From Schizochytrium sp. TIO01 (Eukaryota; Sar; Bigyra; Thraustochytrida; Thraustochytriidae), in contig SMSO01000006.1 of assembly GCA_004764695.1 (NCBI GenBank), positions 1,716,859 to 1,780,858 of the forward strand: a stretch of 64,000 nt of DNA, written 5' to 3'. A program made the translations under genes and the position numbers. Shown one piece after another: positions 1 to 64,000 of the stretch. Positions within the stretch are counted from its first letter, which is position 1, and every line of letters starts with the position of its first letter. The notes beneath the pieces are model-generated. The model was given only the letters and a program-made list of their open reading frames with translations. It did no database searches and was not told the origin of the DNA.

Positions 1-1
1 T

Positions 2-3000
2 CATCAACAGACTCTTGCCCGTGCAGAAGACCTTAAGAAACGAGCCGTAGGGAAAGAGTTTGCACAAAGCACAGCTGAGGCCCTAGCAGACTCGTCCAAT
101 GAGAAATACACCAGGGAGGAAAAGCGCGTCCTCTTGGAGTCGTCTAAAATAAATGGCGTACTCATGCAGCCTTGGGAAATCGCCACGCAGGAATCATGGA
201 AGTTTACATTCCCGGAACCCTTTCGAGACCCTGACGGTAAAATCCCACTGAGTCAGTCACAGCGCGAAAGATGCCAGGGCTGGGCTCGTCCTCGCCAAAT
301 GATGGAACGTACTCCCTGTATTCTAAGCAAGACGCCCTCTCCACTCGATGTCATTCAGGATTCAGTCACGGATTGCAGCTTTCTTAGTTCTCTGGCCATT
401 GCTGCCCATCATGAATGGAAATGGGGTAAGCGTCTCATCTCTGGAATTATATTTCCTCAAGATAGTAACGGGTGGCCTGCGTATAACCCAGATGGAAAAT
501 ACATTATCAAGTTGTGGTGGAATGGAACTGCTCGGCAAGTCATCATTGATGATTTCTTCCCTGTCACTGAGCAGCGTGAATGGTTATGCTCTCACTCTCG
601 ACGCAAAAATGAATTGTGGGTTAGCCTCATCGAAAAGGCATATATGAAGCTAAATGGTGGCTATAATTTTCCCGGCAGTGTATCAGGGATTGATGTCTAC
701 GCACTCACAGGATGGATCCCAGAAGCTCACACGCTTTCTTCCTTAGCTGCAGAAAGCAAAGAATTCGCTTGGAACAAGTGCATATCAGCATCTCGACTTG
801 GTGATGTGCTCATGACTATCTCGACCTCAGACTTTGATGACGAAGTCGCAGACCAGGTTGGTCTTGTCTCATTGCACGCCTATGCTATTCTGAATGTGCG
901 AGAACTTGCTGATGGTACACGTTTACTTCTTTTAAAGAATCCCTGGAGGAGAGTGCGCTGGAAAGGTCATTTCAGCCCTTGGGATGATGAAAACTGGACG
1001 CCAGAGAGGCTCGCCGAAGTTGGGTATCGTCTCGAAAAAGCAAAACAAACCGATGACGGAGTCTTTTACATTGACTTTGACTCGTTACTTGACTTCTTCC
1101 ACATCCTTTACCTTAACTGGAACCCAGATCTCTTCAAACATAAGTTATTTCTGCATCGTTCATGGCCTTCCTCAGTCAATGAACCTGATGATGCACTTAC
1201 AGTAGCCCGCAACCCGCAGTTCCAGCTTCTCATCGATGATGTGCGCTCAAGTGAGCACAAAATGGGAAGCGACACGCACGTCTATTCGCTCCCAGAGGCG
1301 CCTTCGCACCAGGTGTCCCATCAGCGTTCATTTGGCCGAAAGGATTATGCTGCAAACGATAGTGATGAAGAAAGTGACGCTCATTCATCATCGAGGGCAC
1401 GACATTTATCTGGCACTAGAAATCTCGACGCAGACCAAGCTGCAATCGGAATGCTCAATAAACACGCGCAGGTAGTGGACCTTGGACAATCAGAAAGTGG
1501 AGAAACAACAACTGTTCGTCCTGATCAAGTAGCTAGTACAGATAAAGTTGGGTTGGTTTGGATTTTACTCACTCGGCATGTTGTGCATAACACTGAGCTC
1601 TTACGACAAGACCCAGGGAGCTTTATGGCACTCAACGTCTATGACAGGAGGCACGGCACGCGGGTTTACTATCCGGAGAACCCGCTAATACGTGGAACGT
1701 ACACAAATAACCCTCACAACCTCATTTCCCTCTCAGTTGGGCCTGGTCAGCATGCATATACGCTTGTTGTGTCCCTTTACGAGAAACTGCGATCTATGAA
1801 CTACACGCTCGTCGTTTATGCGTCAGAACACTGTGTTAACCCTGTTCTTCGAGCGTTGCCAATGTCCATGCAGTATTCAAAGGAAATTGATGGAGTTTGG
1901 AAAAGACACTCCGCTGGAGGTTGCCCGAAATATCCGACTTATATGCTCAATCCACAGTATTCTATTACCTTTGAAGAAGATTGCGAGATGCTGCATTTGC
2001 ACATGTTTGCGAACAAAGAGTACCCCGTCAATATACGTCTTTTCAATAAACCTACAGGCCAAAGACGAGTTGACAGCCCTGATCCACGAACTCTTGTGGC
2101 ATCGTCCGGCGCATATCGAAAAGGCTTCTGTATGCTTGAACAGCATAATCTCAAAGCGGGGACCCCATACACCATCGTTGTTAGCACGTTCCTGCCTTCA
2201 CAGTTGGGTTCGTTTTTATTGCACACAGAAGCTGATGTTCCATTCCACGTTGAACCTGTAGCAAATGAGGCAGAACATCTCGATTATCGGCAAGTCATTC
2301 CTGGATCATGGAGCACTGAAGATGGCACTGATGGTGGATGTCCAAATTTTGGAACTTATGCATACAACCCAATCGTTCGGATACATTGCGAGGCTCCCTC
2401 CACGGAATTACTTGTGCGTCTACGTTATTTACCAGAGACTGAAGATGCTACATGCTCAGAATGGCCTTCTCTAAATGTTTCTATTTTTAGTCAGCCGGTC
2501 TCCTCGCGTCAAGCCCAAGACGCTATCTACGTGTCAAACGGTGGAATATATACAAATCCTCCTTGCGGTACGCTCATCGAAGAATGTCAGTTAAAAAGGG
2601 GCACATATTACCTTGTGCCATCAACCTTTGAGCCAATGGAAGGCGATTACATGCTCGTTTTGTACTCGTCGCAGCCTATTGAGGCCTTTTATGAACCTTC
2701 TCGTGGTCCACCGCCGCCAGGGCTCCGGAAGCCAGTCCCGCCCAAACCCCCCAAGCCTGGGGCTGGGGCTGAGGCATACCCTATATCAAATGACAACGTA
2801 GAGAACACTATGAATGGCGCTGATGGTGATGGAAATAATGGCGACAACTTTGACCCGTCAGCTCCTGCACCCGCCTATCCGCTCGAGCCCTCAGAGGATT
2901 CTACCCCTTCCTATGTTTCTGTTGCAAAGGACCTCCTTGCGTCCATGAACGCTGAGGAGGCTCAGAAGCAAGATTCTGTAGGTGAAACAACTCAGCCCAG

Positions 3001-3019
3001 AAATCTTACCCATCTTTAG
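2..3019 (+). CDS. CAPN7: Calpain-7/PalB-type cysteine protease (5' partial)
   Basis: Non-classical calpain that in animals and fungi (CAPN7, PalB/Rim13) acts with ESCRT-III on endosomes. The frame is open from base 2 to the TAG at 3017-3019 (about 1005 residues), so the true start lies upstream of the window; no ATG before base 164 suits a complete calpain. The first residues (RAEDLKKR) resemble the end of an MIT helix, expected N-terminal to the protease core. The catalytic triad is visible: Cys in DCSFLSS (bases 374-376), His in SLHAYAIL (875-877) and Asn in LLKNPW (938-940). Family hallmarks include ELWVSLIEKAYMK and LTGWIPE. Three C2-like/PalB beta domains follow the core (around bases 1545-1830, 1880-2230 and 2290-2670), two opening with GxWxxxxAGGCPxY/GGCPNF-like segments. 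The tail is proline-rich (PPPPGLRKPVPPKPPKP), then acidic/low complexity. No introns are evident. Family assignment is firm; ESCRT partnership is inferred from family knowledge. Confidence 0.93.
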   Translation, partial: HQQTLARAEDLKKRAVGKEFAQSTAEALADSSNEKYTREEKRVLLESSKINGVLMQPWEIATQESWKFTFPEPFRDPDGKIPLSQSQRERCQGWARPRQMMERTPCILSKTPSPLDVIQDSVTDCSFLSSLAIAAHHEWKWGKRLISGIIFPQDSNGWPAYNPDGKYIIKLWWNGTARQVIIDDFFPVTEQREWLCSHSRRKNELWVSLIEKAYMKLNGGYNFPGSVSGIDVYALTGWIPEAHTLSSLAAESKEFAWNKCISASRLGDVLMTISTSDFDDEVADQVGLVSLHAYAILNVRELADGTRLLLLKNPWRRVRWKGHFSPWDDENWTPERLAEVGYRLEKAKQTDDGVFYIDFDSLLDFFHILYLNWNPDLFKHKLFLHRSWPSSVNEPDDALTVARNPQFQLLIDDVRSSEHKMGSDTHVYSLPEAPSHQVSHQRSFGRKDYAANDSDEESDAHSSSRARHLSGTRNLDADQAAIGMLNKHAQVVDLGQSESGETTTVRPDQVASTDKVGLVWILLTRHVVHNTELLRQDPGSFMALNVYDRRHGTRVYYPENPLIRGTYTNNPHNLISLSVGPGQHAYTLVVSLYEKLRSMNYTLVVYASEHCVNPVLRALPMSMQYSKEIDGVWKRHSAGGCPKYPTYMLNPQYSITFEEDCEMLHLHMFANKEYPVNIRLFNKPTGQRRVDSPDPRTLVASSGAYRKGFCMLEQHNLKAGTPYTIVVSTFLPSQLGSFLLHTEADVPFHVEPVANEAEHLDYRQVIPGSWSTEDGTDGGCPNFGTYAYNPIVRIHCEAPSTELLVRLRYLPETEDATCSEWPSLNVSIFSQPVSSRQAQDAIYVSNGGIYTNPPCGTLIEECQLKRGTYYLVPSTFEPMEGDYMLVLYSSQPIEAFYEPSRGPPPPGLRKPVPPKPPKPGAGAEAYPISNDNVENTMNGADGDGNNGDNFDPSAPAPAYPLEPSEDSTPSYVSVAKDLLASMNAEEAQKQDSVGETTQPRNLTHL

Positions 3020-3165
3020 GTGATGAATTTGCATTTGAAAAGGCCAACACTTACATTACAAATATACATACACCGACTCAGATCACTACAGCAAAGAGTA
3101 CATTTTTAGACATTCTTACTCTAATTTATAACTAGACTTCATGATTAGTATAAATATTCCTGACA

Positions 3166-6100
3166 CTACTGCAACGCCTGCCAGTAAGCTCGCAAGCGAA
3201 GAAACACCCGCTGAAGAAGTACACGACGGTGATGGGCCTCTGCTACAATATAACGACGCCCGAGTGTCGAGTAATAAGATGTTAGGGTTGCCCAACACGA
3301 AAAGTGCCTCTGCAGCCTTTTCTTGGTAAGCCTGCTTTGTAGAGTAAATTCATAAGCCTGGCTTGCTGAGGCTTCGCAGCGAATGTGCTGAAATGCAAAT
3401 TTTAGCTGTACGTGAGCCCACCTCTCGCTCATTGTACGAATGGCACTTTGGCGTTCTCTTGCAAGCTGCCTTGTGATGACTAATGCGTCCCAACCAATCC
3501 GCAATAGATGTGCGTGACGTGCATTTGCGAAAAATTCGTGTTGTCTACTTGACACAAGTTTCCAAGTTGAAAAGCTTTGCTTAAGTAGCCTCTGCTTGTA
3601 GTATTGCACGCTCATGTCATGCGACTGACTCCTCCATACTTGAAGAGCTCTCCATACTCGACGTCGTAGGAGCAAAGACCAATGACGTGCAGCACGATGA
3701 TTGTTTTCTTGCTCTGAAATAAGTTCCTGGCGTAACCGTTTGACTGTGCTGACACGTACGGCCCAACAAGAGAATGCCTTGCGAAGAATAATAATATGAT
3801 GTACTCCAAGACAGAATTGCTTCCAGACAGATTTTAACAAGAAATGCGTCGCCACCTTATTGTTCTCATCTCTAACTTTTTGAGACTGCACAGTAGTATT
3901 GAACCAAGCATTGACAACTTTCCGTAAAAGGTGCCTATCTCGGCATATTTGCTTCAAGGCAGACCAGTATTTACATAGTTCACGGTTACGTTCTTCAGTC
4001 ACAAAACGAGCAAAGCGTCGCCAACCAAAGCGCAGGAATACTCGTCGTAATCGATACTGCAAGACTCTATATTTCCAGAAAAGCCAATACTTTCGCTTTT
4101 GTCTATCAAATAATGTATTGGTAACCACTCGTATATTCTTGCGGTCTTCCACACGTTCACGAAAACGCTGCCATCCACACCTAAGTTGGAACTCTTTGAT
4201 GTTCCTAATGTGGTAGCTATTTGCTCGAGCTCGACTAACATTATCCTGTAACCGTCTGAGAATACGCTGAGCATGGCAGGCACGTTGCAAATACTTTCTC
4301 ACAAATATTGCATCTTCTCGAGAAGTTGTACATCTCTGTGCAAGTCCAGGTGCCACCGTTACAAGGTAGGAATACGCTACCTCCCTGCGTCGAAGTGCCT
4401 CAAGCGCAAGATTGCGCCATGTTTTGAATATGGCTTGCAAATGCCTCAATCGTTGTGCCAACCACTCTTGCTGAAGTTGCGAAGCTACTTCTATCCAATA
4501 TGAAAAGTATCGTCTGTAGAGGATCTTGTGTTCTAAAGAAGTACATATGTTACTAGCTGTTTGAAAGCGTTTGCAATACAGTGTATAACGCATCCAAATC
4601 TTAAAAGCGCTCCGTTGATGCACATAATATGCTAGTAAGTGAAAACAACGCTCCCGGACGAATCTTGGGTGGGCTTCAAACTTCCAGGCATACCAAAAGC
4701 GTCGCAATAGGTAAATGGACCACGTGCGAATGAGGAAATTTACCCGTGCATATCTCCACCAGCGCCAGAGCTCACGACGCTGCCTAAGTTGCCTTACATC
4801 GCCCTCTCGCTGTTTTAACCAGACCGATATCCGAGCATTAGCTCGAAGACGGGCTAAAACCTTTTGTTTATTCTCGACGCGTTTTTCGATTTTGAAACCG
4901 GCAACTAATACCTTCCGATGCTGAATCATGCGCGTGCGAATTCCAGGAAGAAGACAACGGAAACCATTTCGCAAATTCCACATCCGATGAAACTGATCCG
5001 AGGTACGTCTGTGTTTTTTTTCTCTGGTAAAATTAGTCCAACAGGATAAGCTCTGCCGAACCTGTACGTGTTGTAGACGATTTGAAGCAAAAACAACTCT
5101 TTCGGATAACGATCTATCTTTGCAGCAACGCAAACGTTGAAACGCTTGCCGTAATTTAAGATTCTGAAGTAAAGATTTACCTGTTTGTACCCGCTGATTT
5201 AAAGTTTGATGGGTACGTAACTTTTGAAATGCTCTTTTAGCACGTTTACCCTGTACGGCTTTTGCCAGAGTATTTTCACGATGACGGTGCACACATCGTT
5301 GCTTGAAGCACTTCATAGCCTGAATAAGTTTGCGTTCTTGTAGGCTTAATTCTATTTGTTTGGTCGTTGTGATAAAATAATGTTCAGCACGAAGTTGCTT
5401 CCATGCAACTTGAAGCCAGTAATGGCGGTACTGATTTCTAGCTTTGCTCTGGATCTCAGCATTAAGTTTGGATCTAGCTGCGTTAGCTTTCAATGTTCTA
5501 AGATATGTTCGCAAGCTCTGTGTATTTTTTTTGCCAATATATTTGCTGCAAATGCCTAACGTCGCTCGCGTACGATGGGCAGCTTCTGAATTCTTTTGTA
5601 ATCTATGAACAGACTTTTGCAAGCTATGATGCCGCCTAAATTTATCCGCTCGAGCTAAATACGTTTCTCTGCACCAACAGTCAAGGTATACTCGAAGGCA
5701 ATGACGGCGGCGCGCCTGAAGTTCGTCAGCCAGAATACTAAAAGCATAGTGTAGAGCTTGCCTACGTAAGATACGTCGTAGCTTGGTATGTTGCTGCCAC
5801 TGCCTAAAGATGATTCGCCTTTGCAAAACACTATTTTTATCTTTTGTTTGTTGAATACGTACAGCTATATTATAAACGCGTCGCCAATAATCTAGATATT
5901 TCCGTGCTTCATTGCGTTTACGGCTAGCGATAATAGAAGATGATAAGGACCGATAGTGGCGGCGTCGTGAAGCATGATGTCTTAAATCGTTAAAAGCAAT
6001 AGTGCATTTCTTGACTCGACAAGCTGTGTTCCAACAAATGACCTGCTGCTGTAGGAACATGCGATGTTCATGAGCTTTATTCCACCGTACCCAAGCAGAT

Positions 6101-7407
6101 CGTAGAACCCGATTCGTAAAGTAAAGATGCGCTAGCTGATGCTGTAGAAATGAACGACGCCATTGTGTAAATACAGGCCGTGCAACCAAAATAACACGAG
6201 CGGAGTGTAATAGAGCAGATTCATGTGCTTTTTGTTGTTCTATAAGATGCTGAAAGCTTTTAAATCCGCGAGACAAGAGCCTGCGACGTGCAATAATTCC
6301 GGCTCTTTGACTTTGCTTCTTAATGAATTGTACATACAAAGACCATAATGAAAAGCTAACATGTAGCATTTTAAAACTCGCGGCGGCTAAACGAAGGTTG
6401 TGCACTGCACGAGCTGCTTGCCGCCATCGCTCAAAATGAGCCAAAAGAAACCATCGTTCAGCGACAAGTTCCCGAGCTTTAGCTTGCCGGCATTGTATGA
6501 TAAAGCGAGACCATGCGTAAAAAAAACGTCGTTGTCTGATTTGTTGCATTATTGAGAGTAAGCGTTGATGGCGATGGCTTTGTTTTGTTAGAAAGGCTAG
6601 TCGCCTTAATGTTTTACGCTTACGTTGCAGCGCTTCAAATTCGCATAAACTTCTTTGGACTTGTCTGTAACGAGCATTTTTATACAACTTGCCAAATGCA
6701 TAGAAGCAGCGAAATTGCTCAAGCTGCAACGCTACATATCTTTCATATTTTAAAAATAATTCACGTTGTCTTCTTGTCTCGCGGTTGCTGATAAGCTTCT
6801 CCACACCCTTCTGAAGAAGTGTCCTAGTTCGAAAAACATCACATGCATCAAGAACAGTTTGCTTACGCTGTCTTTCATGAACACTAGCTAACCACGTTCT
6901 GAAGCATCGGTGCACCCTCCAGGCATCAACAAGAGCACAGCAGTGGGCAATAATAGGACGGTGAATTCTTGGTATTGTATACATACGTGGACCTCCAGTG
7001 GATTCGATCCAATTTAAAAGTGCTTGAATCTGCATAGGATGTCTCAAGACTGGATGAAGCATCATCTTTGTATCTCTCCACTCATGTAGGTAAGATCTTT
7101 GCATATTTTCTGAGAATTCCTCATCTTTCCATGAGGTTGACATCGAAAACGATCCCTTGGGACTTGCTCCTAAATATAAACTAGAATTCGTCTTCCACTC
7201 TTGATCATATCCCCCGCTACAATGAACTTGCGACGAAGCATCTCGAAATTCCGACGGCGTACCTATATCTATTAAGTTACCCACGTGTCGAACTCGACTT
7301 TCAGAGAACCTCCTTTGTGGCCATCGGGCATCCTCTTCATTTGACTCGGTAAAGACTTCCTTTGGGAGCTCGAGTAGACCGTTATGAATCCAACCTCGTG
7401 AGGTCAT
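3166..7407 (-). CDS. SFI1-like centrin-binding repeat protein
   Basis: A 1413-residue protein of tandem helical repeats, each with a hydrophobic/aromatic pattern ending in FxxW or WxxW followed by basic residues (for example FRTWLASVHERQRK, FYAWSRFIIQCRQ, FKTWRNLALEALRRRE, FSCWATLTSYYS), recurring roughly every 25-40 residues through nearly the whole length. This is the Sfi1 pattern: a long helix whose Trp-containing repeats each bind one centrin, at spindle poles, basal bodies or related fibres. The first 150 residues lack repeats and are Ser/Arg-rich. Very high Arg and Gln and very low Pro and Gly fit one continuous helix. ATG at 7405-7407; stop at 3166-3168. Convergent with the calpain gene, only 146 bp apart. 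Other Trp-rich IQ/coiled-coil centriolar proteins are an alternative, but repeat spacing and composition favour Sfi1. Function as a centrin scaffold is inferred. Confidence 0.82.
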   Translation of the reverse strand: MTSRGWIHNGLLELPKEVFTESNEEDARWPQRRFSESRVRHVGNLIDIGTPSEFRDASSQVHCSGGYDQEWKTNSSLYLGASPKGSFSMSTSWKDEEFSENMQRSYLHEWRDTKMMLHPVLRHPMQIQALLNWIESTGGPRMYTIPRIHRPIIAHCCALVDAWRVHRCFRTWLASVHERQRKQTVLDACDVFRTRTLLQKGVEKLISNRETRRQRELFLKYERYVALQLEQFRCFYAFGKLYKNARYRQVQRSLCEFEALQRKRKTLRRLAFLTKQSHRHQRLLSIMQQIRQRRFFYAWSRFIIQCRQAKARELVAERWFLLAHFERWRQAARAVHNLRLAAASFKMLHVSFSLWSLYVQFIKKQSQRAGIIARRRLLSRGFKSFQHLIEQQKAHESALLHSARVILVARPVFTQWRRSFLQHQLAHLYFTNRVLRSAWVRWNKAHEHRMFLQQQVICWNTACRVKKCTIAFNDLRHHASRRRHYRSLSSSIIASRKRNEARKYLDYWRRVYNIAVRIQQTKDKNSVLQRRIIFRQWQQHTKLRRILRRQALHYAFSILADELQARRRHCLRVYLDCWCRETYLARADKFRRHHSLQKSVHRLQKNSEAAHRTRATLGICSKYIGKKNTQSLRTYLRTLKANAARSKLNAEIQSKARNQYRHYWLQVAWKQLRAEHYFITTTKQIELSLQERKLIQAMKCFKQRCVHRHRENTLAKAVQGKRAKRAFQKLRTHQTLNQRVQTGKSLLQNLKLRQAFQRLRCCKDRSLSERVVFASNRLQHVQVRQSLSCWTNFTREKKHRRTSDQFHRMWNLRNGFRCLLPGIRTRMIQHRKVLVAGFKIEKRVENKQKVLARLRANARISVWLKQREGDVRQLRQRRELWRWWRYARVNFLIRTWSIYLLRRFWYAWKFEAHPRFVRERCFHLLAYYVHQRSAFKIWMRYTLYCKRFQTASNICTSLEHKILYRRYFSYWIEVASQLQQEWLAQRLRHLQAIFKTWRNLALEALRRREVAYSYLVTVAPGLAQRCTTSREDAIFVRKYLQRACHAQRILRRLQDNVSRARANSYHIRNIKEFQLRCGWQRFRERVEDRKNIRVVTNTLFDRQKRKYWLFWKYRVLQYRLRRVFLRFGWRRFARFVTEERNRELCKYWSALKQICRDRHLLRKVVNAWFNTTVQSQKVRDENNKVATHFLLKSVWKQFCLGVHHIIILRKAFSCWAVRVSTVKRLRQELISEQENNHRAARHWSLLLRRRVWRALQVWRSQSHDMSVQYYKQRLLKQSFSTWKLVSSRQHEFFANARHAHLLRIGWDALVITRQLARERQSAIRTMSERWAHVQLKFAFQHIRCEASASQAYEFTLQSRLTKKRLQRHFSCWATLTSYYSTLGRRYIVAEAHHRRVLLQRVFLRLRAYWQALQ

Positions 7408-7770
7408 CTTTAAACGTCTACTTCTAGCCTCACGAAGCCCCTAGCCAGAAGCCTCCACGGCAGCCGAGGGCCAAACAGCCCTCGAGCTGCCTCGACACGA
7501 CCTTTATCACCGCGCAAGGTTCCGTCAATAATTGTATTATTGTTCGGGTCTCGGGAGCATTGCCAATATGATTATATGATGTTAATATGACTTATTGAAA
7601 GAGCAGCGTGGGTCATTATTGACCTTGGAAAGTGCACACGAACTTGGCAACAGCATCAAAACCAGTGAGAAAGCAATCAACGCGTTGAGCTCAATAATCT
7701 ATATGTAGATTCATAGCTATCCTCAACCTTTCGAATAGATGTCAGTGCCTCCATGGGGGTATCATTTGGA
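7408..7770. other. Intergenic upstream of the SFI1-like gene
   Basis: 363 bases upstream of the SFI1-like gene and downstream of the small minus-strand ORF. No ORF, RNA gene or strong repeat seen. Presumably holds the SFI1-like promoter and the small gene's 3' end. Confidence 0.5.
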
Positions 7771-8013
7771 CTAGCCAGCTTTAAATTTTGTTTCAACTCT
7801 GACGGCTTCACGGTGAGCTTCTGAACGTTCTTTTATTGCAAGCTCTAAACAAATGAAGACTCTTAATCGCAACAAAGGTGATGCAACATCCGAGTGGAAA
7901 CAACCCTGCTGTAACATGCGTGCAAGTTTTCTGTTTGTATCGTTCCATTCACTTGCAGGACCCTGACCTGCAATGCAGACAACGCTTGATGGGCTGTAGT
8001 GGCTGAGGCTCAT
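7771..8013 (-). CDS. Small hypothetical protein (80 aa)
   Basis: ATG (8011-8013) to TAG ORF of 80 codons between the SFI1-like gene and a plus-strand membrane-protein gene. The peptide is of normal composition: a Ser/Gly-rich N-terminus, then a probable amphipathic helical half (leucine-rich around LLRLRVFICLELAIKERSEA) ending in charged residues. No membrane segment or recognisable domain. Codon choice looks similar to the neighbours and the reading is not low complexity, which is why I include it, but there is no homology support. It could be a real small gene or chance. Confidence 0.4.
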   Translation of the reverse strand: MSLSHYSPSSVVCIAGQGPASEWNDTNRKLARMLQQGCFHSDVASPLLRLRVFICLELAIKERSEAHREAVRVETKFKAG

Positions 8014-8266
8014 CGCTGAGGCAGACCTGGGAGCCTTCCTTTTGCTTAAGTCCTACGAATACATAGATTCATAAAAGTCTATAGCCGATATGAGGGGAGA
8101 ATAGAGCAACTGGGGGTTCAAGCGATGTTGAAGGGACGCCAGTGTCAGCAAAACCAGAACTCCGGCCGGAGATATTCCATACCTATACCTAGCGAGAATT
8201 GACGCTATAGATAAATTTCTTCTAAATTCCAGGTCGCTGTACCATCTATCTTTGTACTACATCGTC

Positions 8267-8860
8267 ATGAGTGTTGAGCAGAAGCAACAGGAGCCTGAGG
8301 GCAAAGCAAACATTGCCTTGCATAAGATTCACCAGGAGAAACGCGAGGATCAAGCTCGCCACCAAGGCCGTCTTGAGGTTCGCCTTGGAGCAGCTCTTGC
8401 AGCCACTGTTATTGGCCTGTGGCGTTCTCATGGCCTAGTGAAGGGTCGCCTTGGAGACACTGTGAAAAGCGATCGGTTTGTATTTTTTGCTTTCAATGTC
8501 TTCGAGTCTGCTGTAAATGCTAGTGCTGCGTTCTTCCTTCTTGCAGCGCCAAGCTATACAGCCAGCTTGTTGAGCCCAACCATCAAGGATCACAAGGCAT
8601 TAGAGCACCCTGCCACTCGGTTTTGTCTTCGTCTTTTTGGAGCCACAGAATTTCTAATGGCTAGCCTCTTTGCCTTTGCTCTCAAGCCTTCAAATGCCAA
8701 GCCATTTCTACGTATTATCTTGGGTGGGGATGTACTCCGTCTGGTGCTGCTTCTTGGGTATCTTGCTGATAAGCCTACAAATATCATTGGCCCTGCTGTG
8801 ATTACGCATTTCGGGACTATCTTTTCTGTCATTCTCGCAAAGCTCGTCTACCTCTATTAA
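8267..8860 (+). CDS. Hypothetical multi-pass membrane protein (197 aa)
   Basis: Start taken at ATGAGTGTTGAGC (8267); a nearer-5' ATG at 8252 adds only five residues. The first 40 residues are charged and cytosolic-looking (Gln/Glu/Lys-rich, no signal peptide). About four hydrophobic segments follow: near residues 43-60 (GAALAATVIGLW), 75-105 (FVFFAFNVFES through FFLLAAP), 125-145 (LFGATEFLMASLFAFAL), and a C-terminal pair around 152-197 (LRLVLLLGYLA and the last 25 residues ending VILAKLVYLY). No catalytic motif or family that I recognise. Placed head-to-tail with the DCC-family gene 690 bp downstream. Could be a small organelle or ER membrane protein; no function assigned. Confidence 0.75.
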   Translation: MSVEQKQQEPEGKANIALHKIHQEKREDQARHQGRLEVRLGAALAATVIGLWRSHGLVKGRLGDTVKSDRFVFFAFNVFESAVNASAAFFLLAAPSYTASLLSPTIKDHKALEHPATRFCLRLFGATEFLMASLFAFALKPSNAKPFLRIILGGDVLRLVLLLGYLADKPTNIIGPAVITHFGTIFSVILAKLVYLY

Positions 8861-9547
8861 TGTCGCTGCCTTCATCTGTAAACTCTCAACCGAATTTCTT
8901 GTGCCCTTGTCACAAGTGTAGCGCGCATTAACATTGTCTACTGATCTGTTTTGACTTGAGTGTCATCCAGGTCCAAAAATTGATAAACATAACCTCTGAC
9001 TCATCTGTGCGTTCATTTCAATCTCGCTTTCATTCTTGCATCATCGAATAGCATAATTTTTTAATTTTTTTTACAACAATTCATATGGCTAGTCTTGCAA
9101 GCTTGATAAAATACCCGTCCTGCACAATAAGTATAAGCTCCTCAGAGTTTTGACTTTCTCCACAGCCCCCATCCACTGCCGCGTCAAATGAAGAGATTGC
9201 TTTCTGAGCAAGCAAGCAAAGCACTCTCGGGAGCTCTCTGCTTCCCGGCCTTCTTCTACAGGAACTATGTAGTTACTGGTAGTATTAAGTACATGTAGGC
9301 TTAGTAACATACTTTTTGCATGTACAGAGAAGAGGGGTAGGTATTACTTTAGGCAAGTTCATTGCAAAGCAACTCTCGCAATTCATTGTTGAGGGCTCCT
9401 CAAAAGCACCCACGGAAAGGAGGTCGTGCTGGCCAGCATACTCCTTAGAGCCTGTGTCGGCGCCCTGAACTAGGATTGGAAAAGCAACTGATCGTGCGAG
9501 GGGATAGAGAGAGAGAGAGAGTCGTTGATTGGCCGACCCGAGGCACA
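8861..9547. other. Intergenic with a GA microsatellite
   Basis: 687 bases between two same-strand membrane-protein genes. Contains a T-rich run near 9058-9074 (probable 3' end region of the upstream gene) and an (AG) run at 9506-9521 just upstream of the next start codon. No ORF I would keep. Confidence 0.5.
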
Positions 9548-10261
9548 ATGAACTTTCTGCTGGGCCTTCTCTTCGTGGTCGTCCCGGGAGGCCTCGGACT
9601 TTACCTTGCTAAACATGGTCATTCAAGGTTCATCACAGACATTTTTGTGGGCATAATCATCACAGTGCTCGGATCATCGTTCTTGGTTTTCGAACTGATT
9701 AATCTCATGATCTGGCCATTTCGTCTTGTGCGACGCGTTCTAGGCCTGGCCCCGAAGCCATTGCCAGCTGCTGAGGCGTCAGATCTTGCCACGGGTCGCA
9801 AGACCACGGAAAAACGCAAGATTGTACTCTTTGATGGCGTCTGTGTCTTGTGTAATCGCTTTGGACGCTTCGTGGTCTCTCACCTTCCTGACCCTAACGA
9901 GGTTGCCTTTGTACCTTTCCAAGACCCCATGGCTAACCCTCATGTAAACGTGAAGCGTCTTACTGAGGAGTTTGGTTTCGAGGATAAGGAACTTGAGGAT
10001 CGTATTGCTGTAATTGAGGGAGATAAGATTTTTTGGGGACCTGATGCTGTGATTACCATCATGCAATGGTGCTATCTGCCTTTTCCATTGGCTAAACTTG
10101 GTCTCCTCGTGCCTTTTCCCATCCGAGATGCAGCCTACTTGACTGTTGCCAAAAACAGGTATCGCTGGTTCGGTACACAGCCGCTTGATCAGAATTTCGC
10201 CAAATATCTTTGCCCATACTTATATGTAAAAAAGGCTTTTGGGAGTGGCAAGCAAGACTAG
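9548..10261 (+). CDS. DCC-family (DUF393) thiol-disulfide oxidoreductase-like membrane protein
   Basis: 237 residues from ATG 9548; an in-frame extension to 9476 reads through the GA repeat and is unlikely to be translated. Two N-terminal transmembrane segments (about residues 2-20 and 30-56) are followed by a DCC/DUF393 domain (about 90-225). Its hallmark is VLFDGVCVLCNRF with a CxxC pair at Cys99 and Cys102, and its typical end is AAYLTVAKNRYRWFG. Bacterial and plastid/mitochondrial members (YuxK-like) are predicted thiol oxidoreductases with a thioredoxin-like fold; substrates are unknown. The N-terminal membrane anchor is less usual, since most members are soluble and about 130 residues long; it suggests a membrane-tethered version. 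No introns. Confidence 0.85.
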   Translation: MNFLLGLLFVVVPGGLGLYLAKHGHSRFITDIFVGIIITVLGSSFLVFELINLMIWPFRLVRRVLGLAPKPLPAAEASDLATGRKTTEKRKIVLFDGVCVLCNRFGRFVVSHLPDPNEVAFVPFQDPMANPHVNVKRLTEEFGFEDKELEDRIAVIEGDKIFWGPDAVITIMQWCYLPFPLAKLGLLVPFPIRDAAYLTVAKNRYRWFGTQPLDQNFAKYLCPYLYVKKAFGSGKQD

Positions 10262-10950
10262 GTTTTTCCAGAGAGGCTTCCCTCACAAGGTCATTTCATG
10301 AAATCGTAAAATCATGAAATCATAGCTCACACTTGCAAGGGATACTTCTTCTTGTGATGCTACCTCTTTCTAAATTGATAAATTAGAGAGGAGAACAAGT
10401 CACGTCACTTTAATTCTACAACCTCTTTCGGTGTTTTTCAAGACTGTGCAAGGAGATAATTCAATACTCGTACATAAAATGAGATTCGATATCAAAACGC
10501 ATTCACTTATGCTCACCCTGCATTGAGAAACCTTATTTTGTAGACAAATACGATTGGGGTCGGCAACTACCTTTTTTACTAGCATAGTCTTATTTTGATA
10601 ATGTTTTTTGCTCGTCCGATTAGGTCCATAACTAGATCTTTTAACTGTATGGGCATGGTATATCCTACAATTTAAAGGGAGTGATGAAAAGGGAATCTCA
10701 CTGAAGAAGTAGAAAAAGGATAGTATTTTTCGTTAGTTTGCAATCCGCTCGTGTATTTAAAAGTCATTAGCTAAGCGACAAGGAGACTTTGCTTTGAAAA
10801 AAAGTAAAAGCTACACGCATGGAGGTATCACGTGAGAGTAAATCGCTGGAATATAGCGAAATGGCGGTTGAGGTTTGGCACGTTCGGGAAAAGGTTGGGA
10901 AAAGAACAGGTGAGTGTCAGGAGGTCTGATCTTAAGTTGCCTTTCGAAAT
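10262..10950. other. Convergent intergenic region
   Basis: 689 bases between the stop codons of the DCC gene (+) and cycloeucalenol cycloisomerase (-). AT-rich, with no plausible coding ORF or RNA gene seen. A short direct duplication, ATCATGAAATC/ATCGTAAAATCATGAAATC, occurs near 10298-10323. Confidence 0.5.
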
Positions 10951-11865
10951 TTAGGCGTGATCTTTCCAATCAGTGATGATGAACTGTGTCACAAGATCCA
11001 AGAGGGTGAAGGCAATCATGGCCGCCGCAAGACTACTCTCAACAACGCGACGGAGGGACCACTTTTTATCTACAGTCTCATCGAGGCCGTACACCATAGG
11101 GAAACTTGGAATAAAGTAGCAGGCGTAGCAAAGGGCGCCCCAAGTCAAAGCCCACTCCATGTTCTTGTATGAAAAGAGGTCGTCGATCGCTTCCATAGTA
11201 GTTGCGAAGATCTCTCCCCAAGCAAACAACAGAGAGGAGAAGAAAACAGCCAAGCCTTGCATCAGAGCCGAATCGCGCACGTAAGGCGCAGTACGAATGA
11301 TGCGGATAAAAACGACGGACACAGCATGGTACGTAATGAAAAAGTACCAAGCATGCATGTACATCATAACAGGCACTACCTGTCGGCCAGTACCGACATG
11401 CTGGCTGTCAAAGTTCCATTTCAGGTGCGGAAACGCATACTTCATACCGAGGACATCAAAGAAGTACTCAGTGAAGAAGTAAGAAGCCTCAAAACCAAAA
11501 AGCCAGATCCACACGGAGAACTTGAACCAGTATGTCTCATACCAGGGTGCTTGCGTAGGGCACCAGATCCATGGTACAACAATGTTGGGAAGCGCGATGA
11601 GAATCGTAACGGCAACGTTACCTACATCACCAACCTTCAAGTGGTAACCCGAAATACACCAACCCACGAAAAGAGCAGCCCAAATTGGGGAGTAGATCAA
11701 ATACCACTTCTCCGTCCAGGCCTTTTCGGGGTTTGGGGAGAACACGCGCCATTCGACATCATTGGACTCGCTCACCTCCACACTCGTAACGTTTTGGTTG
11801 CCTCCATTGGCATTGGTACCTTTGTCCTTGTTCTTGCGCTGGCGCATACCCGCAGAAGAGGACAT
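10951..11865 (-). CDS. CPI1: Cycloeucalenol cycloisomerase (cyclopropyl sterol isomerase)
   Basis: Opens the 9,19-cyclopropane ring of cycloeucalenol to give obtusifoliol, the step unique to sterol synthesis via cycloartenol; acts in the ER membrane. Start taken as ATG 11865 (304 residues); the frame stays open to an ATG at 12030, but that extension is not family-like. Family matches: NPEKAWTEKWYLIYSPIW near the N-terminus; ETYWFKFSVWIW then YFFTEYFFDVLGMKYAFP in the middle, close to the plant YW.K..LWI and YFF.VLGA.YTFP segments; YACYFIPSFPMVYGLDE; and the C-terminal SLRRVVESSLAAAMIAFTLLDL. About seven or eight hydrophobic helices. The N-terminal 45 residues are Asn/Gly/Lys-rich and lineage-specific. 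It implies that cycloartenol-route enzymes (cycloartenol synthase, SMT) are encoded elsewhere in the genome. Confidence 0.93.
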   Translation of the reverse strand: MSSSAGMRQRKNKDKGTNANGGNQNVTSVEVSESNDVEWRVFSPNPEKAWTEKWYLIYSPIWAALFVGWCISGYHLKVGDVGNVAVTILIALPNIVVPWIWCPTQAPWYETYWFKFSVWIWLFGFEASYFFTEYFFDVLGMKYAFPHLKWNFDSQHVGTGRQVVPVMMYMHAWYFFITYHAVSVVFIRIIRTAPYVRDSALMQGLAVFFSSLLFAWGEIFATTMEAIDDLFSYKNMEWALTWGALCYACYFIPSFPMVYGLDETVDKKWSLRRVVESSLAAAMIAFTLLDLVTQFIITDWKDHA

Positions 11866-12920
11866 CTTCGCTCCAAGTCCAGTCGCTATTTGGCGTTTCA
11901 GTAGCAACGCAATTCCCTGGGCCAAGTAAAACCCCCACGAGTTACTATCTCTGCTCGCGCAGAATCCGCCCAAGTTATTACTGTTCTGGCAAAGCAAGGC
12001 AAAGCTTTCCTTTGTACAGGTTTGCGTCATTCAAGCTCACGCAATCACACTCCGTGCATTAAGGTGCATCTCCCGTGATCAGTGGCTATGTCCCATTTGC
12101 GGCTCCTCATAACCTACTTGTGCCCAGGTCACACTATGGCCTATACGTTAAGGCGGATGCTTCACAAGTCACTTATAGAGGGCCTCACAGTGGGGCAAAG
12201 GTTCTCGCGGAGCTGTGTAAAGGAGGGAATCGGAAATGGGTTATACATCGCGTGCAAGTGAGTTATAGCGGCGCATACAGTGCAGGAAACGGAAGATGCC
12301 AGTCCACGTAGCCTAGAGCGCCCTACGCTGGCTCGCTAGGAGACTCGTAGAGGAAAAGTGGAAAGGAAGAAGAAGAAGAAGTCGCGTGCTTTTGCTTCGC
12401 GAACCGGACGCGAGATCTCCATCTTGGACGAGTACAATAGCTAGCTCGCTAGCGGCAAGACGATTGCTGCAAACTCGTCTCCCAGAAGACGACCGCCTGG
12501 ACTCGAGGCTCCTCGAAAGCCTCGAGGCGGCTGGGCGACGACGCTGCGTGAACCGCAGCGTTGGCTCATCTTTTGGCGGAAAAGTGGTACCCGGTATCAT
12601 TTTTTGGGGGCTCCCCCGCGAGATTCTGGAGAATTGGGGCCAACCTGAAAGTAGGTTTGAAGGGCGAGCCTGCGAGCCTCGAGCATAGAAGTTCGCCAGG
12701 GTTTTGACTACACCCGTGAAGGGTGTACAGAAGAAGCTGCGTTGGTCCCCTAAGTTAATACTTTAGGGAGGCACCAGACCGGCTGTAAGTTAAAATTGTT
12801 TGTTCTGCAGATTATAAAGTCACAGAAGTAGCTGTATCTTCTTAAAACTCTGAGGTCAACTGTTAGGGGCTCGCCTGCAAAGTTTGCCCGTGAGCCTTGC
12901 ATTTTGAGTATTGCAGCAAC
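11866..12920. other. Divergent promoter/leader region with hairpins
   Basis: 1055 bases between the divergent cycloisomerase and kinase genes. Contains a perfect 9-bp inverted repeat (12502-12510 with 12518-12526, CTCGAGGCT/AGCCTCGAG) and a 7-bp hairpin (12709-12715 with 12721-12727, TACACCC/GGGTGTA). An imperfect stem-loop follows (about 12739-12776). An (AAG)n-like tract lies at 12366-12382. No ORF kept; the region likely includes both promoters and the kinase 5' leader. Confidence 0.5.
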
Positions 12921-15900
12921 ATGAATTCAGAGGAAAGGCGGCGCAGACTCCCGCAGTCTCGTCAACGTGCATGTGAACAACAAATGTTGACAGAACCTGA
13001 TGTCCACGAAGAACTTGAACATGGTTCGGGAGAAAATATGGCTTCCCAAGCAGATGAAGGGATGCATTCTAGAGGTCGAGTAGAACGTTCGAATTCAGAA
13101 CCCCTCATTACTACAGATGAGGCTGAGTGCAGAGATCCTTACCTCCGTGCCAAGGATCATCATCGTGGTATTTCCTTTCCGAGCCTTGTTGCGTCTCTGA
13201 GCGATCAATCCATTTCCGCAGAACCACAACGACATAGTGGGGACCTCCAAGCTCGGTTAAAGCGAGGCATGAGTTTTGCAAGTGTAGCAAACAATGGAAT
13301 ATCTAAAATGATTGGCAAAATTATGACCCCCTTGGGTCAGCGTAAAGCTCGCAGGAAACGTGCAAATTCCGAGCCACTATTTGTTTTCGAACCTAGCGCT
13401 AGTGACCTTAAAGACAATGCACCTATTCATGGATCGGCGAGCTGGCATGAGCATTCACCGGACAGTAATGTACCTGGTGGTGATGGCTTTGATGATGACA
13501 CTATTTCAATGGCTCCACTTCGACGTGGCTACAGAGAACCCTCTCCGGGATACACGTATTACGCGAGTGGTTTGAGCAAAATATTCAATAAATTGAAGGT
13601 CAAAGCACATGGCATTGATCCTAGCTTTCTTGCATCCTCTCAAAATGCTGCCAACTATCTTTGTTTTCGATACGACAGCCATGCGTTCTTGGAGGATGAC
13701 GAGCAAGAGATTGTGGTTGGCAATATCCTCAAAGTTCAAAAACAATGGTCTGAGCCGCACAACGTGATCCCTAATCAAAACAAGAGCGCGATGTCTGCAC
13801 AGAATGATTTAGCAGATCTCAATAACGATCATATGCAAACGGCTGAAAAGAACGCACGGTACCATTTTGTGTCGGTTTTGTATGAGTTAATTCTCAGAGA
13901 GATGCTTCTTCCTCCTTCAGTAGCACAAAAACTTTTGGAAACGCAGACATTAGCACAGAAAAAAATGCTTATTGAACAGCATCGCCAGCTTTGTACCCAA
14001 CGAGTGCTCAATGATGAATCACGGCGTGCACTTTATCGTGTTCCATCAAATGGACAGTCTGGGTCAGCTTACGCCTCGCTATCATCTATTGTATCACCTA
14101 TAGCAGCAGTGTTGCCAGCAGGGCCGTCATTAGCTGCTTCGGCGTCCTCAATTCTGGCCAAGGTTATGGTTATGAAGGGTCACATCTCCCCAAGGTTAGA
14201 TACCGCGCTTCCGTTGCGCGATTTTGAGCAGATACTCTGCGAGGCACTTGTCCGCCTGCGCACAACAGATCGCCAGGGCTTGCAAGAATTCGTCATTGAA
14301 AATGGCCAGTCACTTTTTGAAATTCTCAATTTCTGTGCCTTCCGAAAGCCTTGTCGCCAAGAGGAAATGGCCATTATTTCCCGAAGTCTTCAGTGCTTGG
14401 AAGTGATTACCAACAACAATTTCGGGATTCAACTGGTGCTGCGTTTTCCTACAGCGCTGGTTACACTCGCAGTTTGCTCCAAATGCGAGCTGCCAGACCG
14501 TTCGAATAGTTCGAGTCCCCAGATTGCCATTGATGGCGTAAACAATGCCATTGTAGCTTTGGAGGTCCTCGTGCGTTTAATGTGGGGCTTACAGGGTGGG
14601 TCACAAAAAGTCATGGCAGGTAAGTTATTTTTTCACAGTTCGGAGTGTTACCCGAGTGTCTCTATGGATTGTTATGTCCCAAACTATTTTGGGCCGAGCC
14701 AATGTGCACGGGCCCCTTGTTATCTTGAAGATCCAAATCGACTCACAGTTAAATTATGCTATCACTGTCTTGCGTGCATATTAAATATATGCTTTCCTTG
14801 CCGCTCCCGTTTCGCTCGCACAGCTCTCGAAGAAGTGGCCAATATCCGTCACTGTCTTGGTGGAAGTCTACTGCTGTTCAAATACAACTACCTGGACACA
14901 TCTCTTGCGGACGATCAACCGTGTTTGCTTGTGGAGCTCTGTCTGGGAATCTGTACCTTCTTAAATTCTCTTATTGAATTAGAGGATGAGATCCAGAGGC
15001 GGGAGACGATCCGAGCGGGTATTCACCGACTTCAACTTTTTCTCGATGCATCTCAATTAGCAGTGCATATGGCTAGTATTCCATGGCCCAAACCTTACAA
15101 GGGAAAACGCTTGCACATCTATGCTCGGGAGGTTGAGACACAACTTGAAATTTTCCGGGTGCGAGGAGCACGTGATCTGAGCTCAATCGTTCAAGAGCCC
15201 AATCTTGATGTATATGGTAAGCTTGGGGAGTTAATCACACCATCTTTGAAACATGAAGCAAAACCGACCGAAAACAATGATTTGACCACTCAAATAGATG
15301 TAGTTCCTTCTGAGAAAATGCAAGTCAAGTTGGCTCTGGAGCCACCAACGTCAAAATCTTCGTCTGCTTCTATTGCAACACCTTTAAAGTTGAGTACCCG
15401 AAAGGGAATGAAGATAACACATCCCTCCGGTCTACAAAGCAGTACATTGGAGCCTCGTGTATTTTCATCATCTTTGCCTCTGGGACAGACTTCAATGAAC
15501 CGATCAACTCGCCAGTCACTGTCTTCTGGTCTTCATCGCGTCCAGACAAGTGGTTTGCACATGAATGCCACATCAGCATCGCAGTCTACCGCTAAGCACA
15601 GGCCTACAAATAATTCTGAAAATGCGCAACAACAGACGCAGCGACGACGGAAAAACCCACCCCCTCCTCGACCACCGCACCCGAGGTCGCAAACTAATTC
15701 ATCATCGCAATCACAAGCTCCTCTTTCAACGCAACTCCCATCATCGTCATCCTTGCCTTTACCCTCTACTCTGCCCGCTCATGCTAACGCCACTCGATTG
15801 CCCTCTGCGAAGCGCACGAAGGAAGCGGGGAGTAAGATATCATTATCTCACGAATCCGCCCCCAGTACATTGTCCGTATCGCTCCCGACTCAATCGCCAG

Positions 15901-17381
15901 ATTTATCGGAAAATCAAGGAAAGCGACCAAGTAGACAGAACACGCAGGTGTTATTGACAGAAACATCGAGACTCCGCAAAACAGCTGGCACTCGAACCCC
16001 TGATGTGTTGGATGTTCCTGAGCAGAAACCACAATGGCAAGCTGTGGTTCAACTTTTAGCACGTGCTGATTTAGCAGCTTACGAGCGGGCGTTCTATGAA
16101 GAAGGCTTTGATACGCTTGAACGAGTCAGCGAGATGGATGCTGAAGACTTTGCAGCGGTGCACATGCGACGTGGGCACATCAAGTCATTGTTGAAGGTTT
16201 TGAAGCAAATCGAAAGTGTCGCACCCAACGTAGGGTGGGATGGGCCACAAACACCCTCCCCGCGGGCTCCTTGTGAACTTTTAGCCCAGCAGTCCTCCCC
16301 TCTATTTTCGAGCAACGAAGTTCACATACCCGTTCCAGGTTCTTCATCTTCACGGCCATTTGGATTCAAGGTCATTCCTAATGCGGCCTTGGTTTTGCAA
16401 GGTCTAATTGGGCGTGGATCATTTGGTGATGTACACTTGTGTGAATATCAAGGTGGGAAATGTGTTGCAAAGAAGATTCGCTGGGCACCAGGAGAACCTG
16501 TCTCTGTTGACGCTGACGTAAATGAACGGCAGCTCCAGGAACAACAAAAAAGACTAACAAACGAGGTCATTTTGCGCGAAGCCGAAACAATGGAAATGTG
16601 CAAAAATCATCCCCATGTTGTCACACTTTTTGGTGTGTGTTTGGATTCTCCTGGCAACCTTTTGCTCATCAGTGAGCTTTGTGAACGCGGCAGTTTATTT
16701 GACGCAGTGGTCAAGCCCCGCCGCTCAGCCTTTAACTTTCAAGAAACTCTTGAACTTGCTCGCCAGGGTGTATCTGGACTGGTGCATCTTCACTCATTAG
16801 ATGTTGTACATCGCGATATCGCTGCTCGAAACTTTCTACTTGATTCAAGAGGAATTGTTAAAGTTTGTGACTTTGGGCTCGCTAAGATTAAGCCTCGCCA
16901 GATGAGCGGCTCATTTGACCATTCAAACTCTGGTGACTCGGCACGCATAAACCCGCTGCGATGGGCGGCTCCTGAAAGTTTACGTGATGGCAAATATTCC
17001 CCAGCTTCGGATGTTTATATGTGTGGCGTGTTTCTGTGGGAATTGTGGATTCGGGAACAACCTTTTCGTGACTTGGAGCCGATCGCCGCAGCATTGCAGG
17101 TTCTTCAAGGGCAGCGCCCACGAATCGACGATGATCGATGCGCTGAACGCCCGGAACTAGTTGATTTACTTCAATCATGTTGGCGCGCGTCACCACTCTC
17201 AAGACCTAGCATGATCGAGGTTCTGGCTTCCCTTCGAACTGTTCAGCAAATCTCATTCAACACTTTGGAGGCAAACCCAAGTTCTCATTGTGCGAATTCA
17301 GATTTTGGAAAGAAAAACTCTGCCAAGGATCGTTGTGGACGCCCCGGAGTCATCCACCACGAATATCAGAACGGAATTTGA
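12921..17381 (+). CDS. Formin-like GBD/FH3 + SAM + TKL protein kinase
   Basis: Start ATG 12921 (an upstream in-frame TTG is not used). The ORF is 1486 codons, but 14620-14823 is probably an intron, giving about 1418 residues. The N-terminal third is disordered. An alpha-helical armadillo-like region (bases about 14200-15060) reads like formin GBD/FH3: FVIENGQSLFEILNF, SLQCLEVITNNNFGIQLVL, and ALEVLVRLMW...GGSQKVMA joined across the intron to ALEEV. A Ser/Pro-rich linker follows (PPPPRPPHPR). SAM domain at about 16033-16210 (LLARADLAAYERAFYEEGF). Kinase domain at about 16395-17240: glycine loop GRGSFGDV, Lys in CVAKK, HRDIAARN, CDFGLAK, WAAPESL, then DVYMCGVFLWELW. The HRDxAARN and W-APE forms are tyrosine-kinase/TKL-like. 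All catalytic residues are present, so it is probably active. Domain order suggests a signalling kinase tied to cytoskeleton or Rho-type GTPases, which is inference. Confidence 0.88.
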   Translation: MNSEERRRRLPQSRQRACEQQMLTEPDVHEELEHGSGENMASQADEGMHSRGRVERSNSEPLITTDEAECRDPYLRAKDHHRGISFPSLVASLSDQSISAEPQRHSGDLQARLKRGMSFASVANNGISKMIGKIMTPLGQRKARRKRANSEPLFVFEPSASDLKDNAPIHGSASWHEHSPDSNVPGGDGFDDDTISMAPLRRGYREPSPGYTYYASGLSKIFNKLKVKAHGIDPSFLASSQNAANYLCFRYDSHAFLEDDEQEIVVGNILKVQKQWSEPHNVIPNQNKSAMSAQNDLADLNNDHMQTAEKNARYHFVSVLYELILREMLLPPSVAQKLLETQTLAQKKMLIEQHRQLCTQRVLNDESRRALYRVPSNGQSGSAYASLSSIVSPIAAVLPAGPSLAASASSILAKVMVMKGHISPRLDTALPLRDFEQILCEALVRLRTTDRQGLQEFVIENGQSLFEILNFCAFRKPCRQEEMAIISRSLQCLEVITNNNFGIQLVLRFPTALVTLAVCSKCELPDRSNSSSPQIAIDGVNNAIVALEVLVRLMWGLQGGSQKVMAGKLFFHSSECYPSVSMDCYVPNYFGPSQCARAPCYLEDPNRLTVKLCYHCLACILNICFPCRSRFARTALEEVANIRHCLGGSLLLFKYNYLDTSLADDQPCLLVELCLGICTFLNSLIELEDEIQRRETIRAGIHRLQLFLDASQLAVHMASIPWPKPYKGKRLHIYAREVETQLEIFRVRGARDLSSIVQEPNLDVYGKLGELITPSLKHEAKPTENNDLTTQIDVVPSEKMQVKLALEPPTSKSSSASIATPLKLSTRKGMKITHPSGLQSSTLEPRVFSSSLPLGQTSMNRSTRQSLSSGLHRVQTSGLHMNATSASQSTAKHRPTNNSENAQQQTQRRRKNPPPPRPPHPRSQTNSSSQSQAPLSTQLPSSSSLPLPSTLPAHANATRLPSAKRTKEAGSKISLSHESAPSTLSVSLPTQSPDLSENQGKRPSRQNTQVLLTETSRLRKTAGTRTPDVLDVPEQKPQWQAVVQLLARADLAAYERAFYEEGFDTLERVSEMDAEDFAAVHMRRGHIKSLLKVLKQIESVAPNVGWDGPQTPSPRAPCELLAQQSSPLFSSNEVHIPVPGSSSSRPFGFKVIPNAALVLQGLIGRGSFGDVHLCEYQGGKCVAKKIRWAPGEPVSVDADVNERQLQEQQKRLTNEVILREAETMEMCKNHPHVVTLFGVCLDSPGNLLLISELCERGSLFDAVVKPRRSAFNFQETLELARQGVSGLVHLHSLDVVHRDIAARNFLLDSRGIVKVCDFGLAKIKPRQMSGSFDHSNSGDSARINPLRWAAPESLRDGKYSPASDVYMCGVFLWELWIREQPFRDLEPIAAALQVLQGQRPRIDDDRCAERPELVDLLQSCWRASPLSRPSMIEVLASLRTVQQISFNTLEANPSSHCANSDFGKKNSAKDRCGRPGVIHHEYQNGI
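14620..14823 (+). other. Probable 204-nt frame-preserving intron inside the kinase gene
   Basis: Donor CAG|GTAAGT at 14620 and acceptor CGCTCGCACAG| at 14823 after a pyrimidine-rich tract. The length is 68 codons with no in-frame stop, so it hides inside the ORF. The translated stretch is Cys-rich and unlike its flanks; splicing joins GGSQKVMA to ALEEVANIRH, restoring formin FH3-like continuity. Phase 1. Confidence 0.75.
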
Positions 17382-17847
17382 TCTTTTGTAAACATAGTAT
17401 AACCTTATCTATCCTTCGATTTGCTCATTTGATTTTGCTCATTTTTCATGAGAAATGTAGACTTACTGAAGTCTATCTAGCTATTTAATGCTTCTAGAAG
17501 AACACATCAAAGTGCAGTTAAAGGAACGAGTTGTGACGTCGGAAATTTATCAGGGGAAAGCAGGGGAAATAGGATGAAAATCACAAAATAATAATGGAGT
17601 ATAGTACTAGTACTACCTTGGCAAAGGAGAAATTGATTTACAGGACAAGGTGGGAAAATTGACAAACACGGTGAGCTGACTCTTCTTGGCCTTCATTACA
17701 TGGGTACTTATCGAGTCAATTCCTTTTCTAGAAAGAGTGTTTGCGTGTGTAATTGTAGCAGTTACGGTATTCGAAATTCTCTTTTAACACAAAAATACGC
17801 CTCGGCGAAGACAATGCAGCATGGGATTTGGTGCAAACGATTAACTA
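17382..17847. other. Convergent intergenic region
   Basis: 466 bases between the stop codons of the kinase (+) and SLC12 (-) genes. AT-rich; no ORF, RNA gene or notable repeat seen. Confidence 0.5.
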
Positions 17848-20800
17848 TTAGCAGATAAAGGTCAAAACGTTCTCATTATTTCCACGCATCATGACCGTAG
17901 GAGGCATACCTGTAGAGAGCATCTCGAGCCAAGACATGTAGAGACCCACCGAAATACCCGTTTCAGGCAAGGGGAGGGTAACAAAAATCATGCTGGTCTC
18001 AGGGCCTGAGGATTTTTGACGAATAATTTCAACAAGTCGCAAGGTTTGGTGCGTCTTTGCACGCTCTTGCGGCGAGAGCTCATCCATTGAAAGATGACTG
18101 ATTCTTTCAAACTCCTGAACCATAGCCTCTGATGCACGGCTCGAGAGATTTGCCTCAACGGCATCTACACTAGCATCGATACGGAACTTTTGTAACAAAT
18201 GCACCATGCGGAACTCAGTTTTCTGAAGCTTGGAAGTTTCATTCACGTTATAGTTTGTCACAGTCAGGACACGGAGCTTCTGGTGAGAACGCATAATACG
18301 ATTTTCCTTAAGAAGGTGGGGAATGAGCATTGTCAAACCACCGTCATCAGAGACCCACCATACATCAATGGTGTCACCCTGGAGTGTGGTTTGCGGAGAC
18401 GTGAGGATCTGAGAGCCACCAGGAGACAAGTCTCCACCATCAGAGCTACGAGTGGCACCATTACCTTCGTCGCTAGTAACGGTATTGCGGGGATGAACGA
18501 CGGCATCGTTCATGTCTGGCTGCGGAGTAGAAACTCCGGCACCAGCCAAGTCATCATCCTCATCAGCATCAGATGAGTAGTGGCGGCAGCATCCAGGTCC
18601 GACTGGGACACAGCCAAGAATCTGTTGCGGTTTAGAAACAGTATCCACGTTAAAGACGTTGTTATCATCACGCACAATCATGAGACCCATATTCGAGGCC
18701 AGAGAAATACGAATCATTTGTTCATACTCACGAATACTGGCCGGGCTTTCATTGCGCCAATTCTTCTTATAGCCTAGAACTACGGTGTTAGGTCGCATTC
18801 GACCAACACCAGAGCACTGCAAAAGGCTTTGGAAGCCGTCCAGGAGGGAGTCGCCCACAACAGCCTCGAAAAATGCGTTAGGGCAGCGATTACCACCCCA
18901 GATGTGGCGAGAATTCAAAAACTCCTCACCAGCGTCCCGATGTTTTTGGACGATAGCAAGACGCATTGCAAGCCGGGATGCAAGCTCGTTGTGAGCAGCA
19001 AGCTTATCATCGTCATCAGTGGTGTTATTGGTTTCGACCGAGCTTGAGCGTTGGGAGCTGGATTCCGGGTTTTTGGGTTCGCAAGCGTCAGCCTTGGTAA
19101 TGCTGATGCTAGACCCCTGGCTACCCTGTTCTTCGAGATCTACCTCAACGTCTTCTTCGTCTTCTTCTTCATCACCTTCACAAATATTACCCAAGAGAGG
19201 GGATGCTTCATGAGGGTCAGTGGTGGACGAAGTGCGATGCGCACGAGCAATAACTTCATCGATGATGACGTCACCGCAAATCATAATACCACCACCCTTT
19301 TTAAGTAGAGAGGTAAACTTGACGAGGCCATCGCGCTTGTTGGGGTTTCCAGACATGACAAGGAACTGAGGGCGAAAAGTTTTCACATGATCGCGTCCCT
19401 CGCGTTGGAGTTCCTCCATTTTCTTCAAGGTGCTGAAGTACTTGCGAGCTTCACCTGCCGCGCCCCAGTTGACCTCTGGGTCGAGCCACATAAGATATCC
19501 GTGGAGAAGTGCAGCAACGATGACAGTAAGAATGGAAGCGAGCCAGTCCATCATAAACATGACTACGATGCAAAGGATGAAACCAAAGAGAGACAGCCAC
19601 TTGTTGTAGTACTTGAAAGATGGGCGCCAGCCGGGATAGTGTGCCATAGAGGAGGCAAAACAAGCGTAGTTGGTAAATGCGTAGGACACCATGAAAAAGT
19701 TAGAGATGAGGGGGGCGATGACGTCGAGGGAGCCTACAACAGTGCATCCGCAAGTGATGGCAAACGTAAGCAGGTATGCGCGCACGGGCTCGTTGGCGAC
19801 TCCACGGCCCTTGCCAAAATAGTTGAGCCAAGGCCACGGGAAAAGTTCGTCAGCGGCAACACTTTGAAGAATGCGTGGCGCGCCCACGAGGGAGGCCAGA
19901 GCAGAGCTGAGGGTAGCGGCAAACACACCAACGTATAGAAGGGGAGACCAAATGCTGATATTCTGCATGATCATCTTGTTAAAGATGAGGCCACCATAGG
20001 GAACGAGACCAGTCTGCGCGGCAGTATCCATGTTGACGCAATATTCCTCACCATCAGCATCGGAGCAAACCAAGCTACTGAGGCCAACACACCAAATGAG
20101 AGCCAGGTAAGAGAAAAATGTTACTGTGATAGCTGCCAGGGTACCTTTGGGGATTGCCGAACTAGGATCTTTCAGATCACCAGAGAGGTTAGCACCAGCC
20201 ATGACACCAGTAGCTGCTGGGAAGAAGACAGCGAAGACAGTGAAAAAATCCTGTTGTTTGGCCGGGGTGGCTGGATCGGTGATGAAACTGCCGCCAAAGT
20301 TACGAGCAGCATATCCAACAAAGCCCTCCTCTGCGTTATCTGCGGCATTCGGGATGCCAGGGAAGAAAGTTCCGAGAAAGACAGAGGCCATTGAAAGGAG
20401 GAGCGTGACCAGGAGTCCAATTTGGCACTTTGCGTACCAAGAGACACCAACGAGAGCAATAAGAAGAAGAATGACGGTGGTGGCAAGACCAATGATACGA
20501 ATGTCATTGATCTCACTGCCTGCAATATAACCAACATCGGCGCTGACAAGAAGTGATGAGACAGACTCTGCAAAACCGATGACATACATCGAGGTGGCGA
20601 CAGCCTGGGCAAGGAAGAAAAGGATGCCGATTGGGCCACCATAAATTGGTCCAAGAGCTCTTGAGATGAGAAAGTATACACCACCACCCTTGACCTCGCC
20701 GTTTGTGCAAATTGCGCAAAGAGAGAGTGCTGTGATGGTTGTAACTACCTTGGAGGCGATGAGAATGACAGAGGCCAGAATGATACCTGCCTGTCCTACG

Positions 20801-21129
20801 ACCCAACCCAGGCGTAGGAACATGATGACACCCCAAATGTTGAGAAGGCATGGGATAAAAACACCTGAGATCCAGCTGAGTTTGGCTGGGGCGCCTTTGT
20901 TGTCAGCGACACTTGAGTCGCTCAGATGTGTTTCTCCAGGTGGTGGCACGACCTTGCTCGCAGAGAGACCGTCTCCTCCATTGGCTGGTGAACTATCTAC
21001 GGCAGCAAAGTCGGTGCTTCTGTCACTTCCTCCTGAGTATGCAGCGGAATCGAGAAGCTGCATTACGGACGTGCGTGCGCCCTCCTTACGGTACACGACC
21101 GTGGAGGGCGATACTTCGACGCCAAGCAT
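17848..21129 (-). CDS. SLC12-family cation-chloride cotransporter
   Basis: 1093 residues from ATG 21129. Electroneutral Na+/K+/Cl- or K+/Cl- cotransport at the plasma membrane, controlling cell volume and chloride. After a short cytosolic N-terminus, TM1 opens with SGVFIPCLLNIWGVIMFLRLGWVVGQAG, the SLC12 signature. About twelve TM segments run to near residue 570 (GGGVYFLISRALG, GVMAGANLSGDLKDP, SSALASLVGAPRILQ). The long C-terminal domain has family segments VKTFRPQFLVMSG, IMICGDVI, RPNTVVLGYKKNWRN and DDGGLTMLIPHLL. A very acidic insert (GDEEEDEEDVEVDLEE) and Ser-rich stretches interrupt the C-terminal domain. No intron seen. NKCC-like and KCC-like branches cannot be separated by eye, so ion specificity is left open. 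Confidence 0.92.
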   Translation of the reverse strand: MLGVEVSPSTVVYRKEGARTSVMQLLDSAAYSGGSDRSTDFAAVDSSPANGGDGLSASKVVPPPGETHLSDSSVADNKGAPAKLSWISGVFIPCLLNIWGVIMFLRLGWVVGQAGIILASVILIASKVVTTITALSLCAICTNGEVKGGGVYFLISRALGPIYGGPIGILFFLAQAVATSMYVIGFAESVSSLLVSADVGYIAGSEINDIRIIGLATTVILLLIALVGVSWYAKCQIGLLVTLLLSMASVFLGTFFPGIPNAADNAEEGFVGYAARNFGGSFITDPATPAKQQDFFTVFAVFFPAATGVMAGANLSGDLKDPSSAIPKGTLAAITVTFFSYLALIWCVGLSSLVCSDADGEEYCVNMDTAAQTGLVPYGGLIFNKMIMQNISIWSPLLYVGVFAATLSSALASLVGAPRILQSVAADELFPWPWLNYFGKGRGVANEPVRAYLLTFAITCGCTVVGSLDVIAPLISNFFMVSYAFTNYACFASSMAHYPGWRPSFKYYNKWLSLFGFILCIVVMFMMDWLASILTVIVAALLHGYLMWLDPEVNWGAAGEARKYFSTLKKMEELQREGRDHVKTFRPQFLVMSGNPNKRDGLVKFTSLLKKGGGIMICGDVIIDEVIARAHRTSSTTDPHEASPLLGNICEGDEEEDEEDVEVDLEEQGSQGSSISITKADACEPKNPESSSQRSSSVETNNTTDDDDKLAAHNELASRLAMRLAIVQKHRDAGEEFLNSRHIWGGNRCPNAFFEAVVGDSLLDGFQSLLQCSGVGRMRPNTVVLGYKKNWRNESPASIREYEQMIRISLASNMGLMIVRDDNNVFNVDTVSKPQQILGCVPVGPGCCRHYSSDADEDDDLAGAGVSTPQPDMNDAVVHPRNTVTSDEGNGATRSSDGGDLSPGGSQILTSPQTTLQGDTIDVWWVSDDGGLTMLIPHLLKENRIMRSHQKLRVLTVTNYNVNETSKLQKTEFRMVHLLQKFRIDASVDAVEANLSSRASEAMVQEFERISHLSMDELSPQERAKTHQTLRLVEIIRQKSSGPETSMIFVTLPLPETGISVGLYMSWLEMLSTGMPPTVMMRGNNENVLTFIC

Positions 21130-21440
21130 GTTGGCTTTTGGCTTGCGTGTCTCCGATGCTCACGTCTGCCGTTTGGTTCAAGATTTGCTTTGAACTCTCT
21201 TGGTCCTTAGAAAAAAGACCAGTTGTCTTTGTTACCGGATTACCGCTTGGTTCTTTTTTACTTTTAATTACTTTTCTTTTTCCCCTTCCGCAGCTCTTGC
21301 GCTGGCCAGTCACGCTGAAGTTGTGCTTTCTTCTTTTGGCACGTGCGCGCTTGGTTTATCCTGTGTTTTAGATGAAACAAACTGCTTCTTCTTTGTTAGT
21401 CACCCTGCCAGCATTGTTTAGCACCTCATGGCCTACAAAT

Positions 21441-21480
21441 CCATCCATCCATCCGTCTGTCCATCCATCTATCCACCCAC
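21441..21480. repeat. (ATCC)n microsatellite, imperfect
   Basis: CCAT/CCGT/CCAC tetranucleotide units in tandem about 310 bases upstream of the SLC12 start codon. Confidence 0.85.
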
Positions 21481-21820
21481 TCGCTCAATCGCTGCACGAC
21501 GGCAGAAATCGTAATGGCGTCCTCTGACAGAGCTTTGATGCACTATTTGCAAACCTCCTATGCCGCTATAGCCGATTGTTATGGCATGCGCTTTTGCTTC
21601 CATAAGTGAGCCGCCGAATTGTCTACCAAGAAAGGCAGAAAGTAGTGTTCGATTATACATCCGTAGATACATGGAAATACATTCACTCATTCAATCAAAC
21701 CTTTCTTTCCCCTTCTGCATCGAGTTGCTTCCATCGTCCCCGTCGCAGCTGCCATTGCATCAACGTCAGAGCGTCGAGCTACTCACTCGGATGCACTTAT
21801 CAATCACTCGATTCGTCAAC

Positions 21821-21882
21821 TGATAGATAGATAGATAGATTGATTGATTGATTGAACTCATTCATTCATTCATTCATTCATT
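21821..21882. repeat. Compound (GATA)n-(TGAT)n-(TTCA)n microsatellite
   Basis: Three different tetranucleotide runs joined end to end: GATA units (21822-21840), TGAT units (21840-21855), then TTCA units (21858-21882). Each motif differs from the next by one or two bases. Confidence 0.9.
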
Positions 21883-22789
21883 AGCACAAGCGTCTCTCGC
21901 CTGGAGGGACCAAGATGTTCGTTTAACGTAAGTACGCACGCGCACGAAAAGAACGAGGCCACGAGGAGATGGACTTGCTCGGTTGCTTGGCCAGCAGCAG
22001 AGCTGAGCGCCTCCACGAGATGATCGAGCGAGATGAGTGAACTGAGAAGAAGGAGTGCGGCCAATGAATGAACTAAGGGAAAGAGAGAGACACAGAGAGA
22101 GAGGATGGAATTTGAAATGGAGGGAACCGTGGAGCGATTCGGATCAAGAAACCTACCTGTAGAGAGGCCGGGCCGCACGGCGAGCGGGGAGGTCGGCTGG
22201 CTATCGAGCTGCTTGCGGTCTGCCGTTGCCAGGACGCCTCCGCCTCCTGCTCGCGCAGAGCTAGAAGGGCGAAAAGACTAGAGAAAGGCTCTAAGCAAGA
22301 ACCAACGACTCAACGAGCCTCGTAGATGAGCGAGCAGAGCAGAGCAGAACAGCAAAGCGAGTCCGGTGCAGGCGCGAGGAGAGCGGTGTTCGCGTGCCTT
22401 GCTCGCTCCAAGACGAGAGGGCGTCTGCCACCTCGAGCTAGCTAGCCAGCTCGGTCGCTTCTGTTTCTGTATTTGCTTCGGCTTCCGCAGCCGCTTTTGA
22501 ATTTAAATTCTTCTTTCTGCTTTCTGGTCTGTTTGACGTCTCTGCCAAAGAAGACTTTCTTTACATTCTTTTCAACCACCACCTTCAAGTTCTCTTACTA
22601 GCCCCCTACCTACCCTTAGCTACGCACTCACTTCCTCACTGGCGAAGTTTTCTTCTTTCCGTACTTCTCTCTCTCATTCGTTTCCTTTCTGTTCTTTCAA
22701 TTTTGAATTCCTTTTCCAAACTCTTTTTTTTCAGCCGCGATAAGTGCTAAATCAAACTTGAGTTCATCCTCACTCAGTATGCGTGAGAA

Positions 22790-22818
22790 CTCAACTCAAC
22801 CCAACTCAACTCAACTCA
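22790..22818. repeat. (ACTCA)n short repeat
   Basis: Tandem CAACT/ACTCA pentamer units with one variant (CAACC). Confidence 0.7.
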
Positions 22819-23456
22819 CGCGTCTTCTTCGAGGCAAGGTCCGTTCTGGTGCCTCCAGGTTTGCGCGAGAACGGCGGCAAGCTGGCCTCGAGTGCAGGTT
22901 AGCGGAGAGAACGAAGTGCTGCTGGCTGTGCTCTGTCGCTTTTCTGACTCTTTCGGCGCTTGGGGTGATAAAAAGAGCTGTTCGAACTTTGAACATTCGA
23001 ACTTTCGCCTCTTCTTTGTTTCTCTCCTCAATCAACACCCAAAGTAAAACAGAAACAAACGCCTTTCCCTCGAAAACGTTATCGCCTTTTATTAAAATTT
23101 AAGACAAACATTTTCTGTTTTATTTTAAAATTAAATAGACGTTTTGAAAAAGTATTTTTTTTATTTTAATTTTCCAAAAAACAAAATGAAAGAGACACAT
23201 GTTTCTTCCCATATCCTCTGTAAGTGGCGATTCCGGCGCCGCAAACTCCCTTCTAGCCGCTCGAGCGCGCCTCAAAGATACCCGCAAACCAGGCAGCCTT
23301 TCGGCCAGCCAGCCGGTACGAGCGCCCTTGTTTGTTTCCCTCTAGTTTTCCCGCATGAATATATGTTTGTTTGCCCGTCTTGACGTTTGTTTCCTCGCCG
23401 TATTTCAAGTGTTCTTTCCGTGCTTTCTGTTGTTCTCTCTCCACTATGTCTTAGGG

Positions 23457-23487
23457 ACTTACTTGCTTACTTACCTACTTACTTACC

Positions 23488-23570
<83 letters not shown>
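23457..23570. repeat. (TTAC)n microsatellite, 114 bp
   Basis: About 28 tandem TTAC units, with a few variant units (TTGC, CTAC) only at the left end; the right part is perfect. Creates spurious ORFs of repeating LTYL residues. Confidence 0.95.
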
Positions 23571-23572
<2 letters not shown>

Positions 23573-24717
23573 TTCCAAGAGGGTCATAGCATTCGTAGTG
23601 AGATCCAGTATCTCCTTCGTGTTTCTTCCTGTGGCCATGCACTTGGAAGCGTCTTTCTCTGTCAGTAGGACTCGCTAGGCGGGGGATAGGCGTCGGCGTA
23701 CTTCTTTTGTTCTTTTGTTCTTTTGAGGCAACCACGTGTAATCCGAAATCGCCCTCAGGTTCGAGGTCCATCATAAACTCTTTCGAATGGCCATCGATCT
23801 TCATCCGTTGTCCCATTGGAGATTGAGGCGAGAGCCAAGGAAAGTCAGATCCGCGCTTCTCGGTACAGCCTTTGGGTTCTTCGGCATTGGGTTTCCAAGA
23901 TGAGTACTGCACATTTTGATTTGACCTTGATGCTGGCAAAGTGGATATCTAAATCTAGCCAACAAACTAGACTAGTTCATAGACAGCTTCACCCACCTTT
24001 GGCGATGACTGCTCCGTTACTTGTATCCCAGAAATGACAAGCAGCAGCGACATAATAGTTGAAGTTGCAGAATTGCGAAGTCCCGTGCAACCTGAACGGA
24101 ATCCTACGAAATCCCTCATTCTTCTGCTCGTTACCATGAATTGAAGCTCTCGAATCGTGCTCGCCGAGGTCGAATGGAGCCTCGTGAAGGCCTGAGCTTT
24201 TAGAAGGGCTTTTCGCGCGTGCACTTTGGTATCTTCAGATGGATACATTCGCGGTCCGTGTTCATAAACCTCTTCATGAGCAGCTACGTCGCCTTCTAGG
24301 CCCTTCTACCCATCTCTCTAGCGCTCCCCTTATCCCCGGATTTGGGTTGCTGTCAGATCCCGTTCTCGCCGCCTAAGCACACAAATAATTTAAACCATAG
24401 CACTACCTTCTTGCCCAGGTCACTTTTGTCGCTTTGGCCAAAACTCGGCAAAGCGCTGATTTCGTTTCATTTCACTCCATTTCACTTTCGACGCAGAGGA
24501 TATTTCTGTCGCAGTGCTTGGATTTTGGAGGACCTCGCCGCTTTTGTCCACATTCACAGCATTTTTTTAAGATTGTGCACGAGCTGGTGTGGCATTCGAG
24601 CTGCCTCGAGGCTGGTGTCCAAGGATTTTGTTGGCCTTGAACCTATGGTGCGTGCCCTACCTGTTTTATTATGTATGCCCTACTAAGGTTTCTAGCTGCC
24701 AACAAGCCGTTCTTTTG

Positions 24718-24743
24718 TTCTTTCTATTTCTATTTCTATTTAT
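24718..24743. repeat. (TTTCTA)n hexamer repeat
   Basis: Four TTTCTA-type units in an AT-rich stretch. Confidence 0.75.
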
Positions 24744-26264
24744 GTTTTAAATTAAAATTTTATGTTTTGAAGATGACAATTTTTATTTTAAAAAATACGT
24801 TTACATTTATAAGTAAGTATGGTATAGAGGCATAGGTATCCACCAATGAAAAGGAAAAGGGAATAAAGAGAGTTTCGTGATCCAACTGACTGTTCTTATT
24901 CCTACATCTTGGAACACTGGTTTGCTCGGAACTTGTTGAAAAGCGCTTCAAATTCCTTCGCGGTCAGGTATAAAAAAATTCAACTAAAAGTCCAAGAATA
25001 CCCCGTCTCGCGCTTTTCCGCGTCTGCCAAATCCCAGGGCTCTTCGCGCCGACAGGGGGCATTCCGTACTAGTTCAATACCTTCGCGCTCGCAATGCTGC
25101 ACCGTCTTTCTTGGCTTATTGTTCTTGTCTACGATGTAATTTATAAAACCAAACTAAGGATGCTCTAAACTTGGTTTTCAATCCCAGGCCTCGCACGTTA
25201 TTATTTGGCCTCGACCTTTGTCTCTTGGACCACCGTGTTTGGTTGATTGGAGGTCTGATACGCCGCGCTTCTTCGCCACAGCCACGGGACATGAGGCGTC
25301 TCAATGATCTCTGCCTTCGCGCTTTTTCAATCAATTCGTTTCAACTATAATTTAAAAAAAACACTCAAAACAAGACAGACCAAAGCCAAAACTCGAGCAT
25401 CTTAAAACCAAAGATCGTAGCCGCTTTCGCCGGAGCTGTCTCCATGCAGGGCGCCACCATACAGGGCGCCCAGACATCCGGTGTGTGTATGTGCTGCGTT
25501 GTAGTCATACTTGCCATCATATTACAGCTCGTCGTGTGGAACATATCATCTTTCGATTGCGCGGCGCTTTCTGCAATAACAAACGCCATACAATTTCTGG
25601 TACCGCCATTTCCAACCCATCCAAGCAAAAGGAGGGAGAAAGAATTAGAAACTGTTTCTTTCTTCCTCTCCGCTGGCCGTCGGAAAGAGCTTTCGATGAG
25701 GATATACGTATATACAGACATACATAGACATCTACTGTAAAAAATGAATTAAAGTTAATAAATGATACTCATGATGATAGTAGCAATAAGCTAAGAAGCA
25801 GGGCCTATGTCTTTTCTAGGCATTAGCATGGATGGACTCAGCTGATACTGCGAATACCAAAGTACTACGTACGAAGCGATCGCCGGGGTGTCTCTCGCGA
25901 GCTGGGCTGTCGTTTGGTGTCGTTTCCGACGTGCCATTGGCCACGATGAGCAGCGATCAAAACTCGGTCAGCACAGCCTGAAGACCATTCGAGCGAGCGA
26001 GCGACGTCCCGACAGCGGCAGCGGCTGACTTTGAGGGAGAGATCTTTTCGAAGAAGGACCTTCGGTTTCCGACTTCGCTCATTTTCTGCTCTGCTCTGCT
26101 TTTGATGATCATCTTTAGTCGAAACTCGAAGAAATCAATCTTTGCAAGATCAAGTTAGTTGCTTTACTTTTAAAAGATTCTTATCTTTGCATAGAAATAT
26201 TATTATTCATGGAATATTACATATATAGTTAAATTAATTAGTTTAAATTAAAATTTAATTATTG

Positions 26265-26283
26265 AAAAAAAAAAAAAAAAAAA
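26265..26283. repeat. Poly(A) run, 19 A
   Basis: Uninterrupted A tract in AT-rich DNA, with no retroelement ORF adjacent. Confidence 0.9.
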
Positions 26284-26426
26284 CACGTTTGAAAATCAAT
26301 TAAAATGTTAATAAAAGGAACCTCCGTTTGTATTTATTTGTTCAGAAAAGGCACGGAAGCGAAGGAGAGGGCCAATCGACTTTGCGCCACCCTTAGTTCA
26401 ACTAGGTATTAGTAGGCGGCACGCAT

Positions 26427-26507
26427 GTTTGTTTGTTTGTTTGTTTGTTTGTTTGTTTGTTTGTTTGTTTGTTTGTTTGTTTGTTTGTTTGTTTGTTTGT
26501 TTGTTTG
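26427..26507. repeat. (GTTT)n microsatellite, about 81 bp
   Basis: About 20 perfect tandem GTTT units; gives spurious FVCL-repeat ORFs. Confidence 0.95.
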
Positions 26508-27146
26508 CTCGACTTGGAGTGTCGCTCAACCTGCTCGAAGCCGAGTCGAGATGTCCAGCGACCTACTATATCAGCTCAAGAAAACAACTTGAATGCCACA
26601 TTTCAAGGTTTTCCAAATCCAAATCTAAGGTTGGTAAACATCCCCCCATGTTCTTTCTTGAATGAAGTGGGTACCTGCTTAGTAGTGGGAACGAGCAATG
26701 AAAGAAAACTTGGCCTCCTACCCAATACTACAGAGCGAATATGCGTCTCCGATTCCATGGCCACTGCTGATTTCCCTTTGGGGGAGAGGTATTGATAGGC
26801 ACCCAGAAAGGAGGTGGTTGAAGGTATTCATAACCCCGTGCCATTTGATTTCGTTTGCTCTTTATGAGCACCTATGATGATCTCATTAGTATTTTTTTAT
26901 TTTTTAATGTTGTTTTGTTTCTATAAGTTATTTTTGTCATTATTTTTCTATCAAAATATAAATTAAACTTCAAAAGTGTATGTTTAACAATGCTTTTTTT
27001 TTTCTTTTTTTCTTTTTAGATGTGCTTTTTGCTCTCAGTATTTGGAAGAAGGTGCATTTGGGACAGAGCCGAATAAAGTACAAGAAAAGAAAGACGCAAG
27101 TTCAATAATAGGTAAGAGTGCGGATGAAACAGGAGTCTCAGGTATC

Positions 27147-27175
27147 AACGAACGAACGAACGAACGAACGAGCGA
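27147..27175. repeat. (AACG)n microsatellite
   Basis: About seven AACG units, the last few mutated (AGCG). Confidence 0.85.
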
Positions 27176-27994
27176 ACATCAGGACTTGGAGAGGCGGTAA
27201 AGATGAGCAATTTCCTCTTTTGAGCCGTAGTTAAGTCAAGAATCTCCAACAGAAGCACGAGAAGGGGATCCATGGCTTCCAGACGCGGCAGTCGCGAAGC
27301 CGGTTCAACGCTGTTGCCTAAGTTTCTTTCTTTCTTTCTCTAACCTTGTTTTCTTTTCTTTTCTTTTTTCTTTTTTCCTACTACAAGTTAAACTTCGAAA
27401 AAAAGAAAACTTGCGAATAAAAGGGAAATCTGGTTTGGCAAGAAGCAGGCCTTGGATAGAGCTCCAGCACAGACATCATTGAAACGACGCCTCCGCCCAC
27501 CAATGAGCCTCGCTCAGCTTGGCAAACGTTTGCCACGGCGCGAATTTATAGAGCGTGTTGACCTTGACGGATCGGGGAGTTTTTCTGTTGTTGTCTTCTT
27601 CTTTTCGGAATTATAATCATGGCTGCTCGCCTAGAGCAGAATTGTCACCCCGCTGTGTCTTGCTCACGCCGGGTTTGCGATTTCCATCTCTTGTGCCGTG
27701 ATTTGCAAGGCATTAGAAAGAAACCAGCAGATGGGCCTTCAAGGCATTGGCGTTGAGACGCAGCATACGCCGCAGCTCGGCTGCACAGGAGCTCGGCCGT
27801 GGATGTGTTAGCTAGTCCTCAGACTTCTGGGCTGTAGCTGCGTGACCCAAGTTTGCCCTGGGAAGTAACGAAGGAGACTTTGGATACGTAAGAAGTCAGA
27901 GGACCGTTGAAAAGGCAACGGACCCCTCGAACGGGCTCTCGTAGCTTCCGTTTGAAGGAAGACCAAGCAAATGACCTTGGAACAGTCACTCTAA

Positions 27995-28441
27995 TTTCCT
28001 GAACGCCACGCTGCGCCACGCCCTGCCACGGGAAATAACCAGAGAGACGAAGGCTGTACATCCATTCATTTGAACCTTTTTGGCTATCAACTCAGCGATC
28101 ATTTAGGCGTTCACGTTGATGATGAACAGTCTACGGGAATGTCGATGGACAGTCTCAAAGTTGCACTGCGCGCTCAGGAAGAACAATGGAAATTGAGCCG
28201 CGTCTGGGCGAAGATGGCAAGTGAGTAAATCTTGCCTTTTTGACTCCAAGAGGAGAGAAAGGAGCTGGATGGAGCAGCCAGTGTCAACAACAGGAGAAAA
28301 GCAAGAAATATCACTCCTTGCAAGTTGTCAACAGCTCAGGCTTTCATTGTGCAAGCCATTACGGCTTGCTTGCCTACCACAACGTGGTACTACCTAGAGA
28401 CAGAGAGCCAGACGGGAGTGCTTCGCGAGCTCAGATTTTAG
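27995..28441 (+). pseudogene. Coding-like patch: possible gene remnant or tiny two-exon gene
   Basis: One frame reads as ordinary protein from 27995 to the TAA at 28226, and again in the same frame from 28244 to the TAG at 28439-28441. Only a 30-nt segment containing two stops separates them. That segment (28221-28250) starts GTGAGT and ends CCAAG, so removing it as a mini-intron gives a continuous ORF of about 90 residues from ATG 28139. It would contain a charged helix (LRAQEEQWKLSRVWAKMA) followed by a mixed C-terminus. A 30-nt intron is far shorter than the others here, so decay of a former gene is equally possible. No family recognised. A further 86-codon ATG ORF lies at 28518-28778. Confidence 0.25.
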
Positions 28442-29359
28442 TTTAATTTCTTGGGCTATTCAATTAGAATGTCCCGGCAAGAGTTTTGTCGCACTAAAAA
28501 TATAGAAGAAATAGGAAATGTCCGTTGTGGGTTGGAAATTCGGGACACTCCGACTGTGTGCGCATTATGTTCCAAACCTTGACAGCAAATTAATTGAAGT
28601 CCTTCAAGAATCTGTGAGCAAACTTGGTATTTGCACACCGGGGAAGAAGCCCTGGAGGCATGACGCATTTAGCTTTGTTCACCTTCAGCAAGAATCAAAA
28701 TATAACATATCTCCCTCACGAAACGGTAAAGGTGCACTAAGTTTGACTGTCATCGCAGGTGGTGGAAGGAAAAGCTAACAAAACAACAAAGACTAAAATA
28801 AAACTAAAAGCAAGTTAGCATGTCTTTTCGCTTGTGGGAAAATGCTGATCATACTCTTTTTAAACACATGTCTGCAGGCTTGTGCTTTTTGTTAGATGCT
28901 CTCTTTTCTTCTTCTTTTCTCTTCTCCAAGGTCATTCATTAAATGATATGCTTTATAGCTTTATAGCTGCTCTTCATTTTGGCTATAACCATACCAGTAT
29001 GTTGCACTTTCCCCCTTCCATCGTACGTGACACGGTTGTATAACTAGCTGGTAAACAATGTTTTCATTTTTTTTTTAATTAAATTAAAATGTAATATTGA
29101 AATATGATATGTATGATTCATCTTTAATAATTTATAATGAAATTAATTCGAAAAGAATCTATGTATACATACCAATGCTATGTCAATTGATTTTTGTTCA
29201 TAATATTGTTATATTTCTACTCGATCTTATTTTTAATTTAAAAAATGAAAAAAAGGGGCGAGTGAAAAAGTATAAGCACTGGGGTCATAAATCTACTGTT
29301 TCTCAATGTGCTTTACTCTCATGTAAATTGAACCATGTGCGACATCGGCATAATTATTT

Positions 29360-31629
29360 TCAAGGTTCTCTATCTCGACGGCGGTCATAATGCTCTGATT
29401 TTTTTTCCAGTGACTTTCGCCACAGCGGATTAGGGGAAGACCGATGTTGTTGTTGATCCGGTGCTGCCGTTTCTTCTGCATCAGCATCCGCTGTTGCTGC
29501 TTCTTGCGCTGCAGTTGTTATAGATATAGTCATTGTAGAAAGCGACAAGCCGGATGACCACGATGACCAGCTCGATGTACTACTGCGTCGTGAATTCTTT
29601 GCTGGTTTATCAAGGTCAGAAAACCCACTCTCAGTATCCGAGTTCCAACGACCGCCACCTGATCGGTGTTTGTGATAAACACAGGTTAAAGAAGAAAAAA
29701 CTCCAACGCATATGACCACCCCAACAATTCCCCCCACAATGGATCTTGTAGGAAATTGGTCTTGACCGAGGCCTCGGCTTTTTTCTTCCGAGAGAAAACC
29801 ATTCTTGATGGTGCCTCGGTCGGGAGTATTGTAAGTAGTAGACGTCGCTCAGGTGTTAATGATTCTTTTTTTCGAAATTGAGTTGCTAAGAAAGAAGAAA
29901 TTAATCGAGAGATGGTGGTTTTCGCATCAGAGATATTGCCTCGTTTGGAAACCTCGCACTTTTCTAATGCTGAAGAGCGAAGAAAATGTGTATGTTCTCG
30001 TTGATATTTCTGTACCTTGCCCTCGATCGAAAAAACGATCAGCTGTGTCATTGCGGCGTCATCTATTTCCAAATCATCAATGTTAGAGCGAAATCCAACC
30101 GCAAGTGTCGTCATGTCTGGACTTGAGATTACGTAGGATACATGATGGGTCTTAGACATCTCCAAGAAAATCCTCTCTTTTAATACCCAGTTGGCTTCAC
30201 TGGTCAGACTGTTGCGTTCTAATAACACTGTCCTCCCAGGCTTAGCAAAGGTAATGATGCCACGGTTGTCGCCTTCATTGGTTGCAACTTGAACGCCCAA
30301 AACGGCCCGCTCACATTTTTGTAACATAATGACCTCAAGGTCTTTGACGCCGATCAAAGAGCCAATGCCACCTTGTCGTAAATTACCTACGTCGGTTATC
30401 TTTTCCAGAAAGTGAGATAAAAGCATTGTGTGTGGATTGGTGCCACTTGCTTGTCCTTTGTAATTTTCCACGTTCAGCGTGGTCATGAATTGACTGTTCG
30501 TAACTAAATTATGTTCAACCGATGCGAAGTCATGGACAACATGAACAGCTTCGCTCATTTTCGTGCGGCGCGAAAGTCCCTCCAAGTCTATAATCGATTC
30601 TGCGCAAGAAGATTCACCCTGAAGTGACCACGTTCCGCATGACTTCTTATAACGAACAGTGAGGCAAGAAGAAACCTTACGAGTTGGCTGATGTCCAACA
30701 ATCAGCCAGCCCTGGTGGGCCACTAAATAACAACCGAACTCTGACTTTCCGCTAAAATCATCGGATACAAGGTAATCTCGTAACCAAAGACTCGCGCCGG
30801 TAAATTCGTAAACGTAAACTTTTGACTCCTCTGGTGCCCCAATAAATATCCACTGACGTCCATCGTCAGTCTGAGACTGAGCCAACGACTTACCAAATGA
30901 GCGACTCGATTGTATCTTCGGTCCACCCTCGCGTTCGCTTTCAAGCCTTCCTCCAAGTATGAAAGAATCCTTGTTTTCTAGACATGCAGATTGTTTCGCT
31001 ACTTCCCAATTGGCATGGCACGATATGTATAAGTAAACTACCCCAATATGGCTTTTTGTTTTTTGTTTGTCAGAACCAGCTCGTCTCATGACGAGCTCCT
31101 CACCAGAGACCAGCACTGCGTCTTCACCTTCAAGACAAAGAATTTGGGATCCAAATCGAACTACTAGACGATCCACTAGTTCTGATGGCGCTCTAATAAA
31201 CTCAGTAGATATGTCATAGTTGCTACTCCTCTCAAATATATGAATGCCGCCTTCCTGGGATGCATTGCCAGGCCCTAAACTACCAACAAATAATTTGTCT
31301 CTACAAAACTGAGCGTCACCATCAAAGCGCAGCAACGTTGGATCACCTAGAATTTTTGTCACAATAACTTTGTCGTTTGTTGCACCCACCTCGTTTCGCA
31401 TGCTGTTATTATTCTCTTTCTGCCTTGCGAAACAAACGACTTGTCCTACTACTACTAAAACAATCAAAACAAAGCCCAGGTAGGAGGCCGTACGGTACAT
31501 GCTTCTCCTATAAACCCCTTTGTGTCCCTGAGCTACCTCAGATTGCTCTGCTTCTCCACTTAAGACAGAGTCCTTGTGGGCAGCATCCCTTCCTGTGAAG
31601 TTGACCTCGAGCTCTGAGTTCATGGCCAT
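29360..31629 (-). CDS. FG-GAP/beta-propeller-like type I membrane protein (frame break near 3' end)
   Basis: Two overlapping frames form one gene. The main frame runs from ATG 31629 (31623 also possible) to 29686; the last part, from about 29849 to the TGA at 29360, is in another frame. Order: charged N-terminus; hydrophobic segment SYLGFVLIVLVVVGQVVCFA (about residue 50-70), a signal anchor or late signal peptide; and a roughly 480-residue ectodomain with blades such as SFGKSLAQSQ...WIFIGAPEESKVYVYEF, like FG-GAP/integrin-alpha propellers. In the second frame, TM segment IVGGIVGVVICVGVFSSLTCVY leads to a Ser-rich cytosolic tail (SRRSSTSSWSSWSSG) and a charged end. The second frame is open only after the stop at 29849-29851, so a small intron or an indel must lie near 29750-30050; several GT/AG pairs could serve and I cannot choose. 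Ligand and role unknown. Confidence 0.6.
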
Positions 31630-32587
31630 CCCGTGCCTAACCAGGATCTCCAAGGCAACACCTTTCTACGTGTCCAGGCGAGCCGGGAAAAGTCGGAGGG
31701 CCATACCCTGCACAGCGGCGGCAATCCTTTGGCTATGCTCGCCTTCGGATGTAGTGCAGTAGCAAATCAATTTAAGTTGCTATTGATACAAACGGGGACT
31801 GCTGGAGGAGTGTTGCAAACGACGTGCGCCAGAGACTTTTAGTATTATTCTGATGCTATTTCTTTGCCGCTCACCACTAGCTAGATCCCCAGTAAGAACA
31901 CTAAGTGCACTGCGGCCCTCACGCTGGCTCAAGGCAAAGCAAGTGGGCGAGCAAAGTTGATGGCTGAAGTTCTTGGGTATCGACCATAAAGGATTGATTG
32001 TGGGTGTGCACCTTGGGTCACGGCAGTGAGTAACTAAAGCCATGGTTCTGGACGTTTCGATGGATCGGCGACTGTGCTTTCCTTCAGACGCTTTATTTCA
32101 TTGCAAGCACAATTGGCTTATTTGAATTCCAGTCTTGAATTTGAGCACCTACGCCCATCCCTCGCTGAGCCGTGCAATTACAGAATTTAGTAGCATTGAA
32201 GAGTCAGAATGTCAAAGGGAAACAATCTCCTAGTGGTACTCTAGAGTAGTATTACTAACTTTGACAAATGGAAGCTATCGGCGAGGGATTGACCATAGAT
32301 GCAAAGACTCTAAAAGTGCTCAGGGCCGCAACAAGGCACAGGTCTCAAAGATGAAGCATGACGACTGTGAGACTGCCGATGGAGAAATATCGCAAGAGCT
32401 GGGACATTGATCGGAGACTACCTTGATAATAAAGCAAAAGGAAATATCGAGCGGAAGCTTGTGGTTTCTGTCGTGCCATCTGCACCTTGCTCTAGCTAGA
32501 GAACATTTGCGACCGAAAAGAGTAGAATTCACAGTTAGAAGATGGGATCCTCACTATTAAAACGAGCCTGATTTTGTTTACATCCGC
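31630..32587. other. Intergenic, nothing notable
   Basis: 958 bases upstream of the FG-GAP-like gene and downstream of the IQ protein gene. Short ORFs on both strands have no recognisable content; no repeat or RNA gene seen. Confidence 0.45.
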
Positions 32588-32968
32588 TTAGCGTTCAGTA
32601 TCATTTCTAGAATGAGCAGCAAGATAACTTCGATGCAGGTCCCGCTTGCGCGACCGGAGTGTGGCTTCTGCCTCGTAGAGGTCTGCCTGAACTCTTAATT
32701 TCTCTCGACGTAAAGCATCTAAGCGCTGTCTGGTCGATGATTGTGAAGAAGACATGAAATTCATTTCATTCAATTCAGTCTCCTTCCACACCGGTTTGCA
32801 AAGCGTGCTTCGAGACCACAAAATCTCCGCTGGCTGTGCTGCTTTACAGTCTACCTCTATACTGCGCACGATCTTTTCAAAGTTTTCACGAACCTCTGCA
32901 ACAAGGCTTCTTCGCGTTTTATGGCCCCTCCAAGATGCCTGGATGCGAGACGCTGCGTTGTTCTCCAT
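32588..32968 (-). CDS. Small IQ-motif protein (IQCC-like)
   Basis: 126 residues from ATG 32968 (an upstream TTG in frame is not credible). An IQ motif near the N-terminus (residues about 7-26, AASRIQASWRGHKTRRSL) should bind calmodulin or centrin. It is followed by ENFEKIVRSIEVD, resembling the segment after the IQ motif in IQ domain-containing protein C. The C-terminal half is a charged coiled-coil-like helix (RLDALRREKLRVQADLYEAEATL). Divergent from the GHMP-kinase fusion gene with 424 bp between start codons, so a shared bidirectional promoter is possible. Target and role unknown; a ciliary/centriolar role would be a guess from IQCC. Confidence 0.72.
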   Translation of the reverse strand: MENNAASRIQASWRGHKTRRSLVAEVRENFEKIVRSIEVDCKAAQPAEILWSRSTLCKPVWKETELNEMNFMSSSQSSTRQRLDALRREKLRVQADLYEAEATLRSRKRDLHRSYLAAHSRNDTER

Positions 32969-33392
32969 ACTCCTCAGCCCTACAAAAGAGCTAGCAAGCT
33001 GACAACCTACAGACAAGCCCGCGCCCTGAGTGTCTATTTACAAGCCCTGTACACGTATACCCCGGTCTATGTCCGGCTGCTCTCAAGCGCACAAGTTGAG
33101 TTCGCGATTTGATTTTATAAAACTCGCCTGTCTGTTCATTTTCCTTTTCTTGCTCAGTTTTTTTCATGTCTCTGGTTCCGGTACTATTTCCTTTATATAT
33201 TGATTAGCTATTTCTGTTTACAGAAACAGTTTAGCCTTGATACTAGAAAAAGTAGCCACACGGTTGAGAACGTCTCAAGGAGTCAGCAAGGCAGAAAACA
33301 AACTCGGATTCTCTTCATTGCCCAGTTCAAAGTCGTCTGAGGAGGGGGGCGTTTGCTTTGCCGCTACTGTAGGGCAGGTCGGAGACAACAAG
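32969..33392. other. Divergent promoter region
   Basis: 424 bases between divergent start codons of the IQ-protein and GHMP-fusion genes. Includes an AT-rich patch with TTTATATATTGATTAG near 33191-33206, a TATA-like element at a position that could serve the plus-strand gene; assignment is tentative. Confidence 0.4.
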
Positions 33393-35732
33393 ATGGAGCT
33401 TTTTGTTCCTGGCAGGTGCGTTTGGCTTCACCATGGTGCTAGATTCAACTGGAGAGGCGGCTTTGCTGAAAGAGATCAAGGCGTAGAACATAACTTTAAC
33501 CTAGCTTCAAGGTCTGACAAACCTCTTGCTGAGATGTTGGTGAATAGCGAATAGAATTCCAAATAGTTGATGAAACTGACAAAGGGTTGAGTATTGATGG
33601 TCATAGAGTTTGTCTTATTGGAGAGCACAGCGACTGGGCTGGGAAATTTCGCACCTTCAACGAAGATATCGTTGAGGGGTACACGCTGGTGACGGGCACA
33701 AACCAAGGCCTGTAAGTTATAATGATTAGATTGTGAACAGTTGCGTCGGTAAAAGTACTCTCGCAGCATCAGCTCTCATGATGAGGTCGATGTAAATTCG
33801 AGAATGACTAACGCCTTACATGCATCAAACAGGTATGCACGCGTGAAGCGACATCCGTCCAAGCTCGTCTTAACGTGCACAGATAATGATGGAGAAAAGA
33901 CCCGTGCAGAGTTTAGCATGGATAGGGAAACTCTGCTCAAAGTGGCACGAGAAGGTGGTTTCTTCAGTTACATCGCTGGTGTGGCCTATAAAATCCTTGA
34001 AGATCATGTGGTGGGAGGGTTAGAAATTGATAACTACATGACTACACTTCCTTTGAAAAAAGGCCTGTCTTCGTCAGCCGCAATCTGTGTCCTCACAACA
34101 CGAGCCTTTAACAAGATGTACGATCTCCGTCTTACTACACGAGGAGAGATGGAATATGCTTACCAAGGCGAAGTCATCACACCATCTCAATGTGGGCGTC
34201 TGGACCAAGCATGTGCATTTGGTAGCACGCCCGTGCTTATGACGTACAATGGTGAGTTCACAGGCGTTGACAAAGTAACTGTTGGCCTCGAACTATATTT
34301 CGTCGTGGTGGACCTGTGTGCAGCCAAATCAACAGTGAAAATTCTCAATGGCCTTCGCAGTGCTTATCCAGTTGCTAGAACGGAAGAGCATCGAGAACTT
34401 CAGCGTTTCCTCGGAGAGAAAAATAAGGTTATCGTTCATCGCGCGATGGAGCTCATTTCTGGAGACCCGCAGGCGCATGGTGGTGAAGAAGTGGTCATTG
34501 AGCAACTAGGCGCCTTGCTGAGCGAGGCTCAAGCTGGATTTGATGCCTATGGTGCACCGCTCTGTCCAAGCGAGCTCACTGCGCCTGTTCTTCATAAATG
34601 CTTAAATCATCCTAGCTTGAAACCATATATTACTGGTGGAAAGTGGGTAGGTGCCGGTGGAGACGGCTCTGCGCAGCTTTTATGCCGCAATGCGCAAGCC
34701 CAGCGCGAGGTAGCACGCATTATTAAGGACGAACTGCACATGGATCCCTTGCTACTCACTATTAATCCGGGTTCCAGAATCCAAACCGCAGTGATTCCGG
34801 CAGGTGGTTTTGCAGGAAGCCTTTTCCCTGCTAGCCAGGCTTGCAAAGCAGAGCTCTTTCCTATTTATGACCCACGTGACGGAATGTGCAAGCCTCTTAT
34901 CCTAGGCACCATTGAAGAACTTTTGGCAGCTGGGCTCGAGCGCATTGTCCTTGTTGTCCAGGCTGACGATCTTATACAATTTAAGCGTCTTTTCCAAGAC
35001 TCGATCAATCCAGGAAATGCGACTCAACTGCCCAAGGATGGAACATTCAAAGCTTATGCTCGCCGATTAATTGACATGGGGCGTCACGTTGAATTTGTTG
35101 TGCAAGAACGCCAACAGGGGTTTGGCCATGCTGTGCATTGTGCTCGGGATCTTGTTGGTAACGCTCCCTTTTTGCTAGTTTTAGGTCACCATGTGTACCT
35201 CACACCTACCGATGCTGAGGACCAGCGTAGTTGCGCAGCCCAGATGATAGATGCCCACAAAATGCTTGGCACTAATGTTGTCGGCCTGAAGCGCACGAAG
35301 TCTGTCGAGGTGCAAAAGTACGGCACCATTGCAGGCTCCTTTCGCGAGGAAGTTAACCATGTCCCGAATAAGGTGCTCACTGTTACCTCGGTTGTTGAGA
35401 AGCCAAGTGCTGAGTTTGCGGCTGCAAATTTACACATTGACAGCATGCCAGAAGATGAGTACTTAACAATGTTCGGCATGTATGCCCTGGAACCTGCCAT
35501 TTTCGATATTCTTGATGAGTTTGTGCGACATGACCTTCGATCTGAGCGAGGAGATATTGCATTTACCCCAGCTCTTGATCGTTTACGAGAGTCTAGTGGG
35601 CTGCATGGAATTGTCATGGAGAGCGAACGCTTGGCAATGAATAGCCCTGAGGCGTTTATTGAGACCAATCAAAGGCTTTTGAGCCTTCGCAAACATCAAG
35701 AAACTCAAATCAAACCTGCTCAACAGGCTTGA
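33393..35732 (+). CDS. GHMP sugar kinase fused to GalU-like nucleotidyltransferase (two introns)
   Basis: The spliced model has exons 33393-33415, 33607-33711 and 33833-35732 (675 residues). Exon 1 encodes MELFVPGR; exon 2 adds VCLIGEHSDWAGKF, the N-terminal GHMP-kinase motif missing from the long ORF; exon 3 continues YARVKRHPSK. The kinase half (about residues 1-330) has the ATP-binding PLKKGLSSSAA motif, CGRLDQACAFG and a C-terminal VGAGGDGSAQ motif. The second half (about 350-660) is a sugar-1-phosphate nucleotidyltransferase: IPAGGFAGSLFPAS...KAELFPIYD, then GTIEELLAAGLERIVLVV, QGFGHAVHCARD and LVLGHHVYL. The kinase would make a sugar-1-phosphate and the second domain would activate it to an NDP-sugar, analogous to fucokinase/GDP-fucose pyrophosphorylase but with reversed domain order. 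Which sugar is unknown. The kinase half resembles bacterial GHMP kinases, so bacterial ancestry is possible (inference). Confidence 0.9.
33416..33606 (+). other. Intron 1 of the GHMP-kinase fusion gene (191 nt)
   Basis: Donor GGCAG|GTGCGT, acceptor GGTCATAG|AGTT. Splicing makes the Arg codon AG|A and joins MELFVPGR to VCLIGEH, the expected GHMP-kinase N-terminus. In-frame stops lie within the intron. Confidence 0.85.
33712..33832 (+). other. Intron 2 of the GHMP-kinase fusion gene (121 nt)
   Basis: Donor GGCCT|GTAAGT, acceptor CATCAAACAG|GTATGC. Splicing makes Leu (CT|G) and joins GTNQGL to YARVKRHPSK. Confidence 0.88.
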
Positions 35733-36244
35733 CTCGCTCATTCATTGGTGAATAGATTTTCCCTGTAGAAATCGAAATAAATTCAAATCTATTATTGTTT
35801 TTAATTTATAGCACAAACGTGATCCATTGCTTTGAGGTGTTGTTGACTTGCTTCAAGGACAATTCAATCTACGCAAAAAATAAAATATAAAGTTACAACC
35901 TCCATTCAAAATAAAGAAATACTCATCGGTTCTCTGAAGATATATCTTGTGCTGATATCATAACAGGTGGTGGTAACTTGGAAAGAAAAAAAAAAAAGTA
36001 ACCTCGTTTCCTGTGCCAGTGCTCCTGCACCATGCATCCGTATTAACAGCTTCAGTGTATTTAAATAATAGAGTAATCAAGAGTGCAATGAGTCACGACA
36101 AAATCAAAACAAAATGAAAATAAAAATGAAAGCTCATCCCTTCCCTCTCCCCTTTCTAACCATGGCCAGTCTAATTTATTGTTTCTAAAATGGAGGGGTT
36201 TAGCCAGCAGAAACTAATGTATGCTGTTTTTTGTTTTTTTTCTT
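35733..36244. other. Convergent intergenic region
   Basis: 512 AT-rich bases between the stop codons of the GHMP fusion (+) and F-box/WD40 (-) genes, with A runs near 35990. Nothing else seen. Confidence 0.5.
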
Positions 36245-38933
36245 CTAATAAGTAAAACCTTGGTTAAGTAAATCATGTGCGGCCTGGAGATCATATTCGT
36301 CGAAAGTCTCTTCAAAGAGCATTTCCATGTAATCATCACGCTGAACCGTCATTCGCGGCATTCGTTTTTTCTTTCCTGACGAAGAGGGTGTAGCTGATGT
36401 ATTCGTGATACTCTGTTGTTTCTTCGCATCCCGAGCAGGATTTGACTTCTTGCGAGCACTACCTTGAGCAGTTAAAGCAATCTTGCCAATGCTGTTGTTA
36501 TTACTATCGGTTGGACATTGAAGTGAGTTTTTGTCATCTTGTGCTGCCGCCACAGTCATTACCAGAGGCTCAGTTGGCGGAGCGAGACTTGCCCAATCAG
36601 AGAGTAAAGTAAAGGCTACAAGACTGCCATCTGCTCGTGCTGCAGCGACGAATGATGTACCTACAATAAGTTTTGTCAACGCAACACGGTGCTTAGCCTT
36701 CTTAAACTTCAAGGAGCGTACGACACGACCTTCCAAGTCCTCTGTATCCCAAAACTTCAGTGTACCATCATCGCCACAGGAAACAACGCGGTAAGAGTCA
36801 ATGTACATATCGCGCACAGTCCCAGAGTGTCCCGCGCAACGTTCGTTCTGCAACGCACTCAAGTGCCTCACCACGAAGAATACAGTCTTGTGTTTGTCTC
36901 TTGAATCGCTGCAGAACAATTTCGTGCGAGGGACCACCAGCGATAGCCACTACTAAGGAAGGGGATTTACAGGTACGAAATGATGTCCCGTCGATTGTGT
37001 AATAACATTTGAGACAAGTGATTTCACCTTGGTGAATCTTGCTTGAATAAACTGGTCGGCCTGTGCGTGTCCAAACACGGAGTGATCCGGCGCTCGTACC
37101 CGCCACAATGAAGTCATCAAGAAGCTCCATCGACTCAATATCGTCCTCTAGAGGAATGTATGTAATCCGACGACTGGATGGCACTTCCCATATTGAAAAT
37201 CCTCCTTTGTAAGATGCAATGACACAATTACCATGAAGAGCTAAGATGCGGATAGACTCCCCGTTTGGAACGTGGATAGCACCAACAAAGGTGCTATCTT
37301 CGCCCCATAGAAGAATCGTTCCATTTGCATGACCCGTCGCAGCAACTACCTTTGGGGAAGTCGGGTTTTCTGCGCGATGTCCGAACTCTTGATCTCTGTT
37401 TGGTACCGGGTGATGCTGGTCACCCAATGAAATCGCCATTTTATTGGGTAAAGGTTGGTGATCTGCATCAGTCCACGGAAAAATTCGACCTCCAAAAGTA
37501 GACGGTCTATCAGTTCGCAGGTTCGACGCGAAGGCAGAACACGTTAGAGGTGCATCCGAGTTCCGTGACCATCGTGGGACACAAAGCTGCTTCTGCATGC
37601 ATCCATCTTCACGGCAGGTCACGACGTGCCAACCTTCTGTCTGAGTATCAACAGTGACATAATTTGCTCGATCATCTAGAAGTACCAAAGGGGCTGGTTG
37701 TTCAGCGCGCGATCCCTGGCGGTTGTGTTTGCGATTATGATGTCGATGATGCGGCTGAGGGCCTGATTTCCCACTGCGGCCTGAGCGCTGCTGATGGCGG
37801 GAAGAACTCTTTTTACTGCTACACACACGGTGAGGTTTACCCAGAATGCCCTTTTCGTTGAAGAAGGAAGAACCGGAATTAGAATGTCCAGCTTTATCTG
37901 CACTATCCACACTGCTCCAGCTGTATTCGCTACTTGCACTGCTCACAAAAGGCCCCGTGCCACTGCTACACAGCGATGATGCAGTAGTGGTAGCGCTTCC
38001 GCAGCAGGGAAACGACGAGTCGCTTTCCACGCTTGTGCCCGACGCTGCAAAATGAGGCGCGTTGTTGATATCACAAGGGTTTTGCGGCTCAAGCTTTGGC
38101 GTTAAACCAGGATAATGATGTTGTTGCTGTTGTTGTTGCTGCTGTTGCTGCTGCTGCTTGACTCGATTTTTGCCTTTTGCAGTTAGAATCGGAGTAGCAG
38201 CATTTTTCGCTGGTGGTCTCCGTGGTACATTATGTGGCCTGCGTTGCTTGCTAAGTCCATATTGACAGTTGACATCCTCTTCGTCTTCATCTATCCGCTG
38301 GGGAGCAATTTCCGTGGCCTCTCTAGCACGTGTGTCGCGATCTTCTGCCCAAAAGCTAAATCCCTCTTCGTCGTCATCATTGGCGCTGTTAATCTTCATC
38401 TGTAGCAGAGTATTCTTGTGCGCCGCTACAAGCGCCTGCCGGCGCTCTATGCGGTCCTGTTCCTCACGTATCGCGGATGCATTGCGCACAAGATCGGCGC
38501 AGGCTATACTGCGACCCTCCAGTGCGAGCGAAAGTACTTCGACCGCACCATCGCGCGCAAAGACGGCAATCTTGGACTCGTCGCGCGCGTCGAAGCCGCC
38601 ACTGACGGCCTCAAGCAGCCTATTACGGCGACAGGGCACTTCGAGCATCTTTCCTATACGACTCAGAGAGCGCGCGTGAGTTTCCTGGCGGTAGATTCGC
38701 ATGAAGTCTGCGCCGAGGAGTCGTACCTCGGGCTCCGGTGACGAACGGCGTCGGAACTTGCGCACGTACAGCCTTTCCCAGACGGCATCGCTTCGGCAGA
38801 CCGCCACAGCGCGGCGTTCCACAACGCCTAGGCGCAATACATCAGCGGCTTCAAGGCACTGGCACACCTTTAACAGCAGTTCGTCTGGTAGCGCCAGCGT
38901 TGAAGACTGTGAAGATGGCGAAGAGGAATCCAT
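36245..38933 (-). CDS. F-box and WD40-repeat protein (one-base frameshift)
   Basis: Substrate receptor type of SCF ubiquitin ligases. ATG 38933. F-box at residues about 13-60 (LALPDELLLKVCQCLEAADVLRLG...WERLYVRKF). A long low-complexity middle follows, with a 12-residue polyglutamine run (38115-38150) and Ser/His-rich stretches. WD40-like repeats occupy the C-terminal half (ATGHANGTILLWG, VIASYKGGFSIWEV, IVAGTSAGSLRVWTRTG). The frame breaks at about 36831-36833: before it the protein reads AERTLRG, after it the next frame reads HSGTVRDMYIDSYRVVSCGDDGTLKFWD in perfect WD40 register. Dropping one G of the GGG there gives one 895-residue ORF. The remaining C-terminus is Ser/Lys-rich and acidic. 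The cause may be a sequencing/assembly indel, a real mutation or, least likely, programmed frameshifting. Ubiquitination target unknown. Confidence 0.85.
38115..38154. repeat. CAG/CAA repeat coding polyglutamine
   Basis: Mixed TTG/CTG codons on the plus strand, i.e. 12 CAA/CAG glutamine codons on the coding strand inside the F-box/WD40 gene. Mixed codons argue against a pure expanding triplet tract. Confidence 0.85.
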
Positions 38934-40687
38934 TGCAGCTTGAGGCCTTGGACGGACTTGAATAACGGAGCTCTACTCGCGCAAAGCGTGAAGAAGTACT
39001 TGTATGGCGTGGTAGTGGCGAAGCAGAAGGCTCCGCCACGGAGGAGCGTGTGCCTCTTTCACAGTGGAGGGGTTGAAATGACGAAGATCCACTCGGAGGT
39101 GCAGTTCGTGGTTTGGTTACTATTCAAAGTCAAAATCAAAGTCAAAGTCAAAGTCAAAGTCAAAGTCAAAATCAAAGTTGCGTTCGAATTCGCGTCCTTT
39201 CAGCCGAGAAGGTGAGTACCTTCAAGCTCAAGGTCAGCCACGGTGGGCTCCTCGAACCACTCGAGGGCAGCGTGCTGAGCGCGAGAAGCGAGGTCCTCAG
39301 AAGAACTGCAAGTTTATTTACAGAATGTATAGAAAGTAAGTAGGTCCCAGTACCTCTTACTATGAGAAAGCAGAGAAAACAAGGAACCTCGAGGGAAAGA
39401 AACTCGCTCCGGGAACGATCCTTCTGCACAGCGTCTGCCAGTGGCTGCCGTCACCCCTGCCAGGTAGATCGCCGTGAGCGTCAACGGGCTTGGTGCTGCT
39501 CAACACCGCGTGCACCAAGCCTCGCACGGCGGAGCGGGGCCTCGAGGTGGCTTGGGTTTCTGTTCTGGGAGGGCATTCTTATCATGTGCGCCATGAGGCG
39601 GATTGCGCACTGAGCAAATCACCTTAATTAATGTAGATTATATACTCAAACTTTAGACGATAAATTGAATGTTAAGGTGGACAATGAGTAGCTTGTGCCA
39701 TTGCTGCTAGAGATTCTTCTTTTTCTTTTCCTCCTTCTTCTTCTTCGTGATTATATTGCCTATTTTATTTGAGATAGATTGTTTCTTTCGATTCAATCGA
39801 AGAAGAATGCACACTAGGCAGTGCTCGCATCAAATAGTAGACTTTGAGCAGGTAACAAATCTGAGCTGTCTGTGCATACGTATGGGTTGACAATGGAGAG
39901 TACGGCCGGATATCTTGAAGTTATTTATTATGATATGAATCTGTTAATCAGAAAAAATAAGGCTTGAATGGATTATGGGGGACCCTGAAGATTCGCATGG
40001 CAAAACTGCCGTTACTTAAGACGATAGAAGACATCATCATGGAAGATTGTTAGATCTGGCATATTGAACACGACCTTGCATCTGCGAAGGTTCTGGTGGA
40101 AAGGAATATTGTAATAATATGATCGCCCTGACTCAGGATCATCGATGTATGTTGAAGTCCGCTTCAACATTAGTGTAGTACCTAGATTCAACTATCGTGT
40201 TCATCTCTTTTTTTTAAATCATAATTAAATGTAGTGAAAGATAACCTTTGCAAGTTCTCTACAAGTGTGCAAATAATACGATTGGTGAGCACCTACAGAT
40301 ATTTGCTAGCATTAACCACGTTCACAATACTGACACACCTTGGAAGCACTCTTAAACCTACTTCCCAGAGCTGGCGATAATCTTTGCTGCGAAAGCGAGA
40401 TATACTAACTACTATAACGACAAAAAAGAAAGCTAGTTGTTAAAATGGGCAAGGCTCTTCTCTCGAATCAATTACTGTTGTAAATGCTACATTGGGTTGG
40501 TTCCTCATAATGATCAATCTATAGTAATCTACAGATCATTTGACCACCAACGTGCTCGCTATAACTGGACTGCCTGCGTATGCCGAAATGCACCATTGGA
40601 TTCTAATACCAAAGTATTGAGAAATGTCGATTCTCTGATCTGCTATCAATGCCCGTGCCGTTGTATCGCCATACGCTTTTCGTTTTT
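38934..40687. other. Intergenic with hexamer minisatellite
   Basis: 1754 bases upstream of the F-box gene and downstream of the ABCG gene. The left 0.7 kb is richer in GC, carries the hexamer repeat at 39125-39178 and probably contains the F-box promoter. The rest is AT-rich with no plausible gene. Confidence 0.5.
39125..39178. repeat. (CAAAGT)n hexamer repeat, 9 units
   Basis: Nine tandem hexamers CAAAGT with two variant units (CAAAAT), about 190 bases upstream of the F-box/WD40 start codon on the opposite strand. Confidence 0.95.
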
Positions 40688-42640
40688 TTAATCTGAGCGT
40701 GCAATACGTAAGAGAAACATGTACGCCATCGAAGCAAACGCAATAGCAAGAAGTAGCATTGCAAAAAGAGCAGTTCCACGGCTATCAATATCAATCCCTC
40801 GTCTTTGTAAAATCTCGTCACCAGTAACTGTATCCCCAGGGTACGTAACGTTGTGAAAGATGAGACCATGTAGCTCTGTAATGGCGAGCGACTCATAGCC
40901 ATATTTGAAGAACGAAAGATGCTGGAGCCAACGCATGGCGGGATGGAGAGTTGACAATTGAACAAGCATACCACCGTAAATCATCGATACCACAAAGGCC
41001 ACACTAATGGCAAGATTGGCAATAACAAATACACCAATGGCAGCTGACATCATGTAACACAGAGTTCCTGCGCAGATTGACTCTACAATGACCGTGGCAA
41101 GGAACCAGCAAAAGTTAGAAGCATGGGGTTGGAAACCCATCATGGGGTAAACGATAGAGGAAAAGGCTACCATGGGTATGACACGCATTGGAATGAGGTC
41201 ACACAAAAGTAAGCTCGCGAAATACGGAAGTGGATGGTAATAGCGGTTGTGTTTTTGATGAATGTAAAGAGCGCGCTCTTTGAGAAAGAGTTCGATGGCA
41301 CTCAAATTGCCGAATACAAGACTCATGATGAGGAAGAAAAACGCACCTAGACGATTCTCCAAACCAGTCCCATCAAGGGGCAGACGATGGTAAATCATAC
41401 CAGTAAGAATTCCAAAAAAACTCATGACAACAAGTTGCATAAGAACAACAACAGGAAGACGCGAGAGAATAATCAAGTTCTTCCGCGAGAGAATGCAGAA
41501 TTGCGCCCATAAAGAAGGACGGTAATCCTCATGACGACCTATAGCATAAGTTTCGCGAGTACGCGGCGAAGCGTTGGCGAGGGAGTCCACGTGACTCAAA
41601 ATAGCCAAGTGCACCGGGTCGCGCTGCCAGGCAAGGAGTAGCCACGTCCGCACATCATGGTCCGGGATGAGTCCCTCATCGCCTGACTCGTCAATTAATG
41701 CTGGGTGCGAGCGCGCGGATGGAAGTTGCTGCCCAAGATGAGCATGTGTATTGCGCGGGACCAGGCCGCCGAGAACATCCAGCATGAAGTCGGCGGGGTT
41801 ATTAAAATTCTCACAGTGAAAGCCAAGCGAAGCAAAGTCGTCTACAATTCGACGTGCTTCGCCCTGGTGTACGATATGTCCATCATCTAGTAACATGATA
41901 TGGTCGAGCATGCGAAAAACAGAAAATCGTGGCTGATGGATTGCCATGAGAATGGTACAGCCAACACGAGAGAGGGCCTGAAGCTGCGCCACCACCGCTA
42001 CTGTTGTAGTGCTATCTAGACCCGAAGTTGGTTCATCAAGGCAGAGAACTGGGGGGCGCACCACAAGCTCTGTTGCAATACTTGTGCGCTTTTTCTCTCC
42101 GCCAGAAAGGCCACGTCTGAACTCGTCTCCAACAAGTGTATCTGCGCAAGGTTCGAGGCCTAATGCGTCGATGACGCCTTGCACGAGATCTAGTTTCTCA
42201 CGTCGCGAGCACGAAGGTGGTAAGCGAAGATCTGCAGAAAGCATGATGTTCTCGCGGCAGGTCAGGTTGCCAAGTAGGTGGTCGTCTTGCGAAACGTAGC
42301 CTGCCATGTCACGGAACTCTTCGGACTGTGGAATTCCATCGACGAAGATAGATCCTGAGACGTTTGACGGTAATTTGCGCATAGCAAGTACGTCAATAAG
42401 AGAGGATTTCCCGCTTCCCGTTGGTCCAAAGAGAGTGTTCACCTTGCCACGATGCACCCGTCCGCTCAAGCCGTGCAAGATCTCCTTACGTTGCTGGTTA
42501 CCACCAAGCCAGCTACCAACAGGGACCGAGTACTTGACATCCTTGAATGCAATTTCTGCGCCTTGGACTCTTAAAATATAGTCGTCGCCAATGTTAGCCT
42601 CTTCGTCGTCATCCTCTGTGTTGAGCAGTGCGGTTCGCAT
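40688..42640 (-). CDS. ABCG-family half transporter
   Basis: 650 residues, NBD-then-TMD order as in ABCG/White proteins. Walker A GPTGSGKSS (residues 72-80), Q-loop GYVSQDD, signature LSGGEKKR (178-185), Walker B VLCLDEPTSGLDS (198-210) and switch His in AIHQPR are all intact, so it should hydrolyse ATP. The G-family NPADFMLDVLGG segment follows the NBD. The TMD (about residues 385-645) has six hydrophobic helices, including LVVMSFFGILTGMIYHRL and the C-terminal helix ending YMFLLRIARSD. As a half transporter it needs a homo- or heterodimer partner. Substrates in the family include sterols, lipids and pigments; none can be named here. ATG 42640; no introns. About 1.4 kb from the divergent SUV3 gene. 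Confidence 0.93.
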   Translation of the reverse strand: MRTALLNTEDDDEEANIGDDYILRVQGAEIAFKDVKYSVPVGSWLGGNQQRKEILHGLSGRVHRGKVNTLFGPTGSGKSSLIDVLAMRKLPSNVSGSIFVDGIPQSEEFRDMAGYVSQDDHLLGNLTCRENIMLSADLRLPPSCSRREKLDLVQGVIDALGLEPCADTLVGDEFRRGLSGGEKKRTSIATELVVRPPVLCLDEPTSGLDSTTTVAVVAQLQALSRVGCTILMAIHQPRFSVFRMLDHIMLLDDGHIVHQGEARRIVDDFASLGFHCENFNNPADFMLDVLGGLVPRNTHAHLGQQLPSARSHPALIDESGDEGLIPDHDVRTWLLLAWQRDPVHLAILSHVDSLANASPRTRETYAIGRHEDYRPSLWAQFCILSRKNLIILSRLPVVVLMQLVVMSFFGILTGMIYHRLPLDGTGLENRLGAFFFLIMSLVFGNLSAIELFLKERALYIHQKHNRYYHPLPYFASLLLCDLIPMRVIPMVAFSSIVYPMMGFQPHASNFCWFLATVIVESICAGTLCYMMSAAIGVFVIANLAISVAFVVSMIYGGMLVQLSTLHPAMRWLQHLSFFKYGYESLAITELHGLIFHNVTYPGDTVTGDEILQRRGIDIDSRGTALFAMLLLAIAFASMAYMFLLRIARSD

Positions 42641-44085
42641 TTTCTCTTATAGTCCACGCGCTCGAGACGAAGGCGAGCAAGCTGACCAATTACTCGGTGA
42701 GACTTCCCTTGTCTACTACTGCTGTCCCGTTTTTGTTCAAACACAGGCTTCAGAGAGCGTGGTTTGGTTGCCACACCACTACTGTCCAGAAGAACAGCTG
42801 TTTGTGCGCGTGGTGAGATAGTTTTAACTGCAAACGGTCTCTGACTGATTCTCTTCCTCGAGCTCTTGGGGAGCTTTTCTTCTCCAAGTGCTCGCACGAG
42901 CTTCTTCGATTCGCACGCCTTTTTTTCTTTTTTCTTTTTATTTTTTCCTCTCCTAGAAATTGTATAATTTGGAGTGAGCGTGGTATTAGTAACTACATAG
43001 TGCTTTTAATTTTATTTATTTTCAAGTTATTTATTTATTAAAATATATTTTTCTGAGCAAAAAAAGTTTTCTTCCTTTTCTGCTTGCTAAGGTAGTAGGA
43101 GTCTACCAACCTGCCGCTAGGACCTCCACTGCAAAAAAAAAAGAAGCAGCGAAAAACAACAAAGTTGTTGCCCTAGCTAGGAAGTTGCCTGAAACCATTT
43201 GCATGTCTTGTCCTTGAAGAATATATTTTCGCGCTCACTAATCAGAGGTAATGAGTGTAAATGTTTTAGCTTCCCTAAATCCTCAGACCAAAAGCAGCCA
43301 CTTGTGATCATCATCATTTGCATCTTAGGTCCTAGTTTTCTCATGATATGATGGAAAATACATATATATCTTTTTCTTTTAAAGCATTTTGTTTTCTTGA
43401 CTATGATTAGTATTTTGAAAGTGACGAAGAATATGCCACCCAATAACTTTCAAGCTGACGCCAACTCTTCCCTATTAACATGAAAGTCTTTTGGTCTCAT
43501 ACAACTAGCTACTGCTGCACACCTGTTTGTAGCACCGCAGGCTGGAAATGTAGAATCAACAATGACACTAGACACCATAGATGTTCTCACGCGCCCCAAA
43601 AGGCTAAATTTCATGTCCGCACTGTGTTTCGCGAATGTAATAATATGAACAATTATGTAATGATGCTAGCCATGTATGAGCAGAATTGTAGCGTCCAAAG
43701 CTGTTTTTATTCAGCTTTGATTAATGGAATGCAGCATGGTGCATGTCAGCGTGAGCGGCGTTTTCTCTTCGTGTGTTTGCCTTCACCGTCCATGTTATCA
43801 AGCCTTGAATGATTTGCCCACGGAGCTGCAAACATGTTGGTCTTTCCAAACTTTCGAAGTTTTGATTTTCAAGTGACAGTCTTATGCGTTTATCGTAGAT
43901 GGTGTTAGACGAGGCTGCTAGTGTTGCTAAGGTAATACGTGTGATGCAGTAGGACCTTAATGATGACTAGTCAATACTTAGTTGAACAATGGGTTTTCAT
44001 TCTTTGCTTCTTCAGAAGCGTGCGGCTGTGAGCAAACGAGCAGACTCCAGCGGCGCGCTCCGCCGCATCCTTGCACTCCACAGCC
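42641..44085. other. Divergent intergenic region
   Basis: 1445 bases between the ABCG and SUV3 start codons. It has a T-rich/AT-rich core (42920-43070) and an A run at 43132-43142. A 110-codon ORF at 43480-43812 (+) is rich in Cys and His but resembles no known family; I do not annotate it as a gene. Promoters for both flanking genes should lie here. Confidence 0.45.
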
Positions 44086-46806
44086 ATGCTGTCGAGCGCG
44101 GGAAAGCTGTGTGGGTGTAAGCTGGGAGCCTCTTCGGTTTCCAGTATCCACTTCTCACCCGTCGTTACCCTTCGACTTTTTCATCAACCCGGAACATCGA
44201 CTCGCGGAGTAAGCTCTGTGCCATGGTCATCACTGGCGCATTCCTTGCCGCGGCGCACTCGTGTGCCGAGCAGGAGTTTAGAGCTTTGGGCACTTGGCTC
44301 CAGGGTACGTGGTGATGTGTTGCGTTATAGTCACGAGATGCGACCTCTGCGGGCTCTGTGCAGCAGTTCTTCTGGGGTTGGGAGCGAGCGGGGTGTTGCG
44401 TCAAGCAACTCTTGGCAGGATGCTTTGCAAATGGACGAGGAGCTGATTCCGGAGCCTGTTCGGCATGAAAACATGTCGAGCCCTGGAGGCGGAAAATCAA
44501 CTTCCTGGACAGCTGCACGGCATGCGGATTTTGTGAAGCCGTCTTTTGATGAAGTGCAGGTTGGAGGCCCGCATCTGTGGTTTAGACAGGCTAGAGCGCT
44601 GCAAAGAAAGATTATTGTGCATGTAGGCCCAACAAATTCAGGGAAAACATATCGGGCAGTTCAGGCACTGAAGAAGGCAAAATCTGGCGTCTACGCATCG
44701 CCACTCCGATTGTTAGCCTGGCAAGTATCTCAGGAGCTGGGATGTTCGCTGATCACCGGCCAGGAGAAGCACGCCGTGGACGGTTCAAGTATCTTGAGTT
44801 GCACAGTAGAGATGACTCCTGTCGATGATATTGTTGATGTGGCGATCATTGACGAGGTTCAACTCATGGGAGATAAAAATCGCGGCTGGGCATTCACGCG
44901 AGCTGTTCTAGGTCTACCAGCACGGGAGGTGCACTTGTGCGGAGAGGAAGGTGCTGTGGACTTGATCCGCAAGATCTGCGAGCTTACCGGTGATGAGCTT
45001 GAGGTAAATTATTACGAGCGGTTGTCTCCGCTTCGCACAGAGGAGGAAGCAATGAAATCCTGGGAGGATGTCCGACCTGGTGATGCTGTCATTACATTTT
45101 CCCGCAAGGATATTCACAGAATCCGAGAGAAAATTGAAAAGATGACCAAGTACAAGTGTGCCATGATATATGGCAGCCTACCTCCCGAAATCCGCAAGGA
45201 GCAAGCAACTGCATTCAATTCACCAAATTCGGCACAGAAAATCCTCATTGCCACTGATGCAGTAGGCATGGGAGTGAACTTTAGTGTGAAGCGGATCGTT
45301 TTCAGTAAAATGGAAAAATTCGATGGCGAAAGCACGCGCCAGCTGACTCTTCGCGAGGTCAAGCAGATCGCTGGCCGCGCAGGTCGTTTTGGTCAGACAG
45401 AGGAGGCTGTTGGTCTTGTAACGGCCATGAAGGACCGTGATCTTGAGCATATCCGTATGGCCCTGCCTCACCCAAATCCACTGATTAAAGAGGCTTACGT
45501 TTTCCCTCCCTCAGATTTTCTGCGCACGCGTTTCCACAATGTTTGTTTGGACCATCTAGAGCCGCTGCGTGATGAAATTATGGAAAGGCTTGAGATTGCT
45601 AACTTTTATGAATTGAAAGAACTTTTGCAAAACGGTCTTGAATACGAAGTTGACAAGCGTATCAAAGAACTCTTGGCAAAAGAGGAGGAAGACGATAGTG
45701 TACCGCAGCGGTCTTTGCATAACTTGCAAAAGCTCGAAGTCAATATGCGCAAAGATGTTACTAGGCTCCTCACGGATGCCAGACGGACAATGCTTCGCCT
45801 TCAGCGTGTTGTTTCTGACAAGGTCGCTGAAGCTTATAATGATGCACTACTGGATGTCATGCGCGAGGTGGACGACAACGGTGCAACGCGTGTGAAACTT
45901 GCACGTGAGCGAAAGGCACTACTCGATAGGATGGATGCTGCTAAGTCAGCACGTGATGCGAATTTCAGCGGAGAGGAATATGAGCGCCTTGTTGCGGATG
46001 CAAGCAGAGCTGAGAAGGCTCTTGAGGAACTTGAATCCAAACTTGAGGGTGACTATTCTGGTGAGTTCATGTATGTGCAGCGCACTGATGAATTTGTCGC
46101 AATTATCAAGGCTTTACGTGGTATCCCTCTTAACGTAGATTACTTGTTACAAGTGGCGAAGGCTCCTGTAAACATGGAATCTGAGGTAATGAGCTCACAC
46201 ATGAAGCAATATGCTCGTAAGACACATTCCAAAAGTATTCGGGAACTGGTGGAGTCATTAGATGATCCCTTTCTGCTTGATTATCTTTCTGTGTTGTATG
46301 AGGTGGAAGATGTGGAGATTGCGGAGGATGTCCACGTCGGTCCACCTCTAATTTTGGACCGTTTGCCGTCCTCAACCGAACCTTCCTTTGAAGGTCTTCG
46401 CCCACGTAACATTGAGGCCTACGGTACCGGAAAGGTCGACATGTATAACTATGAGCAACTCTACAATGCGATTGATTTAAGCCTTTGGCTCGCCCACCGA
46501 TTCGACCATCCACCGAAACACATTCAACGCCTTGGGCAGCTTAAGCACCAGTGCCTTGCCCGTATGCACCGATTTCTGGGTACACCTGGTGAACGTCAGG
46601 AGGAATTTAGTGACGAAGTTTTCATGGTAGATGGATCGCCCATGCGCCTCTCGAAGAAGGAACAGCAGCAGCTTGATAGAGAACTTGCTGCTTCGTTTAA
46701 GGAAAAAGAAAAGAGTAGACGAAAGTCCCCACGAACTCCGCCTCCTGGCAGAAAAAAGACTCAATCTCCGAAACGTCGCAGCAAACCTATTACTCCGGAA
46801 ACCTAG
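44086..46806 (+). CDS. SUV3: SUV3-like mitochondrial RNA helicase
   Basis: ATP-dependent RNA helicase of the mitochondrial degradosome. ATG 44086 gives 906 residues; the N-terminus (LSSAGKLCGCKLGASSVSS..., Arg/Ser-rich with few acidic residues) fits a mitochondrial presequence. The helicase core begins near residue 170: motif I GPTNSGKT (about 181), motif Ia YASPLRLLAWQ, motif II DEVQ (about 256, the SUV3-specific form of DExH), and motif VI QIAGRAGRFG (about 427). The SUV3 C-terminal region includes YVFPPSDFLRTRFHN and IDLSLWLAHRFDH. Two additions: a charged coiled-coil-like insert (about residues 530-660, LARERKALLDRMDAAKSA) and a basic Ser/Pro tail (RRKSPRTPPPGRKK). These explain the length, since human SUPV3L1 is about 786 residues. 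All core motifs are intact, so it is probably active. Confidence 0.93.
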   Translation: MLSSAGKLCGCKLGASSVSSIHFSPVVTLRLFHQPGTSTRGVSSVPWSSLAHSLPRRTRVPSRSLELWALGSRVRGDVLRYSHEMRPLRALCSSSSGVGSERGVASSNSWQDALQMDEELIPEPVRHENMSSPGGGKSTSWTAARHADFVKPSFDEVQVGGPHLWFRQARALQRKIIVHVGPTNSGKTYRAVQALKKAKSGVYASPLRLLAWQVSQELGCSLITGQEKHAVDGSSILSCTVEMTPVDDIVDVAIIDEVQLMGDKNRGWAFTRAVLGLPAREVHLCGEEGAVDLIRKICELTGDELEVNYYERLSPLRTEEEAMKSWEDVRPGDAVITFSRKDIHRIREKIEKMTKYKCAMIYGSLPPEIRKEQATAFNSPNSAQKILIATDAVGMGVNFSVKRIVFSKMEKFDGESTRQLTLREVKQIAGRAGRFGQTEEAVGLVTAMKDRDLEHIRMALPHPNPLIKEAYVFPPSDFLRTRFHNVCLDHLEPLRDEIMERLEIANFYELKELLQNGLEYEVDKRIKELLAKEEEDDSVPQRSLHNLQKLEVNMRKDVTRLLTDARRTMLRLQRVVSDKVAEAYNDALLDVMREVDDNGATRVKLARERKALLDRMDAAKSARDANFSGEEYERLVADASRAEKALEELESKLEGDYSGEFMYVQRTDEFVAIIKALRGIPLNVDYLLQVAKAPVNMESEVMSSHMKQYARKTHSKSIRELVESLDDPFLLDYLSVLYEVEDVEIAEDVHVGPPLILDRLPSSTEPSFEGLRPRNIEAYGTGKVDMYNYEQLYNAIDLSLWLAHRFDHPPKHIQRLGQLKHQCLARMHRFLGTPGERQEEFSDEVFMVDGSPMRLSKKEQQQLDRELAASFKEKEKSRRKSPRTPPPGRKKTQSPKRRSKPITPET

Positions 46807-47401
46807 ATTCGGAGATGATTCAATGCGAGCTCCCTTGGCCTCCAAAAGCACTCTACCTGCTGCTGCTTTGGTTGGCTGCAGAGGAAGCGCCCACCCCAGT
46901 ACTTTAGCAGTACTTTTATGTCTTTCTGAACTACAAGACTCCTCTGAATAGCGTAATTTTGTCATTGTCCCTTATTTGGTCTTTATTATTCTTTCAATTC
47001 CCCCTTTTCTTCGCCTCCTACTATATGTTTTATGTGTGTTTTTGAGGAGACGATTGTTCATTCGCTTTTAGTACTACGTTTTGCATATATATTTTTAGAA
47101 ACGGTGATGTAAATCTTGCCAACAAAGTGAAGTATCCCAACTCAGATTGAGTTTGTTCATCCCTCATGATAGGCATTTCTTGCATGACAAGTTTGATGAT
47201 CTACCAGCGTGTCCACATAAGGCACTATTCTGATTTAATGAGAGCGAAGCTTCACAAGCCGCACAGGTTACACAACATAGTGAACCAGGTTCTTTGGTGA
47301 TGATAAAGCATTCTATTGATGGTAGTATGCAATAAATTAATATTCAACTGAGTTATGCAGAAATTAAAAGTAAAAGATCAAACCCATTTTGTTTTTGTCG
47401 C
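46807..47401. other. Convergent intergenic region
   Basis: 595 bases between the stop codons of SUV3 (+) and the membrane-protein gene (-). No ORF, RNA gene or clear repeat. Confidence 0.5.
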
Positions 47402-49567
47402 TTAGTAACAAAATGGTACGAGAAAGAAACCGCTCAAGATAAAAATCGGGAAAAGAATCTGTAGCCAAAAGGCAATGATCTGCAATATCGAATCAAGAAA
47501 GTGAAAGGGTACACGTAAGTACCAACCTTGGGCGATAACCCGCGACACGTCCTTGATCATTGCTCCACCCGTGAGTACAAGAGCGACGTCCTTGGCGAAG
47601 AAAAAGAAGTCACTATGGGACTGTGTAAAGGTCGTGCCGTGATCCGAGCGTAGAGCGTCTTCGATTTCTTCGGTTGTGGGAACAATTGCCACAAACAGAA
47701 GTTCATCCCAATAACTCCAGGTTCGGTACGCTGTGAACTGATGAAAAATACCTGATTTTTGGCGACGCAAAAGATTGGTAAATTTATCAAACAAGGAGAA
47801 ATTCGTAACGACTTTTTTAAACTGGCGAAACGCCTCACGATTGCCAGTGTGGCGTGCGTACTCTGCACAAAGAAAGAACTGTTGGTCTTCAGGGCTTTTG
47901 TACTTTGGATTACGATCATCCTTACGAGCCTGAGCAAAATTACGAATAGAATGCATTGGGCCGGATTCACTGCCTGAAACTGCACGCGCATAGTCCTCAT
48001 GACGGATATTGTACATTTTACAAAAACTCCGAGGAGATTCCATGACGCGCAACCGTAAGGTACTTTGCATAAGTAACTCGACTGCAGCCGCATGAATCCA
48101 GCGCTGATCAGGATCAAACCACTCTTGGCTCGCGATGGTCTCATCAATACGATGAATGAACTCGGCAGCCAAAGCATTGAGAATAATATCGAGAACTTCA
48201 TCTGTGTTAAAGAGAATAAAGAGCATGACTGCATAGAGAAAGGCAACATAGGCAGTGTTCATGTACCGATCAAGTTTAAAGCCAATTTTCTGAAAAATTG
48301 TATCATCATTTTGTTCCCACACGGTCGTCCGCAATGAGTTTAGACGAGAGTAAGCTGTGCCAGAGTTACCTGCAGTGCGGTAGAACTTCGTCAAACTCTC
48401 AGGAATCACGTTGATAATATAGATGAACATCACCGCTAGATTCATGCATTTACCAAGATTACTTCCATGATTTGTGCAGAACAGTTCCCATGATGCATGA
48501 ACATACCAGTTAGTAAGCGTGAACTCAGCATCAAAACGCTCAGAATTTTCAAGAGCGTTTAATAACAGAATGCAGGGAATAGCAAGCTGAACAAAAAGAC
48601 AACAAATAGCAAAAGCTCCAGCACTACCAAGAACACTCATGTATGTATAGATCGAGAGATCATCGTCGTCAAAGGTCCAGTCATCTTCGTCTTCAACGAT
48701 TGCATCCATGAAGACAAAAGGAGAAAGAAGATGCTCACGGAGCATTTGCTGAACACCTTCCGAATAGGTGTCGTGAAGTTCGCGAAAATCTGAGTTCCGC
48801 TCATCCTCAAGCCACTCTTCGTAAAGGTCGTCAGCAAACTGCACGGAATCAACCTCTGCAAAGTCACGCTCATGATCGACCTGAAATCGAATGAACTTCT
48901 CCAGGCGAAGGACGGCATACTGCTGCCAAACCCAGGGACGAGAGCCGAAAAGATGTTTTAAGCCATCCTCGTTAGCTCGGATGTATTTGCTTGGCAGAAG
49001 CGTGGCTTGTCCAACATTGTAAAAGTACATCCACTCCGGCTCACGATGAGCGTTTCGCGGGTCACTCCAGTCAAAGGAATCGGGCGCTTGACGCACGACG
49101 CGTCGAATCATGGCTAGGTGCCATTTCATATCGTTACCAAGGTATTCTACCCAACTTCCACGTGCCCAAAGCGTTTCAGGTTGATCTACAACACTATCCA
49201 CGAGGTCACGAAGGGTCGCTTTGGTTCGGAGTGGGTAGCCAAGTCGGACCACCTGGCGTGCACGTAGCTTAGCTTCGTAATTTTCGTCACCAGGTTTAAG
49301 GTCGTCATACGCGTCGTTGGCCCACATGGACGTGGAGAACTCTGCAGCAGAGAGAATGCCTCCACCGCCACGGGTCTCCAGCAACACAACTCTGTGTCGC
49401 GATTCATCTTCACCAGCTTCTTCATCTGTGTTGCCAAGCTTGGTGCTGACATCATCTCCGAGGCCGCCATCATCACCAAAGATAGCCCCTCCATCGTCAA
49501 AATCTGTGTTTGACACGCGGCTCTTTCGCCGAGACTTTTTTTCATCTCCCTCATCGTCGGCCCCCAT
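47402..49567 (-). CDS. Unrecognised multi-pass membrane protein (721 aa)
   Basis: ATG 49567 (the in-frame GTG two codons upstream is not needed). Residues 1-70 are acidic and disordered (DDGGAIFGDDGGLGDD). Residues about 75-300 form a soluble domain with conserved-looking Trp/Tyr segments (WARGSWVEYLGNDMKWHLA, EPEWMYFYNVGQ, SRPWVWQQYAVLRLEKF); the first resembles a Tudor/SH3-like 'effective conversion' fold, a weak suggestion. About six hydrophobic helices follow: near 312-335, 376-395 (LAVMFIYIINVIPESL), 445-465 (AFLYAVMLFILF), 620-640, 660 (KDVALVLTGGA) and the C-terminal pair IIAFWLQILFPIFILSGFFLV. The large loop between them is charged. I recognise no named family. A channel or transporter-like role is possible but unsupported. 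Single exon. Confidence 0.8.
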   Translation of the reverse strand: MGADDEGDEKKSRRKSRVSNTDFDDGGAIFGDDGGLGDDVSTKLGNTDEEAGEDESRHRVVLLETRGGGGILSAAEFSTSMWANDAYDDLKPGDENYEAKLRARQVVRLGYPLRTKATLRDLVDSVVDQPETLWARGSWVEYLGNDMKWHLAMIRRVVRQAPDSFDWSDPRNAHREPEWMYFYNVGQATLLPSKYIRANEDGLKHLFGSRPWVWQQYAVLRLEKFIRFQVDHERDFAEVDSVQFADDLYEEWLEDERNSDFRELHDTYSEGVQQMLREHLLSPFVFMDAIVEDEDDWTFDDDDLSIYTYMSVLGSAGAFAICCLFVQLAIPCILLLNALENSERFDAEFTLTNWYVHASWELFCTNHGSNLGKCMNLAVMFIYIINVIPESLTKFYRTAGNSGTAYSRLNSLRTTVWEQNDDTIFQKIGFKLDRYMNTAYVAFLYAVMLFILFNTDEVLDIILNALAAEFIHRIDETIASQEWFDPDQRWIHAAAVELLMQSTLRLRVMESPRSFCKMYNIRHEDYARAVSGSESGPMHSIRNFAQARKDDRNPKYKSPEDQQFFLCAEYARHTGNREAFRQFKKVVTNFSLFDKFTNLLRRQKSGIFHQFTAYRTWSYWDELLFVAIVPTTEEIEDALRSDHGTTFTQSHSDFFFFAKDVALVLTGGAMIKDVSRVIAQGWYLRVPFHFLDSILQIIAFWLQILFPIFILSGFFLVPFCY

Positions 49568-51748
49568 TGTCACAAACCGGAGGCTGTTCTTGCTGTGCTA
49601 AGCTATCGATTGAGAGATTGCTTTGAAGATTTTGATGATGGGCTCTGCGTCCTCTTGAAACCTGCCTAGGTCCTCTGAGCACCTAGCAGATGTTTGTGTG
49701 TCGTTGTTGGCTCCTCCTACTATCAAGCAATTGCGCTGCACGTGCTGAGCGATGCGGTTTTGCAACTTATTCTACCCTCCAAAAATATGAATCCCTCTGT
49801 TAGAAGAAACACCCAGTCAGTACCTTCCTTCGCACAACTGCTGCTCGCGAAGAAGGGGGAACCAGCAGAGTCAATTGCTCAGTAGACGGTCAGCTGGTGC
49901 CGTGAACACCTAGGCGAGAAGACCTAGTATACTAGTTTGCTGCGCCAGCTCCGCCTAGCTTAGTGAGTCCAGCTTGGGAAGATGATCAGGCAACTGAACA
50001 GAGGTAACTTTTGCATTATTTTTTGTATTCGTAAAACCAGGGCCGGAGATAGCACCACATAGGTGAGTCCTGTGATTGTCAGAGTTTTTATTACTACTGC
50101 CTTAGTAGTTTTTGTTTTGGTAAATAGAAAGAGTTTACAGAAAAAGTTGATCATCAAAACTACGATAAGTGTAAGAATTGGGGAATAGTATGGGAGTCTT
50201 ACAGCTATGGAAATAGTAGCAGCTAGTAGCATCTATCCAGTTGGTAGGTACATATCAAGCCTCCAGAAAGTGATGGGGGGTAGGCAGCCAGGGTGTGTAT
50301 GCACCCATCATTTTAAAAATAAAGATTATGAGTGAACATTCGAATTGTTGAGCCAGCACGAGCACAAGTACAACCATGACTGCAAGCTCAAGTATCCAAT
50401 GGCTAACGGAATCAGACGCAGATTTCTTTATAATCGTCCGCAGGTACCCGGAGAACCTTATTGGCTCAAACTACCTAATCAATGGTTTCAGGTTGGAGCT
50501 TGCTTTTGCAAGCTTCTTTCTTTTCTTGAAGTTACTCAGTAGCATAATAGGATTTGAGTGTGCACCGTACACACAGTGCAGCTGGACAAATTGAATGCAC
50601 AGCTGACGCTGAAGTCCAGCGGCTGGACACGTCAATCACCTCATAAGTGGCACCCAGGTCAAGGCAAAGCCTAGGTAGTAGGTTTGTACACTCGGTAAGA
50701 TTGCTGAAAATAACGCTAAGAAATCTAATATATTCTTGACTGGAGTAAAAATTATCTGACTGGTGAGAGTACGAGAATAACGAAAAGTGATAGAATTTGT
50801 AGTACCTAGGAGTATGTAGTTGAAGCTACAACTTGCTTGAAAGGTCAGCACCATTATGGTTTGCCTGCAGCGCGAATGCAGAGGGGGGGGGTGGTAGCTC
50901 TGGACAGCATAGTTGACAAGGGCCCTAATTTAATTTATTGTTTCAATGAGTAAATCATCAACTACTTTCAGCCATAAATCAACTCTAAATACTTTTACTT
51001 AAAACTTTACCTAACTTGAAGGCTTAGGTATGAATTGCCTTTGCGACTCGTGAGAATTGGGCAAGTACATAGTGGTAGTCACCTCGCTTAATTGTGCTGA
51101 TATCCAGGAGGGGATCCTTTAAATTCTAGGATCTTTTATGGAGGTGTGCGTACGCCTTTTTACGAGTATCGGGTTGCTCAGCTCAGCCTCCTACCCTGCT
51201 TTATGCTGTTTCTGTCACGTCAAACACCAGAACGGGGGCAAAGAATTCGCCATCGTTCATAATGATTACCGGCTCAGATTCTTCTCAAATAGAGAAGTTC
51301 ACAAAAGATTTTTGTAGATCGACTCATCTACAGAGTGATGCTATATAAGCGGCTTCCGTTTGGAGGTTGCTCAAAGAGTAAAAGACGCAGTGTTTTTTTT
51401 TGGCTTCATCATACTCCTAGAATTCACTCTCAATTGTCTGAAGCTACTGCTATAAATATGTTTCCAGATTGAATAAAACTTCAAGTCAGAGCAAATACTT
51501 TGACGATTACGACGGCCGCGCGAATTCAAGGGTGCTGGAATTGACAGAAATTCGAAGAGTATTGCAAGAAAAAATATGAATTATCATATGCAGCTCTGCC
51601 GTATCAACTAGGTATGGATCTACAGCAAATCAGAAAGAGGTTCGACACGGTTCCAGCGATCTCTGTGATGAATTTTTCTTGCTCATTAAAATAATATATA
51701 AAGAGGGGTCAGATTGAGGAAGGCCCCTGCACAATTTAGTTTAATAGT

Positions 51749-52009
51749 ATGTTTCATGTAATGAGTATGCTGACGCAACCTGCTGGTAAAGTTAGGCGCA
51801 AAACTATTTGGAATGCTTTAAGTAAGGAGTCCAACGATGTCTTGTTTGCCCTTTCGAAATTGCATACTCGTGTTTGCAATCACCTCAATGAAGATAGAAT
51901 TGGGGCCGTACGGAGTGCCAATGTTGTTGAAAAACACAGACCAATGGCACTCTTTCTGATCAGAGGAGCAACACTTTCACCTCAAGTTGGTTTTAAGCCA
52001 GAGCAGTAA
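51749..52009 (+). CDS. Possible small orphan protein (86 aa)
   Basis: ATG ORF with normal, non-repetitive composition: a basic N-terminus (KVRRKTIWNALSKESND) and a likely helical middle (VLFALSKLHTRVCNHLNE). No membrane segment or domain recognised. Isolated in a gene-poor stretch, so it may be a gene fragment or chance. Confidence 0.2.
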   Translation: MFHVMSMLTQPAGKVRRKTIWNALSKESNDVLFALSKLHTRVCNHLNEDRIGAVRSANVVEKHRPMALFLIRGATLSPQVGFKPEQ

Positions 52010-52923
52010 GGTAGCTCTGATGGAACAATGGCCCGAACGTTTTGTAAGGTGAATTTGCATCTATTTGCTTACATCCTAGCCAGGACTTTAGGTTTCATTC
52101 CTTTTACTGGGGTTCACACTGTTGCAAGATCGAATCTGATCAGTATCATGATGTTTGATCGTTGCGGGTGCGTCCCTGCATGCGCGTGCGCCGCACGTGT
52201 GCACATATTTAAGGCTCCTTTCAGCGGGGAAAGTAGGATCTTCAAGTGAGGGATGCACCATATCAGCAAATGAAATCACTTACTATTGTGTTAATTTGTT
52301 GTTGACGATATCTGTTTGATTCTTCACAGCGTCCACCACAAGTTATTTATCAAAACCAACTGCACTCAAAATAATGTATCGTGAAACAGAAAACAACCGC
52401 CAGACGTAGCTCATAATATATATATAGAGAGAATAAAAAATGGTCCATGGTGTACTAAGCACTCAGGCAGCAAGTGAAAAGGGTGCCAGGTGTCGGTTTT
52501 TGTAGACGGTCTCGGGAATTGAAAACCTCAGATTGCTCAGTGCAAATTACCATCGCTGTTACATGCCATTATTTTGAACCCCGTGTCACATTTACTCCTC
52601 TCCTGAATCTTGTTCTTACAAACCATCGGGCTTCGTAAAACTTACTTTCACTCAAGCTTAATACCACAAAAATCTTATAGTGAACCCTACCTAGCTTAAC
52701 TCTAGGTAGCACCTAAGACGATTTTGTTTTGAGTTTTAACCCGAGGAGAAGGATCGTACTAGAGAAGTATTAGAGGTCACAGCAATAGGGTTGTTGGTAC
52801 TAGCTAGGTCAGGTCGATTCCATATTGTCTCGAGGCCCAACGCAGGAACAGGCCAGGCTAGGTTAATCTCATTTTTTAAATACAACTTGAACTTCAAAAA
52901 GTAATTTGAATACATAATGTTTT

Positions 52924-52947
52924 TTCTTCTTCTTCTTCTTCTTCTTC
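52924..52947. repeat. (TTC)8 microsatellite
   Basis: Eight perfect TTC units within a pyrimidine-rich stretch. Confidence 0.9.
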
Positions 52948-53738
52948 CTTTTCAATTTTGATTTTTTCAAAAAGATACGATGACTGATAAATACTAGGTA
53001 CTACGTTATTGAACCTTTTCATCAAACTGCAGATCGGTAGGTAGGAGAAAGTACTTAATGTCAATATGTCAACCTACCAAAACGAACTCACTCAGAAACG
53101 CAGCTTATCCTATAGTTGTTTCCCCGTATGATTCCAGCTGAAAACTGGAATTAAGAGCTGTGCAGTTTCCCCGCTTTCTCTTGGAGATATTAGTCGCCAT
53201 TCCGAGTTGTGACCAAGATTAACTCTTTGGTGGGTGACATTTGCAATCCTTTCTTAGACACTTGCCTTGTCGTATGGTTGTATGCAGCTTGTGGAGGATA
53301 TTTGTCTTTCTGTCTTTGCTCATTTTGAACACTGGCATCTATCTTGTCAACTATCACGTAATTTCAAGAATCAAGGTGAGTAATCACTCAAAACATAAGC
53401 CCTAAAGAAAAGACATGGCTATGAATATCGAGCGCATCATGCAAATTTGATCGCTTCGATTCCCAATTAACTGAGACCGTAGAATCCAGAATCCAATAAC
53501 ACTCTCTTTATTTCAGGGTCTTATGCCTTTGCTGTGCATTTTTAGTATTTTAAACTTTGAAGCATATCTTGTCGGATATATTTTTTCTCATTGGAAATCC
53601 GAGTTCCGTGGTTTCAACCAAATCTGAGCTGTTGTAGATATGGAAAGTTGCTTAGGTAAAAAATGCGAATGTATGTCAGGCGGAGTTGAGTAGTCTCAGC
53701 ATTTCAAATTTAGATAAAAATCAATTACAAAATCGATT

Positions 53739-54259
53739 CACCTAAAGAATTGTTCTTCTCAAAATGAGTAAGATAATTTGAACCCCCATGGCCTTTGCCT
53801 AAAAGGGTTCTATTCTTTGGGCGAAGAGCATTTAGATATTGGTACTTCTACGAAGCTAGTAGGGACCACTAGAGTTGGGTTGTTTTGAAATAAAACAAGA
53901 GCAAAGGAAAACAACTGATTTGCGAATCCAGAAAAACCTACGCAATTGCTTGGAAGCAAACCATGCCCAAGGGTTGCATAGTTCAATGTTAACAACCTAA
54001 AACATTGTTCTTCTCGAAATGAGTAAGATAATTTGAACTTCCATGGCCATTGCCTGAAAGGGTTCTATCTTTGGACGAAGAGAATTTAGATATTGGTACT
54101 TCTACGAAGCTAATAGGGACCACTAAAGTCGGATTATTTTGGAATAAAGCAAGAGCAAAGGAAAATAACTGATTTGCGAATCCAGAAAAACCTACGCAAT
54201 TGCTTGGAAGCAAACTATGCCCAAGGACTACATAGTTTGTGGACGCCTCAATGTTGACA
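53739..54259. repeat. Diverged tandem duplication, about 255-bp unit
   Basis: Copy 1 at 53739-53993 and copy 2 at 53994-54259 are directly adjacent and match over their whole length with scattered substitutions (roughly nine in ten bases by eye). Copy 2 has an extra 11 bases near its end. Shared landmarks include GAGTAAGATAATTTGAAC and GATTTGCGAATCCAG, 255 bases apart. Minus-strand frames of both copies read a similar 45-residue peptide (LPSNCVGFSGFANQLFSF), interrupted by stops between copies. Confidence 0.92.
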
Positions 54260-54426
54260 TGAATTCAATTTCGGCTTGAACGGCGAACCTTTTCAAAGTC
54301 CATGATAGACATTTTACTATATGTGGAGCATGTTAACTCAAACAAAGACTATTTAAAGGGAGGATCCCAGGTAGCAAACCTTGCATATTGGACTTTTGAC
54401 CATCCAAAACAAAGATAAGAACTGAT

Positions 54427-54657
54427 ATGGACGGTGTCATTAACATGCATGTTGGAGCACAGCTGCAAGAAGGAAAGGATAAAAAGAGGTACAGGAACAT
54501 TGATTATACTCTTGCCACGCTTCTTGACGCTGCTACAAATAAAGCAGATTGGTGTGAGAGAGATTTGCTATGCGACGGGTTGATAAAGTTGTCGATCAGG
54601 CTCCTCGTCCAATCTGAGCTTTGTAAATCTCTACAGGCAAACGAAATTCGAGCATAG
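54427..54657 (+). CDS. Possible small orphan protein (76 aa)
   Basis: ATG to TAG ORF between the tandem duplication and the BOLA3-like gene. The peptide is hydrophilic with a helical pattern (YTLATLLDAATNKADWCERDLLCDG, then LIKLSIRLLVQSE) and reads like a real protein, but no family is recognised and it overlaps an antisense ORF. May be a fragment of a larger lost gene. Confidence 0.25.
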   Translation: MDGVINMHVGAQLQEGKDKKRYRNIDYTLATLLDAATNKADWCERDLLCDGLIKLSIRLLVQSELCKSLQANEIRA

Positions 54658-54840
54658 CGCTCGGAAACAACGAGAAGACAAATCAAAAGTTGCAGGCAAC
54701 ATAATGTAATTTAGACTGGAGAGAAGGGATAAATGGTTTTAAAATGGTAGAGATGGCATGATATTCACGAGGAGGGCACATGCCTTCAGGATGACATACC
54801 AGAACACCACAAATGTTCTGCATATGGCATTATACTTTAC

Positions 54841-55197
54841 TTACTTCTTGGGTAGCTTGGTGGTAACCTTGACGGAGTGCATGCCCTTAATGTGCTCACC
54901 AAGCATCTCGTAGACCATGCGAGCCTGCTGCACCTTGTTCTTGCCCTCAAACAGAGATGAAGTTACGTCAATATTGTAAGCAGATCCGCAGCCTCCGCTG
55001 ACATCCTTAACAGAGACCTCCTCAGGCTTAAGCTGAGACTGGAGAATCTTGGTCATCTCTTCCTCGGGGCTACCACCAGCGCTCGAAAAAGCTCTTGCGG
55101 CGGCCGGAGCGACACATCCAGTCATGCTCTTGCGAGAAGCATAAGCAGCAACGGAGTTGCGAGAGGCCTTGGCCATCAGAGAAGAAGCAGCGAGCAT
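54841..55197 (-). CDS. BOLA3: BOLA3-like mitochondrial Fe-S maturation protein
   Basis: 118 residues. The first 40 are Ala/Ser/Arg-rich without acidic residues, a good mitochondrial presequence. The BolA domain (about residues 44-117) matches BOLA3: DVSGGCGSAYNIDV, FEGKNKVQQARMVYEML and HIKGMHSVKV. BOLA3 works with mitochondrial glutaredoxin-5 and NFU1 in delivering [4Fe-4S] clusters to lipoate synthase and respiratory complexes. The two residues known as cluster ligands in BOLA3-GLRX5, the Cys in GGCG (Cys70) and the C-terminal His (His107), are kept. The His usual after VQQ in the family (VQQH) is Ala92 here. Single exon, TAA stop. Confidence 0.92.
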   Translation of the reverse strand: MLAASSLMAKASRNSVAAYASRKSMTGCVAPAAARAFSSAGGSPEEEMTKILQSQLKPEEVSVKDVSGGCGSAYNIDVTSSLFEGKNKVQQARMVYEMLGEHIKGMHSVKVTTKLPKK

Positions 55198-56227
55198 TTT
55201 GAAGAGGATGTTCGAGACGCTCGATTTAAGGTTCTGCGAGACCGAAGCAGGTTTTTATTTTATTTTTATTCAAAATATAAGTTCTGTAAGGCTCCTCTTG
55301 AAGCACCCCGAGACCTCGAAAAACAGGTGTTGGCAAGGAAAGAGAAGCGCGAGAAGTTGGTGAAATGCTGATTGGCAGCTTGGCGTGTTCTTTTCCATGC
55401 ATAGCAAGTTTTTTTGTTGACTCGATTAGGCCTATTTTAAATTACTACACGACTACTATTACCTAGCAGTAACATAAAAGTACAGAATGTTGCAGAAAAG
55501 GCGCAGAAAAGGGCGCAAAGTGGTTTATAATTGCGCAGGAACTTTGATAGGGTCCAAGAACAAGGGTGGGTTATCGAGTATCAAGAAAACTATCGAATTT
55601 TATCTGTTCATGTACGATGCAGTCAAAATCGAGGAGAACTCCAGGTTTACTAAATTTTTCACTACAACATAGCCAAAAGTGCTTTCAGGTTATTCTATAG
55701 GTGAACATATAAAATAAAATCTCACAGAGCACTTGGAATTCTAAAATACTAAAGGATCGACGATCCACAATTTGTGCTCATCCTCCAGAAAACCAAAATC
55801 AAGAGGGCGACAAAGGGTCGATTTGTGTTCGTTCCCCATAAAATTGAAATCAAGAACGCTTTGATGATTAGTGAGAACTCTGTTTTCCTGGCGCTCGCGT
55901 TAGAGAAAACACATGGTGCCAAGCAAACCAAACTCTTCCCCGAACAACTTTAATTTCGGTAATTGTCTAGTTAACAAACCTGTTTTCTTTAACTTAAAGA
56001 CTGCTAAGTTCCGGTCATTGAAGTAAAATGTAGATACGAATGACTTACATTTTCAAGTGGATCATTTGTATTTTCACAAAATGAGCTCAATGTTGAAGAC
56101 TTTTCAAATCGCTAATGTTGAAAGCTGAGAATGCTTTGTTCAGAATTTTCGGATGGTATCAGGGGATATGGATATATGAGAGGAAAATAAGGGTTGTGGT
56201 CATACTATAGCTTGTACACGTATAAGG
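55198..56227. other. Intergenic with a weak local repeat
   Basis: 1030 bases between two minus-strand genes. Two diverged units of about 60 bases (near 55770-55805 and 55830-55865; shared ATTTGTG..C and AAATCAAGA) suggest an old tandem duplication. Short ORFs (e.g. 55487-55672, +) have no recognisable content. Confidence 0.4.
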
Positions 56228-56853
56228 TTATGACTCGGCCATTTCTTGATCATTTTGTCCGTTTGCATCGCTGTGAAAGGTTTCGATAATGAGATTGAGC
56301 AGCAAGTTATTTTCTTCTGCATCATAGATTTCGGGAAAGCGCATTGCTGCTTCTTTAACAATCTGTGTACAGTTTATGCATTAACAACAACAAACGAAAG
56401 ATGAGTCAGTAAAGGAATCCAAGACATGCACACGCATGGGAAAAGCCCATCGTAATGGCGATTTTAAAATCAACTAGGAATAGAGTGACTATTCATTTTA
56501 AAAGAATGACTTACCGCTTCAAAAGTGCCTGTATCCTTAGGGCGAAGATTGACGAGCTGAAGCCACTCTGATTTGGTGAGTTTTGAAAGATCGAAACGTT
56601 TGCGGGCAGTTTGAATAAAGTTCTGAAGCTCTTCGAAAGAGTGTGCGTCCTCCTCAGCAAGACCACCAAGGACCTTATCGCAAATCCAGCGAGCATCTGA
56701 CAGGTCTTTTAGTGATCCGAGACCACCTTTGTATTGACCACCGATTTCTGCATATGTTTGAAGGCGAGCATTCACAATTTCATAGACCTCACGATTTACG
56801 AGCTGAACAGGTTCGTTACTTTTCGCAATATTTCCATTTGCGTTGGCTGCCAT
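56228..56853 (-). CDS. RPC9: RNA polymerase III subunit RPC9/Rpc17-like (two exons)
   Basis: Exon 1 is 56853-56515, exon 2 is 56362-56228, with a 152-nt intron between; the product is 157 residues. Exon 1 reads into the intron as a 127-codon ORF, but its last 14 codons are intron. The N-terminal half has NREVYEIVNARLQTYAE, like the first helix of RPC9/CRCP. The HRDC-like helical C-terminal half has LTKSEWLQLVNLRPKD, matching the RPC9 LTK.E.L.L.N.RP motif, then exon 2 IVKEAAMRFPEIYDAEENNLLLNLI. RPC9 pairs with RPC8 to form the Pol III stalk that promotes initiation. The Pol II paralogue RPB4 is the alternative, but LxNxRP favours RPC9. Exon 2 ends in an acidic tail at TAA. Confidence 0.82.
56363..56514 (-). 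other. Intron of the RPC9-like gene (152 nt)
   Basis: On the minus strand, donor GAAGCG|GTAAGT and acceptor CTGTACACAG|ATTG, phase 0. Splicing joins TGTFEA to IVKEAAMRF and matches the family's length and C-terminal helices. Confidence 0.85.
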
Positions 56854-58564
56854 GGTGAAGGCTTTGTCAGGCTAAGTTCGCTACTGCTCTCCTCCGAGCT
56901 TCTTCTGGCAGAGTCCTGCTTCTTCGTTGCGAGATGGGATCCTCTCTTGCGATGCCGCTTAAGCCTCGTTTATGCGAGCCTCTATCCTTGAGGGAACCCC
57001 TGCGAAGACCCTAATCCTTTGACTCCCTCCAGAACTGACCGCTATTTAGTCGCTTTCTCCGCTCTGCGCTTGCCAAGCACCGAGGCAGTTCGTGCTCTTC
57101 TTCATTTTAAGAGGCAGATGATGGAGGCCTGCGCCAATAAATGGAAAGAGGGTTACTATAGGAGTTCAATCTAACTTTTTGTCAAAGCTTTTAGATTCAA
57201 ATCAATAGTGGCCCCGCTATACTATCTGTAGTATGCCCCCTGGTGCCAGTTGAACTTTATTTTAGCTTATAGTATGATAACATGAATAAAGTTTCAAGTG
57301 CTATTATTATTATTGTTTTATTTCTTTTTTTCAAACTTTGAAAAGAAATCAAATTCAAAGCAAACAAAAATAGAACAACCTAGTCACGTACTACAATTCT
57401 TTTCCCAGTTTGGAGAAGTGGAGCACTAGATACTAACTACAACTAGGTCCGGAATTCCGCGCGAGCTTAGGCAGAACGGCTAAGCTTATACACAATAATT
57501 TCCAGGTATTGGAATGACTCAAAGTACGACGAACATTTGGTATTTCTTGTGAACCATCTCGGCACTAAGAATAGCTGACAATATCTCAGGTGCTCTCCAT
57601 GTGACTACGTATTTATTAGTCAAAGAAAGAGCATCAGGAATTGCTTCATCTTGTTACAGCAAATCTGGAGTGCTGAAGAACTTGCATGCGATCAGGAGCA
57701 AATCAATTTTAATAAGACAATGATCTCCAAAGAATTAGCGAAGAGAAGTTGTGTCAACTTTTTTTTTCGATAATCTTCGTATGAATTTGTTTTTCTATGT
57801 GCCTCTCGCTTGCTTATTGCGCAACGAATCATCTCGAAAAATTCTTCGCAAGCAGTGTCGGATAACTTGCGAACTGGGATGCAAAATCAAGCTTGAAGCA
57901 TCGCGTGAATGTAGCCTTGGAGCTCTTTTACTTGCCAGGAGTGTTTCTGACTCATAAAGTCAGAATGGGTCTGCCAATCAAATGCACAGACTGATAGAAG
58001 GAGTAGGAGGTCAACGCACGTATGGGTGATTGTTTTTAGAAACCCTCATCTTAAAGTCAAAGAATTGATAGGAGTGGCCTCTGACAAATGCGAGTGAAGA
58101 TAACAATGATATAGTAGCCCGATACTGCTTTGCCCGAACCTATCGCACGAGGAGATACATATTCTTAATTGAGTTTTTACCAGTGAAAATAAGAATATAC
58201 GAAAAACCTCTGACTCGTCCTTTGAGATGAATTCTTTCTCAAGAGAAAGAATTGTTTTTTGTTTTTTTAATATCCGCCACGTAGCGAGAGTGGATAAGTA
58301 GACAGACCCACTGCCCACTGCCTTAATATATCTTACTAGGTAATTAGGAATCATCTCCAGGCTGTATCTTATAATTGTAGTACCTACATACTAGGTGCTA
58401 CTGTAACTGATAGATAGAAAGATAAAGAGGTGCTATTACGTGGAGACTTCAGACAGACTCGAATCGGCGTCAACGCCGAGGGCATCACGAAGTAGCGAGG
58501 TTCCTTCATCTCCGCTGCGCTCCCTTGGAGCGTGTGTCAGCGCCCGGGACCAGGTCTGGACGCC
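56854..58564. other. Divergent intergenic region
   Basis: 1711 bases between the RPC9-like and NSF start codons. It contains a TTATTATTATTG stretch near 57304 and AT-rich DNA, and short ORFs with no recognisable product (e.g. 57751-57957, +). Promoters for both flanking genes are expected at its ends. Confidence 0.45.
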
Positions 58565-60829
58565 ATGGAGCTCAGCGTTGCCGGTCTCACGGCCGTGCGC
58601 CTGGCCTTTACAAATTGCGCTTATGTGAGTCCTGAGGACTACGCTGCGATGGGAATGACGGCAGGCGCGGAGTACGTGGACCTCCAGGGCCACGCATATA
58701 CTCTGAAGAGCGCCCCCGATGTCCAACGAGGAACCCTTGGTCTGAGCAACATGCAGCGGAACTTTTTGCGCGTGGAACAGGACCAACCTGTGCGCGTACT
58801 GCCACTGCGGCTCCCGCGTGACGAGACGCTGTACTTAGACTCTGTTGACGTTGGTGTGTCGTTGTTGCGGAGGAGCACCTCGGAAGTCTCCATCGACTGT
58901 CGCGAGCTGAGTGCTGAGCTCGCACAGTCATTCCATGGTCAAGTGTGGGAGTGCGGGATGAACCTGGCGTTCAAATTCCATGGCGAGAATGTGCGTCTAG
59001 TTGTGAACTCAATCACACACGTGCCGCAGGTGAGCGGGCAGGCACAAAGCGAGGTGGGTTCAGGAGAGAACCGTGTGGTAGGAAGGTTGAAGAGTGGCGC
59101 GGGAGGAGTGTTGACAAAATCTTCGGCGATGACTTTTAGCAAGATCGGAGATACGCCCGTGAGACTGACGGGTCAGGCCACACGAAAGTCGGCAAGTAAG
59201 ATGATGGATACAAACTTTGAGAAACTCGGTATTGGTGGCCTTAACAAGGAATTCGGCGATATCTTCCGTCGTGCTTTTGTGTCGCGAATTTTGCCCCCGG
59301 AAGTAGTTCATAAATTAGGTATCAAGCATGTCCGAGGACTCATGCTCTTTGGTCCCCCGGGATGTGGTAAGACACTCATCGCCCGACAGATCAGCAAGGT
59401 GCTCCAGGGCGGCGAGAACGCCCGTGAGCCCAAGATTGTATCTGGACCCGAGGTGTTGAGTAAATTTGTCGGCCAGGCTGAGGAAAATGTTCGTAAACTC
59501 TTCGCTGAGGCCGAGGCAGAACAAGCCGCTGCTGGTGACGACAGCGAGCTGCATGTGATTATCTTCGATGAAATTGATGCGATATGTCGTCAGCGTGGTA
59601 CCAAAAGAGACGGCACAGGTGTCGGTGACTCGGTGGTGAATCAGCTGCTTGCCAAAATTGACGGTGTCAATTCGCTCAACAACGTCCTCCTTATTGGTAT
59701 GACCAATCGGCTAGATATGATTGATAACGCTCTTCTTCGTCCGGGTCGTTTCGAGGTCCAGATGGAAATCGGTCTTCCCAGCGAGGAGGGTCGTTTACAG
59801 ATTCTTAATATCCACACGAAAAGTATGCGAGAGACTGATGCTCTAGCTACAGATGTAAATCTCGTCGAACTTGCAAAGGACACCAAGAATTTTTCCGGTG
59901 CCGAGATCGAGGGTCTGGTCCGTTCTGCGGTATCCTTTGCTACCAATCGTCACGTAAACACGGACGACCTTTCCAAACTTTTGGATGCAGACCAGATACA
60001 GATTACTGGAGATGATTTTGCTGCTGCTTTAGAGGAGGTTCACCCGGCCTTTGGTGTTCAGGGAGAAGATGAACTGAAGAGCCTTTATCGCAATGGTATT
60101 ATTCCCTTCAGTGATGCTTTTCAGCACGTGAATGACACGCTCCGGGCTCTTTCTGACCAATGTCTCCATTCTCCACGAACACCTCTCTTGTCTGTCCTGC
60201 TTTCTGGCGAAAAGGGGTGCGGTAAGACAGCCCTGGTCGCCAAAATGGCTGCTGAGGCAGGATTCAACTTTACCAAGGTTGTAACTGCCGACAGTATGAT
60301 TGGCTACTCTGAAAACCAAAAGTGTTCACAAATCGCGGCTATCTTTGAAGATGCTTACAAAAGTCCGATATCCCTGATTGTCTTTGACGATATCGAGCGA
60401 CTCATTGACTACGTTCCTATTGGCCCACGTTTCTCAAATTTGGTGCTGCAGGCTCTCCTCGTGCTCATCAACAAGCCTCCTCCGCGTGAAGACCGCAAGC
60501 TGATGGTCATTGGCACAACTTCCGTGCCTCATTTACTGCAAGATCTTGGTCTAGTACAAGTGTTCAACGTCGAACTGTCCATGCCTTTGCTTGATACGAA
60601 CGAGGCAGTCGAAGAAGTGATTCGCTACTTGATCGACCAGAGCCAGGATGACCAAGGGGATTCTGTACGCATTAGTTCACACGAACTCAGCGCGATTGCT
60701 CAAGATTGCAAGAAACCTATTGCTGTCAAAAAGCTCCTTGTTGTGCTCGAGATGGCTCGACAAGGTACAGAAGAGATTACTGTTGCTCGCTTCCAGGAAT
60801 GTCTCATGTCTATCGGCTACAGCAGCTAG
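58565..60829 (+). CDS. NSF: NSF/Sec18 AAA+ ATPase
   Basis: Disassembles cis-SNARE complexes with alpha-SNAP after membrane fusion. ATG 58565 (CGCCATGG context) gives 754 residues, close to the usual 740-760. N domain about residues 1-200. D1 has Walker A GPPGCGKT (about 263), Walker B IIFDEIDAIC (about 334) and the sensor/second-region motifs GMTNRLDMID and LRPGRFEVQMEIGLP, all intact. D2 has Walker A GEKGCGKT (about 547, where NSFs more often have GPPxSGKT, but GxxxxGKT is kept) and the NSF-specific VFDDIERLIDYVPIGPRFSN and LVLINKPPP. The order is N-D1-D2 as expected for a hexameric enzyme. Single exon. Identification is secure. Confidence 0.96.
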   Translation: MELSVAGLTAVRLAFTNCAYVSPEDYAAMGMTAGAEYVDLQGHAYTLKSAPDVQRGTLGLSNMQRNFLRVEQDQPVRVLPLRLPRDETLYLDSVDVGVSLLRRSTSEVSIDCRELSAELAQSFHGQVWECGMNLAFKFHGENVRLVVNSITHVPQVSGQAQSEVGSGENRVVGRLKSGAGGVLTKSSAMTFSKIGDTPVRLTGQATRKSASKMMDTNFEKLGIGGLNKEFGDIFRRAFVSRILPPEVVHKLGIKHVRGLMLFGPPGCGKTLIARQISKVLQGGENAREPKIVSGPEVLSKFVGQAEENVRKLFAEAEAEQAAAGDDSELHVIIFDEIDAICRQRGTKRDGTGVGDSVVNQLLAKIDGVNSLNNVLLIGMTNRLDMIDNALLRPGRFEVQMEIGLPSEEGRLQILNIHTKSMRETDALATDVNLVELAKDTKNFSGAEIEGLVRSAVSFATNRHVNTDDLSKLLDADQIQITGDDFAAALEEVHPAFGVQGEDELKSLYRNGIIPFSDAFQHVNDTLRALSDQCLHSPRTPLLSVLLSGEKGCGKTALVAKMAAEAGFNFTKVVTADSMIGYSENQKCSQIAAIFEDAYKSPISLIVFDDIERLIDYVPIGPRFSNLVLQALLVLINKPPPREDRKLMVIGTTSVPHLLQDLGLVQVFNVELSMPLLDTNEAVEEVIRYLIDQSQDDQGDSVRISSHELSAIAQDCKKPIAVKKLLVVLEMARQGTEEITVARFQECLMSIGYSS

Positions 60830-62712
60830 GCTGATCACTGTATAAGTAACTACATATAACAAAGTTTCTTCTCTTTTATTCTTGCTTGGTGGAGAAGGAT
60901 CCTGCGAACCCTGCGTACTAGCATTCATTGGCTCTTGTTTCTTCTTTATTTTTTTAATGCAACACCTGATCAATGTTGTAGGTACATTATTCTTCGAAGT
61001 GGAGTTTCTCTCCTGCCAATGGAAGGATTATAATGCAACATTTTTACTTGGCAGGTGGTGTGCAGTGCTCCGCGGGTTGCTTGCCACTAACCAAACTACA
61101 CATTCTAATAAGCAATCAGTAGCCCTAGCTTAATGTATTTAAATATCAAAGCATATTTATCTAAAGGAATTGTTGAGTGCTAGGTCTCAACATATGATTA
61201 TAATGATATTGACAATCATCAACTCTCTCTCTCTCCTCTTCAGGAAAAGACAATTCTTTTTTCACGACTTATTTCACCAGAAAGGCTCAGGCAAAAGTAT
61301 AATAAGTTGTAGTCTTTGCACGTGGAAAAGCAGTTCTGGATCCGATCGATGGGGGCGCGGAAGCCCACAGGGATTACGAATAGATTTAAGCATCTAAAAC
61401 AACCGTGACAGGAAGCAAGAAGAAGAAAAAGTAAAATTTGTGCCATTACATCGAAAGATTTTATATCGAATGACTTTAACAGGGCATCCCCCCGTGACAC
61501 ACAATAAGACTTCTGATAGATCGATCGAGCCACACCACATCCATTACAACAAGATACATGAAACATTGAAACTGCTTAGTTTATTTGAAGGTAGAACGCG
61601 TGGCCTGAAAAGCTGCTTCATACCTAGCGGGAGATCCATTCCCTTGCTGGACCCAGAATATATATGGTCTTTTGTTTGTTCGATTTGTTTTCAGCACAGG
61701 GCTTTTGTTCGCGTTGTTGAGTGCAATGGCTGCATACCTAAGTGTGGATGCCACCTTCAATGCCAGATGGATAGCTAGGAGAGCGTGGCTGCTCGTCAAT
61801 GCTCGCTCCTGTTCGTCGTCCGCAAAACAGACGCTTTGGAGTGGGTGTGCGCTGCCGTGAATAGCGGCCGGGAACTTGTGTGTTGGCGTTCAACCTTTTT
61901 TTAAAAGTTTATAGGGGCAAGTTCGCGTGATGTTAGTCTGACTCGGATGGTGACACTCCAAGAACACTTCACGCTCCCTCTAGCTAGAAGGGTAATATCT
62001 CACAGTCCTCAGTGGTCTTTCTTACTTATTGTAAGATTAGTAGCTATCTTCAAGGTGGAGAGTATTCGAAAGTCCTGCAGGTACGCCGCGAAGGTTTAGC
62101 TGAGAGTCAAAAATATCCCGACATGGACGCTTTTGAGTCATCCCTTTGCAACTTTGGGACACAGATTAGCCTTGTCCGTATATTTAGAGGTATACATATA
62201 TGTATATATGGACCCTGGCCAGAAACGGTGGGCGTGCGCACACACTAAGCAGTGCAACGACTCTGGCACGCGAGCAGGACAGTCGGAACTCGCTGCTTCC
62301 TCTTTTCACGGGCCAGAATCCCAGCGTAATAGCTACTAGGCCTAGTGGCAACCTAATATCAATCAGTCGCGTTTCTAGTGATGGTATTCTGTTGACCACC
62401 GCTGCGTCGCTGACTGATTTTGAGAGGTGCCAATCCGTATCATGAAATTAAATCATCATCACCATAGTATTTGCACACTTTTTCTCGCTACCCTAGTTAA
62501 CTATTATCAAGTACTATTACCAGGGTACTTTCTTTTGTTTTTTTCTTTTAACAATAAGTCTTCCCAACAACTCTAGTATTAATAGCATGTACCTAAGTTT
62601 AGGAATGACTGTTTAGCGAAAAGGCAGAGAATAAAGTACCTACGAAGTGAATCGAGGATCTCCGTATTCCACTGGCAATTTCGAAACGTGATGCATTACT
62701 TTGCTGGACAAG
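60830..62712. other. Intergenic, no gene seen
   Basis: 1883 bases between NSF and the MORN-TIR gene, same strand. A TATATATGTATATATGG stretch lies near 62196-62212. Overlapping short ORFs on both strands (61.4-62.4 kb) have no recognisable product. No tRNA-like element found by eye. Confidence 0.45.
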
Positions 62713-63939
62713 ATGAACTCAGAGAGGCGTAAAAGCAAAGTTCATAGCCTGCGCCGATCTATTGGCAAACAATTCACAGAGCTTCGCAAAAGTGCCACAC
62801 GAACAGATCGCTTCGAGGTGGAGCTCTCGCAACTCCTTGCACAGCGGCTGGAATGTCCAATTGCTTGGGAGATTACCAAACCCATTTCCTTAAACGAAGA
62901 TGCCTCAACGAGCCCCCAAAATGAGACTGACATTGAGATAAGTTATAGACGTCTTCCTCAAATCTCCAAGTCTGTAACTCCAACGACTTTTAGGTATATG
63001 CAACTAGCCAAGTCATCAACGAAGCGGACTCGTGAGGAAGAAACGCTCCAAAACGTAGTTGTGCATAAAACTTCAATCGAAAGTAGAGCACATACTTTTT
63101 TTGGAGTTGCTCGAATGAAGCAGCTTTCCTACGCAAGTCATGAGTTTGTCTACATTGGTACATTTGCCAGTCACATTCCAGATGGTGATGGTCTTATTTT
63201 TGACCGTAAATCTGGTCGATTTGTATACATGGGAGAGTTCGCAAAGGGTCGTCCTCATGGCCGAGGATCTGTCCTTCTGGAAAGTGAAGTTTTTCAGAAT
63301 GTAAATTTTAAACATGGAGAGCTTGAAAGGACAACAGATGAGGATCCAAAGTTGTTTATCGAGATGAGTAGAACACGATGTGTCCTCTTCCGGTTTCTAC
63401 CTCCGCCTCCAAATTACAAGACACAGCGAATTCCGGAAATCTTTCTATCGTGCGATAGATCTATTCACCATTTCTCAGCTCTAGATACATATACGTCAAT
63501 TCTCGACTCTACAATCGAATGTATTGCATTTTACGATTATGCAAATCTGCATGAGAATGTTCGCGAAATTATTCGTGAGTCATCTGTTTTCGTGACATTC
63601 GTATCTGATAGTTACTTTCACCAGAAAGCTACTCTGGTGGAACTTGTCGAAGCATTTCGCAAAAGAAAGCCTGTTCTTGCTGTATTCACTAAAAATGTCG
63701 ATCATTCTATGATCTTCCGAACATACCATGCCAACGCCTTGTCCGCAGGCGAGCTTCTTTCGCCAGCAGAATGGCAAGCTTTGGAGGAGGAGCACATTAT
63801 TCCCCTCGATGTCCATGCTGCCATTTGCTGGCTTTTGAAGCCTTTCAACACAGTTCAATGTACAGATCCCTCTATAGATGCAACGCCAATCCTTGACAAG
63901 ATTCAAGTACATGTAAACGACCAAACGTCTCAGTCTTAA
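62713..63939 (+). CDS. MORN-repeat plus TIR-domain protein
   Basis: ATG 62713 gives 408 residues. The N-terminal 120 residues are charged and basic with no domain seen. Two MORN repeats lie at about 147-192 (YIGTFASHIPDGDG and YMGEFAKGRPHGRGS). A TIR-like domain covers about 240-395: IPEIFLSCDRS (strand A), IECIAFYDYANLHENVREIIRESSVFVTFVSDSYF, then ATLVELVEAFRKRKPVLAVFTKN. Glu310 in ATLVEL sits where the catalytic Glu of NAD+-cleaving TIR domains (SARM1, plant TIRs) lies; whether this one is active cannot be told. MORN repeats typically bind membranes or proteins, so the fusion suggests a membrane-associated signalling protein. Proteins pairing MORN with TIR are not a standard animal or plant architecture. 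TAA stop at 63937-63939; the window ends 61 bases later. Confidence 0.75.
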   Translation: MNSERRKSKVHSLRRSIGKQFTELRKSATRTDRFEVELSQLLAQRLECPIAWEITKPISLNEDASTSPQNETDIEISYRRLPQISKSVTPTTFRYMQLAKSSTKRTREEETLQNVVVHKTSIESRAHTFFGVARMKQLSYASHEFVYIGTFASHIPDGDGLIFDRKSGRFVYMGEFAKGRPHGRGSVLLESEVFQNVNFKHGELERTTDEDPKLFIEMSRTRCVLFRFLPPPPNYKTQRIPEIFLSCDRSIHHFSALDTYTSILDSTIECIAFYDYANLHENVREIIRESSVFVTFVSDSYFHQKATLVELVEAFRKRKPVLAVFTKNVDHSMIFRTYHANALSAGELLSPAEWQALEEEHIIPLDVHAAICWLLKPFNTVQCTDPSIDATPILDKIQVHVNDQTSQS

Positions 63940-64000
63940 TACTAGATTATAATTTGGGATTGTCCTGAAGCTATTCTAAATCAATTACTGAACTTCATAG

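Follow-up and report, generated by a model that had tools for sequence, protein, structure and literature searches.

Schizochytrium sp. TIO01 combines a formin-type GBD/FH3-like region with SAM and a complete protein kinase in one predicted gene

The window, as the whole analysed stretch of 64,000 nucleotides is called here, contains a forward-strand gene for which we favour, with moderate confidence, a function as a Rho/Rac effector kinase. The predicted product would consist, in this order, of a formin-type GBD/FH3 region, a flexible linker rich in Ser and Pro, a SAM domain and a TK/TKL kinase that is catalytically complete. The features, in window coordinates and residues of the spliced translation, are the following:

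12921-14619 and 14824-17381, forward strand: exons 1 and 2 of the GBD/FH3-SAM-kinase coding sequence (1418 amino acids, spliced translation)
13299-13361, forward strand: speculative DAD-like segment ISKMIGKIMTPLGQRKARRKR, residues 127-147
13863-13991, forward strand: putative GBD G-subdomain helices LYELILREMLLPPSVAQKLLETQTLAQKKMLIEQHRQL, residues 315-357 (Drf_GBD match from 317)
13992-14195, forward strand: insert of about 65 residues (about residues 358-425) after the GBD helices and before the armadillo repeats, seen as an alignment gap
14196-14477, forward strand: putative first armadillo repeats of the DID/FH3 region, LRTTDRQGLQEFV plus TNNNFGIQLVL, residues 426-519 (Drf_GBD match to 519)
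14478-15074, forward strand: C-terminal FH3-like helices, residues 520-650, with the intron inside (weaker support)
14620-14823, forward strand: inferred phase-1 intron of 204 bp, without in-frame stop
15222-15998, forward strand: Ser/Pro-rich linker of low complexity; PPPPRPPHPR lies at 15657-15686
16020-16217, forward strand: predicted SAM domain, about residues 966-1031 (similarity to the Caskin-1 SAM, alignment with a paralogue SAM)
16395-17231, forward strand: TK/TKL-type kinase domain, residues 1091-1369 (PK_Tyr_Ser-Thr, E=1.8e-50)

The coding sequence starts at the ATG at 12921 and ends with the stop codon at 17381, inside an open frame of 12894-17381 in the ORF listing of the window; the coordinates given by an earlier, sequence-only reading were correct. 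The motifs quoted there are also present, namely NNNFGIQLVL (residues 498-507), ALEVLVRLMW and GGSQKVMA/ALEEV, the last of these running across positions 14620-14823. This segment, which has gtaagt at its start and cag at its end, is best read as an intron. Its codon score is -0.12, compared with 0.11 +/- 0.05 (minimum 0.006) for exon stretches of equal length, and its removal rebuilds the VMAALEEV helix, which aligns with formins. As the presumed intron is in frame and free of stops, the domain fusion is independent of the gene model: even unspliced, a single unbroken frame of 1495 codons spans all the domains. Codon usage is coding-like throughout both exons. The gene model was read from the sequence of a single genome, and an assembly chimera or a model error could in principle have fused two genes; the unbroken frame and the coding-like exons make this extremely improbable, and fusion by the gene model was rejected on the single open frame. 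The order of GBD/FH3 region, Ser/Pro-rich linker, SAM domain and complete kinase in one predicted gene is confirmed.

The surroundings of the gene were also inspected. The divergent gene upstream (10954-12030, reverse strand) is without a Pfam match; it presumably resembles a cycloeucalenol cycloisomerase, which we take to be a sterol enzyme fitting the cycloartenol route. Further upstream, a 1424-codon open frame (3169-7440, reverse strand) has no Pfam match at E<=0.01.

The assignment of the GBD and first armadillo repeats relies on several profile comparisons. In an hmmscan of the protein, Drf_GBD (PF06371) covers residues 317-519 (E=7.1e-7); its 29.4 bits fall 0.7 bits short of the curated cut-off of 30.1 bits, while in a six-frame search of the 64-Mb genome the locus scores 31.9 bits, above that cut-off. 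The only other two Drf_GBD matches in the genome are true formins, both on contig C31. A profile made from these two formins plus FMNL1, FMNL2 and INF2, with the gene studied here left out, ranks the protein first against 2000 shuffles and all ORFs of the window (E=5.6e-11); for the stretch of residues 435-525, E is 1.8e-8. Alignment of the region with the formins of the same genome by hhalign gives E=4.8e-5, and when the GBD/FH3 region is used as a protein query against the genome, only the region itself and one of these two formins (E=0.001) are returned. The G-subdomain helices align with FMNL1/2 and with both formins of the same genome, and TNNNFGIQLVL corresponds to MNNKFGIKTML of mDia1. 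The helices had been said to read like those of the formin GBD/FH3 domain, which is borne out by Drf_GBD and by the independent formin profile. The domain was placed too late in that reading, at about residue 420; it begins near residue 315, and the quoted stretch left out the G-subdomain helices. Between about residues 315 and 519, the predicted protein is supported as a divergent homologue of the formin-type GBD/FH3 region. No relatives were found among viral contigs, and a phmmer search of the PDB with the GBD region alone gave no match. A single-sequence AlphaFold2 model of the GBD/FH3 region, with the intron read through, is helical only and has a pLDDT of 38.9, too low for comparing folds.

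For the C-terminal half, the evidence is of another kind. Drf_FH3 (PF06367) has no match in the protein at E<=5 and none at the locus in the genome search. Of the profile families proposed for the region by the sequence-only reading, Drf_GBD matched with the borderline score given above, and Drf_FH3 and the armadillo families were unmatched at E<=5. The FH3-like helices follow the order and spacing of those in mDia1, FMNL and INF2, and on this account residues 520-650 are taken, with weak to moderate support, as a strongly diverged FH3 half. With a formin FH3 profile the segment ranks 3 of 5001 when compared with its own shuffles; in a Smith-Waterman-type alignment to mDia1, 8 of 500 shuffles reach its score. 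A generic armadillo or HEAT repeat with a convergent likeness to formins would agree with the Drf_GBD score lying right at the cut-off, with the unmatched Drf_FH3 and with an identity to formins of only 20-25%. However, hmmscan finds no armadillo or HEAT family in the protein at E<=5, the best matches are formins only, both in the same genome and in the profile test against shuffles, and the GBD helices, which are not repeats, match too. We consider convergence very unlikely; a generic armadillo domain was rejected for want of an Arm match and for the formin-specific matches.

Beyond the GBD/FH3 region, the linker contains one PPPPRPPHPR motif, and no long FH1 is present in the protein. The SAM domain is similar to that of Caskin-1 (E=4.8e-6); aligned to the SAM of the paralogue that has the most similar kinase, it scores 81, the best of 1000 shuffles reaching 39. 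SAM_2 scores 17.5 bits in the genome search, under the Pfam cut-off, and is likewise under the cut-off in the protein search. In the AlphaFold2 model, the putative SAM domain forms four helices (pLDDT 63.7), with which Foldseek found no meaningful match. The kinase motifs are complete (GRGSFGDV, VAKK, HRDIAARN, DFG and RWAAPES), and the domain is apparently catalytically complete and active; a dead kinase was ruled out, every catalytic motif being present. The HRDIAARN loop is tyrosine-kinase-like. Most of the best matches in the PDB are to tyrosine kinases, and the TKL kinase CTR1 is also one of them, so that these sequence matches do not separate the TK and TKL classes. The earlier reading had a proline-rich linker, SAM and a complete kinase follow the GBD/FH3 region; profile searches support this order.

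The kinase most similar to this one in the genome, with 35% identity and an HRDIASRN loop, is that of the paralogue L048 (C24:3201012-3202715), in which ankyrin repeats are followed by a SAM domain and the kinase. The two proteins share the SAM-kinase part, and L048 has ankyrin repeats in place of the GBD/FH3 region. From this layout, N-terminal modules have likely been exchanged on a SAM-kinase core, and the GBD/FH3 module was probably joined to such a core that already existed. Between its SAM and kinase domains, L048 has a putative CxC...CxH segment, SWIM-like by eye. FH2 is absent from the protein studied here up to E=5 (hmmscan); the genome's seven FH2 loci lie elsewhere, and two of them have a GBD/FH3. 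The second of these GBD/FH3 formins, L002 (C31:8108931-8112272), contains three DPKFxKYxxMxKAGLPEGAIENxMxxDGL repeats after its FH3, where FH1 is expected. The genome also encodes Rac-like GTPases, one of them at C31:590579, which are 80% and 65% identical to human RAC1.

Two observations concern the 18S rDNA of this genome. In a search of the genome with a conserved 18S probe, copies turn up at 40 or more sites spread across many contigs (L051, for example), some of them well inside large contigs. The minus strand of the L051 18S gene carries the site of the primer GGGATCGAAGATGATTAG. Among the papers searched, this primer is given only in three surveys, all of labyrinthulomycetes, which makes a labyrinthulomycete origin of the genome very probable.

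In mDia1, we take N165/N166 to be GTPase contacts and N217 and A256 to be residues of the DAD groove. Cdc42, in its complex with FMNL2, is held by the armadillo repeats and has its switch regions read by three helices of the GBD, the second G-subdomain helix reading switch II (PMC4432619). As the same GBD and armadillo parts are found here, the most likely function is to bind Rac/Rho-GTP, and we infer that the architecture is best explained if a Rho GTPase controls the kinase directly. Like Cdc42 on FMNL2, Rac/Rho-GTP would sit on the GBD helices and on the concave side of the armadillo repeats, and would recruit the protein to the membrane or cortex; the kinase might then be switched on by release of an intramolecular block, or by FH3/SAM clustering. 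In the alignment, the FMNL2 contacts H222/R261 (PMC4432619) and the mDia1 residues N165/N166 are replaced; since these are not conserved, the GTPase partner cannot be named.

A GBD/FH3 region that is real by descent and has lost GTPase binding, serving the kinase as a scaffold for targeting or dimerisation, is a possible but rather doubtful alternative. It would be in line with the partial replacement of the GTPase-contact and DAD-contact residues, with the insert of about 65 residues that parts the GBD helices from the repeats, and with the targeting role known for FH3 in formins (PMC555941), whereas the helices that touch the switch regions of the GTPase, those of the G-subdomain, have been kept.

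The canonical DAD pattern (MDxLLxxL plus a basic run) has no match in the 1418 amino acids; the same regular expression misses the genome's own formin loci, so its absence here is not decisive. In the alignment, mDia1 N217 is kept and A256 is an arginine. Canonical DAD autoinhibition of the predicted protein finds no support, the motif being absent and A256 replaced. In the N-terminal tail, residues 127-147 resemble the mDia1 DAD in their hydrophobic spacing (0, +3, +4, +7) and in a basic run that begins at +14. This pattern occurs in none of 2000 shuffles and was picked post hoc; the segment is speculative, a lead only. A whole formin switch on a kinase, in which Rac-GTP at the GBD/FH3 would dislodge a basic, DAD-like helix of residues 127-147, overlapping RANSEP, and activate the tyrosine-kinase-like enzyme, seems unlikely to us. 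Two 14-3-3-like sites are present in the tail: RSNSEP at 13086-13103 is a perfect mode-1 RSxSxP site, and RANSEP (RxxSxP) at 13359-13376 adjoins the basic run RKARRKR.

If the proposed function is right, the GBD/FH3 is a portable Rho-controlled switch that is not specific to actin nucleation, labyrinthulomycetes possess a Rho-to-kinase route without CRIB or HR1 modules, and the logic of formin autoinhibition can be tested with an enzymatic read-out.

Kinases controlled by Rho GTPases are common, for example PAK, ROCK, MLK/MLK3, ACK1 and PKN. As proposed here, PAK, MLK3, ACK1, ROCK and PKN combine a kinase with a Rho-GTPase-binding module, and ACK1 also has a SAM domain and a tyrosine kinase; these proteins use CRIB, HR1 or coiled-coil modules, whereas a GBD/FH3 is present here. 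mDia1, FMNL1/2 and INF2 likewise have G-subdomain helices first and armadillo repeats after them, with the NNxFGI helix, but the protein described here is without FH1-FH2-DAD and has a large insert and a diverged FH3 half. The GBD/FH3 occurs in every eukaryotic lineage but plants and is regarded as ancestral; in chromalveolates, stramenopiles among them, formin domains have been rearranged in a burst (PMC2386819). In the kinome of Phytophthora infestans, armadillo and SAM domains occur on TKL kinases and there is a RhoGAP kinase, with no formin domain (PMC3019232). A GBD/FH3-kinase fusion was not found in a literature search; unpublished database entries may exist. Outside formins, the GBD/FH3 is known from RasGEF-L and RasGEF-V of Dictyostelium, where it is N-terminal on a non-formin signalling enzyme, as it is here; there the effector is a RasGEF, here it is a kinase, and the lineage is unrelated (PMC555941). 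The architecture had been called unusual, which holds for a formin module on a kinase and does not hold for Rho control of kinases or for a GBD/FH3 outside formins. The new point is the combination of a GBD/FH3 with a kinase, not either alone.
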